Origin: Streptomyces sp. NBC_01723
GTDB taxonomy: Bacteria; Actinomycetota; Actinomycetes; Streptomycetales; Streptomycetaceae
NCBI RefSeq assembly: GCF_036246005.1
Contig: NZ_CP109171.1
Location: 7,366,001-7,430,000, forward strand
Direction of reading: 5' to 3'
Length of the DNA: 64,000 bases
A program made the translations under genes and the position numbers. Numbering within the stretch: position 1 is the first letter of the stretch; the number at the start of each line of letters is the position of its first letter. Below the pieces are notes generated by a model. That model was not told where the DNA came from. It made no database searches and worked only from the letters and a program-made list of their open reading frames with translations. Of the stretch, positions 1-64,000 are shown one piece after another.

Positions 1-3
1 CGC

Positions 4-642
4 GTGACCGCGTTCGACTTCTCCTGCACCGGGGTGCGCGCCGACCCGTACGCCGCGGGTCCCACGCTCGTCTTCCGGCTGCGTGTCACCGCGTCCCCCG
101 GCACCCGCGTGCACGCGCTGGCGCTGCGCTGCCAGGTCCGCATCGAGCCGGCCCGCCGCGGCTACGGCGACGGCGAGGCCCGGGCCCTGGGCGACCTCTT
201 CGGCGAGCGGTCCCGCTGGGGCAGCAGCCTCAACCCCGTCCAGTTCGCCCAAGTGCCGGTGATGGTGCAGGGGTTCACCGGCGAGACCGAGACCGACCTG
301 GTGGTGCCCTGCACCTACGACATGGACATCGCCTCCACCCGCTACTTCAACGCCCTGGAGGAGGGCGAGGTGCCCCTGCTGATGCTGTTCTCCGGCACCG
401 CCTTCACCGGGGCCCGCGGCTTCCACGTCGAACCCGTCCCCTGGGACAAGGAGGCCGCGTTCCGGATGCCCGTGAAGACCTGGCGGGAGATGGTCGAACA
501 GCACTTCCCCGGCTCCGGCTGGCTGCGCCTGCCCCGGGACGCCATGGACGCGCTGCTCGACTACCGGTCGCGGCAGGCGCTGCCCTCCTGGGAGGCCACC
601 GTCGACCAGTTGCTGCGGGCGGCGGGGGAGAGGACACCGTGA
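4..642 (+). CDS. Hydrogenase-operon accessory protein (DUF6084-like)
   Basis: A 212-residue soluble protein with no signal peptide, membrane segment or catalytic motif that I recognise. It resembles the conserved protein, catalogued as DUF6084 as far as I recall, that sits beside actinobacterial [NiFe]-hydrogenase structural genes. The GTG start is only four bases into the window. Its GTGA context fits translational coupling to an upstream gene, but an earlier start cannot be excluded. It is coupled to the next gene by a GTGA overlap at 639-642. Its position in the operon implies a role in hydrogenase assembly or function. The role is unknown and inferred from context only. Confidence 0.7.
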   Translation: MTAFDFSCTGVRADPYAAGPTLVFRLRVTASPGTRVHALALRCQVRIEPARRGYGDGEARALGDLFGERSRWGSSLNPVQFAQVPVMVQGFTGETETDLVVPCTYDMDIASTRYFNALEEGEVPLLMLFSGTAFTGARGFHVEPVPWDKEAAFRMPVKTWREMVEQHFPGSGWLRLPRDAMDALLDYRSRQALPSWEATVDQLLRAAGERTP

Positions 643-2102
643 CCACGACCACGTTCACCTCCGCGACCGAGACCCGGCTGGCCGTCGCGCGCCAGGTCGC
701 CGACGCCGTGCTGTTCGAGGGGTACGTGCTCTACCCCTACCGAGCCTCGGCCGCCAAGAACCGGCTGCGCTGGCAGTTCGGCGTCCTCGTACCCCCGTCC
801 TGGACCTCGGCCGCCGAGGAGCACGACTTCCAGCACACCGAGCTGCTGATGGAACCCCGCAAGGGCGCGAGCCTCGCCGTCGAGGTGCGGTTCCTGCACG
901 CCGGGCGGCGCACCGTCCAGCGGGCCCTGCCGGACGGCGGCTTCGAGACCGTACCCGAACTGCGCCTGGACGACCGGGTCCTGGTCCCCTGGGACGAGGG
1001 GCACGAGGAACAGGTCCGGCTCACCGTCGCCGTGGAAGCCCTCGCGGGCGCCGGAGTCGACGTCCCCGTCAGCCGGCCGGCCGGAGAGGAGACCGAACCG
1101 GTGACGGACGCCACCGGGCGCGTCGTGGGCCGACTGCTGCGCCGCCGCGAGGAGATCAGCGCCCGGCTGCGCCTGTCGGCGGACGACCTGGACGGCCCGT
1201 ACACCACCCGGCGCCTCCGTGTGGTCCTGGAGAACACCAGCGACTGGACGCCGGACGAGGACACCACCCGCGACACCGCCCTGGCCCGGTCCCTGGTCGC
1301 CGCCCACACGCTGCTGAGCCTGGACGCCGGACGGTTCCTGTCGCCGACGGACCCGCCGGAATGGGCCAAGGGCGCCGTCGCCCAGTGCCGCAATCTGCAC
1401 ACCTGGCCCGTACTCGCCGGTGAACCCGGCTCCGCCGACCTGGTGCTGTCCTCGCCGATCATCCTGGAGGACCACCCGGCCATCGCCCCCGAGAGCCCCG
1501 GTGCGCTGTACGACGCCACGGAGATCGACGAGATCCTCGCCCTGCGCACCGCGGCCCTCACCGACGAGGAGAAGCGCGAGGCCCGCGGCACCGACGACCG
1601 GGCCGCCGCGGTGATCGACCTCGCCGACTCCATGCCCGCCGAGGTGCTGGAACGGCTGCACGGAGCGGTCCGCGGGCTGCGCGAGATCACCACCCCCGGC
1701 GCACCCCAGCCACCCGACGGCGTACCGGTGTTCGGCGGGCCCCCGCCCGATCCCGGCTCCGCGGGGCCGGGCGGCGTACGGCCCGACACCCCCTGGTGGG
1801 ACCCCGGCGCCGACGACTCCGTGGACCCGGCCACCGACCACGTCCTCGTCGACGGCCACCACGTGCGGGCCGGCAGCCGCGTCGTACTGCGGCCCCGGCT
1901 GCGGCACTCCGACGCCCAGGACCTGTTCCTCAGCGGGCGGCGCGCCCTGGTGGAGGCCGTCCTCCACGACGTCGACGGGGGCGTGCACATCGCGGTCACC
2001 GTCGAGGACGACCCCGGCGCCGACATCCGCCGGGAACAGGGCCGCTACCTCTACTTCCAGCCCGACGAGGTGGACGTCGCGGACACCGAGGAGGCCGTAT
2101 GA
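639..2102 (+). CDS. Conserved hypothetical protein of the hydrogenase operon
   Basis: A 487-residue soluble protein that I cannot assign to an enzyme family. The first ~350 residues are an ordinary globular mix. A proline/glycine-rich segment follows at about residues 350-395. The last ~90 residues look like a small beta-rich domain with VLVDGHHVRAGSRVVLRP and a repeated Val/Asp pattern, and the protein ends in an acidic tail. The GTG start overlaps the preceding stop and its own stop overlaps the maturation protease start (ATGA at 2099-2102), so all three are probably translationally coupled. A scaffold or assembly role in the hydrogenase complex is inference from context. Confidence 0.65.
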   Translation: MTTTTFTSATETRLAVARQVADAVLFEGYVLYPYRASAAKNRLRWQFGVLVPPSWTSAAEEHDFQHTELLMEPRKGASLAVEVRFLHAGRRTVQRALPDGGFETVPELRLDDRVLVPWDEGHEEQVRLTVAVEALAGAGVDVPVSRPAGEETEPVTDATGRVVGRLLRRREEISARLRLSADDLDGPYTTRRLRVVLENTSDWTPDEDTTRDTALARSLVAAHTLLSLDAGRFLSPTDPPEWAKGAVAQCRNLHTWPVLAGEPGSADLVLSSPIILEDHPAIAPESPGALYDATEIDEILALRTAALTDEEKREARGTDDRAAAVIDLADSMPAEVLERLHGAVRGLREITTPGAPQPPDGVPVFGGPPPDPGSAGPGGVRPDTPWWDPGADDSVDPATDHVLVDGHHVRAGSRVVLRPRLRHSDAQDLFLSGRRALVEAVLHDVDGGVHIAVTVEDDPGADIRREQGRYLYFQPDEVDVADTEEAV

Positions 2103-2620
2103 CCACCGGCACCGGCACCGGACCCGCCCGTCCCCGCACCCTGGTCGCCGGGGTGGGCAACATCTTCCTCGGCGACGACGGCTTCGGCGTCGAGGCGGCC
2201 CGAGTCCTCGCCGGCCAGGACCTCCCCGACGGCGTCGAGGTCACCGACATCGGCATCCGCGGCGTCCACCTCGCCTACCAGCTCCTCGACGGGTACGACA
2301 CGCTCATCCTGCTCGACGCGACCGCGCGGGGCGGCGAGCCGGGCACGCTGTACGTGATCGACGCCTTGGCCCCCGGCGCCCGCCGGGCAGCCGACGCTCC
2401 CGCCCTGGACGGCCACCGGATGTCGCCCGATGCCGTACTGGCCCTGCTGGACACCCTGTGCGCGGGCACCGGCGCGCGGCCGCCACGCCGGACGCTGGTC
2501 GTCGGCTGCGAACCGCAGACCGTCGAGGAGGGCATCGGCCTCAGCCCGCGGGTCGCCGCGGCCGTGCCGGAGGCGGCGCGGATGACCGGCGAACTGATCC
2601 GCGACGCCGCGGTCGTCTGA
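2099..2620 (+). CDS. [NiFe]-hydrogenase maturation endopeptidase (HyaD/HybD family)
   Basis: A 173-residue member of the M52 endopeptidase family, which removes the C-terminal tail of the hydrogenase large subunit after nickel insertion. The opening GVGNIFLGDDGFGVEAA matches the family signature. By alignment with HybD the nickel-sensing ligands would be Asp27, Asp73 (in ILLDAT) and His106 (in DGHRMSP). The C-terminal half has the expected VVGCEPQTVEEGIGLSP block. The start is the ATG overlapping the previous stop; the same frame is open much further upstream, but that stretch is antisense-type noise. Its substrate, the large subunit, is not in the window. Confidence 0.9.
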   Translation: MTTGTGTGPARPRTLVAGVGNIFLGDDGFGVEAARVLAGQDLPDGVEVTDIGIRGVHLAYQLLDGYDTLILLDATARGGEPGTLYVIDALAPGARRAADAPALDGHRMSPDAVLALLDTLCAGTGARPPRRTLVVGCEPQTVEEGIGLSPRVAAAVPEAARMTGELIRDAAVV

Positions 2621-2665
2621 CCCGCCGCCGCACGAAGCCACCGAGAACCGAGAACGGAGAACCCC

Positions 2666-2782
2666 ATGAACAAGCGTTTCGTCGGCGGTGCCGCCGCCTC
2701 CCTCACCGCGACCGCCCTGGCGGTGGCCGTCGCGAGCTTCTGGCCCGACGTCCGGCGGTACCTGCGCATCCGCAGGATGTGA
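2666..2782 (+). CDS. 38-residue hydrogenase-operon microprotein (DUF6893-like)
   Basis: A very short gene starting at ATG 2666, with a GGAGA ribosome site at 2656-2660. The product opens MNKRFVGGAAASL, has a single hydrophobic helix (about residues 5-24), then FWPDVRRYLRIRRM with a strongly basic C-terminus. This looks like a one-helix membrane-associated peptide. I recall a matching small family (DUF6893) next to streptomycete hydrogenase maturation genes. It lies between the maturation protease and hypA. Function is unknown; membrane anchoring or interaction with the hydrogenase complex is inference. Confidence 0.7.
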   Translation: MNKRFVGGAAASLTATALAVAVASFWPDVRRYLRIRRM

Positions 2783-2927
2783 CGCCGCCCGGCAGCACCT
2801 GCACCGAACGGGCTACGCGTCCGTTCCGCCCCGGCGCGCCGGTCGGTCCGGCACCGGCGAGCCTCCTCTAATGAGCGGCGCAACCAATGAGCGGCGCCGG
2901 TCATCCCCCGCCCAGGACGGAGTGGCG

Positions 2928-3320
2928 ATGCACGAGATGTCCGTCGCGATGTCCGTCGTGGACCAGGTCGAACAGGCCGCGCACGCCCGCGGCGCCCACG
3001 GGGTGCGACAGGTGAGCGTCGACATCGGCGAACTGGCCGGAGTGGTCCCCGACGCGCTCGGCTTCTGCTTCGAACTCGCCTGTGCCGGAACGGTCCTGGA
3101 GGGCTGCGAACTCCGCACCCGGACGGTCCCCGGCCGGGCGGGCTGCACCCCCTGCGCACGGACCTGGGACACGGGGATGCCCCCGGACCTGGTGTGCGCC
3201 CACTGCCACGGGGCCGCCACCGAGCTGCTGTCGGGCCGCGAACTGACCATCACCGAAGTGGGCTGGGCGGACGGGACGCCCGTCACCACCACCCCCGCAA
3301 CGCACCCCGAGGAGAACTGA
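2928..3320 (+). CDS. hypA: HypA, hydrogenase nickel incorporation zinc protein
   Basis: A 130-residue nickel metallochaperone that works with HypB to deliver Ni to the hydrogenase large subunit. The N-terminal Met-His-Glu, where His2 is the Ni ligand, fixes the start at ATG 2928, although the frame is open further upstream. An AGGACGGAG ribosome site lies at 2914-2922. The zinc site is formed by two CxxC pairs, CTPC and CAHC, in the C-terminal half. A short linker extends to the stop two bases before the hypB ATG, so hypA and hypB are clearly co-transcribed. Confidence 0.93.
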   Translation: MHEMSVAMSVVDQVEQAAHARGAHGVRQVSVDIGELAGVVPDALGFCFELACAGTVLEGCELRTRTVPGRAGCTPCARTWDTGMPPDLVCAHCHGAATELLSGRELTITEVGWADGTPVTTTPATHPEEN

Positions 3321-3322
3321 CG

Positions 3323-4018
3323 ATGTGCCGCACAGTCGACCTCCGGCAGGCCGTGCTCGCCAAGAACACGATGGCGGCGGGCATCCTGCGCACCGAACTC
3401 ACCGCCCGGGGCACGACGGTGGTCAACCTCCTGTCCAGCCCGGGCAGCGGGAAGACGGCCCTGCTGGAGCGTGAGCTGCGGCTGGCCCGGGAACGCGGCA
3501 TCGCCGTCGCGGCCCTCACCGCGGACCTCGCCACCGAGAACGACGCCAACCGCCTGGCCCGGGCCGGCGTACCGGTCAAGCAGGTGCTCACCGACGGGCT
3601 GTGCCACCTGGAGGCGGACATGCTCGCCGGGCACCTGCACGACTGGCTGCCCGAGGACACCCGCCTGCTCTTCGTGGAGAACGTGGGCAACCTCGTCTGC
3701 CCCGCCTCCTACGACCTGGGTGAGTCCCTGCGGGTCGTCCTCGCCTCCGTCACCGAGGGCGAGGACAAGCCGCTCAAGTACCCCACCGCGTTCGGCCTCG
3801 CCCAGCTCGTGATCGTCACCAAGTCCGACCTGGCCGGACCGGCCGAGTTCGACGAGGCCGCCTTCCGCGCCCACGTGCAGCAGGTCAACCCGGGTGTCGA
3901 CGTCGTACTCAGCTCCGTACGCACCGGCGAGGGCGCCGGTGTGCTCGTCGACCGGGCACTCGCCGCCGCCGGCGGAGACGCCGTCCACGCCCCGGTGATG
4001 GACCGGGCACGGGTGTGA
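3323..4018 (+). CDS. hypB: HypB, hydrogenase nickel incorporation GTPase
   Basis: A 231-residue SIMIBI-class GTPase that powers nickel transfer from HypA. The P-loop SPGSGKTA lies at about residues 39-46. A metal-site block ENVGNLVCPA and the specificity motif VTKSDL are also present. Unlike many HypB proteins it has no long histidine-rich nickel-storage segment at the N-terminus; it begins MCRTVDLRQAVLAKN. The start is two bases after the hypA stop. The stop overlaps the hypF start (GTGA at 4015-4018). Confidence 0.94.
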   Translation: MCRTVDLRQAVLAKNTMAAGILRTELTARGTTVVNLLSSPGSGKTALLERELRLARERGIAVAALTADLATENDANRLARAGVPVKQVLTDGLCHLEADMLAGHLHDWLPEDTRLLFVENVGNLVCPASYDLGESLRVVLASVTEGEDKPLKYPTAFGLAQLVIVTKSDLAGPAEFDEAAFRAHVQQVNPGVDVVLSSVRTGEGAGVLVDRALAAAGGDAVHAPVMDRARV

Positions 4019-6438
4019 ACGCCACCCCCGGCACCGGCGCACCACCGAAGGGGGACCCGCCGGCACGGCGGACCCGTGTCGTCGTACGCGGCGTGGTGCA
4101 GGGGGTGGGCTTCCGCCCGTTCGTGTACGGGCTCGCCACGGACCTGCGGCTGGCCGGGCACGTGACCAACACCGGTGACGGCGTCCTGGTGGAGGTCGAG
4201 GGGCCGACGGGGGACGTCGACCTCTTCTGCGCCCGGCTCGCACCCGGCGCACCGCCCCTCGCGGTGGTCGACTCGGTGGAGACGACCGAGGTCCCCGCCA
4301 CCGAGGAACGCGGATTCAGCATCGTCCCCTCCGGCACCGGCGACCGGGTCCGCACCCTGGTGGCACCCGACACCGCGACCTGCCGCGACTGCCTGGCCGA
4401 ACTCGCCGACCCCGCCGACCGGCGCCACCGTCACCCCTTCATCACCTGCACGCACTGCGGGCCGCGCTTCACCATCGTCACCGGCCTGCCCTACGACCGT
4501 GCGCAGACGACGATGGCGGGTTTCCCCCTGTGCGCCGACTGCGACCGCGAGTACCGGGATCCCGCCGACCGCCGCTTCCACGCGCAGCCCGTGGCCTGTC
4601 CCGCGTGCGGACCACGGCTGCGGCTCGTCACGGCGGACGGCCGGGACGCCGTCGCCCCGGACGGCTCGGCGTCCGGGGCCGACCCCGTCGCCACGGCGCG
4701 TGCGCTGCTCGCCGCGGGGGCCGTCCTCGCGGTGAAGGGCATCGGCGGCTACCACCTCGCCTGCGACGCCACCCGCCCGGACGTGGTCGCCGAGCTGCGC
4801 CGCCGCAAGGCCCGGGGCGCCAAGCCGTTCGCGGTGATGGCCCGGGACGCCGCGGACATCGAACACCTCGTGCACCTCGGCCCGGTGGAAAGGGAGTTGC
4901 TCACCGGCGCGGTCCGCCCGGTGGTCCTGATGCGGCGGCGCACGGACGCGGGCGCCGCGCCGGGCGCCCCGATGCCCGCCGACGGCGTAGCGCCGGGCAG
5001 CCCCGACCTCGGCGTCATGCTGCCGTACACGCCCGTGCACCATCTGCTGCTCGGGACGACCGGCCCGGACGGCCCGGGCGACGCGCCCCGGCTGCTGGTG
5101 ATGACGAGCGGCAACCTCTCCGGGGAACCCGTCGTCACCGACGACGACGAGGCCCTGGAGCGGCTGGCCGGGCTGGCCGACGCCTGGCTCACCCACGACC
5201 GCGCGATCCACGTGCCGTGCGACGACTCCGTCGTCCGCGTCTGCGACGGCGAGCCGCTGGTCCTGCGCCGCTCCCGCGGCTACGCCCCGTTGCCGGTGAC
5301 GCTGCCCGTCCCGGTGGCCCCGGCACTCGCCGTGGGCGGCGACCTCAAGAACGTCTTCTGCCTCGGCCAGGGCGACCGGGCCTGGCTCTCCGCGCACATC
5401 GGCGACATGGACGACCTGTCGACCCAGCGGGCGCTCGGGCGCGCGGCACGGCAACTGGAGTCGGTCACCGGCGTCCGCCCGGAGGTGCTGGTCACCGACA
5501 CGCATCCGGCGTACCGGTCGGCGTCCTGGGCGCGACGGCACGCCGGGGGCCGCCCGGTGCTCCGGGTCCAGCACCACCACGCGCACATCGCCTCGGTCCT
5601 CGCCGAGCACGGTGTGCCCGAGGGGGAGCGGGTGATCGGCGTCGCCTTCGACGGCACCGGGCACGGGGACGACGGCGCCGTGTGGGGCGGCGAGTTCCTG
5701 CTCGCGGGGTACGACGGCTTCCGCCGCTTCGCGCACCTCGCCCACGTGCCGCTGCCCGGGGGCGACGCGGCGGTACGACGTCCCTACCGCATGGCGCTGG
5801 CGCACCTGCACGCGGCGGGCCTCGCCGCCGCCCCCGACCTGCCGTGCACCGCGGCCTGCCCGCCCGCCGAACTCACTCTGCTGCACCAGCAGTTGAAGAC
5901 CGGGCTGAACTGCGTACCGACCTCCAGCATGGGCCGGCTCTTCGACGCCGTCTCGTCACTGGCCGGCGTCTGCCACCACGCCGGCTACGAGGCGCAGGCC
6001 GCGATCGAGCTGGAGGCGGCGGCCGTCCTCGCCGGGGACGAGGCCGGCGAGGATCCGCGTCACACCTTCCACCTGACGGCCGGCCGCGAGCGGGACGACG
6101 GCACCCCGCTGAGCGCCGACCCCGCGCCCCTGCTGGCCGCCGTGGTGGAGGACGTACGGCGAGGCACCCCCGCGGCCGTCGTCGCGGCCCGGTTCCACCA
6201 CGCCGTCGCCCGCCTGGTGCGGACGGTGTGCGCGGCGGCCCGCGAGGAGACCGGCCTGCGGACGGTGGCCCTGACCGGCGGAGTGTTCGCCAACACGGTG
6301 CTCTCCTCCGCCTGCGCCCGCGGCCTGCGCACCGACGGCTTCACCGTGCTGCGCCATCGGGCGATCCCGCCGGGGGACGGCGGACTGGCCCTCGGCCAGC
6401 TCGTCGTGGCCGCCCGCGCGGCAGCTCTCAACCAGTGA
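4015..6438 (+). CDS. hypF: HypF, carbamoyltransferase for hydrogenase cyanide ligand synthesis
   Basis: An 807-residue enzyme that makes the CN ligands of the NiFe site by transferring carbamoyl phosphate, through carbamoyl-adenylate, to the C-terminal Cys of HypE. Domain order is canonical. The acylphosphatase-like domain (about 20-105) has VVQGVGFRPFVYG. The zinc-finger region (about 123-200) has paired CxxC motifs such as CRDC, CTHC, CADC and CPAC. A YrdC-like domain (about 215-400) contains the KGIGGYHLACDA block. The Kae1-like domain has HHHAHIASV and VAFDGTGHGDDG. The GTG start overlaps the hypB stop by 4 bp. Confidence 0.95.
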   Translation: MNATPGTGAPPKGDPPARRTRVVVRGVVQGVGFRPFVYGLATDLRLAGHVTNTGDGVLVEVEGPTGDVDLFCARLAPGAPPLAVVDSVETTEVPATEERGFSIVPSGTGDRVRTLVAPDTATCRDCLAELADPADRRHRHPFITCTHCGPRFTIVTGLPYDRAQTTMAGFPLCADCDREYRDPADRRFHAQPVACPACGPRLRLVTADGRDAVAPDGSASGADPVATARALLAAGAVLAVKGIGGYHLACDATRPDVVAELRRRKARGAKPFAVMARDAADIEHLVHLGPVERELLTGAVRPVVLMRRRTDAGAAPGAPMPADGVAPGSPDLGVMLPYTPVHHLLLGTTGPDGPGDAPRLLVMTSGNLSGEPVVTDDDEALERLAGLADAWLTHDRAIHVPCDDSVVRVCDGEPLVLRRSRGYAPLPVTLPVPVAPALAVGGDLKNVFCLGQGDRAWLSAHIGDMDDLSTQRALGRAARQLESVTGVRPEVLVTDTHPAYRSASWARRHAGGRPVLRVQHHHAHIASVLAEHGVPEGERVIGVAFDGTGHGDDGAVWGGEFLLAGYDGFRRFAHLAHVPLPGGDAAVRRPYRMALAHLHAAGLAAAPDLPCTAACPPAELTLLHQQLKTGLNCVPTSSMGRLFDAVSSLAGVCHHAGYEAQAAIELEAAAVLAGDEAGEDPRHTFHLTAGRERDDGTPLSADPAPLLAAVVEDVRRGTPAAVVAARFHHAVARLVRTVCAAAREETGLRTVALTGGVFANTVLSSACARGLRTDGFTVLRHRAIPPGDGGLALGQLVVAARAAALNQ

Positions 6439-6448
6439 GGAGACAGAC

Positions 6449-6778
6449 ATGTGCCTGGCGGTACCCGGCAGAGTGCTGGGCGTCGAGGACAGGGACGGCA
6501 CCCGGATGGCCAGCGTCGACTTCGGCGGTGTGGTCAAGGAGGTGTGCCTGGAGTACCTGCCCGACCTGAAGGTCGGCGAGTACACCATCGTCCATGTCGG
6601 CTTCGCCCTCCAACGGCTCGACGAGGAGTCGGCCCGCAGGACTCTGGAGCTGTTCGAGAACCTCGGGATGCTCCAGGAGGAGTTCGGTGACCCGTGGGAA
6701 CAGGCCGAGCAGGCCGCGCGGGCCGGGCAGTCCGGCCCGGCGGACGGCGAGGGCCTCGCCGAGGAGGTGCGGCGGTGA
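6449..6778 (+). CDS. hypC: HypC, hydrogenase assembly chaperone
   Basis: A 109-residue HypC/HybG/HupF-family chaperone. It carries iron with HypD during assembly of the Fe(CN)2CO unit and then binds the large-subunit precursor. It starts with the diagnostic MCLAVPGRV, where Cys2 is essential. A TGAGGAGA-type ribosome site immediately precedes the ATG. The C-terminal ~35 residues form an Ala/Gly/Glu-rich extension beyond the usual ~75-90 residue length. Its stop overlaps the hypD GTG by 4 bp. Confidence 0.94.
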
Positions 6779-7911
6779 AGTACATCGACGAGTTCCAGGA
6801 CCCGGAGCTGGCGGCCCGCCTCCTCGACGACATCAGGGCCACGGTGACCAGGCCGTGGGCGCTGATGGAGGTGTGCGGCGGCCAGACGCACACCATCATC
6901 CGGCACGGCATCGACCAACTGCTGCCCGACGAGATCGAGTTGATCCACGGACCGGGCTGTCCGGTGTGTGTGACCCCGCTGGAGGTCATCGACAAGGCCC
7001 TGGAGATCGCCTCCCGGCCGGGGGTGATCTTCTGCTCCTTCGGCGACATGCTCCGCGTGCCGGGCACCGGCCGTGACCTGTTCCAGGTCCGGAGCGCGGG
7101 CGGCGACGTCCGGGTCGTCTACTCCCCGCTCGACGCGCTGCGGATCGCCGAGGAGAACCCCGACCGCGAGGTCGTGTTCTTCGGCATCGGCTTCGAGACG
7201 ACCGCACCGCCCAACGCCATGACGGTCCACCAGGCGCGCAGGCGCGGCATCCGCAACTTCAGCCTGCTCGTCTCCCACGTGCGCGTCCCGCCCGCGATCG
7301 AGGCGGTCATGCGGTCGCCCGACTGCCGGGTGCAGGGCTTCCTGGCCGCCGGACACGTGTGCAGCGTGATGGGCACCGAGGAGTACCCGGCGCTCGCCGA
7401 ACGGTTCAAGGTGCCCATCGTGGTGACCGGATTCGAACCGCTCGACATCCTGGAGGGCGTACGCCGCACGGTGCGTCAGCTGGAACGGGGCGAGCACACC
7501 GTCGAGAACGCCTACCCGCGCGCGGTGCGGCCCGAGGGCAACCCGGCCGCCCTGGCGATGCTGGACGACGTCTTCGAGGTCACCGACCGCGCCTGGCGAG
7601 GCATCGGGACCATCCCGGACAGCGGCTGGCGGCTCTCCGCCCGCTACCGGGACCACGACGCCGAACACCGCTTCCAGGTCGGCGACATCGCCACCCGCGA
7701 GCCCGCCGAGTGCCGCAGCGGAGAGGTCCTCCAGGGGCTGATCAAACCCCACGAGTGCGAGGTCTTCGGCACCACCTGCACCCCGCGCACGCCACTGGGG
7801 GCCACCATGGTCTCCAGCGAGGGCGCCTGCGCGGCGTACTACCTGTACCGGCGGCTGGAACTGCCGGCCCGTCCGGCCGCCACGAGCCTGGAGGACAGCG
7901 CCGTTGTCTGA
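6775..7911 (+). CDS. hypD: HypD, hydrogenase iron-site assembly Fe-S protein
   Basis: A 378-residue scaffold on which the Fe(CN)2CO moiety is assembled with HypC and HypE. Visible motifs are [17 protein letters not shown], the central GFETTAPP block, and the C-terminal [4Fe-4S] region with Cys spaced through CRSG, HECEV, TTCTP and GACAAYY. The GTG start at 6775 overlaps the hypC stop (GTGA). The frame is open 27 codons further upstream, but that part is hypC antiframe. Confidence 0.95.
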
Positions 7912-8971
7912 CACCACCGCAGCACCGGACATGCTCTCCTGGACCTGCCCGGCGCCCCTGCGGGACGGGCCGCGCGTGGTGATGGGCCACGGCGGGGGCG
8001 GCGCCCTCTCCGCCGAGCTGATCGAGCAGGTCGTCGTCCCGGCGCTCGCCGGTCCCGCGCCGGTGCCGCTGACCGACTCCGCCGTGGTCGAGCTGGGCGG
8101 GGCGCGGCTCGCCTTCTCCACCGACACGTTCGTGGTCCGGCCGCTGTTCTTCCCCGGCGGCAGCATCGGCGACCTCGCCGTCAACGGCACGGTCAACGAC
8201 CTCGCCATGAGCGGTGCCCGTGCCGCCTACCTCTCCTGCGGGCTGATCCTGGAGGAGGGCGTCCCGATCGACACGGTCGCCCAGGTGTCCGAGGCGCTCG
8301 GGGCCGCCGCCCGCGCGGCCGGGGTCCGGGTCGTCACGGGCGACACCAAGGTCGTGGAGGCCGGGCACGGCGACGGCGTCTACGTCAACACCTCCGGCAT
8401 CGGCCTGGTCCCCGACGGCGTCGACCTGCACCCGCGCCGGGTCGTGCCGGGCGACGTCGTGCTGGTCAGTGGCGCCATCGGCGTGCACGGCGTGGCCATC
8501 CTGAGCGAGCGGGAGAACCTGCGGTTCGAGACGGACGTGGAGAGCGACTGCGCCGCGCTGGGCGGGCTGGTCGAGGCGATGCTGGCGGTCTGCCCCGACC
8601 TGCACGCGCTGCGTGACCCGACCCGCGGCGGCCTGGCCGCCTCGCTCAACGAGATCGCCGCGGCCTCCGGGTGCGGGATCGCCGTACAGGAGCGCGCGGT
8701 GCCGGTGCCGGGGCCCGTCGCCGGGGCGTGCGCCATGCTGGGCCTCGACCCGATGTACGTGGCCAACGAGGGCAAGCTCGTCGCCTTCGTCCCGCGCGAC
8801 CACGCCGACGCGGTCCTCGCCGCGATGCGGGCCCACCCGCTGGGCTTCGAGGCGGCGGTGGTCGGCGAGGTGGTCGCGGACCACCCCGGCATGGTCGTCG
8901 CCCGGACCGGGCTCGGCGGCACACGGGTGGTGGACATGCCGCTCGGGGAGCAACTGCCGCGGATCTGCTGA
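7904..8971 (+). CDS. hypE: HypE, carbamoyl dehydratase of hydrogenase maturation
   Basis: A 355-residue PurM-like ATPase that converts the HypF-delivered thiocarbamate on its C-terminal cysteine to thiocyanate. It ends in the required PRIC, so Cys355 is the acceptor. The glycine-rich MGHGGGG near the N-terminus and the ATP-binding core match the family. The start is taken as TTG 7904 because GGAGGA at 7890-7895 lies 8 bases upstream and the start overlaps the hypD stop. ATG 7931, nine codons in, is the alternative. It ends the hyp operon. Confidence 0.94.
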
Positions 8972-9018
8972 CCGGTCCGGCGACGGGGCGGGCCGGGGTG
9001 CCGGGTCAGCCGGACCGG
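8972..9018. terminator. Inverted repeat between convergent hypE and 9006 gene
   Basis: A perfect 10-bp inverted repeat (ccggtccggc at 8972-8981, gccggaccgg at 9009-9018) with a GC-rich 27-nt loop. It sits directly after the hypE stop and overlaps the end of the convergent gene. A bidirectional terminator role is likely but has no U-tract support, as is usual in Streptomyces. Confidence 0.45.
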
Positions 9019-9236
9019 CCGCGCCGTCCGGGGCGGGTGTCCAGGGTCCAGGTGTGGGTGCAGCCCGGGCACTGGAGGTGGACGCGCGGGCCGTCGTTCG
9101 CTATGAGGTAGCGCCAGTGCGCCGGGCAGTTCCGCCGCGCGGCGCACGTCCCGCAGTCGCGGGCGTCGTCGCAGCCGGGGCAGGGGACCCAGGCGCGGCG
9201 GGCCCGGTCGGCCTGCGGATCAATGGGGAGACGCAT
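9006..9236 (-). CDS. Small Cys-rich putative zinc-binding protein
   Basis: A 76-residue protein. Its cysteines are arranged CPGC, then DCGTC, then NCPAH, and a second CPGC lies near the C-terminus, followed by THTW. This looks like one or two zinc ribbons. I do not recognise a named family with confidence. The ATG at 9236 lies inside the end of the upstream minus-strand gene (17-bp overlap), so the two are probably translated as a pair. No enzymatic motif is visible. A regulatory or metal-binding role is only a guess. Confidence 0.6.
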   Translation of the reverse strand: MRLPIDPQADRARRAWVPCPGCDDARDCGTCAARRNCPAHWRYLIANDGPRVHLQCPGCTHTWTLDTRPGRRGRSG

Positions 9237-9447
9237 CGCCCCGGTCCGCCTCCGGCAGCACACCGGCCGCCACGAGCATCGCGTACGTCCGCTCCTGCTC
9301 CGCGTCCAGCCCGGAGTAGAGCAGGGCGTGCGCCTCCTGCTCCGAACGCAGCGCGGCGACCGGGTCCCAGTCGGGGCCGAGCGCCGCCACCACCTCGGCA
9401 CGCCTGCGGGCCTCCTCGAGGGAGAGGTCGAGCACGAAGTCAGTCAT
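9220..9447 (-). CDS. Small conserved streptomycete protein (DUF6400-like)
   Basis: A 75-residue acidic helical protein beginning MTDFVLDLSLEEARRRAEV, containing LGPDWDPVAALRSEQEAHALLYSGLD. I believe this family is catalogued as DUF6400. There is no signal peptide, membrane span or catalytic motif. It overlaps and is probably co-expressed with the Cys-rich protein downstream. Function is unknown. Confidence 0.6.
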   Translation of the reverse strand: MTDFVLDLSLEEARRRAEVVAALGPDWDPVAALRSEQEAHALLYSGLDAEQERTYAMLVAAGVLPEADRGDASPH

Positions 9448-9539
9448 GGAACGCGGCTTTCGCGGGGGAACGTACGGGTCCAGCCACTCCTACCAGAGCG
9501 TGAGGCCGTGGGGAAAGGCGATGTGACCGACGCCATCCA

Positions 9540-9591
9540 CGGCGGGGCCCCGCGGCGCAGGGGGCGCTCCCCGCCGGCCGGGGCCCCGCCG
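9540..9591 (-). terminator. Terminator hairpin after fdhD
   Basis: A perfect 12-bp GC stem (cggcggggcccc at 9540-9551 with ggggccccgccg at 9580-9591). It lies about 20 bases downstream of the fdhD stop on the minus strand, where an end to the formate dehydrogenase operon is expected. Confidence 0.55.
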
Positions 9592-9611
9592 CCGTGCCGC
9601 GGGGAGCAGGG

Positions 9612-10460
9612 TCAGCCCTGGGCGGCCGTGGCCCGCAGGGCGACGCGGTCCTCGCCCGCGTACACGTTCATGGAGCTGCCGCGCAGGAACCCGACCAGCG
9701 TCAGCCCCGTCTCGGCGGCCAGGTCCACCGCGAGCGAGGACGGTGCCGACACCGCGGCCAGCACCGGGATGCCCGCCATCACGGCCTTCTGCGCCAGCTC
9801 GAAGGAGGCCCGGCCCGACACCAGCAGCACGGAGCGGGACAGCGGCAGGTCCCCGTTCTGCAGGGCGCGGCCGACCAGCTTGTCGACCGCGTTGTGCCGT
9901 CCCACGTCCTCCCGCACGTCGACCAGCTCCCCGTCCTCGGTGAACAGGGCCGCCGCGTGCAGTCCGCCGGTCCGGTCGAAGACCCGCTGGGAGGCGCGCA
10001 GCCGGTCCGGCAGGTCCGCCAACAGCTCCGGGGTGACCTGCACCGGGGGAGTGTCGGCGATGGGCCAGCGGGCCGTCGTCCGCACGGCGTCCAGGCTCGC
10101 CTTGCCGCACAGCCCGCAGGACGAGGTCGTGTAGACGTTCCGCTCCAGGGTGATGTCGGGGATCGGCACGCCGGGGGAGGTCCGCACGTCGACCACGTTG
10201 TACGTGTTCGAGCCGTCGACCGTGGCGCCGGCGCAGTACACGATGTTCTGGAGATCGCCTCGCTCGGCGAGTACCCCCTCGCTGACCAGGAAGCCGGCCG
10301 CCAGCGCGAAGTCGTCGCCGGGGGTGCGCATCGTGATCGCCAGCGGCTTGCCGTTCAGCCGGATCTCCAGCGGTTCCTCGGCGACGAGCGTGTCCGGGCG
10401 GGTGGAGACCGCGCCGTCCCGTACGCGGATCACCTTGCGTCGTTCCGTGACTCGTCCCAT
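9612..10460 (-). CDS. fdhD: FdhD, formate dehydrogenase sulfurtransferase
   Basis: A 282-residue FdhD family protein. It binds the bis-MGD cofactor and passes sulfur from IscS to the molybdenum site, which activates formate dehydrogenase. The sulfur-relay CxxC motif is seen as [10 protein letters not shown]. Family blocks [11 protein letters not shown] and [12 protein letters not shown], and a C-terminal [11 protein letters not shown], are present. It is the last gene of the minus-strand formate dehydrogenase operon, 18 bases after the Fe-S subunit, which is direct context for its substrate. Confidence 0.95.
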
Positions 10461-10478
10461 GTCCGTGCCCCTTGCCGG

Positions 10479-11339
10479 TCAGTCCCGGTTCTGTACGTGC
10501 TGGTAGCCGAAGCGGCCCTTGATGCAGAGGTTGCCGTGGGTCACCGGGTTGTCGTGCGGCGAGGTGACCTTCACGATCTCATTGTCCTGCACGTGGAGCG
10601 TGAGATTGCAGCCCACTCCGCAGTACGCGCACACGGTCGTCGTAGCGGTCTGCCGCTCCTCGTCCCACGTCCCGGCGGCCCGCATGTCGAACTCCGACTT
10701 GAAGGAGAGGGCGCCCGTGGGGCACACCTCGATGCAGTTGCCGCAGTAGACGCACGCCGAGTCGGTCAGCGGACCGTCGTGCTCCACCGCGATCCGGGCG
10801 TCGAAACCCCGGCCGGAGACGGAGATGGCGAAGCTGTTCTGCCACTGGTCGCCGCAGGCGTCCACGCACTTGTAGCAGAGGATGCACTTGCCGTAGTCCC
10901 GCACGTACAGGTCGTTGTCGACGCGCGGCTCCTCGTCGACGCGGGCCGCGTCGGGTCCGAAGCGGTCCGGCTTCGCCTCGTACTCCTTGATCCACTGCGC
11001 GACCGACGGGGTCGTCGACAGGTCGACCGAGGACGCGAGCAGTTCGAGCACGACCTTGCGGCTGTGCCGGGCGCGCTCGGTGTCGGTGCGCACCACCATG
11101 CCCTGCTCCGCGCGGCGCGAGCAGGCGGGGGCGAGGGTCCGGGCGCCCTCGACCTCCACCACGCAGACCCGGCAGGCGTTCTTCGGGGTGAGCGTGTCGC
11201 CCTGGCACAGGGTCGGGACGTCCTTCCCCGCGGCCCGGCAGGCGTCCAGGATCGTCGATCCCTCGGGGACCCGGGCCTCCTGCCCGTCGAGGGTGAACTC
11301 CACCAGCCGGCGCGGCACTCCGAGCGGTATCGCGGTCAT
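10479..11339 (-). CDS. Formate dehydrogenase Fe-S subunit with the N-terminal half of the alpha chain
   Basis: A 286-residue NuoG-like electron-transfer protein. The N-terminus is a [2Fe-2S] ferredoxin domain with Cys in PTLCQGD, NACRVC and PACSR. Two [4Fe-4S] motifs follow, CILCYKCVDAC and CVYCGNCIEVCP. The last ~55 residues are the Mop-4Fe4S domain that normally opens the formate dehydrogenase catalytic domain (CAYCGVGCNL through NLCIKGRFGYQHV), and the chain stops there. The rest of that polypeptide is a separate gene at 13260-15203. ATG 11339 overlaps the upstream stop by 4 bp; the longer open frame upstream is discounted. Confidence 0.88.
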   Translation of the reverse strand: MTAIPLGVPRRLVEFTLDGQEARVPEGSTILDACRAAGKDVPTLCQGDTLTPKNACRVCVVEVEGARTLAPACSRRAEQGMVVRTDTERARHSRKVVLELLASSVDLSTTPSVAQWIKEYEAKPDRFGPDAARVDEEPRVDNDLYVRDYGKCILCYKCVDACGDQWQNSFAISVSGRGFDARIAVEHDGPLTDSACVYCGNCIEVCPTGALSFKSEFDMRAAGTWDEERQTATTTVCAYCGVGCNLTLHVQDNEIVKVTSPHDNPVTHGNLCIKGRFGYQHVQNRD

Positions 11340-13279
11340 TCGTACGCCCCCAGACGGTCGATGGCGGATTCCACGGCGTTCCACGCGGTCTGCCCCAGAC
11401 CGCAGATCGAGGAGTCCCGCATCGCCCGCCCGACCTCCCGCAGCAGTGCGACGTCCCCGGCCGCGGCGGCGCCCGTGCGGTCCGCGATCCGGTGCAGCGC
11501 CTCCTCCTGACGCACCGTCCCGACCCGGCACGGCACGCACTGGCCGCACGACTCGTCGCGGAAGAACTCGGCGATGCGCAGCAGCAGCCGGGGGAGCGGG
11601 ACGGTGTCGTCGAAGGCCATCACGACCCCGGAGCCGAGTGTCGTGCCGGCCTCGCGGGTGCCTTCGAAGGTGAGCGGGACGTCGAGCTCGTCGGGGCGGA
11701 CGAACCCGCCGGCCGCCCCGCCCAGCAGCACCGCCCGCAGGTTGTCCCGGACACCGGCGAGGGTGAGCAGTTCGCCCAGGGTCGCGCCGAAGGGGAGTTC
11801 GTACACGCCGGGCCCGCGCACGCTGCCCGACACGCAGAACAGCTTCGGCCCGGTGGACGTCGGGGTGCCGATCGCCGCGTACGCCTGGGCGCCCATGGTG
11901 AGGATCGGCAGGACGTTGACCAGTGTCTCGACGTTGTTCTCCACCGTCGGCTTGCCGAACAGGCCCTTCTCCACGGGGAAGGGGGGCTTGGAGCGCGGCT
12001 CGCCCCGGTAGCCCTCGATGGAGTTGAACAGGGCGGTCTCCTCACCGCAGATGTACGCGCCCGCGCCCCGCCGGATCTCGATGTCGAAGGCGTAGCCCTG
12101 GCCGAGGACGTCGTCCCCGAGGAGGCCGCGGGCGCGGGCCTGCGCGAGGGCGTGGGTGAGGCGGGCGAGGGCGCGCGGGTACTCGCCGCGGAGGTAGAGG
12201 TAGCCGCGGTGCGCGCCGGTCGCGTAGGCCGCGATCGTCATCGCCTCCACCAGGGCGTACGGGTCGCCCTCCATCAGGACGCGGTCCTTGAAGGTGCCCG
12301 GTTCGGATTCGTCGGCGTTGCAGACCAGGTAGTGCGGGTGGTCGGGCTGGGCGGCGGTCGCCTGCCACTTGCGTCCGGTGGGGAAGGCGGCGCCGCCGCG
12401 GCCGACCAGGCCGGCGTCGGTGACCTCGCGGATGACGCCGGCGGGGCCGAGGGCGAAGGCGCGGCGCAGGGCGGTGTAGCCGCCGGCGGCGCGGTAGGCG
12501 TCCAGGGAGGTGGGGTCGGTGGTGCCGATGCGTGCGAGGAGGGTGAGGGAGGGGTGGCCGGCCTGGGGGACCGCGAGGGCGGGGGCGGGTTCGGGTGGGG
12601 CGTCCTCGGGGGCGGTGGTCGCGATGATGGTGGCCTCGGGAGTCGCGGGCGCGACGACGGCGGTGGCGTAAGGGGTTTCCCGCCGCCGCCCCTTCCCGTT
12701 CCCGACCCCCGGGGCTGCGCCCCCGGACCCCCCTTCGGCCTGGACGGCCTCGTCTCCGAACGCCGGACGGGGTGGATCGTCGCCGGACGGTGGATGTCCC
12801 GCGCGTATCACCAAGGCCGCGGGTGCCCGTTCGCACAGGCCCAGGCACGGGGAGCGTTCGACCTTGACGCCGCTGTCCGGGCCCAGGCGTGCCTCCACCG
12901 CCGCGCACAGCTCGCTCGCGCCCGCCGTCGTGCACGCCAGGTCGGTGCAGACGTGGAGCACCGTCGCGGGGCGGGGGCGGACCGAGAACATGGCGTAGAA
13001 CGTGGCGACGCCGTACGCCTCTGCCGGCGGCACGGTCAGGCGGCGGCACAGGTAGTCCAGGGCGCCCTCGCTGATCCAGCCGATCCGGTCGTTGAGGGCG
13101 TGCAGACCGGGCAGCAGCAGGTCGCGGCGGTCCCGGGCCTCGCGGCCGCCGCGGGCCCACCTCAGGTCGGCATCGGAACGGTCGGCGCCCTCCCAGGACG
13201 ACTCGGGCGGGCCGAGCAGGGCGTCGACGGCCGCGCGTTCCTCGTCCGTCGGCTTGCCGTCACCGAAGCGCAGGTCCAC
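11336..13279 (-). CDS. Formate dehydrogenase NuoE-NuoF fusion (diaphorase) subunit
   Basis: A 647-residue fusion of the NAD-linked diaphorase subunits. Residues ~50-158 are the NuoE/FdsG thioredoxin-like [2Fe-2S] domain (Cys111, Cys116, Cys145, Cys149). Residues ~250-640 are NuoF/FdsB, with the FMN/NADH block VGRGGAAFPTGRKW and the [4Fe-4S] motif CGQCVPCR plus CGLGQ. It passes electrons from formate to NAD+. The linker at about 160-250 is low-complexity, and its first part is encoded by a Streptomyces dispersed repeat (see 12672-12775). It overlaps the catalytic gene upstream by 20 bases and the Fe-S gene downstream by 4. Confidence 0.9.
   Translation of the reverse strand: MDLRFGDGKPTDEERAAVDALLGPPESSWEGADRSDADLRWARGGREARDRRDLLLPGLHALNDRIGWISEGALDYLCRRLTVPPAEAYGVATFYAMFSVRPRPATVLHVCTDLACTTAGASELCAAVEARLGPDSGVKVERSPCLGLCERAPAALVIRAGHPPSGDDPPRPAFGDEAVQAEGGSGGAAPGVGNGKGRRRETPYATAVVAPATPEATIIATTAPEDAPPEPAPALAVPQAGHPSLTLLARIGTTDPTSLDAYRAAGGYTALRRAFALGPAGVIREVTDAGLVGRGGAAFPTGRKWQATAAQPDHPHYLVCNADESEPGTFKDRVLMEGDPYALVEAMTIAAYATGAHRGYLYLRGEYPRALARLTHALAQARARGLLGDDVLGQGYAFDIEIRRGAGAYICGEETALFNSIEGYRGEPRSKPPFPVEKGLFGKPTVENNVETLVNVLPILTMGAQAYAAIGTPTSTGPKLFCVSGSVRGPGVYELPFGATLGELLTLAGVRDNLRAVLLGGAAGGFVRPDELDVPLTFEGTREAGTTLGSGVVMAFDDTVPLPRLLLRIAEFFRDESCGQCVPCRVGTVRQEEALHRIADRTGAAAAGDVALLREVGRAMRDSSICGLGQTAWNAVESAIDRLGAYE
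12672..12775. repeat. Copy of the common Streptomyces intergenic palindromic repeat, inside a coding region
   Basis: Read on the minus strand, this stretch contains, in order, cgtccggcgttcggagacga, gtccgggggcgcagcccc and gggaacgggaaggggcggcg. These are, from memory, the successive blocks of the abundant intergenic repeat found downstream of many Streptomyces genes. The ggggctgcgccccc core is palindromic. Here it lies in frame within the NuoE-NuoF fusion and encodes about residues 169-203 of the linker. The family assignment is by recall, not by search. Confidence 0.65.
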
Positions 13280-15203
13280 CGGTGCTCACCTTCTCGATCC
13301 GGATCGCCGAGGCCTTGAACTCCGCCGTCCCGGCGATGGGGCAGTTGGCCTCGATGGTCAGCTGGTTGGTGTCCACCTCGTCGGGAAAGTGGAAGCTCAT
13401 GAAGGCCAGCCCGGGGCGCAGCGCCGTGTCGACCCAGACGGGCGCGAGCAGCGACCCGCGCCGCGAGGTCACCCGCACCTCCTCGCCGACCACCACCCCG
13501 TAGCGCTCGGCGTCCTCCGGGCACAGCTCGACGGACTCGCCACGGCGCAGCGGCGAGGCGTAACCCCCGGTCTGCACGCCGGTGTTGTAGGAGTCGAGGC
13601 GCCGGCCGGTGGTGAGCCGGATCGGGTACTCCTCGTCGGTGAGGTCCACGGGCGGGTCGTGCGCCACGATCCCGAAGGGCGCGGGCAGACCGCGCAGGGC
13701 CGGATCCGGCTCCCACAACCTGCCGTGCAGATAGGTGGGTTCCAGTGCCACGGTGCTCGGGCACGGCCACTGGATGCCCTGGTGCTCCTCCAGGCGGGCG
13801 TAGGTCATCCCGTTGTGGTCGGGGGACAGGGAGCGCAGCTCGTTCCAGACCGCCTCGGCGTCGGCGTACTTCCACTCGTGGCCGAGGCGGGTGGCGAGGT
13901 CGCAGAGGATGTCGATGTCCTCCCGGGCCGTGCCGGGCGGGGTCACCGCACGGCGGACCCGCTGCACGCGGCGCTCGCTGTTCGTGGTGGTGCCGTCGGT
14001 CTCCGCCCAGCCGGCCGTCGCCGGCAGGACCACGTCGGCGAGTTCGGCGGTCTTCGTCAGGAAGATGTCCTGGACGACGAGGAAGTCCAGGGTCCGCAGC
14101 CGGCGGATCGCCTGTTCGCTGTCCGCCTCCGACTGGGCCGGGTTCTCGCCGATGCAGTAGACGGCCCGCAGCGAGCCCTCCTCCATCGCCTCGAACATCT
14201 CGGTCAGGGTGAGGCCGTGGTGCGGCTGGATGACCGTGTCCCAGGCCGACTCGAACTTCAGCCGGACCTCCGGGTCCAGCACGTCCTGGAAGCCGGGCAG
14301 CCGGTTGGGGATGGCCCCCATGTCCCCGCCGCCCTGCACGTTGTTCTGGCCGCGCAGCGGCTGGAGGCCCGAGCCGTAGCGGCCGACGTGGCCGGTGAGC
14401 AGGGAGAGGTTGATCAGCGCGCGGACGTTGTCGGTGCCGTTGTGGTGCTCGGTGATGCCGAGGGTCCAGCACAGCTGGGCGCGCTCGGCGCGGGCATAGG
14501 CGTGCGCCAGATCGCGGATGGCGGCCGCCGGTACGCCCGTCACCTTCTCGGCGAGGGAGAGCGTCCAGGGCTCGACCAGCGCCCGGTACTCGGCGTAGCC
14601 GGTGGTGGCCCGTTCGATGAACGCCTCGTTGGCCAACCCGGCGTGGATGATCTCGCGGCCGATCGCGTGCGCCAGCGGGATGTCCGTGCCCACGTTGAGC
14701 CCGAGCCAGCTCTCCGCCCACTCGGCGGTGGAGGTCCGGCGCGGGTCGACGGCGTACATGCGGGCGCCGGCCCGGATGCCCTTCAGCACGTGCTGGAAGA
14801 AGATCGGGTGCGCGAAACGGGCGTTGGAGCCCCACATCACGATGAGGTCGGTGTGCTCGACCTCCTCGTACGACGACGTTCCGCCGCCCGAGCCGAAGGC
14901 GGCCGACAGGCCCGCGACGCTGGGCGCATGGCAGGTGCGGTTGCAGGAGTCGACGTTGTGGGTGCCCATGACCACCCGGGCGAACTTCTGCGCCACGTAG
15001 TTCATCTCGTTGGTGGCCCGGGCGCAGGAGAACAGCCCGAAGGCGCCGCGCGCCGCGGCCAGGCCCCGGGCGGTACGGTCCAGCGCCTCGTCCCAGGTGG
15101 CGGGCCGGAAGGGCGCGTCGCGCGAGTCCCGGACGAGGGGGTGGGTGAGGCGGGTGTAGGTCTTCGGGTTCCGGTCCCGGCGGTTTCGTTGGCGTTGGCT
15201 CAT
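13260..15203 (-). CDS. Formate dehydrogenase catalytic molybdopterin subunit (lacks N-terminal Fe-S domain)
   Basis: A 647-residue bis-MGD oxidoreductase of the formate dehydrogenase alpha type, oxidising formate to CO2. The active-site block is NRTCHAPSVAG, so the Mo ligand is cysteine, not selenocysteine, followed by the expected histidine. It also has LCWTLGITEHHNGTDNV, LRGQNNVQGGGDMGA and a C-terminal molydopterin-dinucleotide-binding domain. The usual N-terminal [4Fe-4S] domain is absent. The protein begins near THPLVRDSRDAPFRPATWDEA, exactly where the separate protein at 10479-11339 stops. ATG 15203 overlaps the upstream stop (4 bp). Confidence 0.92.
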   Translation of the reverse strand: MSQRQRNRRDRNPKTYTRLTHPLVRDSRDAPFRPATWDEALDRTARGLAAARGAFGLFSCARATNEMNYVAQKFARVVMGTHNVDSCNRTCHAPSVAGLSAAFGSGGGTSSYEEVEHTDLIVMWGSNARFAHPIFFQHVLKGIRAGARMYAVDPRRTSTAEWAESWLGLNVGTDIPLAHAIGREIIHAGLANEAFIERATTGYAEYRALVEPWTLSLAEKVTGVPAAAIRDLAHAYARAERAQLCWTLGITEHHNGTDNVRALINLSLLTGHVGRYGSGLQPLRGQNNVQGGGDMGAIPNRLPGFQDVLDPEVRLKFESAWDTVIQPHHGLTLTEMFEAMEEGSLRAVYCIGENPAQSEADSEQAIRRLRTLDFLVVQDIFLTKTAELADVVLPATAGWAETDGTTTNSERRVQRVRRAVTPPGTAREDIDILCDLATRLGHEWKYADAEAVWNELRSLSPDHNGMTYARLEEHQGIQWPCPSTVALEPTYLHGRLWEPDPALRGLPAPFGIVAHDPPVDLTDEEYPIRLTTGRRLDSYNTGVQTGGYASPLRRGESVELCPEDAERYGVVVGEEVRVTSRRGSLLAPVWVDTALRPGLAFMSFHFPDEVDTNQLTIEANCPIAGTAEFKASAIRIEKVSTGGPALR

Positions 15204-16171
15204 GCGGCGCTCCTCAGCGCGAGCAGGTCCGACAGGGCGTGCACGGTGCGCAGGGTCGGCACCGGGACCCCGGTGATCTCCGCCAGCTCGACGACGGCCG
15301 CGAGCAGCACGTCCAGTTCGAGCGGCTTGCCGCGCTCCAGGTCCTGGAGCGTGGAGGTGCGGTGGTCGCCGACCCGCTCGGCGCCCGCGAGGCGGCGTTC
15401 GATGGAGACGCCGACCTCGCAGCCGAGCGCGGCGGCCACCGACAGCGTCTCGGTCATCATGGTCTCGATGACCTGCCGGGTGCCGCCGTGCAGGCACATC
15501 TGCCGCATGGTGGCGCGGGCCAGGGCGCTGATCGGGTTGAAGGAGATGTTGCCCAGCAGCTTCAGCCAGATGTCACTCCGCAGGTCGGGCTCGACGGGGC
15601 ACTTGAGGCCACCCGCGCGCATCGCCTCGCTGAACGCCAGACACCGTGCCGAGACACCGCGGGCGGGCTCGCCCACGGAGAACCGGGTGCCTTCCACGTG
15701 CCGGACGACGCCCGGCTGTTCGAGTTCGGTGGCCGCGTAGACCACGCAGCCCACGGCCCGTTCGGGCGCGAGCACCGCGCTGACCGCGCCCGCCGGGTCC
15801 ACGCTCTCCAGCCGGCGCCCGTCGTAGGGGCCGCCGTGGCCGTGGAAGTACCACCAGGGAATGCCGTTCTGGGCGGCCACGACCGCCGTGGTGTCGTGCA
15901 GCAGCGGCTCGATCAGCGGCCCGCACGCCGCGTACGAGTTGGCCTTCAGGCCCAGGAACACGTAGTCGGCCGGGCCGACTTCGCCCGGATCGTCGGTGGC
16001 GCGGGGGTGCGCGGTGAAGTCGCCACGCGGACTGCGTACTTGTACTCCGTACTGCCTCATGGCCGCCAGATGCGGTCCACGGGCGATGAGATGCACGTCG
16101 GCGCCCGCACGGTGGAGCGCGGCACCGACGTAGGCGCCGATCGCCCCGGCGCCGAGGACTGCGACTTTCAT
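15200..16171 (-). CDS. 2-dehydropantoate 2-reductase (ApbA/PanE) family dehydrogenase
   Basis: A 323-residue NAD(P)-dependent dehydrogenase of the ketopantoate reductase family. The Rossmann motif VLGAGAIGAYVG is at the N-terminus, and the substrate-side blocks KLLGNISFNPISALARAT and a catalytic Lys in LKANSYA are visible. It is the first gene of the formate dehydrogenase operon and is coupled to the catalytic subunit by a 4-bp overlap. Pantoate synthesis is not obviously relevant here. A 2-keto acid or glyoxylate/oxalate-related substrate is possible, but that is inference. The promoter region is shared with the divergent permease. Confidence 0.82.
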   Translation of the reverse strand: MKVAVLGAGAIGAYVGAALHRAGADVHLIARGPHLAAMRQYGVQVRSPRGDFTAHPRATDDPGEVGPADYVFLGLKANSYAACGPLIEPLLHDTTAVVAAQNGIPWWYFHGHGGPYDGRRLESVDPAGAVSAVLAPERAVGCVVYAATELEQPGVVRHVEGTRFSVGEPARGVSARCLAFSEAMRAGGLKCPVEPDLRSDIWLKLLGNISFNPISALARATMRQMCLHGGTRQVIETMMTETLSVAAALGCEVGVSIERRLAGAERVGDHRTSTLQDLERGKPLELDVLLAAVVELAEITGVPVPTLRTVHALSDLLALRSAA

Positions 16172-16231
16172 GACGGGAAGCTCCGTTCGGTCGAGGGATA
16201 CCGCGGAACTGCCGAACGAGATGTCGACGAA

Positions 16232-16247
16232 ATATTGTCTACAGTAT
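16232..16247. promoter_or_regulatory. Putative GntR/FCD operator in the formate dehydrogenase/OFA divergent promoter
   Basis: The sequence atattgtctacagtat is an imperfect palindrome (12 of 16 positions symmetric, form ATAnTGTnnACAnTAT) between the divergent ketopantoate-reductase-like gene and the OFA permease. It resembles operators of FCD-type GntR regulators. Similar sequences occur at 18983-18998, upstream of the window's own FCD regulator, and at 46789-46818, between the oxc-like and sucC-like genes. Assignment of the regulator is inference. Confidence 0.55.
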
Positions 16248-16340
16248 GGAGGTTGGCGCAGCAAGGCTTTGTGCAGCACTAGTGGTTGTCCGCTCAACAG
16301 TCTTCTCAAGCGCTTTCCCAGTCCTTACGGTTGGGGACCC

Positions 16341-17681
16341 ATGAGTCCCCCCGTCGCGCCCCCGGGCTGGAGCCGCTGGCTCGTTCCCCCGGCAGCACTC
16401 TCGATCCACCTCTCCATCGGCCAGGCCTATGCCTGGTCCGTGTTCAAACCGCCCCTGGAATCCGCGCTCGGCCTCAGTGGCACCCAGAGCGCGCTGCCCT
16501 TCCAGCTCGGCATCGTCATGCTCGGCCTGTCGGCCGCGTTCGGCGGCACGCTCGTGGAACGGCACGGCCCGCGCTGGGCGATGACCGTCGCCCTGGTCTG
16601 CTTCTCGTCCGGCTTCCTGCTCTCCGCGCTCGGCGCGGCCCTGGAGCAGTACTGGCTGATCGTTTTCGGCTACGGCTTCGTCGGCGGCATCGGCCTGGGC
16701 ATCGGCTACATCTCGCCGGTCTCGACCCTGATCAAGTGGTTCCCGGACCGGCCGGGCATGGCCACCGGCATCGCCATCATGGGCTTCGGCGGCGGCGCCC
16801 TCATCGCCTCGCCCTGGTCGGCGCAGATGCTGGAGTCCTTCGGCACCGACAACTCGGGGATCGCGCTCGCCTTCCTCGTGCACGGACTGGCGTACGCCGT
16901 CTTCATGCTGCTCGGCGTGTTGCTGGTGCGGGTGCCGCGCCCCAAGGAGGCCGCGGACGGCACCCCGGTCGCCCTGGAGGGCGTGCAGGTCTCGGCCCGC
17001 GCCGCCGTGCGCACCCCGCAGTTCTGGCTGCTGTGGGTCGTGCTCTGCATGAACGTGACGGCCGGCATCGGCATCCTGGAGAAGGCCGCGCCGATGATCA
17101 CGGACTTCTTCGCCGACACCTCCACGCCCGTGTCGGTGACCGCCGCCGCGGGCTTCGTCGCCCTGCTGTCGGCGGCCAACATGGCGGGCCGGATCGGCTG
17201 GTCCTCGACCTCCGACCTGATCGGACGCAAGAACATCTACCGCGTCTACCTGGGCGTCGGCGCGGTGATGTACGCGCTGATCGCCCTGTTCGGCGACGCC
17301 TCCAAGCCGCTGTTCGTCCTGTGCGCCCTCGTCGTGCTGTCCTTCTACGGCGGCGGCTTCGCGACCATCCCCGCCTATCTGAAGGATCTCTTCGGCACCT
17401 ACCAGGTCGGCGCCATCCACGGCCGGCTGCTCACCGCCTGGTCCACCGCCGGTGTGCTCGGCCCGCTGATCGTGAACTGGATCGCCGACCGGCAGGAGGA
17501 GGCCGGACGGCACGGCTCCGCCCTGTACGGCACCTCCTTCGTCATCATGATCGGGCTGCTGGTGGTCGGCTTCGCCGCCAACGAACTCGTCCGCCCCGTC
17601 CACGCCCGCCATCACCTGCCCGCCACCGAGGCACCGAAGGAGGCCGCCGATGTCCCCCGAGAGCAGCCAGAGTCCGCCTGA
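16341..17681 (+). CDS. OFA (oxalate/formate antiporter) family MFS transporter
   Basis: A 446-residue polytopic membrane protein with about 12 predicted helices and the major-facilitator layout. It opens with SIHLSIGQAYAWSVFKPPL, the OFA-family first-helix signature, and contains STLIKWFPDRPGMATGIAIMG-type and SDLIGRK loop motifs. It likely exchanges or imports a small carboxylate such as oxalate or formate. The chosen ATG at 16341 has a purine-rich site just upstream; the frame is open a further 57 codons, over the operator region. It is divergent from the formate dehydrogenase operon and overlaps the microprotein gene at its 3' end. Confidence 0.88.
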   Translation: MSPPVAPPGWSRWLVPPAALSIHLSIGQAYAWSVFKPPLESALGLSGTQSALPFQLGIVMLGLSAAFGGTLVERHGPRWAMTVALVCFSSGFLLSALGAALEQYWLIVFGYGFVGGIGLGIGYISPVSTLIKWFPDRPGMATGIAIMGFGGGALIASPWSAQMLESFGTDNSGIALAFLVHGLAYAVFMLLGVLLVRVPRPKEAADGTPVALEGVQVSARAAVRTPQFWLLWVVLCMNVTAGIGILEKAAPMITDFFADTSTPVSVTAAAGFVALLSAANMAGRIGWSSTSDLIGRKNIYRVYLGVGAVMYALIALFGDASKPLFVLCALVVLSFYGGGFATIPAYLKDLFGTYQVGAIHGRLLTAWSTAGVLGPLIVNWIADRQEEAGRHGSALYGTSFVIMIGLLVVGFAANELVRPVHARHHLPATEAPKEAADVPREQPESA

Positions 17682-17793
17682 CGTGCCCGACCGGCGGCCG
17701 CTGATCGCCTTCACCTGGCTCTGGGTGGGCGCACCGCTCGCCTACGGGCTGTACGAACTCGTCCGCAAGGCGACCCAGCTCTTCACCGGGTAA
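17650..17793 (+). CDS. MFS transporter small partner subunit (47 residues)
   Basis: A short gene overlapping the last 32 bases of the OFA permease in another frame. The product begins MSPESSQSPPDVPDRRP, continues LIAFTWLWVGAPLAYGLYEL as one transmembrane helix, and ends VRKATQLFTG. I recall a conserved small protein with exactly this WLWVG-GLYEL-KATxLF pattern encoded after OFA-type permeases and annotated as an MFS transporter small subunit. Overlap and order imply stoichiometric co-translation. Role in transport is inferred. Confidence 0.8.
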   Translation: MSPESSQSPPDVPDRRPLIAFTWLWVGAPLAYGLYELVRKATQLFTG

Positions 17794-17966
17794 CCGGGGA
17801 CGAGGACGGGGGGGGGAGAACGGGAACGGGTGCCCCGTCGGCGGCGGGATGCTGACCGAAGCCGACAAGCCGGGCGCCCGTTTCCTGTCGTATCACCTGC
17901 CGTCGTACCCGTCGGTCACTGATCACACTGGTGGATCCCGTACCCGAGGCAGCGAGGACTCCACCC

Positions 17967-18917
17967 ATGCACCAAGGCTCCCGGATCACCGCCGTCGGCC
18001 ACTACCAGCCCGCCCGGGTCCTGACCAACGAGGACCTGGCGGGCATGGTCGACACCAGTGACGAGTGGATCAGGAGCCGGGCGGGAATCCGGACCCGACG
18101 GATCGCCGGGCCGGACGAGCCGGTCGACGAGCTGGCCGGCCACGCCGCCGCCAAGGCGCTCGCCTCGGCCGGCCTGACCCCCGCCGACGTGGACATGGTC
18201 GTGGTCGCCACCTCCACCGCGATCGACCGCTCCCCGAACACCGCCGCCCGCGTCGCGGCCCGCCTCGGCATGCCGGGCCCCGCCGCGCTGGACCTCAACG
18301 TCGTGTGCGCGGGCTTCACCCACGCCCTGGCCACCGTCGACCACGCGGTCCGGGCCGGTTCGTCGAGCCGGGCGCTGGTCATCGGCGCGGACAAGATGTC
18401 CGAGGTGACCGACTGGACCGACCGCACCACCTGCGTGCTGGTCGGCGACGGGGCGGGGGCCGCGGTCGTGGAGGCCTGCGCGCCGGGCGAGGAGCCCGGG
18501 ATCGGCCCCGTGCTGTGGGGCTCGGTGCCCGAGATGGGCAACGCGGTCCGCATCGAGGGCACGCCCCCGAGGTTCGCCCAGGAGGGCCAGAGCGTCTACC
18601 GCTGGGCGACCACGCGGCTGCCCGCCATCGCCCGCCAGGCCTGCGAGCGCTCCGGCCTCGAACCCGCCGACCTCGCGGCGATCGTCCTGCACCAGGCCAA
18701 CCTGCGCATCATCGAACCCCTCGCCGCGAAGATCGGCGCGGCCCACGCCGTGGTCGCCCGGGACGTCGTCGAGTCCGGCAACACCTCCGCGGCGAGCATC
18801 CCCCTCGCCCTGTCCAAGCTGGTCGAGCGCGGCGAGATCACCACCGGCGACCCGGTCCTGCTCTTCGGCTTCGGCGGCAACCTCTCCTACGCCGGACAGG
18901 TCGTCCGCTGCCCCTGA
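17967..18917 (+). CDS. 3-oxoacyl-ACP synthase III (FabH-like)
   Basis: A 316-residue ketoacyl synthase III that condenses an acyl-CoA with malonyl-ACP. The catalytic triad is visible: Cys114 in LNVVCAGF, His242 in VLHQANLRI and Asn272 in SGNTSAAS. Start at ATG 17967 with GCGAGGA upstream. It stands alone, with no ACP or FabD neighbour, so it is probably a secondary FabH paralogue. Its place between the OFA permease and the GntR gene suggests co-regulation, but no metabolic link to formate is apparent. Confidence 0.9.
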   Translation: MHQGSRITAVGHYQPARVLTNEDLAGMVDTSDEWIRSRAGIRTRRIAGPDEPVDELAGHAAAKALASAGLTPADVDMVVVATSTAIDRSPNTAARVAARLGMPGPAALDLNVVCAGFTHALATVDHAVRAGSSSRALVIGADKMSEVTDWTDRTTCVLVGDGAGAAVVEACAPGEEPGIGPVLWGSVPEMGNAVRIEGTPPRFAQEGQSVYRWATTRLPAIARQACERSGLEPADLAAIVLHQANLRIIEPLAAKIGAAHAVVARDVVESGNTSAASIPLALSKLVERGEITTGDPVLLFGFGGNLSYAGQVVRCP

Positions 18918-18980
18918 ACACCCCGGCCCGCCCCTCGATGTGACGTGGCCTACATCCCGGCTCCCCGCCCGCCGCGCGCC

Positions 18981-19005
18981 GTAGACTGTAGACGAAAGAC
19001 AATCG
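18981..19005. promoter_or_regulatory. Putative operator upstream of the GntR gene
   Basis: The stretch gtagactgtagacgaaagac with following aatcg contains a direct duplication of GTAGAC and, at 18983-18998, matches the reverse complement of the 16232 site at 12 of 16 positions. It lies 54-70 bases before the GntR start, so autoregulation is plausible. This is weaker than the other two sites because symmetry is poor. Confidence 0.45.
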
Positions 19006-19051
19006 ATACTTCCCCGTACGGGGTTGTGTTGCCGGCTTTCGAGGGGGACCG

Positions 19052-19729
19052 ATGTTGTCCGCAGGACTGCCGCAGGGCGCGGTGCCCAGGCTCGAACGCC
19101 CCGGCCCGCTGCGCGACCGTGTCTACGAGGCGCTGCTCGAACTCATCACCACCCGCGCCCTCCAGCCCGGCCAGCACCTCGTCGAGAGCGAACTCGCCGG
19201 TCACCTGGGGGTGTCGAGGCAGCCGGTGCGGGAGGCCCTGCAGCGGCTCAACACCGAGGGCTGGGTCGACCTGCGCCCGGCGCAGGGCGCGTTCGTGCAC
19301 GAGCCGACCGAGGAGGAGGCGGACCAGCTCCTGACGGTGCGCACACTCCTGGAGGCCGAGGCGGCCCGGCTCGCCGCGGCCAACGCCGGGCGGGCGGGCG
19401 TGACCGCGCTGGAGGAGCTGTGCGACGAGGGGGAGCGGGCCGTCGCCGCCGACGACGTGGACGCCGCTGTCGTCCTCAACGCCCGCTTCCACGCGAAGAT
19501 CATGGACCTGGCGAGCAACGCCGTCCTCGGTGAACTGGCCGCACAGGTCGACCGCCGGGTCCGCTGGTACTACACGCCGATCGCCCGGCAGCGCGGCCGG
19601 CAGTCCTGGATCGAGCACCGCGGGCTGATCGCCGCCATCGCCGACCGGGACGAGCAGACGGCGACCCGGCTGATGCGCGAGCACACCGAGCACACCCGGC
19701 GTTCGTACCACGCGCGCGGAGAATCCTGA
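19052..19729 (+). CDS. GntR family transcriptional regulator, FCD subfamily
   Basis: A 225-residue regulator. The winged helix-turn-helix covers about residues 20-85 (LRDRVYEALLELIT through SRQPVREALQRLNTEGWV). The FCD ligand domain covers about 95-215, with the metal-type residues Asp/His in the NARFHAKIMDLASN and EHRGLIAAI segments. FCD regulators commonly bind small carboxylates. Similar inverted-repeat sites occur before this gene, before the formate dehydrogenase/OFA pair and between the oxc-like and sucC-like genes, making it the best candidate regulator for all three. The ligand could be oxalate or formate; this is inferred. Confidence 0.88.
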   Translation: MLSAGLPQGAVPRLERPGPLRDRVYEALLELITTRALQPGQHLVESELAGHLGVSRQPVREALQRLNTEGWVDLRPAQGAFVHEPTEEEADQLLTVRTLLEAEAARLAAANAGRAGVTALEELCDEGERAVAADDVDAAVVLNARFHAKIMDLASNAVLGELAAQVDRRVRWYYTPIARQRGRQSWIEHRGLIAAIADRDEQTATRLMREHTEHTRRSYHARGES

Positions 19730-19745
19730 GGTCGGAGCCTGTGCG

Positions 19746-19777
19746 GAAGCCGCCCGGCGGACAGGCCGGGCGGCTTC
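19746..19777 (+). terminator. Terminator after the GntR gene
   Basis: A perfect 13-bp stem, gaagccgcccggc (19746-19758) with gccgggcggcttc (19765-19777), and a 6-base loop. It starts 17 bases after the GntR stop and separates it from the ROK regulator. Confidence 0.75.
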
Positions 19778-19960
19778 GTCGTGCCCGCGTACGGCCGACG
19801 CCACTCCGGTCTTTGTCCACTCAGTGGAGAAAGTTCGCAGTAATTCGTGCGTGACTTCTTCCCACACCCGGCGCCCACTGCTACGTTCCCTCCGAAAGCA
19901 GGCCACGGAACGTGGCCGGAAACCGGCACACTCAAGGCCGATTGAGGCGGGGAGGGGCTC

Positions 19961-21151
19961 GTGAGACGCATGACCGCACGACCCGCCAACACCCACCAGG
20001 CGCGACTGCTCCAGCTGTTGCGCGACGGCGGGCCCAACTCCCGCGCTCAGCTGGGCGACCAGGTCGACCTCTCCCGGTCCAAGCTGGCCGTGGAGGTGGA
20101 CCGGCTGCTGGAGACGGGCCTGGTCGTGGCCGACGGACTCGCCGCCTCGCGCGGCGGGCGCCGCAGCCACAACGTCCGGCTCAATCCGGAACTGCGCTTC
20201 CTCGGCGTCGACATCGGCGCGACCTCGGTCGACGTCGCCGTCACCAACGCCGAGCTGGAGATCCTCGGCCACATCAACCAGCCCATGGACGTACGCGAGG
20301 GACCCGTCGCGGTCTTCGAGCAGGTGCTGTCCATGGCCGCCAAGCTGCGGGCCTCGGGACTCGCGGAGGGCTTCGACGGCGCCGGCATCGGCGTCCCGGG
20401 GCCGGTCCGCTTCCCCGAGGGCGTGCCGGTGGCTCCGCCGATCATGCCGGGCTGGGACGGCTTCCCCGTGCGGGAGGCGCTCAGCCAGGACCTCGGCTGC
20501 CCGGTCATGGTCGACAACGACGTCAACCTGATGGCGCTGGGGGAGCAGCACGCGGGCGTCGCCCGCACCGTGCACGACTTCCTCGTCGTCAAGATCGGTA
20601 CCGGCATCGGCTGCGGCATCGTCGTCGGCGGTGAGGTGTACCGGGGGACCACGGGCAGCGCGGGCGACATCGGGCACATCCAGGCCGTGCCCGACGGACG
20701 CCAGTGCGCCTGCGGCAACCGGGGGTGCCTGGAGGCCCACTTCAGCGGCGCGGCGCTGGCCCGCGACGCCATGGAGGCCGCCGAACAGGGCGGTTCGGCC
20801 GAACTCGCGAACCGGCTGGAGGCGAACGGCGTCCTCAGCGCCGCCGACGTCGCCGCCGCGGCCGCCGCGGGCGACGCCACCGCACTCGACCTGATCCGCG
20901 AGGGCGGCCGCAGCACGGGCCAGGTCATCGCGGGCCTGGTCAGCTTCTTCAACCCGGGCCTGGTGGTGATCGGCGGCGGGGTGACCGGCCTCGGCCACAA
21001 CCTGCTCGCCGCGATCCGCACCCAGGTCTACCGCCAGTCGCTGCCGCTGGCGACCGGCAACCTCCCCATCGTCCTGGGGGAGTTGGGCCCCACCGCCGGA
21101 GTCATCGGCGCGGCCCGCCTGATCAGCGACCACCTGTTCTCACCCGCGTAG
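19961..21151 (+). CDS. ROK family transcriptional regulator
   Basis: A 396-residue repressor/kinase-fold protein. The N-terminal ~75 residues form a winged helix-turn-helix (NTHQARLLQLLRDGG, then SRAQLGDQVDLSRSKLAVEVD). The remainder is the ROK sugar-kinase fold with an ATP-site-like VDIGATSVDVAV, and the zinc motif is visible as GHIQ followed by CACGNRGCLEAH. GTG 19961 is preceded by GGAGGG at 19951-19956. It is immediately upstream of the sugar ABC operon and probably responds to the imported sugar. A perfect small palindrome tccac-tca-gtgga at 19816-19828 lies in its promoter. Confidence 0.9.
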   Translation: MRRMTARPANTHQARLLQLLRDGGPNSRAQLGDQVDLSRSKLAVEVDRLLETGLVVADGLAASRGGRRSHNVRLNPELRFLGVDIGATSVDVAVTNAELEILGHINQPMDVREGPVAVFEQVLSMAAKLRASGLAEGFDGAGIGVPGPVRFPEGVPVAPPIMPGWDGFPVREALSQDLGCPVMVDNDVNLMALGEQHAGVARTVHDFLVVKIGTGIGCGIVVGGEVYRGTTGSAGDIGHIQAVPDGRQCACGNRGCLEAHFSGAALARDAMEAAEQGGSAELANRLEANGVLSAADVAAAAAAGDATALDLIREGGRSTGQVIAGLVSFFNPGLVVIGGGVTGLGHNLLAAIRTQVYRQSLPLATGNLPIVLGELGPTAGVIGAARLISDHLFSPA

Positions 21152-21190
21152 GCACCGTCCGGTACCTCAGCCACGCTCCACCAGTACAGC

Positions 21191-21220
21191 GCTCTGCCCT
21201 GCTCTGCCCCGCTCTGCCCT
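21191..21220 (+). repeat. Three tandem 10-bp repeats before the ABC operon
   Basis: Three consecutive near-identical copies of gctctgccc(t/c) lie 36 bases before the start of the ABC ATPase gene. This may be a simple slippage repeat or part of a leader. No function can be assigned. Confidence 0.5.
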
Positions 21221-21255
21221 GACACCGGCCCGCATGCCCGCCGAGGGGACCTCAC

Positions 21256-22773
21256 ATGGCACCAGAACCACCGCTGCTCAGCATGTCCGGCATCACCAAG
21301 TCGTTCCCCGGAGTCCGGGCCCTGGACGGCGTCGACCTCGACGTCCAGGCCGGCGAGGTGCACTGCCTGCTCGGCCAGAACGGCGCCGGGAAGTCCACCC
21401 TCATCAAGGTGCTGGCCGGCGCCCACCAGCCCGACACCGGCACCATCCGCTGGCGCGGCGAGGACGTCACCCTGCGCTCGCCCATCGCGGCCATGCGCCT
21501 CGGCATCGCCACCATCTACCAGGAACTCGACCTGGTGGAACACCTGTCGGTGGCCGAGAACGTCCACCTCGGCCACGAGCCGACCAGCGCCGGCTTCGTC
21601 GTGCGCGGAAAGGCGGCGAAGACCTCGACGGCCCAGTTGCTGAAGCGGCTCGGGCACCCCGAGGTCGACCCGGGCCGGCTGGTGGGTGACCTCTCCGCGG
21701 CCCAGCAGCAGATCGTGTCCATGGCACGGGCGCTCTCGCACGACGTACGGCTCATCGTGATGGACGAGCCGTCAGCCGCGCTCGACCCGGACGAGGTCGA
21801 CAACCTCTTCCGCATCGTCGCCGACCTCACCGCGGACGGCGTCGCCGTCGTCTACATCTCGCACCGCCTGGAGGAGATCCGCCGCATCGGCGACCGGGTC
21901 ACCGTCCTCAAGGACGGCCGGGCGGTGGCCGGCGGGCTGCCCGCCAAGGAGACGCCCACCCGCGAGGTGGTGGCGCTGATGACGGGACGCAATGTCGAGT
22001 ACGTCTTCCCGGAGCGGCCCGCCGCCCCCGGCACCGGTGAGCCGGTGCTGAGCGTCCGCGGACTGACCCGGCACGGTGAGTTCGCCCCGCTCGACCTGGA
22101 GGTGCGGCCCGGCGAGATCGTCGGCCTCGCCGGACTCGTCGGCTCCGGCCGCTCCGAGATCCTGGAGACGGTCTACGGCGCCCGCAAGCCGAACGCCGGA
22201 CAGGTCCTCGTCGACGGACGGCCGCTGCGGCCGGGCAGCGTGCGCGCCGCGGTCCGCGCCGGACTCGGGCTCGCCCCCGAGGAGCGCAAGGCGCAGGCCC
22301 TGCTGATGCTGGAGTCCGTCACCCGCAACGTGTCGGTCTCCGCCATGTCCCGCTTCTCGCGCGGCGGCTGGATCGACCGCGGCGCCGAACTGAAGGCGGC
22401 CCGCGCCGCCACCCGCGAACTGTCGCTGCGGCCCGACAACCCCACCGCGCCGGTGCGCACCCTCTCCGGCGGCAACCAGCAGAAGGCGGTCCTCGCCCGC
22501 TGGCTGCTGCGCGGCTGCCGGGTCCTGCTGCTCGACGAACCCACCCGCGGCGTCGACGTGGGCGCCCGCGCGGAGCTGTACGCCGTCATCCGGCGCCTCG
22601 CCGACGAGGGCCTCGCCGTCCTGCTGGTCTCCAGCGAGGTCCCCGAGGTGCTGGGCCTGGCCGACCGGGTGCTGGTACTGCGCGAGGGGAGCGTCGTGCA
22701 CGAGGCCCCCGCCCGCGAACTCGACGAACACCGCGTACTCGACCTCGTGATGGAAGGAAGCCCGGCGTCATGA
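21256..22773 (+). CDS. Sugar ABC transporter ATP-binding protein (RbsA/MglA type)
   Basis: A 505-residue double-cassette ATPase of the ribose/galactose class (CUT2). The first cassette has Walker A GQNGAGKST, a degenerate signature LSAAQQQ and Walker B VMDEPSAAL. The second has GLVGSGRSE in place of Walker A, the full signature LSGGNQQKAV and LLDEPTRGVDVG. Strength in the first P-loop and degeneracy in the second is typical for this class. It is followed by permease (ATGA overlap) and binding protein, forming a complete importer. The substrate is not predictable from sequence alone. Confidence 0.94.
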   Translation: MAPEPPLLSMSGITKSFPGVRALDGVDLDVQAGEVHCLLGQNGAGKSTLIKVLAGAHQPDTGTIRWRGEDVTLRSPIAAMRLGIATIYQELDLVEHLSVAENVHLGHEPTSAGFVVRGKAAKTSTAQLLKRLGHPEVDPGRLVGDLSAAQQQIVSMARALSHDVRLIVMDEPSAALDPDEVDNLFRIVADLTADGVAVVYISHRLEEIRRIGDRVTVLKDGRAVAGGLPAKETPTREVVALMTGRNVEYVFPERPAAPGTGEPVLSVRGLTRHGEFAPLDLEVRPGEIVGLAGLVGSGRSEILETVYGARKPNAGQVLVDGRPLRPGSVRAAVRAGLGLAPEERKAQALLMLESVTRNVSVSAMSRFSRGGWIDRGAELKAARAATRELSLRPDNPTAPVRTLSGGNQQKAVLARWLLRGCRVLLLDEPTRGVDVGARAELYAVIRRLADEGLAVLLVSSEVPEVLGLADRVLVLREGSVVHEAPARELDEHRVLDLVMEGSPAS

Positions 22774-23789
22774 CGCAGCACGTGTCCCCGCCGCGGGACG
22801 GCACCGGCAAGGCGGCACCGGTGGACACCCGGCCCGCCTGGAAGAACCTGACGGCCGGCGCCGACGTCCGCACCCTCAGCCTGCTCGGCGTGCTCGCCGT
22901 ACTGGTCCTCATCGGCGGCATCACCCAGCCCGACGCGTTCCTCGACACCCGCAACCTCCAACTGGTGCTCACTCAGGCGTCCGTCATCGGTGTCGTCACC
23001 GTCGGCATGACCTTCGTGATCATGTCCGGGGGCATCGACCTCTCCGTGGGCGCCATCGTCGCCCTGTCCTCGGTGTGGGCGACCACCGTCGCCACCCAGG
23101 AGTTCGGCTTCGCCGGCATCCTCTTCACCGCGATCATCGTCGGCGTGGGCTGCGGCCTGGTCAACGGCGTGCTCATCGCGTACGGCACGATGGTCCCGTT
23201 CATCGCCACCCTCGCCATGCTGGCCTCGGCGCGCGGCCTGGCGCTGCAGATCACCGACGGGCGCACCCAGGTCGTCACGGTGCCGAGCGTCCTCGACCTC
23301 GCCGAGCGGGACTCCTACGTGCTGGGCGTCCCGCCGCTGGTCCTGGTCTTCGCGGCCGTCACCGTCATCGGCTGGCTGGTGCTCAACCGGACCACCTTCG
23401 GCCGCCGCACCGTCGCCGTCGGCGGCAACCCGGAGGCCGCCCGGCTGGCCGGCATCGACGTCCGCCGCCAGCGGCTCTACATCTACCTGCTCTCCGGGCT
23501 GTGCTGCGGCATCGCCGCCTTCCTGCTGATCGCCCTGGCCGGCTCCGGCCAGAACACCAACGGCAACCTCTACGAACTCGACGCCATCGCCGCCGCGATC
23601 ATCGGCGGCACGCTGCTCAGCGGCGGCCGCGGAACCATCGTCGGCTCCGTGCTCGGCGTCCTGATCTTCACCACGATCACGAACATCTTCGCCCTGAACA
23701 ACCTGCAGACCGACGTGCAGCAGATCGCCAAGGGAGCGATCATCGTCGCCGCCGTGCTGGTCCAGCGCCGTACCGCAAGCACGCATTGA
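22770..23789 (+). CDS. Sugar ABC transporter permease (RbsC type)
   Basis: A 339-residue integral membrane protein with about 8-10 hydrophobic helices. It has the family hallmarks GMTFVIMSGGIDLSVGA and GGNPEAARLAGIDV. It is coupled to the ATPase gene by a 4-bp overlap. The first ~30 residues are a hydrophilic cytoplasmic tail. Confidence 0.93.
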   Translation: MTQHVSPPRDGTGKAAPVDTRPAWKNLTAGADVRTLSLLGVLAVLVLIGGITQPDAFLDTRNLQLVLTQASVIGVVTVGMTFVIMSGGIDLSVGAIVALSSVWATTVATQEFGFAGILFTAIIVGVGCGLVNGVLIAYGTMVPFIATLAMLASARGLALQITDGRTQVVTVPSVLDLAERDSYVLGVPPLVLVFAAVTVIGWLVLNRTTFGRRTVAVGGNPEAARLAGIDVRRQRLYIYLLSGLCCGIAAFLLIALAGSGQNTNGNLYELDAIAAAIIGGTLLSGGRGTIVGSVLGVLIFTTITNIFALNNLQTDVQQIAKGAIIVAAVLVQRRTASTH

Positions 23790-23806
23790 GGAAAGGGTTC
23801 ACCGTC

Positions 23807-24850
23807 ATGACGAAGCTCACGAGTCGCAGAGGGCTGCTCTTCGGAGCCGCCGCCGTGTCCGCCGGTGCCGTCCTCACCGGGTGCACGAGCAACGACCCGG
23901 ACGACGGCGGCGACAAGGCGGCGGACACGCAGCCGGCCGCCGACGACAAGCCCGGCAAGCAGGTCACCATCGGCTACGCGGGTCCGCAGGCCGACCACGG
24001 CTGGCTCAACGCCGTCAACGACCAGGCGCAGAACCGTGCCAAGAAGTACTCGGACGTCACCCTCGAGGTCACCGAGGGCTCCAACGACACCGCCCAGCAG
24101 ATCGGCCAGATCGAGACCCTCATCAACAAGAAGGTCGACGTCCTGGTCATCCTGCCCGCGGACGGCAAGGCCCTCACCCAGATCGGCCTCAAGGCGATGC
24201 GCGCCGGCATCCCGGTCGTCAACCTCGACCGCATCTTCAACAGCCCCCAGGCCTACCGCTGCTGGGTCGGCGGCGACAACTACGGCATGGGGCTCAACGC
24301 CGCCCACTACATCGGCGAGAAGCTGAAGGACAAGCCGGACGCCAAGGTCATCGAGCTGGCCGGCATCGACAACCTCGAACTGACCCAGCAGCGCACCCAG
24401 GGCTTCGACGACGGTCTGAAGAACTACCCGAACATCAAGAAGGTGGCCCGCCAGGCCGCCGAGTTCACGGTCGAGTCCGGGCAGTCCAAGATGGCCCAGC
24501 TGCTCCAGGCCCAGTCGAGCTTCGACGCCCTGTGGAACCACGACGACGACCAGGGCGTGGGCGCCCTGCGCGCCATCGAGCAGGCCGGACGCGACGACTT
24601 CCTGATGGTCGGCGGCGCCGGCGCGCTCTCCGCCTTCCAGGCCATCAAGGCCGACAGCGGCGTCCTGAAGGCGACGGTGCTCTACCCGCCGACCATGGCG
24701 GCCTCCGCGATCGACCTGGCCCGCGCCCTCGGCCAGGGCAAGGGCGTCAGCGGACTCGCCGAGTTCGAGATCCCCTCGACGGTCACCTGCTACTCGGCCG
24801 TCGTCGACAAGGAGAACGTCGACCAGTACATGTCCACGGGCTTCAAGTGA
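23807..24850 (+). CDS. Sugar ABC transporter substrate-binding lipoprotein
   Basis: A 347-residue type-1 periplasmic-binding-protein fold (Peripla_BP_4). The N-terminus has paired arginines in TSRRGLLFG and a lipobox LTGC with Cys26, so it looks like a Tat-exported lipoprotein. A Gly/Asp/Lys-rich linker follows and the mature domain begins near VTIGYAGPQADHGW. The long frame open upstream overlaps the permease gene and is not used; ATG 23807 has AGGAAAGG upstream. Sugar class (ribose, inositol, xylose-like or a disaccharide) is not decided by sequence. Confidence 0.92.
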   Translation: MTKLTSRRGLLFGAAAVSAGAVLTGCTSNDPDDGGDKAADTQPAADDKPGKQVTIGYAGPQADHGWLNAVNDQAQNRAKKYSDVTLEVTEGSNDTAQQIGQIETLINKKVDVLVILPADGKALTQIGLKAMRAGIPVVNLDRIFNSPQAYRCWVGGDNYGMGLNAAHYIGEKLKDKPDAKVIELAGIDNLELTQQRTQGFDDGLKNYPNIKKVARQAAEFTVESGQSKMAQLLQAQSSFDALWNHDDDQGVGALRAIEQAGRDDFLMVGGAGALSAFQAIKADSGVLKATVLYPPTMAASAIDLARALGQGKGVSGLAEFEIPSTVTCYSAVVDKENVDQYMSTGFK

Positions 24851-24945
24851 CGGATCTCCAGGGCCCGGCCCCGGCAGCGGCCTGACCAGCCGCCCGGGGC
24901 GGGTCCCACCCCCCACCGCGCCACCACGACGAGGAGGACATCCGC

Positions 24946-26199
24946 ATGGGACAGCCGCAGCAGCCCGAGGGGGCCGGGGCAGCAGCCGCCGGGACCGGAA
25001 CCGGGGCTTCGGGGGCATCCGCGAACAGACCGCCCCTGCGCGTCGGCATGGTCGGCTACGCCTTCATGGGCGCCGCCCACTCCCAGGGCTGGCGCACCGC
25101 CGGCCGGGTCTTCGACCTGCCGCTGAACCCGGTGCTGGCCGCGATCTGCGGGCGGGACGCCGACGCCGTCCGCACGGCGGCCGACCGGCACGGCTGGCAG
25201 AGCACCGAGACGGACTGGCGGGCCCTGGTCGAGCGGGACGACATCGACCTCGTCGACGTCTGCACCCCCGGCGACAGCCACGCCGAGATCGCGCTGGCCG
25301 CGCTGGCCGCCGGCAAGCACGTGCTGTGCGAGAAGCCGCTGGCCAACACCGTCGAGGAGGCCGAGGAGATGACGCGCGTCGCCGAGGATGCGGCCGCGCG
25401 CGGTCAGCTGGCCATGGTCGGCTTCAACTACCGCCGGGTGCCCGCCACCGCGCTGGCCCGGCGGATGGTCGCCGAGGGCCGCGTCGGACGGCTGCGGCAC
25501 GTGCGGGTGACCTACCTCCAGGACTGGCTGGTGGACCCCCAGGCCCCGCTCACCTGGCGGCTGCGCAAGGAACTCGCGGGATCGGGGGCGCTCGGCGACC
25601 TCGGCGCCCACATCGTCGACCTCGCCCAGTACCTGACGGGGGAGAGGATCGCGGGTGTCTCCGCCCTCACCGAGACCTTCGTACGGCAGCGCCCGCTGGC
25701 CGCCGGCGCCGCCCGGGGCCTGACCGCGGGCTCGGCGGACGGCGCCATGGGCGAGGTCACCGTCGACGACGCCGCCGTGTTCACCGGCCGCCTCACCTCC
25801 GGCGCCCTGGTCTCCTTCGAGGCCACCAGGTACGCCACCGGCCGCAAGAACTCCCTGCGCATCGAACTCAACGGCGAGCGCGGCTCGCTCGCCTTCGACC
25901 TGGAACGGCTCAACGAGCTGTCGTACCACGACGGTACGGAGCCCGGGGAGCACGCCGGGTTCCGCCGCATCCTCGTCACCGAGCCCGAGCACCCCTACCT
26001 GGACGCCTGGTGGCCGCCGGGCCACGGACTCGGCTACGAGCACAGCTTCGTGCACCAGGCGCGCGACCTCGTCCACGCCGTCGCCGAGGGCCGCCGCCCC
26101 GAACCCTCCTTCGCGGACGGGCTCCAGGTGCAGCGGGTGCTCGCGGCGGTGGAGGAGAGCGCCGAGAAGAACTCCGTCTACACCCCGATCGCTCCCTGA
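24946..26199 (+). CDS. Gfo/Idh/MocA family oxidoreductase
   Basis: A 417-residue NAD(P)-dependent sugar dehydrogenase. It has a Rossmann N-terminus ([14 protein letters not shown] after a ~25-residue Gly/Ala-rich leader), the signature [15 protein letters not shown] with its catalytic Lys, and the C-terminal [16 protein letters not shown] dimer/substrate face. A GAGGAGGA ribosome site precedes the ATG. ThuB, which makes 3-keto-trehalose, belongs to this family, and the ThuA/DUF1080 protein downstream makes a 3-keto-sugar route plausible. Inositol dehydrogenase activity is the other possibility. Confidence 0.9.
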
Positions 26200-26215
26200 G
26201 GAGGCTGGCAGCGAC

Positions 26216-27214
26216 ATGCCGCGCAACTTCACTCTCTTCACCGGTCAGTGGGCGGACCTGCCCTTGGAGGAGGTCTGCCGCCTAGCCCGCGACTTCGGCT
26301 ACGACGGCCTCGAACTCGCCTGCTGGGGTGACCACTTCGAGGTCGACAAGGCCCTTGCGGACCCCTCCTACGTGGAATCCAGGCACCAGCTGCTCGACAA
26401 GTACGGCCTCAAGTGCTGGGCGATCTCCAACCACCTGGTCGGCCAGGCGGTCTGCGACGCCATCATCGACGAACGTCACGAGGCCATCCTGCCCGCCCGG
26501 ATCTGGGGCGACGGGGATGCCGAGGGGGTGCGGCAGCGCGCCGCCGCCGAGATCAAGGACACGGCGCGGGCCGCCGCCCGCCTCGGCGTCGACACCGTCA
26601 TCGGCTTCACCGGCTCGGCCATCTGGCACCTGGTCGCCATGTTCCCGCCGGCCCCCGAGTCCATGATCGAACGCGGCTACCAGGACTTCGCCGACCGCTG
26701 GAACCCGATCCTCGACGTCTTCGACGCGGAGGGCGTGCGGTTCGCGCACGAGGTGCACCCCAGCGAGATCGCCTACGACTACTGGACCACGCAGCGCGCC
26801 CTGGAGGCGGTCGGCCACCGGCCCGCCTTCGGGCTGAACTTCGACCCCTCGCACTTCGTCTGGCAGGACCTCGACCCGGTCGGCTTCCTGTGGGACTTCC
26901 GCGACCGCATCTACCACGTCGACTGCAAGGAGGCCCGCAAACGCCTCGACGGCCGCAACGGCCGCCTCGGCTCCCACCTGCCCTGGGGCGACCCGCGGCG
27001 CGGCTGGGACTTCGTCTCGGCCGGCCACGGCGACGTCCCCTGGGAGGACGTCTTCCGCATGCTCCGCTCCATCGACTACCGGGGGCCGGTCTCCGTCGAG
27101 TGGGAGGACGCCGGCATGGACCGGCTCCAGGGCGCCCCCGAGGCCCTCACCAGCCTCAAGGCCTTCGACTTCGAGCCGCCCAGCGCGTCCTTCGACGCCG
27201 CGTTCAACAGCTGA
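26216..27214 (+). CDS. Sugar phosphate isomerase/epimerase family TIM-barrel protein
   Basis: A 332-residue xylose-isomerase-like (AP endonuclease 2) TIM barrel. Expected metal-site acidic residues are seen in [34 protein letters not shown] and [12 protein letters not shown]. It follows the Gfo/Idh gene by 16 bases, so the two probably act in sequence: C3 oxidation of a sugar, then isomerisation or beta-elimination of the keto product. Such pairs occur in inositol and 3-keto-glycoside pathways. The substrate is unresolved. Confidence 0.88.
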
Positions 27215-27242
27215 CCCACGTTTCCGGCAGTCGGCCGGGAAG

Positions 27243-27266
27243 GGGGCCGGTGAAAGCACCGGTCCC
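27243..27266 (+). terminator. Possible terminator after the sugar operon
   Basis: The stem ggggccggtg (27243-27252) pairs with caccggtccc (27257-27266), with one G-U pair, around an aaag tetraloop. It lies 29 bases after the isomerase stop. A separate promoter for the large downstream gene would then lie in 27267-27477. Confidence 0.5.
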
Positions 27267-27477
27267 CGGTCCGGCTTGCCCGGATCCCGCTTTGTCCTGA
27301 GTTGGGAAAAAGTTCAAACAAGTCCCGGCCCAAGGGGTGTTGGCCCCGGACGAACGCGGTTACCGTCCCTGAAGTGTTCAGGACACCCACGCCTCCGGGG
27401 TGACGGCGCACCCCGGCGCCCGCATCGCACGTCATCGCACCCGTTCCGTACGGCCCACCCGTTCCCGGAGGGACTTC

Positions 27478-30400
27478 GTGCACAGAAGCAGACTCAAAAG
27501 CACCAGGACCACGAGGCGTCCCAGGCTCCGCACCACCCTCGCCCTCTTCACCGGCCTGATGCTGGCCGTGGGCGCCCCGGCCACCGTCGCCGGCGCACAC
27601 CCCGGCCACCCGGAGCACGACGAACCGGCGCCCGCCGAGGGGCAGTTCCAGCAGGTTCCGCTCGCCAAGGGCGAACCCGAGATGGGCGAGCCGATGTCGC
27701 TCGCCGTGCTGCCCGACCGCAGCGTCCTGCACACCTCGCGCGACGGCACACTGCGCCTGACCGACCAGGGCGGCGTCACCAAGGTCGCCGGCAAGCTCGA
27801 CGTCTACAGCCACGACGAGGAGGGCCTCCAGGGCGTCGGCATCGACCCGGACTTCGCGAACAACCGGGCGATCTACCTCTACTACGCCCCGCCCCTCGAC
27901 ACCCCGGCGGGCGACGCCCCGGAGACCGGCACCGCCGCGGACTTCGCGAAGTTCGACGGCGTCAACCGCCTCTCCCGCTTCGTCCTCAAGCCCGACGGCA
28001 CCCTCGACCAGGCCAGCGAGAAGAAGGTCCTGGACGTCGCGGCCTCCCGCGGCACCTGCTGCCACGTCGGCGGCGACATCGACTTCGACGCCGAGGGCAA
28101 CCTCTACCTGTCCACCGGTGACGACACCAACCCCTTCGCCTCCGACGGCTTCACGCCGATCGACGAGCGGGCTGACCGCAACCCGGCCTTCGACGCCCGC
28201 CGCAGCGCCGGCAACACCAACGACCTGCGCGGCAAGATCCTGCGGATCAAGGTCGCCGAGGACGGCTCGTACACCGTCCCGGAGGGCAACCTCTTCGCCC
28301 CCGGCACGGAGAAGACCCGCCCCGAGATCTACGCGATGGGCTTCCGCAACCCGTTCCGGCTGAACGTCGACGAGAAGACCGGAACGGTCTACGTCGGCGA
28401 CTACGGCCCCGACGCCGGCGCCGCCGACCCGAACCGCGGACCGGCCGGCCAGGTCGAGTTCGCCAAGGTCACCAAGGCCGCCAACTTCGGCTGGCCGTAC
28501 TGCACGGGCAACAACGACGCCTACAACGACTACGACTTCGCCACCGGGACCTCCGGTGCCAAGTTCGACTGCGCCGCGCCCAAGAACACGTCCCGGCACA
28601 ACACCGGACTCACCGACCTGCCGCCCGCGCAGGCCGCGTGGATCCCGTACGACGGCGCCTCCGTGCCCGAGTTCGGCACCGGATCCGAGTCCCCGATGGG
28701 CGGCCCGGTCTACCGGTACGACCCGGACCTCGAGTCCAGCGTGAAGTTCCCCGAGGAGTACGACGGCGACTTCTTCGCGGGTGAGTTCGGCCGCCGCTGG
28801 ATCAAGCGGATCGAGCAGACCGAAGACGGACCTGACGGCACGGTCGCGAAGATCAACGACTTCCCGTGGACCGGCACCCAGATCATGGACATGGAGTTCG
28901 GCCCCGACGGCGCGCTCTACATCCTCGACTACGGCCTCTCCTGGTTCCAGGGCGACGAGAACTCCGGGCTCTACCGGATCGAGAACGCCGCGGACGGCTT
29001 CTCCCCGATCGCCGAGGTGAGCGCCGACAGGACGTCCGGCGCGGCCGGACTGAAGGTCAAGTTCACCGCGAGCGCCAAGGACGCCGACTCCCCGGACCTC
29101 ACCTACAGCTGGGACTTCGGTGACGGCACCAAGGGCGAGGGCCTGACCCCCACCCACAAGTACAAGAAGGTCGGCACCTACACCGCGACCTTCACCGCCA
29201 AGGACCCCGAGGGCAACACCGGCAGCGCCAGCGTGCGGGTCGTGGTGGGCAACACCGCGCCCACGGTGACCATCGAGACCCCGGGCAACGGCACCCTGCT
29301 CCCGATGGGCGAGCCCATCCCGTTCAAGGTGAAGGTCACCGACCCCGAGGAGACGATCGACTGCTCCAAGGTCAAGGTCGCCTACAGCCTCGGCCACGAC
29401 TCCCACGCCCACGAGCTGACCAGCGAGATGGGCTGTGAGGGCACCCTCAAGCCGCCGCCCGGCGACGGCGGTCACGACCCCAACGCCAACATCTACGGCG
29501 TCGTCGGCGCCAGCTACACGGACGGCGGGGCCAACGGCCAGGAGGCCCTGACCGGGACCGCCCGCACCGTCATCCAGCCGCCGCACCGCCAGGCCGAGCA
29601 CTTCGCCGACCAGTCGGGCGTCTCGGTCATCGACAAGACCGGGGCCAACGGCGGCAAGACCGTCGGCAACATCGAGGACGGCGACTGGATCTCCTTCAGC
29701 CCCTACAAGTTCGACGGCCAGAAGAAGCTGACCGTGCGCGCCTCCTCCGGCGGCGCCGGCGGATACCTCGAGGTGCGCACCGGCTCGCCCGAGGGCCCGC
29801 TGCACGGCTCGGCGTACGTCCCGCCGACGGGCAGCTGGGAGACCTTCCAGAACGTCGACGTACCGCTGCGGGCCCTGCCCAGGAAGACCACCGACGTGTA
29901 CCTGGTCTTCCGGGGCGGCGACGGCGCGCTCTACGACGTGGACGACTTCGAGTTCTCCACCGAGCCCTTCAAGGCCGGCAAGAAGGTCCTCGTCTTCTCC
30001 AAGACGGCCGGCTTCCGCCACGACTCGATCCCGGCGGGCATCGCCGCGCTCAAGGAGATCGGCGCCCCCGCCGGCATCTCGGTCACCGCGACCGAGGAGG
30101 CCGGGCAGTTCACCACCGCCAACCTCGCCAAGTACGACGCGGTGGCGTTCCTGTCCACCACCGGTGACGTCCTCAACGCCGCTCAGCAGACGGCGTTCGA
30201 GAACTACGTCAAGAACGGCGGAGGCTACCTGGGCATCCACGCCGCCGCCGACACCGAGTACGACTGGGAGTTCTACGGCGGCCTGGTCGGCGCCTACTTC
30301 GACTCGCACCCGGCCATCCAGAAGGCCACCGTCCGCGTCGAGGACCACGACCACCCGTCCACCGCGCACCTGGACGACGCCTGGGAGCACACCGACGAGC

Positions 30401-31200
30401 TGTACAACTACCGCACCAACCCGCGCGAGCAGGCCAAGGTCCTCGCCACCCTGGACGAGACGACCTACCAGGGCGGCAACATGAAGGGCGACCACCCGAT
30501 CGCCTGGTGTCAGCCGTACGAGGGCGGCCGCGCCTTCTACACCGGCCTCGGCCACACCAAGGAGTCCTACGCGGACGAGGCCTTCCGCGGCCACCTGCTC
30601 GGCGGCATGCAGTACGCCACCGGCCAGGTCAAGGCGGACTGCAAGCCCAGCAAGGACTACCGGGACATCTTCAACGGCCAGACCCTGGAAGGCTGGAAGC
30701 AGGCCGGCCCCGGCACGTTCGACGTCAAGGACGGCACGCTGGAGTCCAACGGCGGCATGGGGCTGCTCTGGTACCAGGCCAAGGAGCTGAAGTCGTACTC
30801 CCTCAAGCTCGACTGGAAGATGCAGGGCGACGACAACTCCGGGATCTTCGTGGGCTTCCCCGCCTCCGACGACCCCTGGTCCGCGGTGAACAAGGGCTAC
30901 GAGATCCAGATCGACGCCACGGACGCGCCGGACCGCACCACCGGGTCCGTCTACTCCTTCAAGTCGGCCAACATCAAGGCCCGTGACCAGGTTCTGCGGC
31001 CGCCCGGCCAGTGGAACTCCTACGAGATCAAGGTCCAGGGCGAACGCCTCCAGGTGTTCCTCAACGGAGTCAAGATCAACGACTTCACCAACAAGGACCC
31101 CGAGCGGAGCCTGACCGACGGGTACGTCGGCCTCCAGAACCACGGCGCCGACGACCAGGTCTCCTTCCGCAACATCCAGCTCAAGGAACTGCCCTCCTAA
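27478..31200 (+). CDS. Secreted multidomain ThuA / sorbosone-dehydrogenase-like / DUF1080 protein
   Basis: A 1240-residue exported protein. A basic N-terminus and hydrophobic core (LALFTGLMLAVGAPATVAGA) form the signal peptide. Next come a glucose/sorbosone dehydrogenase-type beta-propeller (about 60-500), a PKD domain (about 510-590; DADSPDLTYSWDFGDGT), a CBM6-like module (about 705-825), and a ThuA domain (about 830-1040; VLVFSKTAGFRHDSIP, GGGYLGIHAAADTE). A C-terminal DUF1080 domain (about 1060-1240; DIFNGQTLEGWK) follows, a family that includes 3-keto-disaccharide hydrolases. GTG 27478 has GGAGGGA 5 bases upstream. It probably attacks oxidised glycosides outside the cell. Confidence 0.85.
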   Translation: MHRSRLKSTRTTRRPRLRTTLALFTGLMLAVGAPATVAGAHPGHPEHDEPAPAEGQFQQVPLAKGEPEMGEPMSLAVLPDRSVLHTSRDGTLRLTDQGGVTKVAGKLDVYSHDEEGLQGVGIDPDFANNRAIYLYYAPPLDTPAGDAPETGTAADFAKFDGVNRLSRFVLKPDGTLDQASEKKVLDVAASRGTCCHVGGDIDFDAEGNLYLSTGDDTNPFASDGFTPIDERADRNPAFDARRSAGNTNDLRGKILRIKVAEDGSYTVPEGNLFAPGTEKTRPEIYAMGFRNPFRLNVDEKTGTVYVGDYGPDAGAADPNRGPAGQVEFAKVTKAANFGWPYCTGNNDAYNDYDFATGTSGAKFDCAAPKNTSRHNTGLTDLPPAQAAWIPYDGASVPEFGTGSESPMGGPVYRYDPDLESSVKFPEEYDGDFFAGEFGRRWIKRIEQTEDGPDGTVAKINDFPWTGTQIMDMEFGPDGALYILDYGLSWFQGDENSGLYRIENAADGFSPIAEVSADRTSGAAGLKVKFTASAKDADSPDLTYSWDFGDGTKGEGLTPTHKYKKVGTYTATFTAKDPEGNTGSASVRVVVGNTAPTVTIETPGNGTLLPMGEPIPFKVKVTDPEETIDCSKVKVAYSLGHDSHAHELTSEMGCEGTLKPPPGDGGHDPNANIYGVVGASYTDGGANGQEALTGTARTVIQPPHRQAEHFADQSGVSVIDKTGANGGKTVGNIEDGDWISFSPYKFDGQKKLTVRASSGGAGGYLEVRTGSPEGPLHGSAYVPPTGSWETFQNVDVPLRALPRKTTDVYLVFRGGDGALYDVDDFEFSTEPFKAGKKVLVFSKTAGFRHDSIPAGIAALKEIGAPAGISVTATEEAGQFTTANLAKYDAVAFLSTTGDVLNAAQQTAFENYVKNGGGYLGIHAAADTEYDWEFYGGLVGAYFDSHPAIQKATVRVEDHDHPSTAHLDDAWEHTDELYNYRTNPREQAKVLATLDETTYQGGNMKGDHPIAWCQPYEGGRAFYTGLGHTKESYADEAFRGHLLGGMQYATGQVKADCKPSKDYRDIFNGQTLEGWKQAGPGTFDVKDGTLESNGGMGLLWYQAKELKSYSLKLDWKMQGDDNSGIFVGFPASDDPWSAVNKGYEIQIDATDAPDRTTGSVYSFKSANIKARDQVLRPPGQWNSYEIKVQGERLQVFLNGVKINDFTNKDPERSLTDGYVGLQNHGADDQVSFRNIQLKELPS

Positions 31201-31214
31201 GGGCGATCAGACGG

Positions 31215-31248
31215 CGGCGGGCGGAGGACGCCGGACCTCCGCCCGCCG
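31215..31248 (+). terminator. Terminator after the ThuA-domain gene
   Basis: A perfect 13-bp GC stem (cggcgggcggagg at 31215-31227 with cctccgcccgccg at 31236-31248) and an 8-base loop, 14 bases past the stop codon. Confidence 0.65.
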
Positions 31249-31321
31249 TCCCGCCGGGCCCCGCGCCCGGCCCCCGCTTCCGGCGCTCACATCCGGTTCG
31301 CGTACGACAAGGAGGCTGCCC

Positions 31322-32494
31322 ATGTCCGCCGAACCGTTCCTGCCCACCCCCTCCACGGCCCCGCGTTTCGGCGTCTGGCTCATCGGGGCACGCGGCTCCG
31401 TGGCCACCACCGCGATCGCGGGCTGCGCCGCCGTCGCCGCCGGGCTCCACCCGGCGACCGGCATGGTCACCGAGACCGCGCCCTTCACCTCGTGCGGTCT
31501 GCCATCGTTGTCGTCGCTCGTCTTCGGCGGTCACGACACCCTCGACTGCCCGCTGCCCAAGCGCGCCGAGCACCTCGCCGCCGGCGGTGTGCTGCCGCAC
31601 GGCCTGCCGTCCGCCGTGCACGCCGAACTCGTCGCCGCCGACCGGGAGATCCGGCCCGGCGGTCCACTGCCGGGCGCCCCCGCGCCCACGCAGGAAGCGC
31701 TGATCGACGCCTTCGCGTCCGACATCCGCGACTTCGTGCGCCGCCAGGACCTCGCGGGCGCCGTCGTCGTGAACGTCGCCTCCACCGAGCCCGCGCCCAC
31801 CGACGACACCCTGCCCCCCAGCTCGCTGTACGCGGCGGCCGCCCTGCGGGCCGGCTGCCCCTACGTCAACTTCACCCCGTCCACCGGCCTGCACCACCCG
31901 GCGCTGGCCGCGCTCGCCGAGTCCTCCGGGCTCCCGTACGCGGGCCGCGACGGCAAGACCGGGCAGACCCTGCTCCGTTCGGTGCTCGGCCCGATGTTCC
32001 TCCAGCGGGCCCTCGCCGTGCGCGCCTGGTCCGGCACCAACCTCCTCGGCGGCGGCGACGGAGCGGCCCTCGCCGACCCCGCGGCGGCCGCCGCCAAGAA
32101 CGCCGGCAAGGAACGCGTCCTCGTCGACACGCTCGGAGCCGCGCCCGAGGGCGAGGTCCACATCGACGACGTCCCGGCGCTCGGCGACTGGAAGACCGCC
32201 TGGGACCACATCGCCTTCGACGGCTTCCTCGGCGCCCGGATGGTCCTCCAGACCACCTGGCAGGGCTGCGACTCGGCGCTGGCCGCTCCGCTCGTCCTCG
32301 ACCTGGCCCGCCTCGCCGCCCGCGCCCAGGAGAAGGGGCTCTCCGGCCCCCTGAGCGAACTGGGCTTCTACTTCAAGGACCCGGTCGGCGACGGCCCGTC
32401 GTCCCTGGCGGAGCAGTACGCGGAACTGCGGGCCTTCGCGGGACGGTTGCGCGACGACGAAGGCGCCGCGGCCGAGCACGGGGAGCGGCGATGA
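31322..32494 (+). CDS. Inositol-3-phosphate synthase family protein
   Basis: A 390-residue member of the myo-inositol-1-phosphate synthase family. It opens with the NAD-binding GVWLIGARGSVATT and has the family block VVVNVASTEP, SGTNLLGGGDG and FDGFLGARMVLQTTWQGCDS. It is the first gene of the ebo-like cluster and overlaps the prenyltransferase gene by 4 bp. It occupies the place that the EboD dehydroquinate-synthase-like protein holds in cyanobacterial ebo clusters. The reaction could be inositol phosphate formation or a variant cyclitol synthesis. It is probably not the housekeeping Ino1, but this is inferred. Confidence 0.85.
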   Translation: MSAEPFLPTPSTAPRFGVWLIGARGSVATTAIAGCAAVAAGLHPATGMVTETAPFTSCGLPSLSSLVFGGHDTLDCPLPKRAEHLAAGGVLPHGLPSAVHAELVAADREIRPGGPLPGAPAPTQEALIDAFASDIRDFVRRQDLAGAVVVNVASTEPAPTDDTLPPSSLYAAAALRAGCPYVNFTPSTGLHHPALAALAESSGLPYAGRDGKTGQTLLRSVLGPMFLQRALAVRAWSGTNLLGGGDGAALADPAAAAAKNAGKERVLVDTLGAAPEGEVHIDDVPALGDWKTAWDHIAFDGFLGARMVLQTTWQGCDSALAAPLVLDLARLAARAQEKGLSGPLSELGFYFKDPVGDGPSSLAEQYAELRAFAGRLRDDEGAAAEHGERR

Positions 32495-33633
32495 GCCGCG
32501 CCAGGGCGCGGGACGCATCCGGGTCGTCCGGGTCGTCCGCCTCCTCCCGGGTGCTCGCCGTACCCGGTGCGCCGGCGGATGGCCATGGCGTCGACGCCGC
32601 CGCGCCGCCCGCCGGTGGCCGGCGCACCGACCTCGCGACACCGCCCGCAGACGGTGCCGCGACCCGCGGGCCCCGCCCCCGCTCCGGCCGCGCTGGAGCC
32701 TGGGCCGAACTGCTGCGGCTGCCCGCCCTGTTCACCGTTCCCGGAGACGCCCTGGCCGGTGCCGCCGCCGCCGGGGTGCGGCCCGGGCGCCGTACGCTGC
32801 TCGCCATCGGGTCGTCCCTGTGCCTGTACGAGGCGGGCATGGCCCTGAACGACTGGGCGGACCGGGCCGAGGACGCCGTGGAGCGTGCGCACCGCCCGAT
32901 TCCGTCCGGCCGGATCCGTCCGGCGGCCGCCCTCGCCGCGGCCTGCGGCCTCACCGGTGCCGGTCTCGCACTCGCCGCCGCGGCCGGGCGCCCCGCCCTG
33001 GCGGTGGCCGCGCCACTCGCGGGGTCCGTGTGGGCCTACGACCTCGTCCTGAAGCACACACCCGCCGGGCCCGCGGCCATGGCCGCCGCCCGCGGACTGG
33101 ACCTGCTCCTGGGCGCGGCCGCCACCTCCGGCGGGACCCGGGCCGCGCTGCCCTCCGCCGCGCTGCTCGGCAGCCACACCCTTGCGGTCACGGCCGTCTC
33201 CCGCCGGGAGACCACCGGCGGTTCGGTCCTGGCCCCCTCGGCGGCCCTGGCGACGACGGGGGTGCTGACCCGGCTGGTGGTCGGCCACCGCCGCACCCGA
33301 CTCCCGGCAGGCCGGTGGGCAGCAGCCGCCCCCGGCCTGTCGGGCTCCAAGCCGCCCGTTGGCGCCCCGGAGGCCGGGGACGTCCTCACCGCCGCCCTGG
33401 GCGCCGCGTACGCCGCCACCGCGGCCCGTCCCTACCTCCACGCCACGCTCAACCCCTCACCCCCGCTCACCCAACGCGCCGTCGGCGGCGGCATCCGGGC
33501 CACGATCCCCCTCCAGGCCGCCCTCGCCGCCCGCGCCGGGGCACCCGCCACGTCCCTGCTGATCGCGGCCCTGGCCCCGGCCGGCCGGATGTTCGCGAGG
33601 AGGGCCGCCATGAGGAAGGTGAGCATCACGTGA
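32491..33633 (+). CDS. eboC: UbiA-family prenyltransferase (EboC-like)
   Basis: A 380-residue integral membrane prenyltransferase. A ~65-residue hydrophilic Ala/Pro-rich N-terminal extension precedes about 8 hydrophobic helices. The first Asp-rich prenyl-diphosphate site is NDWADRAEDAVERAHRP. The second loop is the less acidic YDLVLKHTPAGPAAMA. In ebo clusters EboC is proposed to prenylate the metabolite to be exported. ATG overlaps the previous stop and its stop overlaps the next start (GTGA), so the cluster is tightly coupled. Confidence 0.82.
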   Translation: MSRARARDASGSSGSSASSRVLAVPGAPADGHGVDAAAPPAGGRRTDLATPPADGAATRGPRPRSGRAGAWAELLRLPALFTVPGDALAGAAAAGVRPGRRTLLAIGSSLCLYEAGMALNDWADRAEDAVERAHRPIPSGRIRPAAALAAACGLTGAGLALAAAAGRPALAVAAPLAGSVWAYDLVLKHTPAGPAAMAAARGLDLLLGAAATSGGTRAALPSAALLGSHTLAVTAVSRRETTGGSVLAPSAALATTGVLTRLVVGHRRTRLPAGRWAAAAPGLSGSKPPVGAPEAGDVLTAALGAAYAATAARPYLHATLNPSPPLTQRAVGGGIRATIPLQAALAARAGAPATSLLIAALAPAGRMFARRAAMRKVSIT

Positions 33634-34544
33634 GCCACGCCCCGAACGCCACCCCGTCGACCCCCCTCCGCTTCGGCTACGGCACCAACGGCCTCACCGA
33701 CCTCCGGCTCGACGACGCCCTCGGCCTCCTCGCCGACCTGGGCTACGACGGCGTCGGCCTGACGCTGGACCACATGCATCTCGACCCGCTCGGCGACGAC
33801 CTGGCGGACCGCACCCGCCGGGTCGCCCGCCGGCTGGACGCACTCGGGCTGGGCGTCACGGTGGAGACGGGCGCCCGCTACGTGCTCGACCCGCGCCGCA
33901 AGCACGGCCCCTCCCTGCTCGACCCGGACCCCGACGACCGCGCCCGCCGCACCGACCTCCTGGTCCGCGCCGTCCGGGTCGCCGCCGACCTGGGGGCCCA
34001 CGCGGTGCACTGCTTCAGCGGCGTCACCCCGGCCGGCACGGACGACGACACGGCGTGGAAGCGGCTGGCCGAGTCCCTCACCCCGGTCCTGGAGGCCGCC
34101 GCCACCGCGGGCGTCCCGCTCGCCGTCGAGCCCGAACCGGGCCACCTCTTGGCCGAGTTGGCCGACTTCCACACCCTGCGCCGCGCCCTCGGCGACCCCG
34201 AGCACCTCGGCCTCACCCTGGACATCGGCCACTGCCAGTGCCTCGAACCCCTCCCTCCCGCCGACTGCGTGCGCGCCGCCGGCCCCTGGCTGCGTCACGT
34301 CCAGATCGAGGACATGCGCCGCGGCGTCCACGAACACCTCCCCTTCGGTGACGGCGAGATCGACTTCCCGCCCGTTCTCGACGCCCTCGCCGCCACCGGC
34401 TACCAGGGCCTGACCGTCGTCGAACTGCCCCGCCACTCCCACGCCGGACCCCACTTCGCCGAACGCTCCCTCCCGTTCCTCCGCCGGGCCGCGGCGGCGT
34501 CACCCCGTACGAACCGCTCGGGCGAGCCCTCCGCCACCCGTTGA
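33630..34544 (+). CDS. Sugar phosphate isomerase/epimerase of the ebo-like cluster
   Basis: A 304-residue TIM-barrel protein of the AP-endonuclease-2/xylose isomerase type. Metal-site residues are suggested by AVEPEPGHLL, LTLDIGHCQC and HVQIEDMRRGVHEH. It starts with GTG at 33630, overlapping the UbiA stop. It belongs to the same fold as EboE, encoded later in the cluster, but is a separate and shorter protein. The substrate is probably the same small metabolite handled by the inositol-phosphate-synthase-like enzyme. Confidence 0.8.
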   Translation: MSHAPNATPSTPLRFGYGTNGLTDLRLDDALGLLADLGYDGVGLTLDHMHLDPLGDDLADRTRRVARRLDALGLGVTVETGARYVLDPRRKHGPSLLDPDPDDRARRTDLLVRAVRVAADLGAHAVHCFSGVTPAGTDDDTAWKRLAESLTPVLEAAATAGVPLAVEPEPGHLLAELADFHTLRRALGDPEHLGLTLDIGHCQCLEPLPPADCVRAAGPWLRHVQIEDMRRGVHEHLPFGDGEIDFPPVLDALAATGYQGLTVVELPRHSHAGPHFAERSLPFLRRAAAASPRTNRSGEPSATR

Positions 34545-34558
34545 AGGGAGCCACACCC

Positions 34559-35296
34559 ATGACGCAGCCACGCGCCACCCACGCCACCCCCACCCGGGGC
34601 ACGGATGGCAACCCCGCCGGGCAGGACCCCCAGGGCACCAACCCCGCCCACGTCCCGCCCGCCGACCTGCGCGCCGCCCTCACCGCCGAGCTGGGCGGAG
34701 CCGCCCGCGCCTGGCTGGACCAGGCCCTGGACGAGGCCGCCGCCCACCCCGGCACCCACGGCCCCATCTCCGTGTGGGAGCTGCGCCTCGCCGAGGCGGG
34801 CCGGCGCTGCGGTCCCGCCCACGCCGACGCCGCCCGGGTCCTCGTCCTGCACGCCGCCCGCGCCGGGACGGAGGCCCTGAGCCGGGTCTACTCCCAGGGC
34901 ACCGCGGACGAACGCCGCGCCGTCCTGCACGCGCTGCCCCACCTGGTGCCCGGCCCGGACGCCCTCCCGCTCGTCGAGGACGCGCTGCGCACCAACGACA
35001 CCCGGCTCGTCGCCGCCGCCCTCGGCCCGTACGCCGCCCGTCACCTCGACGCCCACCAGTGGCGGCACGCCGTACTGAAGTGCCTGTTCACCGGCGTCGC
35101 CGTCGAGCGCGTGGCGGATCTCGCCGGCCGGGCCCGCGGCGACGACGAACTCGCCCGCATGCTCGCCGACTACGCCGCCGAACGCACCGCCGCGGGCCGC
35201 ACCGTCCCCGAAGACCTGCACCGCGTCCTGGCCCTGACCGAGACCGAGCAGCCTCCCGCGCCCGGCAGCGCCGACCCCCACGGCAAGGAGTCCTGA
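34559..35296 (+). CDS. eboA: EboA domain-containing protein
   Basis: A 245-residue soluble, alpha-helical, HEAT-like protein of the EboA family. The N-terminal ~35 residues are low-complexity, after which ADLRAALTAELGGAARAWLDQAL begins the domain. Conserved-looking blocks include WRHAVLKCLFTGVAVERV near the C-terminus. The ATG at 34559, with AAGGGAG 8 bases upstream, is preferred to a TTG six codons earlier. EboA is the marker protein of ebo clusters, linked in cyanobacteria to moving a scytonemin precursor to the periplasm. Its molecular role is unknown. Confidence 0.85.
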   Translation: MTQPRATHATPTRGTDGNPAGQDPQGTNPAHVPPADLRAALTAELGGAARAWLDQALDEAAAHPGTHGPISVWELRLAEAGRRCGPAHADAARVLVLHAARAGTEALSRVYSQGTADERRAVLHALPHLVPGPDALPLVEDALRTNDTRLVAAALGPYAARHLDAHQWRHAVLKCLFTGVAVERVADLAGRARGDDELARMLADYAAERTAAGRTVPEDLHRVLALTETEQPPAPGSADPHGKES

Positions 35297-36144
35297 TGCG
35301 CATCTTCGACCCCCACATCCACATGACCTCCCGCACCACCGACGACTACGAGGCCATGCACGCCGCCGGCGTCCGCGCCGTGGTCGAACCCTCCTTCTGG
35401 CTGGGCCAGCCCCGCACCTCTCCCGACTCCTTCCGCGACTACTTCGACGCCCTGCTCGGCTGGGAACCCTTCCGCGCCGCCCAGTACGGCATCGCCCACC
35501 ACTGCACGATCGCCCTCAACCCCAAGGAGGCGAACGACCCCCGCTGCCTCCCCGTCCTCGACGAACTTCCCCGTTACCTGGTCAAGGACCGCGTGGTGGC
35601 GGTCGGCGAGATCGGCTACGACTCGATGACCCCGGCCGAGGACACCGCCCTGGCCGCCCAGCTCCAGCTCGCCGCCGACCACGGCCTGCCCGCCCTCGTG
35701 CACACCCCGCACCGCGACAAGCTGGCCGGCCTGCGCCGCACTCTGGACGCGGTCCGCGAGTCCGCGCTGCCCACCGACCACGTGCTGGTCGACCACCTCA
35801 ACGAGACCACCGTCAAGGAGGCGAAGGACAGCGACGCCTGGCTCGGCTTCTCCGTCTATCCGGACACCAAGATGGACGAGGCCCGGATGGTGGCCCTGCT
35901 GCGTGAGTACGGCCCGGAGCGGGTCCTGGTGAACTCCGCCGCCGACTGGGGCAGGAGCGACCCGCTCAAGACCCGCAAGGTCGGCGACCTGATGCTCGCC
36001 GAGGGCTTCACCGAGGACGACGTGGACCTGGTCCTGTGGCGCAACCCCGTCGCCTTCTACGGACTCAGCGGGCGGCTGGAGCTGGACGTCGCCACGGCCG
36101 ACGCCACGCACGAGGGCAACTCCGTCCTGCGCGGCGGGGAGTGA
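35296..36144 (+). CDS. eboB: TatD-family metal-dependent hydrolase (EboB-like)
   Basis: A 282-residue amidohydrolase-fold protein. The metal-binding N-terminal motif is FDPHIHMTSRT. Other ligands are suggested by GEIGYDSMT, VHTPHRDK and VDHLNETT, with SAADWGRSDP at the C-terminal side. TGATG couples it to eboA (1-base overlap). The corresponding cyanobacterial gene eboB encodes a TatD-like protein. The natural substrate is unknown; nuclease activity, as in classical TatD, should not be assumed. Confidence 0.85.
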   Translation: MRIFDPHIHMTSRTTDDYEAMHAAGVRAVVEPSFWLGQPRTSPDSFRDYFDALLGWEPFRAAQYGIAHHCTIALNPKEANDPRCLPVLDELPRYLVKDRVVAVGEIGYDSMTPAEDTALAAQLQLAADHGLPALVHTPHRDKLAGLRRTLDAVRESALPTDHVLVDHLNETTVKEAKDSDAWLGFSVYPDTKMDEARMVALLREYGPERVLVNSAADWGRSDPLKTRKVGDLMLAEGFTEDDVDLVLWRNPVAFYGLSGRLELDVATADATHEGNSVLRGGE

Positions 36145-36147
36145 GCC

Positions 36148-37323
36148 ATGCGCTTCCGGCACCCCGACGGCTCCACCGTCCACCTCGCCTACTGCACCAA
36201 CGTCCACCCCGCCGAGACCCTCGACGGGGTCCTCGCCCAGCTCCGCGACCACTGCGAGCCGGTCCGTCGCCGCCTGGGCCGCGACCGCCTCGGCATCGGG
36301 CTGTGGCTCGCCCGCGACGCCGCGCACGCCCTGGTCACCGACCCCGCCGCGCTGCGCGGCCTGCGCACCGAACTCGACCGGCGGGGCCTGGAGGTCGTCA
36401 CCCTCAACGGCTTCCCCTATGAGGGCTTCGGCGCCGAAGAGGTCAAGTACCGCGTCTACACGCCGGACTGGGCCGACCCGGAACGCCTGGAACACACCAC
36501 CTCCCTGGCCCGCCTGCTCGCCGGACTGCTGCCCGACGACGTCACGGACGGCACCATCTCCACCCTGCCCCTCGCCTGGCGCACCGCGTACGACGAGACC
36601 CGCGCCGACAAGGCGCACGCCGCGCTGGGCACGCTCGCCGAACGCCTCGACGCGCTCCAGGAGCTGACCGGCCGCTCCATCCGCATCGGCCTGGAACCCG
36701 AACCCGGCTGCGTCGTGGAGACCACCCACGACGCGATCGCCCCGCTGACCGCGATCGGCCACGACCGGATCGGCGTCTGCGTCGACACCTGCCACCTCGC
36801 CACCTCCTTCGAAGATCCGGACACCGCTCTGGACGCCCTCGCCGCCGCCCGCGTCCCCGTCGTCAAGTCCCAGCTGTCCGCCGCCCTGCACGCCGAGCAC
36901 CCCGGCGACCCGGCGGTCCGGGAGGCGCTGGCCGCGTTCGCCGAGCCGCGCTTCCTGCACCAGACCCGGACCACCACCACGGCCGGCGGCCGCCAGGGCA
37001 CCGACGACCTCGACGAGGCCCTGGCCGAGGGCGGCCCGCTGCCCGACACCGCGCCCTGGCGCGCCCACTTCCACGTCCCCCTGCACGCGGCCCCCGCCGC
37101 GCCCCTCACCTCCACCCTCCCCGTGCTCAAGGCCGCGCTGAACCGGCTTGTCGGCGGGCCGCGCCCCCTCACCCGGCACCTGGAGGTCGAGACCTACACC
37201 TGGCAGGCCCTCCCGCCCGAGCTGCGGCCCCGCGCCCGCGCGCAGCTCACCGACGGCATCGCCGCCGAGCTGACCCTGGCCCGCGACCTGCTGACCGACC
37301 TCGGCCTGAAGGAACTGCCATGA
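36148..37323 (+). CDS. eboE: EboE, metabolite traffic protein
   Basis: A 391-residue TIM-barrel protein of the EboE family. It begins MRFRHPDGSTVHLAYCTNVHPAETLDG, a family hallmark with a conserved YCTNVHP. It includes GLEPEPGCVVETTHDAI and VCVDTCHLATSFEDP, both typical of xylose-isomerase-like metal sites. Start is 3 bases after the TatD stop; the end overlaps eboF by 4 bp. Confidence 0.88.
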   Translation: MRFRHPDGSTVHLAYCTNVHPAETLDGVLAQLRDHCEPVRRRLGRDRLGIGLWLARDAAHALVTDPAALRGLRTELDRRGLEVVTLNGFPYEGFGAEEVKYRVYTPDWADPERLEHTTSLARLLAGLLPDDVTDGTISTLPLAWRTAYDETRADKAHAALGTLAERLDALQELTGRSIRIGLEPEPGCVVETTHDAIAPLTAIGHDRIGVCVDTCHLATSFEDPDTALDALAAARVPVVKSQLSAALHAEHPGDPAVREALAAFAEPRFLHQTRTTTTAGGRQGTDDLDEALAEGGPLPDTAPWRAHFHVPLHAAPAAPLTSTLPVLKAALNRLVGGPRPLTRHLEVETYTWQALPPELRPRARAQLTDGIAAELTLARDLLTDLGLKELP

Positions 37324-38699
37324 CCCGCCCGACCCCCCTCCTCGTCCTGGACGTCGTCGGCCTCACCCCCCGTCTCCTCGACCACATGCCCCACCTCAAG
37401 CGGCTCGGCCAGTCCGGCTCCCGCGCGCCGCTCGGCACCGTGCTGCCCGCCGTCACCTGCGCCGCCCAGTCCACCTTCCTCACCGGCACCCACCCCTCCG
37501 AGCACGGCATCGTGGGCAACGGCTGGTACTTCCGCGAACTCGGCGACGTCCTGCTGTGGCGCCAGCACAACGGACTCGTCGCCGGCGACAAACTCTGGGA
37601 CGCCGCCCGCCGCGCCCACCCCGGCTACACCGTGGCCAACATCTGCTGGTGGTACGCCATGGGCGCCGACACCGACATCACCGTCACCCCCCGTCCCGTC
37701 TACTACGCCGACGGCCGCAAGGAACCCGACTGCTACACCAGGCCCCCGGCCCTGCACGACGAACTCACCGAAAAGCTCGGCACCTTCCCGCTCTTCCACT
37801 TCTGGGGGCCCGGCGCGGACCTGGTCTCCAGCCAGTGGATCATCGACGCCACCCGGCACGTCATGGCCACCCGCCATCCCGACCTGACGCTCTGCTACCT
37901 CCCTCACCTGGACTACGACCTCCAGCGCTTCGGCCCCGACGACCCCCGCTCCCTGAAGGCCGCTGCCGACCTGGACGCGGCGCTGGCCCCGCTCCTGGAG
38001 GACGCCCGCGCCGAGGGCCGCACCGTCGTCGCGCTGTCCGAGTACGGCATCACCCCCGTCAGCCGGCCCGTGGACATCAACCGCGCCCTGCGCCGCGCCG
38101 GCCTCCTCGAGGTGCACACCCAGGACGGCATGGAGTACCTCGACCCGATGGCCTCCCGCGCCTTCGCGGTCGCCGACCACCAGATCGCCCACGTGTACGT
38201 CCGCCGCCCCGAGGACCTGGACGCGACCCGCGCCGCCCTTGACGGGCTGCCCGGTATCGCGCAACTCCTCGACGACGAGGGAAAGAAGGCCCAGCACCTC
38301 GACCACCCCCGCTCCGGCGAGCTGGTCGCCGTCGCCGAGCCGGACGCCTGGTTCACGTACTACTACTGGCTCGACGACGGCCGCGCGCCCGACTTCGCGC
38401 AGCTCGTCGAGATCCACCGCAAACCCGGCTACGACCCGGTCGAGCTGTTCATGGACCCCCTCGACCCCTACGTCAAGGTCAAGGCGGCCTCCGCCCTGGC
38501 CCGCAAGAAACTCGGCATGCGCTACCGCATGGCGGTCGTGCCCCTGGATCCCTCACCTATTAGGGGCAGCCACGGCCGCCTCCCCGCGAGCGACGACGAC
38601 GGTCCGCTCCTCATCTGCTCCACCCCCCGCGCTGTCGGAGACCGCGTAGCGGCCACCGATGTGAAACAACTCCTGCTCCGGCTCGCCGGTCTCGACTGA
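37320..38699 (+). CDS. eboF: Alkaline-phosphatase-fold nucleotide pyrophosphatase/phosphodiesterase (EboF-like)
   Basis: A 459-residue alkaline-phosphatase superfamily protein of the NPP type. The N-terminal metal-binding VLDVVGLTPRLL and nucleophile region TCAAQSTFLTGTHPSEHGIVGNGW are clear. Further metal ligands are seen in YLPHLDYDLQ and VALSEYGI. There is no signal peptide, so it acts in the cytoplasm. It is the last gene of the ebo-like operon, and a phosphate-ester or diphosphate metabolite is its likely substrate. Confidence 0.85.
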   Translation: MTRPTPLLVLDVVGLTPRLLDHMPHLKRLGQSGSRAPLGTVLPAVTCAAQSTFLTGTHPSEHGIVGNGWYFRELGDVLLWRQHNGLVAGDKLWDAARRAHPGYTVANICWWYAMGADTDITVTPRPVYYADGRKEPDCYTRPPALHDELTEKLGTFPLFHFWGPGADLVSSQWIIDATRHVMATRHPDLTLCYLPHLDYDLQRFGPDDPRSLKAAADLDAALAPLLEDARAEGRTVVALSEYGITPVSRPVDINRALRRAGLLEVHTQDGMEYLDPMASRAFAVADHQIAHVYVRRPEDLDATRAALDGLPGIAQLLDDEGKKAQHLDHPRSGELVAVAEPDAWFTYYYWLDDGRAPDFAQLVEIHRKPGYDPVELFMDPLDPYVKVKAASALARKKLGMRYRMAVVPLDPSPIRGSHGRLPASDDDGPLLICSTPRAVGDRVAATDVKQLLLRLAGLD

Positions 38700-38811
38700 C
38701 GCTCCGTCACACGCGCTGCCGAGATCCAGCTACTGAGAGTGAAACACACGGCACTGACAACGGCCCGCCCGAGCCGCATCGCGGCAGGCCACGACCCAGA
38801 AGGCAGGCACC

Positions 38812-40017
38812 GTGAGCCCGTTCACCGATCCCTCCCGCACCGACGCCGGCACGGACCCGGCCCTCGACGGCCCGGACGAGAGCCTCCGCCGCAGCCTCGG
38901 CGTGGGCCGGCGCCGTTTCCTCAGCACCTGCACCGCGGTGGCGGCCGGAGCCGTCGCGGCCCCCGTCTTCGGCGCCGCCCCGGCCCTCGCCCAGGACCGG
39001 GACAGAGGCCACGACCACGACCACGGTCACGGCCGCGGGCAGGTCCTCGTCCCGGCGGACAAGCGCGGCATCATCCTCTACACCGTCCGCGACGCCACCG
39101 CCCGCGACCCCCTCGCCTCCGACCTGCCCTCCGGCTTCCGCGAGGTGTTCAAGCAGCTCGCCCGCCACGGCTACCGGCAGGTCGAGTTCGCCGGATACAA
39201 CCAGCACGCCAACGCCCCGGGCGGCGCCGGCCTTGAGTCCGTCAAGGGCGCGAAGCTGCTCCGCTCCTGGCTCGACGACTACGGCCTGCGCGCCCAGGGC
39301 AACCACGGCTTCATCCCGTCCTCCTGGCCGCTGACCGCGGAGGACGAGGACACCTTCAAGAAGCACCTGGAGATCGCCAACATCCTCGGCATGGACCACA
39401 TGGGCACCGGCGGCGACCCCACCGGCAGCTCCTACCGCGCCGACTGGGACGTGGCCGCCGACAAGTGGAACGCCCTCGGCCGGATCGCCCGCCGCGAGGG
39501 CATCAAGCTCTACACCCACAACCACGACGGCGCCTACGGCTTCCTGCTCGACGGCGGCCCGCTGGACGACCAGGGCCGGCCGACCCGCAGCTCGGGCATC
39601 CGGAAGCTGGAGTACTTCCTCAAGGCCACCGACCCGAAGGCGGTCTGGCTGGAGATGGACATCTTCTGGGCGCACGTGGCCCAGTACAAGTTCCACTCCT
39701 ACACCGCCCACGACGGCTCGACCCGGAAGGACGTCTTCGACCCGGCGGGTCTGGTCGCCCGCAACAACAAGCGCTACCCGCTGTTCCACGCCAAGGACGG
39801 CGTGGTCAGCACCACCAACGGCATGGGCTACGACATGGTGCCCTTCGGCACGGGTGTCATCGACTACCGCACGTTCTTCTCCCGGGTCGGGGAGCGGAAC
39901 TACCACAACCCGATGATCGAGGACGACAACTCCCCGAGCGCCACCGACCCGGCGCAGTCGCTGCGGGAGGCCAAGATCAGCTACGACAACCTGGCGGCCC
40001 TGCGCAAGCGCTGCTGA
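38812..40017 (+). CDS. Tat-exported sugar phosphate isomerase/epimerase-like protein
   Basis: A 401-residue protein with a twin-arginine signal (GRRRFLSTCTAVAAGAVAAPVFG, followed by APALAQ). A short His/Asp-rich segment DRDRGHDHDHGHGRG, possibly metal-binding, follows. The mature part is a TIM barrel of the xylose-isomerase-like family: VEFAGYNQHAN, LYTHNHDGAYGF, WLEMDIFWAH, LFHAKDG. Residues in those blocks can form the divalent metal site. Tat export implies folding with its metal in the cytoplasm. It may act on keto-sugars outside the cell together with the ThuA/DUF1080 protein; this is inference. Start GTG 38812. Confidence 0.85.
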   Translation: MSPFTDPSRTDAGTDPALDGPDESLRRSLGVGRRRFLSTCTAVAAGAVAAPVFGAAPALAQDRDRGHDHDHGHGRGQVLVPADKRGIILYTVRDATARDPLASDLPSGFREVFKQLARHGYRQVEFAGYNQHANAPGGAGLESVKGAKLLRSWLDDYGLRAQGNHGFIPSSWPLTAEDEDTFKKHLEIANILGMDHMGTGGDPTGSSYRADWDVAADKWNALGRIARREGIKLYTHNHDGAYGFLLDGGPLDDQGRPTRSSGIRKLEYFLKATDPKAVWLEMDIFWAHVAQYKFHSYTAHDGSTRKDVFDPAGLVARNNKRYPLFHAKDGVVSTTNGMGYDMVPFGTGVIDYRTFFSRVGERNYHNPMIEDDNSPSATDPAQSLREAKISYDNLAALRKRC

Positions 40018-40022
40018 CCCGC

Positions 40023-40073
40023 CGTACGGACGGGCGGCCTCCCCACGACGCGGGGAGGGCCGCCCGTCCGTAC
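40023..40073. terminator. Strong bidirectional terminator between convergent genes
   Basis: A long hairpin with arms 40023-40043 and 40052-40073 (core gtacggacgggcggcc paired with ggccgcccgtccgtac, continuing into tcccc/ggggag with a single-base bulge). It sits between the Tat-exported isomerase gene and the convergent OFA permease gene, so it can end transcription from both sides. Confidence 0.85.
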
Positions 40074-40110
40074 GAAACCGTGCGAGACCTCGCGAGGCCG
40101 CGTGGTGCGG

Positions 40111-41490
40111 TCACTCCTCGCCGAGCGGCCGTGGGTTGGGCGCGATGCGCTTGTCCTTCGGCCGTCCGGGCGGTTGCAGGAACAGCGCCACGAATCCCGC
40201 GAGGATCGAGATGCAGCCCGCCAGCGTGAAGGCTCCGTTGTAGCCCCAGGCGCCCACGACCACGGCACCCATGCCCGCGCCCAGTCCGGAGACGAGCTTG
40301 GAGCTGTAGACCATCCCGTAGTTGGTGGCGTTGTTGTTCTCGCCGAAGTAGTCCGCCGTCAGCGCCGCGAACATCGGGAAGATGGCACCGCCACCGAAGC
40401 CGGAGACGGCGGAGAAGATCAGGAACAGTGGCAGGTTCTTGATCTCGGCCGACCAGATGATGCCGAACTGGGCGAGGCCCAGGATGGCGCAGACGTAGAG
40501 CAGGCACTGCTTGCGGCCGTAGAGGTCGGAGAGCCAGCCGATGACGCCGCGCCCGGTGCCGTTGACGATCGCCTTCAGCGACATCGCCGTGGCCACGATC
40601 CCGGCCGCGAAGCCCGCCTCCTCACCGATGTCGACCTGGAAGGCGATACCGAAGATGTTCACGCCGGAGGTGCAGGCGAGACAGAACCACATCAGCGCCA
40701 CCCGGCCGGTCCGCCAGGCCTCCAGCGGGGAGTACTGCTTGGTCGCCGGGGGGTTCTTCTCCAGCGAACGCCGGGCCCGCGGGTCGTCCGGCGGGTTCAG
40801 CGGGTCGACGGCCGCCGGCCACCAGTTCTTCGGCGGGTCCCGGAAGTAGAAACCGGCCAGGGCCACCATCGCGGCCAGGAAGACACCCGCCGAGACCAGC
40901 ACCCAGCGGAAGTTGGAGCCGTCCATGTAGCCGTGGAAGATGAAGACGAACGGCACCGAACCGTACGCGAAGCCGCCGTTCACGAAGCCGGTCTTGCCGC
41001 CCCTGCGCTCCGGGTACCACTTGCCGACCATGTTGACGCAGGTCGCGTACACCATGCCCGCGCCCATGCCGCTGAACACGCCGAACCCGATGAAGGCGAG
41101 CGCGACATGCGGCGCGAACGCCAGGGACAGATAGCCGAGCAGCGTGCCGACCGACCCCAGCATCATCGCCCAGCGGGCCGGCAGTTTGCCGTTCTCTCGC
41201 AGCCGCCCCGCCGGAAACGCGACGGCGGCCTGGCAGAAGATCCAGGCGGTCATCATCCAGTAGATGCTGCCGCTGGACCAGTGGTGCGCCTCGTGGAGCG
41301 TGTCCTCGGCGGACGCGAACGCGTACTCGGCGGAGGAGATGCCCATCATGCCGATCCAGGGCAGGAGCACCATCCACTTGCGCTTGCGGCCCATGATGTC
41401 GATGTCGGACTCGCCCACGCGATAGACGCGTCCGTTCCGGTCGGTCACCTCCCGGTAGGCGGCGACCCGTGTGACGTCCGTGGCTGTCAT
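40111..41490 (-). CDS. OFA family MFS transporter (second copy)
   Basis: A 459-residue 12-helix major facilitator of the oxalate/formate antiporter family. It is clearly different from the permease at 16341-17681. It has a ~45-residue N-terminal cytoplasmic tail and a large central loop (about 230-270) containing KNWWPAAVDPLNPPDDPRARR. Motifs include GMGAGMVYATCVNMVGKWYPERRG and GWLSDLYGRKQ. ATG 41490 is preferred over an upstream in-frame codon because AAGGGGTG precedes it. It lies at the end of a minus-strand oxalate gene set, so oxalate uptake or oxalate/formate exchange is the likely role. Confidence 0.88.
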   Translation of the reverse strand: MTATDVTRVAAYREVTDRNGRVYRVGESDIDIMGRKRKWMVLLPWIGMMGISSAEYAFASAEDTLHEAHHWSSGSIYWMMTAWIFCQAAVAFPAGRLRENGKLPARWAMMLGSVGTLLGYLSLAFAPHVALAFIGFGVFSGMGAGMVYATCVNMVGKWYPERRGGKTGFVNGGFAYGSVPFVFIFHGYMDGSNFRWVLVSAGVFLAAMVALAGFYFRDPPKNWWPAAVDPLNPPDDPRARRSLEKNPPATKQYSPLEAWRTGRVALMWFCLACTSGVNIFGIAFQVDIGEEAGFAAGIVATAMSLKAIVNGTGRGVIGWLSDLYGRKQCLLYVCAILGLAQFGIIWSAEIKNLPLFLIFSAVSGFGGGAIFPMFAALTADYFGENNNATNYGMVYSSKLVSGLGAGMGAVVVGAWGYNGAFTLAGCISILAGFVALFLQPPGRPKDKRIAPNPRPLGEE

Positions 41491-41608
41491 GTCGTTTGCA
41501 CCCCTTGCGTCGAAAGATCTGGCCAGCGCCCCCTGTCCCATGCCTTTCGTGCGCAGCGCGGGTTCCGGGGCCGGCCGACGCGCACCCGTCGGCCGGCCCT
41601 CCGCGGGC

Positions 41609-43810
41609 TCACCTCATGTGCCGCCCCCCCAGCAAGCCCGCCCGTCTCCCGCCACCGCCCTGACGGAGGGCCTGCGGCCCCAGCCTTGATGCCGCCCGCG
41701 CCCAGCGGTACTTCGCGCCGAGCACGGCCACCGGCTTCTCGGTGGTGTACGGGTAGGCCACGACCCCGTGCTCGAAGAGGTACTGGCACGCCTCCTCCAC
41801 CTCGACGTCGCCGGCCAGGGAGGCCACCACGGGCTTCTCGATGCCCCGCGCGCGGAACTCGCCCACCACCCGCGCGGTGAGCTCGGCGAACACCATGGGG
41901 GGAGTGACGATGGTGTGCCAGTAGCCGAGGACCAGCGCGTGGATGCGCGGATCCTCCAGACCAAGCCGGATCGTCGCCTCGTACGTCGACGGAGGCTCGC
42001 CCCCGGTGATGTCCACCGGGTTGCCCGCCGCGCCGAACGGCGGGATGAACGCGCGGAACGCCTCGTCCAGGTCCGGCGGTATCTCCATCAGCGACAGGCC
42101 GTTGTCCGTCACCGCGTCCGAGAGCAGTACGCCGCTGCCCCCGGCACCGGTGATGATCACCACGTTGTCGCCCTCCGGCGCGGGCAGCACCGGCAACGCG
42201 CGCGCGTACTCCAGCATCTCGTTCAGCCCGGGCGCCCGGATGACGCCCGCCTGCCGGAGGATGTCGTCGTACACGGCGTCGTCCCCGGCCAGCGCCCCGG
42301 TGTGCGACCCGGCGGCCTTCGCGCCCGCCGCCGTCCGCCCCGCCTTGAGCACGACCACCGGTTTCCTGGGCACCGTCGCCCGCGCGGCCTCGACGAACGC
42401 GCGCCCGTCCTTGAGGTCCTCCAGGTGCATCGCGATGCACTCGGTGCGCGGGTCCTCACCGAACCAGGTCAGCAGGTCGTCCTCGTCCAGGTCCGACTTG
42501 TTGCCCAGGCCGACGATCGCCGACACGCCGGTTTTCGTGGTCCGTGCGAAACCCAGGATCGCCATCCCGATCCCGCCCGACTGCGAGGTCAGCGCGACCC
42601 CGCCCTTGACGTCGTACGGCGTGCAGAACGTGGCGCACAGGTCCTGCCAGGTCGAGTAGTAGCCGTAGATGTTCGGCCCGAGCAGCCGTACGCCGTACCG
42701 CTCGGCGACCGCCACGATCTCGTCCTGGAGCGCCTGCTCGCCGGTCTCCGCGAAGCCGGAGGGAATGAGTACGGCGTTGGGGATCCGCTTGCGCCCCACC
42801 TCTTCCAGGGCCGCCGCCACGAACCGCGCGGGGATCGCGAAGACCGCCACATCCACCTCACCGGGAACGTCGGTGACACTCTTGTACGCCTTGCGGCCCA
42901 AGATGTCATCGGCCTTCGGGTTCACCGGGTGGATCTCGCCCGCGAAGCCGCCGTCGACGAGGTTGCGCATCACCGAGTTGCCGATCTTGCCGGGTTCACC
43001 CGACGCGCCGATCACCGCCACCGAGGAGGGCTGCATCAGGCGCCGCATCGAGGTGAGGATCTCCTCGCGCGTGTACCGGCGGCGCTCCTTCGGCGTGTCG
43101 GTGGCGAGGATGACCCGGATGTCGGCCGCGACCGCGCCCTCGGGCGTGGCGATCACCGGGTTGAGGTCCACCTCGGCGATGTCCGGGAAGTCGGCGACGA
43201 GTTCGGAGACCCGGCGGATCTGCTCGGCCACCGCCCACCGGTCGACGCCGGCCCGCCCGCGCACCCCGCGCAGCACCTCCGCCGCCCGGATCGAGTCCAG
43301 CATGGACAGCGCCTCGTCGGCGTCCACCGGTGCCAGCCGGAAGGTGACGTCCTTGAGGACCTCGACCAGCACGCCGCCCAGCCCGAACGCCACCACCTTC
43401 CCGAACGTCGGATCGGTCACCGCGCCGACGATGACCTCCTGCCCCTGTGGCAGCAGTTCCTGGACCTGCACACCCTCGATGCGCGCCGACGCGTCGTACG
43501 CGCGCGCGTTGTCGACGATCCGGCGGAACGCGGCCCGCACGTCCGCCGCGCCCTCCACCCCGACGACCACACCGCCGGCGTCGGTCTTGTGCAGGATGCC
43601 GGGCGAGACGATCTTCATGACGACCGGCCCGCCGAAGCGCGCCGCGCAGGCCACCGCCTCATCGACGTCCCGGGCCAGTTCCTCTCCCGGTACGGCGATC
43701 CCGTAGGCGTCCGCGAGCACCTTCCCCTCGGGCGCGGTGAGCGCGGTGCGCCCCTCGGCCCGCACGGAGTCCAGGAGTGCCCGCACCCGGGCCACCCGGT
43801 CCTCGGCCAT
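41609..43810 (-). CDS. NDP-forming acyl-CoA synthetase (acetate--CoA ligase family)
   Basis: A 733-residue fusion of the succinyl-CoA-synthetase-like parts in the order ATP-grasp (about 1-240), CoA-binding Rossmann (about 255-380; VAVIGASGEPGKIG) and ligase domain. The phosphorylated histidine is in AAGSHTGALAG at about residue 503. It converts a short acid, NTP and CoA to acyl-CoA, or runs backward to make ATP. Lying between frc and an OFA permease, it could handle oxalate, formate or acetate. ATG 43810 is chosen; GTG 43813 is one codon earlier. It is separated from frc by 4 bases. Confidence 0.85.
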   Translation of the reverse strand: MAEDRVARVRALLDSVRAEGRTALTAPEGKVLADAYGIAVPGEELARDVDEAVACAARFGGPVVMKIVSPGILHKTDAGGVVVGVEGAADVRAAFRRIVDNARAYDASARIEGVQVQELLPQGQEVIVGAVTDPTFGKVVAFGLGGVLVEVLKDVTFRLAPVDADEALSMLDSIRAAEVLRGVRGRAGVDRWAVAEQIRRVSELVADFPDIAEVDLNPVIATPEGAVAADIRVILATDTPKERRRYTREEILTSMRRLMQPSSVAVIGASGEPGKIGNSVMRNLVDGGFAGEIHPVNPKADDILGRKAYKSVTDVPGEVDVAVFAIPARFVAAALEEVGRKRIPNAVLIPSGFAETGEQALQDEIVAVAERYGVRLLGPNIYGYYSTWQDLCATFCTPYDVKGGVALTSQSGGIGMAILGFARTTKTGVSAIVGLGNKSDLDEDDLLTWFGEDPRTECIAMHLEDLKDGRAFVEAARATVPRKPVVVLKAGRTAAGAKAAGSHTGALAGDDAVYDDILRQAGVIRAPGLNEMLEYARALPVLPAPEGDNVVIITGAGGSGVLLSDAVTDNGLSLMEIPPDLDEAFRAFIPPFGAAGNPVDITGGEPPSTYEATIRLGLEDPRIHALVLGYWHTIVTPPMVFAELTARVVGEFRARGIEKPVVASLAGDVEVEEACQYLFEHGVVAYPYTTEKPVAVLGAKYRWARAASRLGPQALRQGGGGRRAGLLGGRHMR

Positions 43811-43814
43811 CACG

Positions 43815-45047
43815 TCAGACCACCCCGTTCGACTTGAGCAGGCGCAGTTCCTCGTCGCCGAGACCCAGCTCGCCGACGTACACCTCTTCGTTGTGCTCGC
43901 CGAGCAGGGGTGAACTGGTCACCCGCACCGGCGAGTCGGAGAGCTTGAGCGGGCTCCCGACGGTCACGAACTCGCCCCGCTCGGGGTGCGGCACGGTGAC
44001 GACCATCTCGTTGGCGGCCAGCGAGGCGTCCTCGATGATCTCCCTGGTGGACAGGATCGGCCCGCACGGGATGTTGTGGGCGTTGAGCCGCTCCAGCACC
44101 TCCCACTTGGGCAGCGTGGACGACCACTCCTCGATCAGCTGGAACATCTTGCCCAGCTTCGGCAGCCGCGCCTGCGGCGTCGCCCACTCCGGGTCGTCGG
44201 CCAGCTCGGGCCGGCCGATCAGCTCGCTGAGCGGCTGCCAGCCGACCGGCTGGACGATGACGTACACGTAGTCGTTCGGGCCGCCCGGCGCGCACTTGAC
44301 CGCCCAGCCCGGCTGCCCGCCGCCGGACGCGTTGCCGGACCGGGGAACCTCGTCGCCGAAGTCCTCGTTGGGATATTCGGCGAGGGGACCATGGGCCAGG
44401 CGCTGCTGGTCGCGCAGCTTCACCCGGCAGAGGTTGAGCACCGCGTGCTGCATGGCCACGTTCACCCGCTGCCCGCGCCCGGTGCGCTCCCGCTGGTACA
44501 GCGCGGCGAGGATGCCCGCCACGGCGTGCACGCCCGTGCCCGAGTCCCCGATCTGGGCGCCCGTCGCCAGCGGCGGCCCGTCCTCGAAACCGGTGGTGGA
44601 CATCGATCCGCCCATGGCCTGCGCGACCACCTCGTACGCCTTGAAGGCGGTGTAGGGGCCGTCGCCGAACCCCTTGATGGAGGCGTAGACGATCCGTGGA
44701 TTGATCTCCTTGATGCGGTCCCAGGTGAACCCCATCCGGTCCACCGCGCCCGGGCCGAAGTTCTCGACCATGACGTCCGAGCGCCGGATCAGCTCGGTGA
44801 GGATGTCCTTGCCGCGCTCGGTCTTGGTGTTGAGGGTGATGCTCCGCTTGTTGCAGTTGAGCATCGTGAAGTACAGGGAGTCGACGTCCGGCAGGTCGCG
44901 CAGCTGCTTGCGCGTGATGTCGCCGCTCGGCGCCTCCAGCTTGACGACGTCCGCGCCGAGCCAGGCGAGCAGCTGGGTCGCCGAGGGCCCGGACTGCACA
45001 TGCGTCATGTCCAGGACGCGGATGCCCTCAAGAGCCTTGGCTGTCAT
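43815..45047 (-). CDS. frc: Formyl-CoA:oxalate CoA-transferase
   Basis: A 410-residue class III CoA-transferase that moves CoA from formyl-CoA to oxalate. Similarity to the Oxalobacter enzyme is obvious along the chain ([47 protein letters not shown]). The catalytic aspartate is Asp168 in [10 protein letters not shown], and the flexible glycine loop is SGGGQPGW at about 241-248. It is 11 bases downstream of the oxalyl-CoA-decarboxylase-like gene, the classical pairing for oxalate degradation. Confidence 0.93.
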
Positions 45048-45058
45048 GGGCCTTCACC

Positions 45059-46741
45059 TCACTTGTACATCGTCTGGTTCATGGTTCCGGGGGCGTACGC
45101 GTCCGGGTCCACCCAGACGTTGACCAGGGACGGCTTGCCGGACTCCCGGGCGCGCCTGAGAGCCGGGCCGATCTCGGCGGGGTCGCGGACCTCCTCGCCG
45201 TGGCCGCCCAGCATCCGGGCGAACTCGTCGTAGGGCACGTCGCCGAGGGTGTTGCCGACCCGCTCGCGCTCCTTGCCGTACTTGGCGGCCTGGCCGTAGC
45301 GGATCTGGTTCATCGAGGAGTTGTTGCCGACGACGCCGACGAAGGGCAGGTCGTAGCGGACCAGGGTCTCGAAGTCCCAGCCGGTGAGCGAGAAGGCGCC
45401 GTCGCCGAAGAGGGCGACCACCTCCTTGTCGGGCCGCGCCTGCTTGGCGGCGAGCACGAAGGGCACCCCGACGCCGAGCGTGCCGAGCGGCCCGGGGTCC
45501 ATCCAGTGGCCCGGCGACCTGGGCTGCACGACCTGCCCGGAGAAGGTGACGATGTCGCCGCCGTCCCCGATGTACACCGAGTCCTCGGTGAGGAAGTCGT
45601 TGATCTCGTTGACCAGCCGGTACGGGTGGATGGGGGAGGCGTCCGACCTGAGCTGCGGCAACCGCTTGTCCAGCGCGGTCCGCTCCGCCGCGCGCAACTC
45701 GTCGAGCCACTCCTTGCGTTTGGCCGCGCCCCCGTTGAGCCGCCCCGACGCGGCCTCGGCCACCGACCGGAGCACCAGCCCGGCGTCGCCCACGATCCCG
45801 AGGTCGATGTCGCGGTTCTTGCCGACGGTGCGGTAGTCGAGGTCGATCTGGACGACGGTCGCGTCCGGCGACAGCCGCTTGCCGTAGCCCATGCGGAAGT
45901 CGAAGGGCGTGCCGACGATGACGATGACGTCGGCGTTGGAGAAGGCGTACCGGCGCGACAACTGGAAGTGGTGCGGGTCGCCGGGCGGCAGGGTGCCGCG
46001 GCCGGCGCCGTTCATGTACGCCGGGACGTTCAGCGTGCGGACCAGGTCGACGGCGGCCTCGGTCGCTCGGGTCGTCCACACCTGGCTGCCGAGCAGGATG
46101 GCGGGCTTCTCCGCGTGCACCAGCAGGTCGGCGAGCCTTTCCACCGCCTCCGGGTCGCCCGCCGAACGCGTCGAGGCGCGGTACGCCCCGGCCTTCGGGA
46201 CCCGCGCCCTGTCCGCCGCCACCTTGGCGTCCAGCACGTCGCGCGGGATCTCCAGGAAGGAGGGGCCCGGCGCGCCGTGGTAGCACTCGCGGAACGCCAT
46301 CGACACCATGTCGGCGGCCCGTGCGGTGTCCGGCACGGTCGCCGCGAACTTGGTGATCGGCGTCATCATGTCGACGTGCGGCAGGTCCTGGAGGGACCCC
46401 ATCTTGTGCTGGGTGTGCGCTCCCTGACCGCCGATCAGCAGCATCGGCGACTCGGCGCGGAAGGCGTTGGCGACACCGGTGACGGCGTCGGTGGTCCCCG
46501 GTCCCGCGGTGACCACCGCGCAGCCGGGCTTTCCGGTGATGCGGGCGTAGCCGTCGGCGGCGTGCGCGGCGACCTGCTCGTGGCGTACGTCGACCACCTC
46601 GATGCCCTCGTCGACGCAGCCGTCGTAGATGTCGATGATGTGGCCGCCGCACAGGGTGTAGATGCGGTCGACCCCCTCGGCCTTGAGTGCCTTGGCGACG
46701 AGGTGACCGCCGGAGATGAGGTCCTGGGTGTCGTCGGGCAT
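45059..46741 (-). CDS. oxc: ThDP-dependent oxalyl-CoA decarboxylase-like enzyme
   Basis: A 560-residue thiamine-diphosphate enzyme of the oxalyl-CoA decarboxylase/2-hydroxyacyl-CoA lyase/acetolactate synthase family. The catalytic glutamate is Glu55 in RHEQVAAHAADGYAR. The cofactor motif is GDGAFSLTGWDF followed, ~25 residues on, by GNN. Pairing with frc points to oxalyl-CoA -> formyl-CoA + CO2. N-terminal sequence is closer to generic acetolactate-synthase/HACL proteins than to Oxalobacter Oxc, so another acyl-CoA lyase activity is possible. ATG 46741 is used; the open frame upstream crosses the promoter. Confidence 0.78.
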   Translation of the reverse strand: MPDDTQDLISGGHLVAKALKAEGVDRIYTLCGGHIIDIYDGCVDEGIEVVDVRHEQVAAHAADGYARITGKPGCAVVTAGPGTTDAVTGVANAFRAESPMLLIGGQGAHTQHKMGSLQDLPHVDMMTPITKFAATVPDTARAADMVSMAFRECYHGAPGPSFLEIPRDVLDAKVAADRARVPKAGAYRASTRSAGDPEAVERLADLLVHAEKPAILLGSQVWTTRATEAAVDLVRTLNVPAYMNGAGRGTLPPGDPHHFQLSRRYAFSNADVIVIVGTPFDFRMGYGKRLSPDATVVQIDLDYRTVGKNRDIDLGIVGDAGLVLRSVAEAASGRLNGGAAKRKEWLDELRAAERTALDKRLPQLRSDASPIHPYRLVNEINDFLTEDSVYIGDGGDIVTFSGQVVQPRSPGHWMDPGPLGTLGVGVPFVLAAKQARPDKEVVALFGDGAFSLTGWDFETLVRYDLPFVGVVGNNSSMNQIRYGQAAKYGKERERVGNTLGDVPYDEFARMLGGHGEEVRDPAEIGPALRRARESGKPSLVNVWVDPDAYAPGTMNQTMYK

Positions 46742-46788
46742 GGCGAAGTCCTGTCCCTTCACGAGGGGTTGGGGCGCTCTCGCGGTAG

Positions 46789-46818
46789 ATTGCATACAGT
46801 CGACGAATACTGTATGAA
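46789..46818. promoter_or_regulatory. Putative operator between divergent oxc-like and sucC-like genes
   Basis: A perfect inverted repeat catacagt (46793-46800) / actgtatg (46809-46816) with an 8-base spacer. The left element attgcatacagt agrees with attgtctacagt of the site at 16232-16247 at 10 of 12 positions, and the right element begins atactgta like its reverse complement. Both divergent genes could be controlled together by the FCD GntR protein at 19052-19729. Confidence 0.6.
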
Positions 46819-46884
46819 GCTTGTTATCCCGCATCCGGTGGGTGGTGTCCAGGGGGCGTGCGGCACTTTCAGTCAGGAGCCGGA

Positions 46885-48027
46885 ATGGACCTGTACGAAC
46901 ACCAGGCAAGGGAACTCTTCGCAGAACACGGCATCGTGGTGCCGAGGGCCGAGGTCACCGACTCGCCCGCACGGGCCCGCGAGATCGCCCGCGCGCTCGG
47001 CGGCCGCGCCGTCGTCAAGGCACAGGTGAAGACCGGCGGACGCGGCAAGGCGGGCGGCGTACGGCTCGCCGCCGACCCGGCCGCGGCCGAGGAGGCCGCC
47101 CGGGACGTCCTCGGCATGGACATCAAGGGCCACACCGTCGGCGTGGTCATGCTCGCCGAACCGGTCGAGATCGAGAGGGAGTTCTACGTCTCCTACGTCC
47201 TCGACCGCGCGGCCGGACGGTTCCTCGCCATCGCGTCCGCCGAGGGCGGCACGGAGATCGAGGAGATCGCCGCCGAGCGGCCCGAGGCCGTCGCGCGCGT
47301 CCCCGTCGACCCGGCGGCGGGCGTCACCACGGCGACGGCGGTACGCATAGCGGACGCCGCCGGCCTGCCACCGCAGAGCGTCGACGTACTCGTCCGGCTC
47401 TGGCAGGTACTGGTCCGCGAGGACGCCCTGCTGGTCGAGGTCAACCCGCTGGTCAGGACCGTCGAGGGGCAGATGGTGGCGCTGGACGGCAAGGTCACCC
47501 TCGACGACAACGCCCGCTTCCGGCAGACCCGTTGGGGAAGCGGACCGGAGACGGCGTCCGACCCGCTGGAGGCACGGGCCGCGGCCAAGGGCCTCCACTA
47601 CGTCAGGCTCGACGGCGAGGTCGGCGTCATCGGCAACGGCGCCGGACTGGTCATGTCGACGCTCGACGTGGTCGCCGGCTGCGGAGCCCGGCCCGCCAAC
47701 TTCCTCGACATCGGCGGCGGCGCCTCCGCCCGGGTCATGGCCGACGGGCTGTCCGTCGTCCTCTCCGACCCCGCCGTGCAGTCCGTCCTCGTCAACGTCT
47801 TCGGCGGCATCACCGCCTGCGACGCGGTCGCCGACGGCATCGTCCGCGCCCTGGACGAGGTCCGGCCGACCAAACCGCTCGTCGTCCGCCTCGACGGCAA
47901 CAACGCCGCCCGCGGCCGTGCCCTGCTCGACGCACGCGCCCATCCCCTGGTCGAACAGGCCACCACCATGGACGGCGCCGCCCGCCGTGCCGCCCGGCAC
48001 GCCACCGCGGCATCCACCGCCGGATAA
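46885..48027 (+). CDS. Succinyl-CoA synthetase beta-subunit-like protein
   Basis: A 380-residue ATP-grasp subunit of the succinyl-CoA ligase type. It begins [16 protein letters not shown] and has [16 protein letters not shown] (nucleotide site), [10 protein letters not shown] and [21 protein letters not shown] 46885 with CAGGAGC upstream is preferred over an earlier in-frame ATG. It forms an operon with the SucD-like gene 14 bases downstream. It is a secondary paralogue placed opposite the oxalate genes, so its acid substrate may be something other than succinate, such as oxalate or formate. That is inference. Confidence 0.88.
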
Positions 48028-48041
48028 GGAGACAGGTCGAC

Positions 48042-48944
48042 ATGGCGATCTACCTCACCAAGGAGAGCAAGGTCCTCGTCCAGGGCATGACCGGCGCCGA
48101 AGGCATGAAGCACACCCGCCGGATGCTGGCCGTCGGCACCGACGTGGTCGGCGGCGTCAACCCGCGCAAGGCCGGCCGCACCGTCGACTTCGACGAACGT
48201 GCCGTCCCCGTCTTCGGATCGGTGCGCGAGGGCATCGAACACACCGGCGCGGACGCCACCGTCGTCTTCGTGCCGCCCGCCTTCGCCAAGGCCGCGGTGA
48301 CCGAGGCCGCCGACGCGGGCATCGGGCTCGCCGTCGTCATCACCGAGGGCATCCCCGTCCACGACTCCGTCGCCCTCACCGCCCACGCCAAGGCGCGCGG
48401 CACCCGGGTCGTCGGCCCCAACTGCCCCGGCCTGATCAGCCCCGGCCAGTCCAACGCGGGCATCATCCCGCCCGACATCACCAAGCCAGGACCCATCGGC
48501 CTGGTCTCCAAGTCCGGCACGCTCACCTACCAGCTCATGTACGAACTGCGCGAGATCGGCTTCTCCACCTGCGTCGGCATCGGCGGCGACCCCGTCGTCG
48601 GCACCAGCCACATCGACTGCCTCGCCGCCTTCCAGGACGACCCCGACACCGAACTCGTCGTCCTCATCGGCGAGATCGGCGGCGACGCCGAGGAACGCGC
48701 GGCGGACTACATCCGCGACCACGTCACCAAGCCCGTCATCGGCTACATCGCGGGCTTCACCGCCCCCGAGGGCCGGACCATGGGCCACGCCGGCGCGATC
48801 GTGTCCGGCTCCTCGGGCACGGCCCGGGCGAAGCAGGCGGCACTGGAGGCGGCCGGCGTCCGGGTCGGCAGCACCCCGACCGAGACGGCACGACACGTCC
48901 TCTCCGTACTCGGCGGCGCCGCACGCGACGGAGCCCGCCCATGA
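48042..48944 (+). CDS. Succinyl-CoA synthetase alpha-subunit-like protein
   Basis: A 300-residue CoA-binding and phosphohistidine subunit. It begins [21 protein letters not shown] and carries [21 protein letters not shown] and the active-site [14 protein letters not shown], with His249 as the phosphorylated residue. It follows the SucC-like gene and is coupled to the aldehyde dehydrogenase by a 4-bp overlap. Together the pair should make or cleave a short acyl-CoA with ATP/ADP. Confidence 0.9.
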
Positions 48945-50497
48945 CGACCGCCGAGGGCACCCCGGGCCTCACCCTCAAGTCCGGCACCGCCTGGGCCGAC
49001 GCCTGGCAGCGCTGCCGCACCGTCGCCCCCGAGGCGTTCCGCGACGACCGCGTCCTCAACCTCTGGGACGCCGGCTGGCGGGCCGACGGCCGCGTCCTGC
49101 CCGCCACCAGCCCGGTCGACGGCACCCCCGTCACCGGCCCGCCCCGGCTGGACGGCGCGACCGCCCACCGCGCCGTACGCGCCGCCCTCGACCAGCACCG
49201 CGCCTGGCGCCACGTCCTCCTGCCCGAACGCCGCGCCCGCGTCGCGGCCACCCTCGACGCCCTCGCCCAGCACCGGGACCTGCTCGCGCTGCTGCTCGTC
49301 TGGGAGATCGGCAAGCCCTGGCGGCTCGCGCGGGCCGACGTCGACCGGGCCGTCGACGGAGTGCGCTGGTACGTCGACGGCATCGACGCGATGACCGAGG
49401 GCCGGGCCCCGCTGGACGGACCGGTGTCCAACATCGCGAGCTGGAACTACCCGATGAGCGTGCTCGTCCACGCCCTGCTCGTCCAGGCCCTCGCGGGCAA
49501 CGCGGTCATCGCCAAGACCCCGACCGACGGCGGCGTCGCGTGCCTCACCCTGGCCTGCGCGCTCGCCGCCCGCGAGGGCGTCCCCGTCACCCTCGTCAGC
49601 GGCAGCGGGGGCGAGCTGTCCCGGGCGCTGGTGCGGTCGCCCGAGATCGGCTGCGTCTCCTTCGTCGGCGGCCGCGACACCGGCGCCGCCGTAGCCACCG
49701 CCGTAGCCGACCTCGGCAAGCGGCACATCCTCGAACAGGAGGGCCTCAACACCTGGGGCATCTGGAACTTCACCGACTGGGACACCCTCGCCGCCGTCGT
49801 CCCGCGCCTCTTCGACTACGGCAAGCAGCGCTGCACCGCCTACCCGCGCTTCGTCGTCCAGCGGCAGCTGTTCGACGCGTTCCTCGCCGCGTACCTCCCG
49901 GCGGTCCGCACCCTGCGCGTAGGCCACCCGCTCGCCGTCGAGGCACCGGACGACCCGTTCCCCGCGCTCGACCTCGGACCGGTCATCAACGCTGCCAAGG
50001 CCAAGGAACTGCACGACCAGGTCGCCGAGGCCGTCGACCGGGGCGCCGTGCCCCTGCACCGCGGCAGCGCCGCCGACGCGCGGTTCCTCCCCGGCCAGGA
50101 CACCTCCGCCTACGTCCATCCGGTCACTCTCCTGAACCCGCCCCCGTCCTCACCGCTGCACCACGCGGAGCCGTTCGGGCCGGTCGACACCATCGTCCTG
50201 GTCGACACCGAGGCCGAGCTGCTCGCCGCGATGAACGCCTCCAACGGCGCGCTGGTGGCCACCCTGTCCACGGACGACCCGGCGACGTACCACAGACTGG
50301 CGCCGCACATCCGCGCCTTCAAGGTCGGTCACGGCGTGGCACGCTCCCGCGGGGACCGCGACGAGCTGTTCGGCGGCCACGGCGCGTCCTGGCGCGGCGC
50401 CTTCGTGGGCGGCGAGCTGCTGGTGCGGGCCGTCACCCGCGGCCCGGCGGGGGAGCGGCTGCCGGGGAACTTCCCGGACGGCCACCTCATGCCGTAG
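48941..50497 (+). CDS. Aldehyde dehydrogenase family protein
   Basis: A 518-residue NAD(P)-dependent aldehyde dehydrogenase. The nucleophile is Cys298 in [11 protein letters not shown] and the general base is Glu265 in HILEQEGLN. The oxyanion asparagine region is [10 protein letters not shown], and the cofactor lysine is in GNAVIAKTP. The QRCT context differs from the usual GQxC. Translational coupling to the SucCD-like pair suggests oxidation or reduction of the aldehyde matching their acyl-CoA product, for instance glyoxylate-related chemistry. No direct evidence for that substrate. Confidence 0.85.
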
Positions 50498-50501
50498 CGG
50501 G

Positions 50502-51833
50502 TCAGCCGATGCCCTGGCGGTCCGGCAGCAGCGCGAAGGCCCGGTCCGCCGGGGCGGGCGTGCCACGCTCGACGGCCTGCCGCAGCAGCTCGCGGTGGCG
50601 CAGCAGGGGTTCGTGCCGTTCCGGCGGCGCGAGCAGCAGCAGGTCGTCGAGCCCGGCCAGCAGACGGCGCGAGACCTGCGGCGCCCCCACCGCACAGCCA
50701 CGGACCTCGGCGAAGCCCAGGTCCACCAGCTCCGTCCACCCGGGCACGGACCGCACCAGCCGGGCCGCACCGCGCCGGTCGCGGTACACCACGGCGTCCA
50801 GCGGCCGGCGGGACAGGGCGGCCAGGATCTGCACGACCCGGTCCAGGGCCTGTACGGCCGTGGTCGGATCGTTCACCGCCGGGGACAGGGCACGCAGCCC
50901 GATGTCGGACAGCTGGCGGAGCCCGAACGCCGGATCCTGGTGGAAGGTGCGCTCCACCCCCACCGACAGCGTGTACCGCAGGGCCCGGCGCGGCGGCGCG
51001 GCCCCGCCGTGCACCGCCAGCACGGGCGTGCCCGGCACCAGGAAGTCACCGATCCGCGGGACCAGCCGCAGCACCACCCCGTGCCCGCGCGCCACCCGCA
51101 CCAGCCGCGCGATGTTGACGTCCCGCAGCACTCCCGCCCGCCCCTCGTGCGCGACCCACGCCGTGACCGGGCCCGGCCCGGCCGTTTCCCCGTCCTCAGC
51201 GGCTGCCGGCATCAGTGCCGCCGCCCGGAAGGACTCCGCGGCGATCCGGGCGATCACATGGCCGATCCGCATCAGCCGCAGCGTGCCGTTCACGTACAGC
51301 ACGAAGAGCAGCAGGCTCAGCGCGACCATGAGGAGGGTGAGCACCGACTGCACCAGCGGCACGGACGTGGCGGCACGAGGGTCCGGGGTGCTGTCGTAGC
51401 TGGTCAGGACAAGCAGCGTCAGGACGAAGGTGGCCAGGAACACCGAGAAGGTCGCCTTGGTGATCCGGCTGCGGACGAACAGCCGCACCACGCGCGGCGT
51501 GAACTGCCCGCTCGCCATCTGCACCGCGACCAGCGAGATGCTGAACACCACTCCGATGAACGTCATCATCGCCGAGCCGACCGCCGACACCACCGTCTTC
51601 GCGTCGTTCGCGAACCGCAGCAGCTCGGCGAGCGTGTCGAAGTCACCGCCGTCCTGCAGCGAACGGACCAGAGCGGCGTCGAGCTCCTGAGCCACCAGCC
51701 ACACCACGAAGACGCCCACCATCGCCACGGTGGGCGCGAACCAGAACGTGTCCCGCAGATGCTCCCTGAGCGGCGACAGCGCCCGCGACCGGCGACGCGG
51801 AAGCGGGCTCCGGGTAACCATCCAGTCACTCAT
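50502..51833 (-). CDS. DUF2254 family membrane protein
   Basis: A 443-residue protein of the DUF2254 family. Four hydrophobic helices lie in the first ~180 residues (about 30-49, 80-105, 122-141, 159-180), followed by a long soluble cytoplasmic C-terminal region. The helix-2 block FIGVVFSISLVAVQMASGQFTPR is the typical family sequence, and the C-terminal part holds RALRYTLSVGVERTFHQDPAFGLRQLSDIGLRALSPAVNDP. The function of the family is unknown. It is convergent with the aldehyde dehydrogenase, with only 4 bases between stops. Confidence 0.85.
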   Translation of the reverse strand: MSDWMVTRSPLPRRRSRALSPLREHLRDTFWFAPTVAMVGVFVVWLVAQELDAALVRSLQDGGDFDTLAELLRFANDAKTVVSAVGSAMMTFIGVVFSISLVAVQMASGQFTPRVVRLFVRSRITKATFSVFLATFVLTLLVLTSYDSTPDPRAATSVPLVQSVLTLLMVALSLLLFVLYVNGTLRLMRIGHVIARIAAESFRAAALMPAAAEDGETAGPGPVTAWVAHEGRAGVLRDVNIARLVRVARGHGVVLRLVPRIGDFLVPGTPVLAVHGGAAPPRRALRYTLSVGVERTFHQDPAFGLRQLSDIGLRALSPAVNDPTTAVQALDRVVQILAALSRRPLDAVVYRDRRGAARLVRSVPGWTELVDLGFAEVRGCAVGAPQVSRRLLAGLDDLLLLAPPERHEPLLRHRELLRQAVERGTPAPADRAFALLPDRQGIG

Positions 51834-51974
51834 GGTGCGACCCTAGGCGCCCTGGCCCCACCGGCCGCGGACCGCCGCTCAGGGGAAGGAAACGCAGGTG
51901 AAAGGCGCTGCGAAACCTTGGTATGGTTGTCCATGTCGCCGCGGGGAACACCCCCGCGCCGCGACAGACACCTG

Positions 51975-52059
51975 GTCCGGGTGGCGGAATGGCAGACGCG
52001 CTAGCTTGAGGTGCTAGTGCCCTTTATCGGGCGTGGGGGTTCAAGTCCCCCCTCGGACA
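51975..52059 (+). tRNA. tRNA-Leu (GAG)
   Basis: An 85-nt class II tRNA with a long variable arm. The acceptor stem gtccggg pairs with ctcggac with one G-U. The D-arm is gtggcggaatggcagac. The anticodon stem ctagc/gctag encloses ttgaggt, giving anticodon GAG. The variable arm is gccctttatcgggc and the T-arm is ggggttcaagtcccc. The 3' CCA is not encoded. A tatggt-like -10 element lies at 51922-51927. Confidence 0.95.
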
Positions 52060-52105
52060 CTTTCTTTTGCATTTGAGGCGTCGTTCCACGGGGTAGAGGC
52101 CCCGT

Positions 52106-53209
52106 GTGAGAACGGGCCGAGGGGGAGCGGACGGGCTGGACATCGCCCGGGTCGCGGAGATGATCGTCGGCCGCCCCGGCGGCGTCACCGGACGCAGAGG
52201 ATCCGGTTACCGCGTCACCGAACGGCACGTCCTCACCGCCGCCCACCTGGTCGAGCCCTCGCCGGTCACGCTCAAGGTCCGCTTCGACGCCGACCACCCC
52301 ACCGAGTGGTCCACCGAAGCCCGGGTCGTGCTCAGCTCCCGCCCCGCCGACCTGGCTCTGCTGGAACTCACCGGCGCGCTCCCCGAGACCCGCCCGGTCC
52401 ACCACGCGCCCCGCTACGCCGTCCTGCCCGACGAGGCCGTCACACTCCCCGTCACCGCCGTGGGATTCCCCCGCTTCAAACTGCGCGAGTACAGCGGAGC
52501 CGACGAACACGGCACCGGCGGCCCGCCCGCCCGGTACCGGGACTCCTGCCACGTCGACGGAACGGTGTCCGCACTCTCCAACCGCCGGGCCGGCACCCTG
52601 GAGGTCGCCGTCCCGCCCCCGGCCGACGACGTCGAACCCGACCGGTCACCCTGGGAGGGGATGTCCGGCGCGCCCCTCTGGTCCGACGGCGCGATCATCG
52701 GCCTGATCACCACCCACCACCGCTCCGACGGTCTCGGGCGCCTCGCGGCGATGCGGGTGAAGCGCTGGTACGAGCTGCTGACCCCGGCCGAACTGGACAT
52801 CCTCCGAACCCGCGCGGGCCTCCCGGACCGTCCCGGACCGGTGGCCGCCCCCGAGCCCGGGACGGCGCACCGGCACCCGTCCGCCGATCCTCCGTCCCTC
52901 GCCTCGTTGCCGCACACGCTCACCCTCGGCGAACTCCGCCACCTGGTCGACGCGTTGACCGCACTGCCCACACTCCGCCGGTCGAACGGCCTCGACGCCG
53001 TCCTGGCCGGAATCGACCCCCGGGTGGCCGCCCACCGGCCGCGCGACGACCGGCTGAGGTTCGAGGTGTACGGCGTGCTGCGCACGTGCCTGCGCTTTCC
53101 CGGCACCCTCGACACGTTCCTGGCGGAGTTGCGGACCTGGGAGGAGGGCTCCGAGGAACTGCGCGAGGTCGACCGTGCGATGGCCGAACTGGCCCTGCGG
53201 CACAACTGA
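52106..53209 (+). CDS. Trypsin-like serine protease with C-terminal effector-associated domain
   Basis: A 367-residue soluble protease without signal peptide. The chymotrypsin-fold triad is visible: His47 in LTAAHLV, Asp82 in PADLALLEL and Ser187 in EGMSGAPL. After a Pro-rich linker the last ~90 residues (LRHLVDALTALPTL onward) look like effector-associated domain 2 (EAD2), an adaptor found in bacterial NTP-dependent conflict systems. The predicted partner is the VMAP-C protein at 59617-61104, which seems to carry a related N-terminal adaptor. The protease would be the effector released on activation. The GTG start is 46 bases after the tRNA. Confidence 0.8.
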   Translation: MRTGRGGADGLDIARVAEMIVGRPGGVTGRRGSGYRVTERHVLTAAHLVEPSPVTLKVRFDADHPTEWSTEARVVLSSRPADLALLELTGALPETRPVHHAPRYAVLPDEAVTLPVTAVGFPRFKLREYSGADEHGTGGPPARYRDSCHVDGTVSALSNRRAGTLEVAVPPPADDVEPDRSPWEGMSGAPLWSDGAIIGLITTHHRSDGLGRLAAMRVKRWYELLTPAELDILRTRAGLPDRPGPVAAPEPGTAHRHPSADPPSLASLPHTLTLGELRHLVDALTALPTLRRSNGLDAVLAGIDPRVAAHRPRDDRLRFEVYGVLRTCLRFPGTLDTFLAELRTWEEGSEELREVDRAMAELALRHN

Positions 53210-53328
53210 CTTGATGCCGCAGCTGGCCGGTACACAGGTTTCGGGCCGCCTCCCCCTGGGTCATGATGAAGGAGGAACGAGGGCGCGTGGAGGACGACGG
53301 CGCGTAAGAGACCATACGGGGAGGGGAC

Positions 53329-53526
53329 TTGGCAGCCGTGGAGCGGGCGACGCCGGCCTTTGAGTCCGGACTCATCGACCTCTCGGGAGTATCTCTCGAA
53401 GCGTTGCGTTCTCTTGACGGGCCAGTCCTGTCCGCGTCTCTCGAACGGTTGCTGGCCGATGTCGACGATCCCCACGCGATCACGGTCGCGGGCGTCAACC
53501 AGACGCACACAGGGCTCGGAAACTAG
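53329..53526 (+). CDS. FxsA-like RiPP precursor with degenerate tail
   Basis: A 65-residue peptide (TTG start, GGGGAG 5 bases upstream; GTG 53338 gives a 62-mer). The leader part LIDLSGVSLEALRSLDGPVL plus SASLERLLADVDDP matches the FxSxx-COOH precursor family. That family usually ends in AGFNSxx-type sequence. Here the tail is ITVAGVNQTHTGLGN: Phe is replaced by Val, the motif is gone, and no aromatic residue is left in the core. It sits 29 bases before the HExxH gene. Whether it is still modified is unknown. Confidence 0.7.
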   Translation: MAAVERATPAFESGLIDLSGVSLEALRSLDGPVLSASLERLLADVDDPHAITVAGVNQTHTGLGN

Positions 53527-53555
53527 GACCGTAGCCGTGTGCGGGGGGAGTACGA

Positions 53556-55442
53556 GTGGGTCCCACGGAGAGCACGCCTGCCGGGCGATCCGTTTTCCAC
53601 GGCATCTCGGAGACCGGCCTGCGCGGGCTCGTGCGGGGCGGCGGCGACGGTGACGTCGTCGAGGAGTTGCTGAGCGCCGAGCGCAGTCGCCGGCTCCTGC
53701 TGCTCCGGGCCCTGCTGGACCGCAGCGCCGAACAGGCGATCGGACAGGCGATCGGACACGAGGGGGAACGGCCGCTGTCCGTCCAGGACGCCTGGGACCT
53801 CCTCGAACGTGCCCAGGCCCGGGCCCCGGGGGTGGTCGACGGCGTCCTGATGGCACCGGGGACCGGTACCTGGCTGTCGTCGGCGCTTCGGCTGCTGAAT
53901 GGTGCCCCCCAGGGCGAGGCCTCAGTCCGGCGCACGCTGGGACATCTGTCCGCCCTGGCCGTCGCGGGCGCCGCCGGTGCCCGCATCCGCTTCGCCCTGT
54001 GGGTCCCGGTGAGCGAGGGAATGGTTTCCCTTCCCGGCCTGGGATGCGCGGTCCTGCCCGGCGCGGGAGGGCGGACGGCGGTGCGTGTCACCGGGGACGG
54101 GGAGCGCCTGCGCATCAGCGGACCGGACGGCGACGTGGTGGTCGGACCCGAGTGGGAGCGTCGCACTCCCGGCTGGCGGCCCACCCGTCGGCTCACGCTG
54201 GGACGTGGTGACGCCGCGGGCTCACTGGCACTGGAAGAACACGACCCCTTTCGCATGTTCTCCGGACCCACCACGCCGAGCGCCCTGTCCGATCAGGAGG
54301 CCGCCGCCTGGCAGGGCGCGGTCGACGAGGCGTGGGACCTGCTGCGCGACGACCCGGACCTGACGGAAGCGATGCGCCGAGGCTTGAGGTCCATCACTCC
54401 CGTGCCCAGAGGAGAAAGGTTTCGGCCATACAGCAGCTCCTCCGCGGAGGCTTTCGGCGCGGTCAACGCCTCGCTGCCCGACGAGGGAGCGGAACTGGCC
54501 GCCACCCTGGTGCACGAGTTCCAGCACATCAAACTCGGCGCGCTCACCCACCTCGGGCCTCTGGTCACCCGGACCGACAAGACCGACGAGCCGCCGCGGT
54601 TGTTCCACGCGCCGTGGCGGGACGACCCACGTCCGCTGGAGGGCCTCCTCCAGGGGATCTACGCCTTCTTCGGCGTGACCCGCTTCTGGCGTGCCCACCG
54701 GCACGTCGCCGACACGGCGCACGAGCCGCTGGCGCACTTCGAGTTCGCCCTGTGGCGGGACGCGGTGTGGTCGACGCTCGACAGCGCCCGCGGCCACGAG
54801 CGGTTGACGGCCCTGGGGAACCGGCTCCTGGAATCCCTGGCCCAGATCTGTGCCGGATGGCTCACCGAGCGCCTTCCCGCCGAGGAGCTGCGGCTGGCGC
54901 GTGAGGCGACCACCAGCCATCGGGCCCGGTGGCGCGAACACCATCTGCGCCCCTGCGCCGACGTGGTGGACGAGGCGGTACGCGCCTGGCGACGGGGGGA
55001 GAGCTGCCCGCCGTCCCTTCGGACCGCACCGTCGTCCCTGCGGCCGGACCCCGACGCCTGCTTCCTGGACACGGCGGCGGTGCTGGCCCGGCACCGCCTG
55101 ACCGATCCGGACGGCCCGTGGCGGGACCCCGGTACGGCCGCTGTGCGAGGGGCCGGAGCGGTGGACGTCCTGCTGGCCGGCGGTGCCCGCTCGGACGCTC
55201 GGCGGATTCTCACGGACCAACTGCTGCAGGACGACCCTCCGGTGGGGTCCTGGGCCGCGCTGGGACGGGCCACGGCCGACGACCCGGAACGGCGGGCCGC
55301 CGCCTGCTTCCTGCTCGGGTCGCCCCAATGGGCCCGGGCCGTGCGGGACACCCTGGCCGCCGAGCACGGCGAGCGGCCCGAGCCGATGGCACTCGCCGCG
55401 TGGCTCAGCCGCGCCGGGCAGCAGCCCCGGCCCGCGGCCTGA
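53556..55442 (+). CDS. HExxH-motif protein, peptide beta-hydroxylase-like
   Basis: A 628-residue soluble protein with HEFQH at residues 320-324 (in ATLVHEFQHIKLGAL). It has C-terminal helical repeats resembling the HExxH region that in FxsB-type RiPP enzymes is fused to a radical SAM domain. Family members can be alpha-ketoglutarate-dependent peptide beta-hydroxylases rather than proteases. No CxxxCxxC radical SAM motif or SPASM cysteines are present here or elsewhere in the window. GTG 53556 has GGGGGGAG 5 bases upstream. Its position after the FxsA-like gene makes that peptide the expected substrate. Confidence 0.72.
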   Translation: MGPTESTPAGRSVFHGISETGLRGLVRGGGDGDVVEELLSAERSRRLLLLRALLDRSAEQAIGQAIGHEGERPLSVQDAWDLLERAQARAPGVVDGVLMAPGTGTWLSSALRLLNGAPQGEASVRRTLGHLSALAVAGAAGARIRFALWVPVSEGMVSLPGLGCAVLPGAGGRTAVRVTGDGERLRISGPDGDVVVGPEWERRTPGWRPTRRLTLGRGDAAGSLALEEHDPFRMFSGPTTPSALSDQEAAAWQGAVDEAWDLLRDDPDLTEAMRRGLRSITPVPRGERFRPYSSSSAEAFGAVNASLPDEGAELAATLVHEFQHIKLGALTHLGPLVTRTDKTDEPPRLFHAPWRDDPRPLEGLLQGIYAFFGVTRFWRAHRHVADTAHEPLAHFEFALWRDAVWSTLDSARGHERLTALGNRLLESLAQICAGWLTERLPAEELRLAREATTSHRARWREHHLRPCADVVDEAVRAWRRGESCPPSLRTAPSSLRPDPDACFLDTAAVLARHRLTDPDGPWRDPGTAAVRGAGAVDVLLAGGARSDARRILTDQLLQDDPPVGSWAALGRATADDPERRAAACFLLGSPQWARAVRDTLAAEHGERPEPMALAAWLSRAGQQPRPAA

Positions 55443-55447
55443 ACGCC

Positions 55448-55483
55448 GCGAGGGCCGCACGGCACCCGCCGCGCGGCCCTCGC
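55448..55483. terminator. Hairpin between convergent HExxH and TPR genes
   Basis: A perfect 11-bp inverted repeat (gcgagggccgc at 55448-55458 and gcggccctcgc at 55473-55483) in the 82-base space between two convergent stops. It is likely a bidirectional terminator. Confidence 0.65.
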
Positions 55484-55524
55484 AGGTCCCGGTTCGCCCC
55501 CTCAGGGGGCGAGGAACCGTACCG

Positions 55525-58500
55525 TCACAACGGCATCGGGTCGATGTCGCAGTTGGCCCGCACGCCGTTCATGACGGCCACGGTCGCCGGGTGGGGCGCT
55601 GCCTCTTCCTGCTCCTCGTGCTGGGCGCCGAGCACCCGGCCCATGCGCTCCAGCGTGTCGGCCCGCATCGTCTCCCCTTCGTCCCCCTGGCCGACGGCCA
55701 CCAGGTCCAGAGAGAGGTTCGCGGCACAGGCGAGCGTGGTCGGGTGGTCGGGACCGAAGGTCTGCCTGCACCGCGCCAGTGTGTCCCGCCCGCCGGACAC
55801 CGCGTCGTCGAGTTCCCCGAGCGCGGCCAGGTCACTGGCCAGGTTCACGGCGGCCACCAGCGTGAAGGGGTGGTCGGCGCCGAGGGTCTCGGTCAGCCCG
55901 GCGAGCGCCTCGTCGTCCAGGCGCCGGGCCTCGGCGGGCCGCTCCAGCAGCCGCTCGGACACCGCGAGGCCGACGTCGGCGGCCAGCGTGTAGGGGTGTT
56001 GCGGGTGGAAGACCTTGCGGTAGCCCGCGCAGGCCTGGGCGCCACGCGCCCGCGCCGCTTCCAGGTCGCCGTTCTGACGCAGGGCGATGGCAAGGGGCAG
56101 CGCCGTGGCCAGGGACTGCGGGTGGGTGTCCCCGTACCGTCGGGTGAACGCCTCGTGGGCCTTGATGGCCAGGTCCAGCGCACGCGGGTGGTTGCCGGCC
56201 TTGCGGCACGCGATGCCCAGTTCCCGCTCGGTGCTGACGGTGGCCGGGTTGTCGTTGCCGAAGACGTCCCGGAACGCTTCCAGCGCCGCCTCCTGGAGCC
56301 GGAGCGCGCCGATGTAGTCACCCGACTCGCGGACGTCGATCGCGATCGAGTTCTCGGTGATGAGGCTCCGCTGGTCATCGCGCCCGAACAGACGCAGCTT
56401 CAGGTGCCAGGTCTTCCGGTCGAGTTGCAGCGCCTCGTGGAACTCACCCGACAGGCGCAGACTCACGCCCAGGTTGTGCGCCATGTTCAGGCTCGCCGGG
56501 TCGTCGTCGCCGAACGCCCGGTGCGCCCGGTCGTGGACCAGCCGGTCCAGCTCGGCGCCCTCGAGGAAGCGGCCCTGGGCGCGTCGCACGGCGGCCTCCA
56601 TCTGGGCCGCGTCCAGCGACTCCTCGCTGTCGGGCGACGAGACGCGCTCGTGGACGCTGCGGATGTGCTCCACCAGGGTGGAGGCGTCGGTGTACCGGCC
56701 GACCATCAGGTAGACGAAGACCAGCCAGCGCCCCATCAGGAGGGTCTGCACGTCCTCCTCCCCGAACCGGTTCACCCAGGCGTTCCAGGCCGTTTCGGAG
56801 AAGTCCAGCGAGACCTCGTGGTCCCCCCAGTAGTAGAGGTACTTGGCGATGTTCATCACCAGCTGGCGCATCCAGGGCTGGTCGGAGGTGACGGCGCCGG
56901 ATGCGATCACATGGGTGTAGAGCTCCGCATACCGAGGCCAGCTCTCCGGGTCGGTCGGCGTCCTGGGATCCGCGGCCGCCATCAGGGCGTGGGCGCCTTC
57001 GCGCATGCGGTTCTGCTCCTCTGGGCTCATACGGTTGATCAGTACGTGCTGGACCAACCGGTGCATCTCGATGCTGTTCGTTCGGTGGTCGATTCGGGCG
57101 AGCGAGTATCGGTTGATCTCCCGTATCGCGCGAGCGAGCTTCATCGGGTCGTTCAGAGCCGCGTCCAGTTCGGGGAAGATGGTGTTGTACCCCGGGCCGG
57201 ACAGGATTTGCCTGGAGATCGGGTCGGGGGCGAAGTAGGAGCACAGCTGCAGCAGGCGCAGGGCGGCCGGGCTGCGGGTCTCCAGGTGGTCGAGCGAGAC
57301 GTTCCACGCCGCCGCGACGGGCAGTTGGTAGTCCGGCGGCGGTGCCGTCTCGAGCAGCTCGTTCTGCTTGCTCTCGAAGAGCCGCAGGTACTCGGAGGCC
57401 GGCATGCCGGTCTCGGCCCGCCAGGCGGCGGCCTGAACCAGGGCCAGCGGCAGGTCGCCCAGCGCCTCCGCCAGCGCCTCGGCCTCCTGGTCGGCCAGTT
57501 CCGGTCCCGAGCCGCGGAGCAGTTCCTTGCTCTCCTCGCGGGTGAACACGTCGACCTCCAGGGACCCGCCCACCAGGCCCCAGCGACGGTTGCGGGAGGT
57601 GACCAGGATCGTGCCGGTGCCTCCGGTCGGGAAGTACGGGCGTACCTGCTCGGGACTGTCCGCGTTGTCGAAGATCAGCAGCCACCGGGAGTACGGGCGC
57701 CCCTCGCGCAGTGCCTCCCGGACGGCCGGCCCGGCGATGTTCGCCTCGGACGTGGTCACCAGTCCCAGCCGTTTGGCCAGCTCCACCAGGGACTGGCCGA
57801 CCTGGCCCGGCCGCTCCGACGGGATCCACCACACGATGTCGTACTCGGACTGGTGCCGGTAGGCGTACTCGATCGCCAGCTGGGTCTTGCCGACACCGCC
57901 CATGCCGTGGATCGCCTCGGGCAGAACCGTGGTCGTGCCCTCCCGCAGCCGCTGGCCGAGCAGGTCCAGGAGCTCGCTGCGGCCGGTGAAGTTCTGGTTG
58001 CGCGGCGGCAGGTTCCCCCAGACGCGTGGCTGAACGGCGCGCTCTCCCTCCAAGGTGCGCTGGGGTGTGGTGGACATCGGGGTGGCTCCTTCGCTAGCTG
58101 CGGCAGCGGCGGTGGTCGGGGAGGGGGCGGTGGGCGGGACCTTGGCGAGCGGCACTGCATACCGCTGATCGTGCCATTTCAGGGCGTGGCGTAACAATTT
58201 GGCGCGCTGAATGTGTGAACCGGACAAAGCGGCCAGAGCCTTCAGTTCGATTCGGAGGAACGGCGCGTTCTCGCGGGTCACATTCGGCGGTGAGGGCTTG
58301 TACGACGCCTCGTCGGGCGGCGGGAGCAGGGATGCCGTGGCCGGGGAGGAGGCCAGCACCTCGCGGACGTCGTGCAGGGTGCGGATGGTCGCGGCGCGCC
58401 GCCCCTGCGCGAGCAGTTGCTCGCGGACGTCGGGAAGGAATTCGTAGACCACCGCCCCGGGGGCGTCTTCCTTGACGCCGGTGGGGCGGACCAGGCCGCT

Positions 58501-59421
58501 CATGAAGAACTCGGCGGCGTGCACCGGTCCGGCCCCGTGCGTCGACCGCATCACCCGGCGGATGACCGGCAGGCTGAGCGGCGCGGCGGCGAGACGGGTG
58601 CCGAGGCGGAAGGCGACGGGAGAGGCCGCGGCACGGAAATCGAACACCCGGTCGGAGGCGGACGGCGGACTCTTTGTCGAGGGGGACTCGGCGGCCCACG
58701 GGAGGACTCGTGCCGCGTCCGGCCGCCCCTTCCAGGTGTGTGCCTGCGTCACCGGCAGGTCCAGCGGGCCGGGCTGCGTCCCGGCGAGCACGTCGGAGAG
58801 GGCGCGCGCCCCGTGATGGGTCAGCGACAGGACGGGGACGGCGAGCCGGACCTCCTCGTCCTCGGCACCGCCCGGGTGGGCCGGAGCCGGAGCGTCGCCG
58901 GGGGCGACCGGAAGCTCCCGTTCGTGCCATTCCCAGTCGGCGTTGGCCGCCCACGGTCGATCCGTGCTGACCTGCGCGTGCAGTACGTCGAGGCCGGTGC
59001 GGAACCAGACGTGCGGCGGCAGCGGGTCGACCAGGGCGACGGGCCAGGACCCGGCCCAGCCCAGCAGCAGGGGCTGCACCGCGCCGAGGTGCCAGCCGGC
59101 CGCCAGGGCGTCCGTGACCACCAGGACCACCCGTCGCGTGCCGTCCGGGGGCATGCCGAACGGGCGCTCCGTGCGGACACGGGCGGGGAGCGCCTCGTCC
59201 GTGCCGAGCAGGGACACGACCCGGACCTCGGCGAAGCTCTCGGCGAGGGCCGCGGTCAGGGCGTCGACGACCTCGTCCCAGACCCGCATCGTCACATGCG
59301 AGTCGACCACGAGGACGGCTTCTCTGGGTGCCGTGTCGTCCTCGGGATGCCAGTCGCGCCACAGACGGGCCACGTCGGCCTCGGGCCGCAACCGCTCGTG
59401 CCGGTCACTGTCACTGGCCAT
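55525..59421 (-). CDS. FxSxx-COOH system NB-ARC/TPR protein
   Basis: A 1298-residue STAND-type protein. The N-terminal ~430 residues match the SAV_2336-like region of FxSxx-COOH system TPR proteins (VVDSHVTMRVWDEVVDALTA; WEWHERELPVA). An Ala/Pro/Thr linker leads to an NB-ARC ATPase with P-loop GMGGVGKTQLA at about residue 505 and sensor-like LLIFDNAD. Tetratricopeptide repeats of the TPR_10/12 type run from about 850 to 1270, and the chain ends RANCDIDPMPL. It probably senses a trigger and oligomerises. ATG 59421 is taken; GTG 59433 is possible. Confidence 0.82.
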   Translation of the reverse strand: MASDSDRHERLRPEADVARLWRDWHPEDDTAPREAVLVVDSHVTMRVWDEVVDALTAALAESFAEVRVVSLLGTDEALPARVRTERPFGMPPDGTRRVVLVVTDALAAGWHLGAVQPLLLGWAGSWPVALVDPLPPHVWFRTGLDVLHAQVSTDRPWAANADWEWHERELPVAPGDAPAPAHPGGAEDEEVRLAVPVLSLTHHGARALSDVLAGTQPGPLDLPVTQAHTWKGRPDAARVLPWAAESPSTKSPPSASDRVFDFRAAASPVAFRLGTRLAAAPLSLPVIRRVMRSTHGAGPVHAAEFFMSGLVRPTGVKEDAPGAVVYEFLPDVREQLLAQGRRAATIRTLHDVREVLASSPATASLLPPPDEASYKPSPPNVTRENAPFLRIELKALAALSGSHIQRAKLLRHALKWHDQRYAVPLAKVPPTAPSPTTAAAAASEGATPMSTTPQRTLEGERAVQPRVWGNLPPRNQNFTGRSELLDLLGQRLREGTTTVLPEAIHGMGGVGKTQLAIEYAYRHQSEYDIVWWIPSERPGQVGQSLVELAKRLGLVTTSEANIAGPAVREALREGRPYSRWLLIFDNADSPEQVRPYFPTGGTGTILVTSRNRRWGLVGGSLEVDVFTREESKELLRGSGPELADQEAEALAEALGDLPLALVQAAAWRAETGMPASEYLRLFESKQNELLETAPPPDYQLPVAAAWNVSLDHLETRSPAALRLLQLCSYFAPDPISRQILSGPGYNTIFPELDAALNDPMKLARAIREINRYSLARIDHRTNSIEMHRLVQHVLINRMSPEEQNRMREGAHALMAAADPRTPTDPESWPRYAELYTHVIASGAVTSDQPWMRQLVMNIAKYLYYWGDHEVSLDFSETAWNAWVNRFGEEDVQTLLMGRWLVFVYLMVGRYTDASTLVEHIRSVHERVSSPDSEESLDAAQMEAAVRRAQGRFLEGAELDRLVHDRAHRAFGDDDPASLNMAHNLGVSLRLSGEFHEALQLDRKTWHLKLRLFGRDDQRSLITENSIAIDVRESGDYIGALRLQEAALEAFRDVFGNDNPATVSTERELGIACRKAGNHPRALDLAIKAHEAFTRRYGDTHPQSLATALPLAIALRQNGDLEAARARGAQACAGYRKVFHPQHPYTLAADVGLAVSERLLERPAEARRLDDEALAGLTETLGADHPFTLVAAVNLASDLAALGELDDAVSGGRDTLARCRQTFGPDHPTTLACAANLSLDLVAVGQGDEGETMRADTLERMGRVLGAQHEEQEEAAPHPATVAVMNGVRANCDIDPMPL

Positions 59422-59616
59422 GATCACGCCCACGGTTTCGCAGTCGAAGGGGTGTCGGGGGCGGGCCGCCTCCCGATCTGTCTCTGCTCCGCGTCACGAG
59501 GAGTGCCCCGAGCGAGGGCCGGCCTCCCCGCGGTCCGGGTGAGTGCCCGTACCCCACGGTCGGCGCACCTGGCATCACGAGTGCCCTCCCTTCTGACCCT
59601 GTCGGCGGCCCATCCC

Positions 59617-61104
59617 TCATCCGGCACGGTCGGGACCGCCGCCCGGTGCCGATGGGCCGGGCATGCGTTCCGGATCGTCGAGCAGCAGGGCCAGATGGCG
59701 CCCCACGTGCCCGTCCCAGCCCTCGGGGCCCAGCGCCAGAGCCCGGTCGCGCCACCGCCGTGTGCGCTCCAGTACGCCGGCCAGCCCGCGCTCCTGCAGG
59801 ATGTCCGCCGCCGCCTCCCGGAAGGCCGTCCCGGAGTCGCCCCGGTCCCAGACGATGGCCGGGATGCCGGACCGCAGCGCCGCCACGAACTCCTGCTGGG
59901 CGACGGGCGATTCGGTGCCCGGCGGTGCGCTGAGGACCAGACAGACGATCTGCTGGTCGTCCTTGAGCTCACGCTCGAGGTGGAAGGCGGACTGGTCCGG
60001 CGGGCTCCAGTGCGAGCGGCTCTCGGCCGGCCGGTCCTTGAGCTGCCGCCAGCGGTTGTTCCAGGGCCGGTGCCAGGCGGCCTTGCGCAGGCGTTCGAAG
60101 CTGCGTACCACCACGGTGTAGTCCATGACCAGGGGTGTGGGCACGGGCGCGTCGGCCTCCTTGTGCCACCACTCGACGGGTTCCGTCAGCAGCTCCCACG
60201 GCAGGATGAACTCGATCACCACGGGCTGGCGCAGATCGGACCAGCGTTCCTCGGCCTCCTGGACCAGCCTGTCCGCGGCGGCCGGAAGGCCGTCGCGGTG
60301 CAGCTTGACCGTCTCGCCGGGAATGGGATGCCAGCCGTCGGAGTCGGACTGACGCCAGTGCGCCACCCAGAAGTTGTCCGGGTCCACGCCGTCCGGTTCG
60401 AACTGGATCAGGAGATAGGCGGGGTGGAGCGAGGGCTCACCGGGCGGGGCGAAGTCGCCCTGCTGCCAGTCGGCCATCTCCTCCGCCAGCCCGCGGAGCT
60501 GAGCCTGTCTGCGGTTCCAGCGGCGTAAGTGCTCCGCCTCCTCGGTGCGTCCTTCCTTCACCAGGTGCTCGGCGGCCAGCGACAGGAACGCCATGGACGG
60601 CGGCAGTTCGTCCACCGCGGTGTTGTCGCCCGCCAGGCGCAGGAAGACCTCCCAGCCCGTGTCGCACCACTCCTGGAGTTCCTGGGTACGGGAATGGCTG
60701 GCCCGGCGCGCGAGGGCCGTCAGGAGGGACACGGAACGCAGTTCGTGCAGCAGGGGACGCAGCGGCCGCAGGTCGGTGTCCTTGAAGAAGGAGGTGGCCT
60801 CCCACTCGTCCACCAGGCGCCACAGGGCGAACAGGCCCACCGAGCCCTGCTCGGCGTACCCCAGGCAGCGGGCCAGTGTCTGCAGTCCCTCGTCGATCTC
60901 GGCGCATTTCTTCACCAGTTGCCGTGACCACAGGGCGAGCGGCTGGTCCTGGTGCGGGTCCACGGTCAGCCGCAGCTCCGACGAGAGGTCCTGGACCAGC
61001 ATCTCGGTGCCGGTCCGCCGGCGCACGGTGTCCGTCGTCGCGAGGACGCCCGCCATCTCTGCCAGAAGTTCGTTTCGAACGCGTGCGGCGCTGCGCCCCT
61101 CCAC
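59617..61104 (-). CDS. VMAP-C domain protein with N-terminal effector-associated adaptor
   Basis: A 495-residue protein. Residues ~5-90 (RNELLAEMAGVLATTDTVRRRTG onward) resemble an effector-associated adaptor domain. The C-terminal ~280 residues (AYLLIQFEPDGVDPDNFWVAHWRQ, VVIEFILPWELLTEPVEWW, DYTVVVRSFERL) match the vWA-MoxR-associated protein C-terminal domain (VMAP-C). VMAPs link an effector to an NTPase in ternary conflict systems, but no vWA or MoxR gene is in the window. GTG 61104, 4 bases after GGGGAGG, is favoured over ATG 61125, which has no ribosome site. Confidence 0.75.
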   Translation of the reverse strand: MEGRSAARVRNELLAEMAGVLATTDTVRRRTGTEMLVQDLSSELRLTVDPHQDQPLALWSRQLVKKCAEIDEGLQTLARCLGYAEQGSVGLFALWRLVDEWEATSFFKDTDLRPLRPLLHELRSVSLLTALARRASHSRTQELQEWCDTGWEVFLRLAGDNTAVDELPPSMAFLSLAAEHLVKEGRTEEAEHLRRWNRRQAQLRGLAEEMADWQQGDFAPPGEPSLHPAYLLIQFEPDGVDPDNFWVAHWRQSDSDGWHPIPGETVKLHRDGLPAAADRLVQEAEERWSDLRQPVVIEFILPWELLTEPVEWWHKEADAPVPTPLVMDYTVVVRSFERLRKAAWHRPWNNRWRQLKDRPAESRSHWSPPDQSAFHLERELKDDQQIVCLVLSAPPGTESPVAQQEFVAALRSGIPAIVWDRGDSGTAFREAAADILQERGLAGVLERTRRWRDRALALGPEGWDGHVGRHLALLLDDPERMPGPSAPGGGPDRAG

Positions 61105-61203
61105 CTGACCTCCCCCGGCCGTCATCGAGTTCGTCCGCGCCCGGTCCGGACAGCGTACGACTAGCCTTCCCACTGCGTCAGCGGCGCGAACAAGGCGGAA
61201 TCC

Positions 61204-61512
61204 TCAACGCTCCCCGTGCGCCTCGTCGTCCGAGACCAGCACGTGGCGGCGGGTTCCGTCGGGAGCCACCAGCGTGGGCTGCAGCGTGAGCGTGACGCGA
61301 TGCGTACGGGAGGAGGTGACGGACGCGTCGGCGTTCGCCTCGACCACCCAGAAGTTCACCTTGCCGCCGGCGCCACCGGTCCGGTCGATCGCGACGGTCG
61401 CCTCGATCTCCACGGGTCCCAGTTCGAAGCGGACCGGGCCGGGGCCCGCCGAAGTCAGTGCGGTGTTGAGCTGATCTCTCAACTCCCGCACCATGTCCGA
61501 TAGTTCAATCAT
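61204..61512 (-). CDS. Trypsin-co-occurring domain (Trypco2)-like small protein
   Basis: A 102-residue protein starting MIELSDMVRELRDQLNTAL, with GPVRFELGPVEIEATVAIDR and FWVVEANADASVTSSRTHRVTLTLQPT. This matches the pattern of the small Trypco2 domain encoded next to trypsin-like effectors in actinobacterial conflict systems. GGGAGG lies 5 bases before the ATG. The frame is open far upstream but without a supported start. It probably partners the protease encoded at 52106-53209, although the two genes are 8 kb apart. Confidence 0.75.
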   Translation of the reverse strand: MIELSDMVRELRDQLNTALTSAGPGPVRFELGPVEIEATVAIDRTGGAGGKVNFWVVEANADASVTSSRTHRVTLTLQPTLVAPDGTRRHVLVSDDEAHGER

Positions 61513-61919
61513 GGAGCCTCCCGGAACGACCGTGCGGGGCGATCTTACCGACCGCCGCGGGTGCTCCGGGCCACTCTCGCGGAGAAAGCTCCGTTGGGAT
61601 GAAGACTCGTCCGCACACTTTGGAAAAACGCGGTGCGCGGACCTCAACCGTCTCCCTACACTCACCACGACATCGAGACCGAGTGAGGGGAGCAGGGCCG
61701 TGCGCATCCGCACCGCTGCCGTCGTTCCCCCGTCCCGGTACGAGGTGATCCTGGTGTCCTCGGCCCTCCGGTGTCCGCCGCGCGGCCGGCACCGGACGCC
61801 CGCGACCGGTCTCTGACGTCCCGTCACGCATGCCCTGAGGGCCGTGACCTCATTCCGACGTGCCGCCCGTCCCGGGAATCGCGCCGCCCTGCTCGCAGAC
61901 CAGTGAAAGGCCACCGGCC
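61513..61919. other. 407-bp divergent intergenic region
   Basis: Lies between the Trypco2-like gene (minus) and the EF-G paralogue (plus). It is lower in GC around 61610-61680 than its surroundings. No convincing small gene, hairpin or operator was found. It must contain promoters for both directions, but I could not place -35/-10 elements with confidence. Confidence 0.6.
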
Positions 61920-63965
61920 GTGCGTACCCGTACCAACCCTCTCGCCACCATCCGCAACCTCGGCATCCTCGCCCACGTCGACGCCGGCAAGACCACCGTC
62001 ACCGAGCGGATCCTCTACACCACCGGCACCACCTACAAGCGCGGCGAGGTGCACGACGGCACGACCGTCACCGACTTCGACCCGCAGGAGCGCGACCGCG
62101 GCATCACCATCTTCGCCGCGGCCGTCAGCTGCACCTGGGACGGTCACCGGATCAACCTGATCGACACCCCGGGGCACGTCGACTTCGCCGACGAGGTCGA
62201 GCGGTCGCTGCGCGTCCTGGACGGCGCCGTCGCGGTGTTCGACGCGGTCGCCGGGGTGGAGCCGCAGAGCGAGTCCGTGTGGCGGCAGGCCGACCGGCAC
62301 GGCGTGCCGAGGATCGCGTTCGTGAACAAGATGGACCGGGCGGGCGCCGACCTCGACACGGCCGTCGCCTCGATCCGGGCGCGACTGCACCCCGTACCCC
62401 TGGTGGTGCAGCTGCCCATCGGCTCCGAGGACGGCTTCACCGGCGTCGTCGACCTGCTGCGCATGCGCGCGCTCGTGTGGTCCGACGGCGCGGAGACGGC
62501 CGAGGAGGGCCCGGTGCCCGAGGCCCTGCGCGAGGAGGCGGTACGCAGGAGGCGGCTGCTGGAGGAGACGGTGGCCGAACGCCATCCGTACGCGCTGGAG
62601 GAGTTCTGCGACCGGGAGACGCTCACCGCTGACACCCTCGCCGGTGCGCTGCGCGACCTCACGCGCGGCGGTGACGGCGTGGTGGTGCTGTGCGGCTCGG
62701 CCTACCGCAACCGGGGAGTCGAACCGCTGCTCGACGCCGTCGTGGCCTACCTGCCGTCACCGCTGGACGTGCCGCCGGTACGCGGCACCCACGACGGCAC
62801 GGAGGAGGAACGGCCCGCCGACCCGGCGGCGCCGACGACCGCACTGGCGTTCAAGGTGAACGCCACCCCGACGGGACGGCTGACGTACCTGAGGGTGTAC
62901 TCGGGCACCATCGAGAAGGGAGACACCGTGTGGGACGCGGGCACGCGCCGCACCGAGCGCATCGGCCGCATCCTGCGGGTGCGGGCCGACCGGCACGACC
63001 CCCTGGAGCGGGCGGTCGCCGGGGACATCGTCGCCGTGGTCGGTCTGAAGACCGCCCGGGCCGGCTCGACGCTGTGCGCGCCGGGCGACCCGCTGGTCCT
63101 GGAGCCTCCGGGCGTGGCCGAACCGGTCGTGCACGTCGCCGTGGAGGCCCGGCGCTCCACCGACACCGACAAGCTGGCCGCCGCGCTCGCCCGGCTGACC
63201 GAGGAGGACCCCTCACTGGCCGTGCGGACCGACCCCGAGACCGGGCAGACCGTGCTGTCGGGCATGGGCGAACTCCACCTGGAGGTCGCGGTGGAGCGGG
63301 TCAGGAGCGAGCACGGCCTGGCGGTCGCGGTCGGCCGTCCCGGCGTGGCGTACCGCGAGACGGTCGGCGAGGGCGTGACCGGATTCGTCCACCGGCACGT
63401 CAAACAGGACGGCGGCGCGGGCCAGTTCGCGCACGTCGTACTCGACGTCGAGCCCTGGGAGGAGGGCGGTTTCGTGTTCCGCTCGACGGTGACCGGCGGC
63501 GGCGTGCCGCAGGAGTTCGTGCGGGCCGTCGAGGCCGGCTGCCGGGACGCCCTCACCGAGGGCCCGATCGGCGGGCACCCGGTGACCGGCCTCAGGGTCA
63601 CGCTCACCGACGGCCGGACCCACGTGAAGGACTCCTCGGACACGGCCTTCCGCACCGCCGGCCGGTTCGGTCTCCGCGACGCCCTGCGCGCCTCGGAGAT
63701 GGTCCTGCTCGAGCCGGTCGTGGAGGTCGCGGTCACCGTGCCCGAGGACGCCGTCGGCGCCGTACTCGGCGACCTCGCCGCGCGCCGGGGCCGGGTCACC
63801 GGCTCCGATCCGCGGGGCGGCACGACCGTGGTCACGGCCACCGTGCCGCTGGCCGAGCTGTTCGGCTACGCGACCCGGCTGCGCAGCCGCACCCAGGGCC
63901 GCGGCACCTTCACCGCCCGGCCCACCGGCTACGCGCCGGCACCGGCCGCGGCACCGGCGCGGTAG
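61920..63965 (+). CDS. Elongation factor G paralogue (translational GTPase)
   Basis: A 681-residue EF-G-type GTPase. G1 is AHVDAGKTT, switch I contains ERDRGITI, G3 is DTPGHVDF and G4 is NKMD, all intact. Domains II-V follow at full length, with [14 protein letters not shown] in domain III and the [15 protein letters not shown] block in domain IV. GTG 61920, with GAAAGG about 9 bases upstream, is chosen over a longer frame from 61860. It stands alone rather than in the str operon (no rpsL/rpsG/tuf), so it is probably a secondary factor. A role in stress, recycling or ribosome-targeting antibiotic tolerance is possible but not shown. Confidence 0.85.
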
Positions 63966-64000
63966 CGTCGCCGGGCCGCCCCCGCCCAGCACGGGCGGGG

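Follow-up and report, generated by a model that had tools for sequence, protein, structure and literature searches.

A short gene of Streptomyces sp. NBC_01723 encodes a peptide with an FxsA-like leader, and the gene that follows encodes an HExxH enzyme; the peptide does not end in FxSxx and the enzyme has no radical SAM partner, which raises the question of what such a pair makes. We analysed the pair in a window of 64,000 nucleotides (contig NZ_CP109171.1, positions 7,366,001 to 7,430,000), the whole stretch of DNA under study, and both genes are present there as originally predicted. The pair is genuine and under selection; it sits in a conflict module of a known kind, and its peptide has a derived ending. 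On balance, and with moderate confidence, we take the pair to supply peptide modification to a VMAP/STAND conflict island, the usual RxD ending having been replaced in this lineage.

The two genes belong to a set of six that fills window positions 52061-61624 (Table 1). In a draft genome of the same species (G277), both flanks match at 97-98% and lie 83 bases apart on one contig (empty-site region G277:C34:1998-5980). The match ends at 52060, the last base of tRNA-Leu, and restarts at 61625, while the rest of G277 gave just short or weak matches to the island stretch and none to the precursor. Because the six-gene set is missing from this same-species genome, we regard it as an island. No 12-mer is shared by its two edges (window 51975-61625 against G277). 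The listed ORF of the Trypco2 gene runs to 61914, past the island edge at 61625, and its domain occupies ORF residues 136-213. The gene content resembles bacterial conflict systems. The 1302-aa protein exceeds the cut-off of the 'FxSxx-COOH system TPR protein' model and combines a SAV_2336 N-terminal domain, NB-ARC and TPR repeats in one chain; from its sequence we read the SAV_2336 domain as vWA-like, and the vWA model gave no match to this protein. None of the six genes matched MoxR in Pfam or NCBIfam, hence the island is not a full ternary system, and PADLOC recognised neither the enzyme nor the STAND protein nor VMAP.

Table 1. Features of the island and its left border, in window positions
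Feature	Position	Strand	Evidence or remark
tRNA-Leu (gag)	51975..52060	+	ARAGORN; 3' end = left island edge
Trypsin-like protease with effector-associated domain EAD2	52106..53209	+	Pfam Trypsin_2 42.8 bits, EAD2 48.4 bits
FxsA-like precursor peptide, 65 aa, TTG start	53329..53526	+	TIGR04268 26.5 bits (cut-off 28)
Precursor tail, residues 51-65, ITVAGVNQTHTGLGN	53479..53523	+	RxD of relatives absent
AlphaKG-HExxH-type enzyme without radical SAM, 628 aa	53556..55442	+	TIGR04267
HEFQH motif, enzyme residues 320-324	54513..54527	+	
FxsT-like protein, 1302 aa	55525..59433	-	NF040586 882.5 bits, NF041121 206.6 bits; NB-ARC + TPR
VMAP protein: EAD2, VMAP-M0, VMAP-C	59617..61173	-	Pfam, VMAP-C 162.7 bits
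Trypco2 gene, coding part inside island	61204..61624	-	Pfam Trypco2 87 bits

The original description of an HEFQH enzyme without radical SAM is borne out by the match to TIGR04267 (166.3 bits, cut-off 40), with the motif at residues 320-324. The second-best NCBIfam model, the FxsBH extension, scores half its cut-off, and in the whole genome the window gene is the single match of the HExxH model at E <= 0.001. The HExxH domain spans about residues 17-453 and is followed by an extra C-terminal helical part. H320, E321 and H324 are found in all 65 relatives, and the clade of the window enzyme keeps every one of the 28 columns with a conservation of 97% or more among these relatives, HExxH and the PWRxxPR region included. 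In the window, S. parvulus and S. viridiviolaceus the reading frame is open with every near-invariant residue in place. An AlphaFold2 model (mean pLDDT 83.7, 12 sequences) matches SjiH (22ob) and the HExxH domain of ChlBH (8s5f) far better than anything else, and the predicted fold is thus that of the solved HExxH oxygenase domains. The ChlBH paper is reportedly that of Morishita et al. from 2024. Judged by family and predicted fold, the enzyme is probably an iron(II)/alpha-ketoglutarate oxygenase.

The TTG start of the precursor is preceded by a GGAGGGG stretch, and 29 bases separate the gene from the GTG start of the enzyme. Leader residues 16-48 align with positions 1-33 of the 44 positions of TIGR04268, the FxSxx-COOH precursor family (E 5.5e-6); the 26.5 bits narrowly miss the curated cut-off of 28, and the tail remains unaligned. 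In the whole genome the FxSxx model gave 7.7e-5 for the window peptide and 0.05 for the next match (150 of 654 first-look candidates scored). The FxSxx C-terminus is absent, and the tail reads ITVAGVNQTHTGLGN. It was described as having no aromatic residue, which is correct for Phe, Tyr and Trp; it does possess His60, and close relatives carry Tyr at this position (P0002, P0003, P0005, P0007, P0009 and P0010). T52 never varies among the peptide and its 17 aligned database relatives, and conservation is 90% or more at V53, A54, G55 and N57; tail conservation in near relatives thus extends to Asn57, but beyond it both sequence and length drift. One relative (P0015/L070) has Ser in place of Asn57, and another (P0017) retains an NNSRFD ending.

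The enzyme-precursor pair is found again, among similar neighbouring genes, in named Streptomyces species as well as in Micromonosporaceae, which is more than chance; the closest named matches are S. parvulus and S. viridiviolaceus. Counting FxsB-linked and short forms, an enzyme match (E <= 0.001) was found in at least 107 of 150 same-genus genomes, a lower bound with eight candidates scored per genome, and a precursor match in 36 of 392. With each species represented by a single genome, a scan yielded 26 class loci (24 of them 20-22 kb long, two on short contigs) in Streptomyces, Micromonospora, Actinoplanes, Paractinoplanes, Plantactinospora and Virgisporangium. Homologues of the NB-ARC-TPR protein occur in 25 of these loci, of VMAP in 17 and of trypsin-EAD2 in nine (one weak). 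The NB-ARC-TPR match is without the N-terminal part in 7/25 loci, not counting L046, where the contig ends at that point. A small FxsA-like ORF adjoins 63 of the 65 enzymes in our tree (none was found at L029, and L098 was not in the scan).

Many precursors of this class end in R-x-D or R-x-E. The 64 precursors gave 59 distinct tails (last 14 residues), after exclusion of 12 repeats or near-copies, of L045, L046 and L048 (same loci as L017, L016 and L014), and of L091, L092 and L094-L097, six FxsB-adjoined loci where the stand-alone enzyme was unrecovered; L091, L092 and L097, which have a listed precursor, show no RxD tail. R-x-D/E lies within four residues of the end in 35/59 tails (2.4 in shuffled tails) and exactly at the end in 32/59 (0.5 in shuffled tails), a count that is biased since related genomes give several rows and the shuffle ignores relatedness. 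Typical endings are SGYNPQRLD in Micromonospora, GPPGRVD in Actinoplanes and Plantactinospora, and SYNPSRFD in Streptomyces. The remaining 24 tails comprise three from the window clade and 21 from other lineages (e.g. those ending in SGSC or SPDSCVS), and the absence of RxD is therefore not special to the lineage of the window. RxD in the wider class appears to be common, not universal. It is lacking from the window precursor and from the others in its four-member tree clade. When the window G-V-N-Q-T-H is matched by eye to the RxD tail G-Y-N-P-Q-R, Gly and Asn are kept, and Tyr, Arg and Asp of the RxD tails are gone. The window tail should be measured against the R-x-D ending found in its nearest relatives rather than against FxSxx.

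The enzyme tree comprises 65 of the 77 recovered enzymes, the other 12 being same-locus repeats or near-copies. The window, S. parvulus, S. viridiviolaceus and G388 form one clade (support 100/100), sister to L014 with the tail SNPSRVE. The 16-row clade that encloses the window clade (100/100) has 12 further rows, each with R-x-D/E at or near the end, and RxD is hence the likely starting state. A single loss of RxD on the window branch would be the simplest reading of these tails. Just outside the 16-row clade RxD is also missing from L018, L049, L085 and L087, so this loss is not unique to the window clade.

The module itself has a precedent. Peptide-processing systems associated with VMAP-ternary systems were described by Kaur et al. 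2020 (PMC7159879): each pairs a zincin with a small precursor, which is of FxSxx, RxD or acidic type, and a fourth precursor type is tied to FtsH systems. Radical SAM occurs with FxSxx precursors; with RxD and acidic ones, an AP-ATPase-TPR is fused to a vWA protein. Their account includes the RxD-type module without radical SAM, its enzyme being called a metallopeptidase. Since a radical-SAM-free zincin and peptide module of VMAP systems was already described in 2020, the idea of a new RiPP subclass goes too far. The window shares with the RxD-type module the HExxH/zincin gene with a small diverging precursor and no radical SAM, the AP-ATPase (NB-ARC)-TPR behind a region that is vWA-like in our own reading, and the adjoining VMAP, trypsin and Trypco2 genes; it differs in having neither an RxD ending nor a MoxR gene in the island, and in that we read the enzyme as an oxygenase rather than a peptidase. 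Compared with the alphaKG-HExxH hydroxylases ChlBH, SjiH, PflC/PosC and PesO (PflC, PosC and PesO by description, not by sequence), the window enzyme has about 175 extra C-terminal residues, is without a radical SAM, MNIO or nitroreductase partner, and sits in a conflict island. The FxSxx-COOH/FxsB systems (TIGR04268, TIGR04269) likewise have a homologous leader, an FxsT-like neighbour and HExxH genes, whereas the window is devoid of the FxSxx tail and of FxsB, and its enzyme falls on another branch of the enzyme tree.

Since the alphaKG-HExxH protein is the only modifying enzyme linked to the peptide, we predict above all that the peptide is hydroxylated and gains no cyclophane; the hydroxylation-only product that was originally proposed is thereby supported in outline. 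We suggest that the enzyme holds the conserved precursor leader and that its hydroxylation target lies in the TVAGVN core, where Asn57 would be the best guess and Val56 or Thr59 the next, and that no cyclophane would be formed. The modified peptide could then be a signal or effector processed by the trypsin-EAD2 and VMAP proteins, and the NB-ARC-TPR protein could sense or amplify this signal as a STAND/VMAP switch. Hydroxylation, target site and role in signalling are all inferred, in the main from the enzyme family and fold, the intact conserved residues and the similar gene set in relatives, with PosC/PflC and PesO as precedents for peptide hydroxylation by HExxH enzymes. If true, side-chain hydroxylation, not peptidase cleavage, feeds a class of actinobacterial VMAP/STAND conflict systems. 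In open-licence PubMed Central text, we found alphaKG-HExxH chemistry in print from 2024 on and no paper that joins it with the enzyme of Kaur et al.

The strongest competing explanation, which we nevertheless consider unlikely, is that the enzyme cuts the precursor, either by oxidative backbone cleavage with amidation at A54-G55 or by plain hydrolysis, and leaves a short C-terminal peptide or an amidated remainder as the product. Kaur et al. view the enzyme as a metallopeptidase that frees a C-terminal peptide. According to Ouyang et al. (PMC12636437), the HExxH enzymes PflC and PosC act on leader-bearing peptides ending in ARMD, hydroxylate Gln (and Asn in a variant peptide) and cut at the C-terminal ARMD; PosC cleaves at Ala, and partly at Gly, before RMD, and PflC can hydrolyse the peptide if the leader is missing. 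The window tail does contain A54-G55, but the RxD context is missing from it. Bulkier residues, moreover, led to hydroxylation without cleavage by PosC, and the HExxH relatives in Ouyang et al. and in the nitrilobacillin preprint (PMC13060819) are oxygenases first. In that preprint, PesO hydroxylates the Pro just before R(V/T)DN in PesA.

Under the preferred reading, hydroxylation of the core, the role of RxD itself needs an explanation. Stand-alone HExxH enzymes of the RxD type might read RxD as a follower tag that the window clade would no longer need. That RxD resembles R(V/T)DN and the ARMD of PflA/PosA is our own observation and may be a coincidence, and the tag is weakened by the finding that PosC still cut its peptide after single replacement of Arg, Met or Asp (PMC12636437). 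Eight enzyme columns are conserved in the RxD rows and altered in all four window-clade rows; five of these (270, 297, 310, 351 and 403) fall inside the TIGR04267 match. Certain non-RxD rows from other lineages have the changed letter too, and common descent by itself could explain such a list of sites. We hold as a rather doubtful extension that alphaKG-HExxH enzymes widely have a C-terminal Arg-x-Asp as partner motif, that the enzyme (at sites such as 297, 351 and 403) and peptide of the window clade jointly abandoned it and the target moved to the Asn-centred TVAG(V/H)N core, and that the hydroxylated peptide triggers a bacterial NB-ARC switch. Comparison with the nested non-RxD clade is a convenient way to learn which features the enzyme reads.

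The absence of FxsB from the window was confirmed (tblastn with four FxsB proteins, no match at E <= 1e-5), and it was proposed that the cyclophane residue and the cyclase had been lost together, with hydroxylation alone remaining. The leader is homologous to those of FxSxx precursors and HExxH genes adjoining FxsB exist in the genus, yet a lineage that once had both FxSxx and FxsB seems very improbable here. An FxsB-like gene was found in none of the 26 class loci, and the same search detects one in 12 others among the 100 sequences scanned (three of these 12 supplied its queries). In a wider tree built by a quick method from 39 of the 65 enzymes and 12 further sequences, the 39 long stand-alone enzymes lie on one side of a branch and the 12 FxsB-linked or short ones on the opposite side (98 SH-aLRT). 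As the long stand-alone enzymes occupy a separate branch, any FxsB loss here was not recent, if it happened at all. The nearest relatives have RxD endings, and the joint-loss proposal is not upheld. It is improbable that the peptide lost a ring-forming partner; probably an Arg-x-Asp ending was replaced by a new one. Six further loci (L109-L114) have short HExxH enzymes of 426-449 aa, a candidate FxsA-like ORF with weak scores in five of the six, and no FxsB match within the fetched 6 kb; with their longer and different tails they are perhaps another form without FxsB.

Decay of the locus, with RxD lost as the peptide arm fell out of use, was also put forward at the outset and is scarcely credible in view of the selection on the pair. 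Between the window and S. parvulus the precursor shows 11 synonymous changes and one non-synonymous change (dN/dS 0.031, the lowest of eight genes compared), a sign of purifying selection on the peptide. Tail codons 51-65 contain four synonymous and no amino-acid changes, and the chance of all four being synonymous is 0.005-0.008 for this one species pair. The tail of S. viridiviolaceus, which ends after His60, differs by two synonymous and no amino-acid changes, and that of G388 by two amino-acid changes in seven comparable codons, one of them Asn57 to Ser. The loss of RxD, the variable tail length and the enzyme dN/dS (0.258 overall, 0.176 in the catalytic part) above those of VMAP (0.09) and the STAND protein (0.157) could fit decay; the trypsin protein has 0.286. 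However, the open enzyme frame with its near-invariant residues all kept in the three species argues against it, as does the unchanged tail. The new ending appears, from these codon comparisons, to be kept by selection.

The genome, of 8.85 Mb, does encode an FxsB-family radical SAM gene (G000:C1:5423329-5424429; 430 bits, cut-off 370) at 2 Mb from the window. It is the only one over the cut-off; a second match is weak. The small ORF directly upstream (region G000:C1:5421829-5425929, L001:1275-2637) ends in VVAHYEDAP and is not an FxSxx peptide; with the model for YxD-tail cyclophane peptides it gives a weak match of 39 bits, under the cut-off of 55. The genome-wide search for FxsB thus yields a homologue, but one with its own YxD-like peptide rather than an FxSxx precursor, and the two probably form a separate YxD-type cyclophane system. 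That this enzyme additionally modifies the window precursor in trans is a most improbable idea, for which the presence of one such enzyme in the genome and the Tyr at position 60 of close precursor relatives speak, and against which stand the distance, the peptide ORF directly before the FxsB gene and the window tail devoid of Phe, Tyr and Trp.

Two FxsA-like precursor genes each are found in G101 (C1:7535705-7541031), G196, G316, G301, G159 and G370, about 1.5-2 kb apart on opposite strands, and G101 has two enzymes as well. In S. parvulus (L042:5414-8377), a further ORF of 987 aa with a start that looks P-loop-like by eye lies between the same tRNA-Leu and the trypsin gene, followed by the same genes as in the window, and with this extra ORF the tRNA-Leu site may be one that collects conflict genes.
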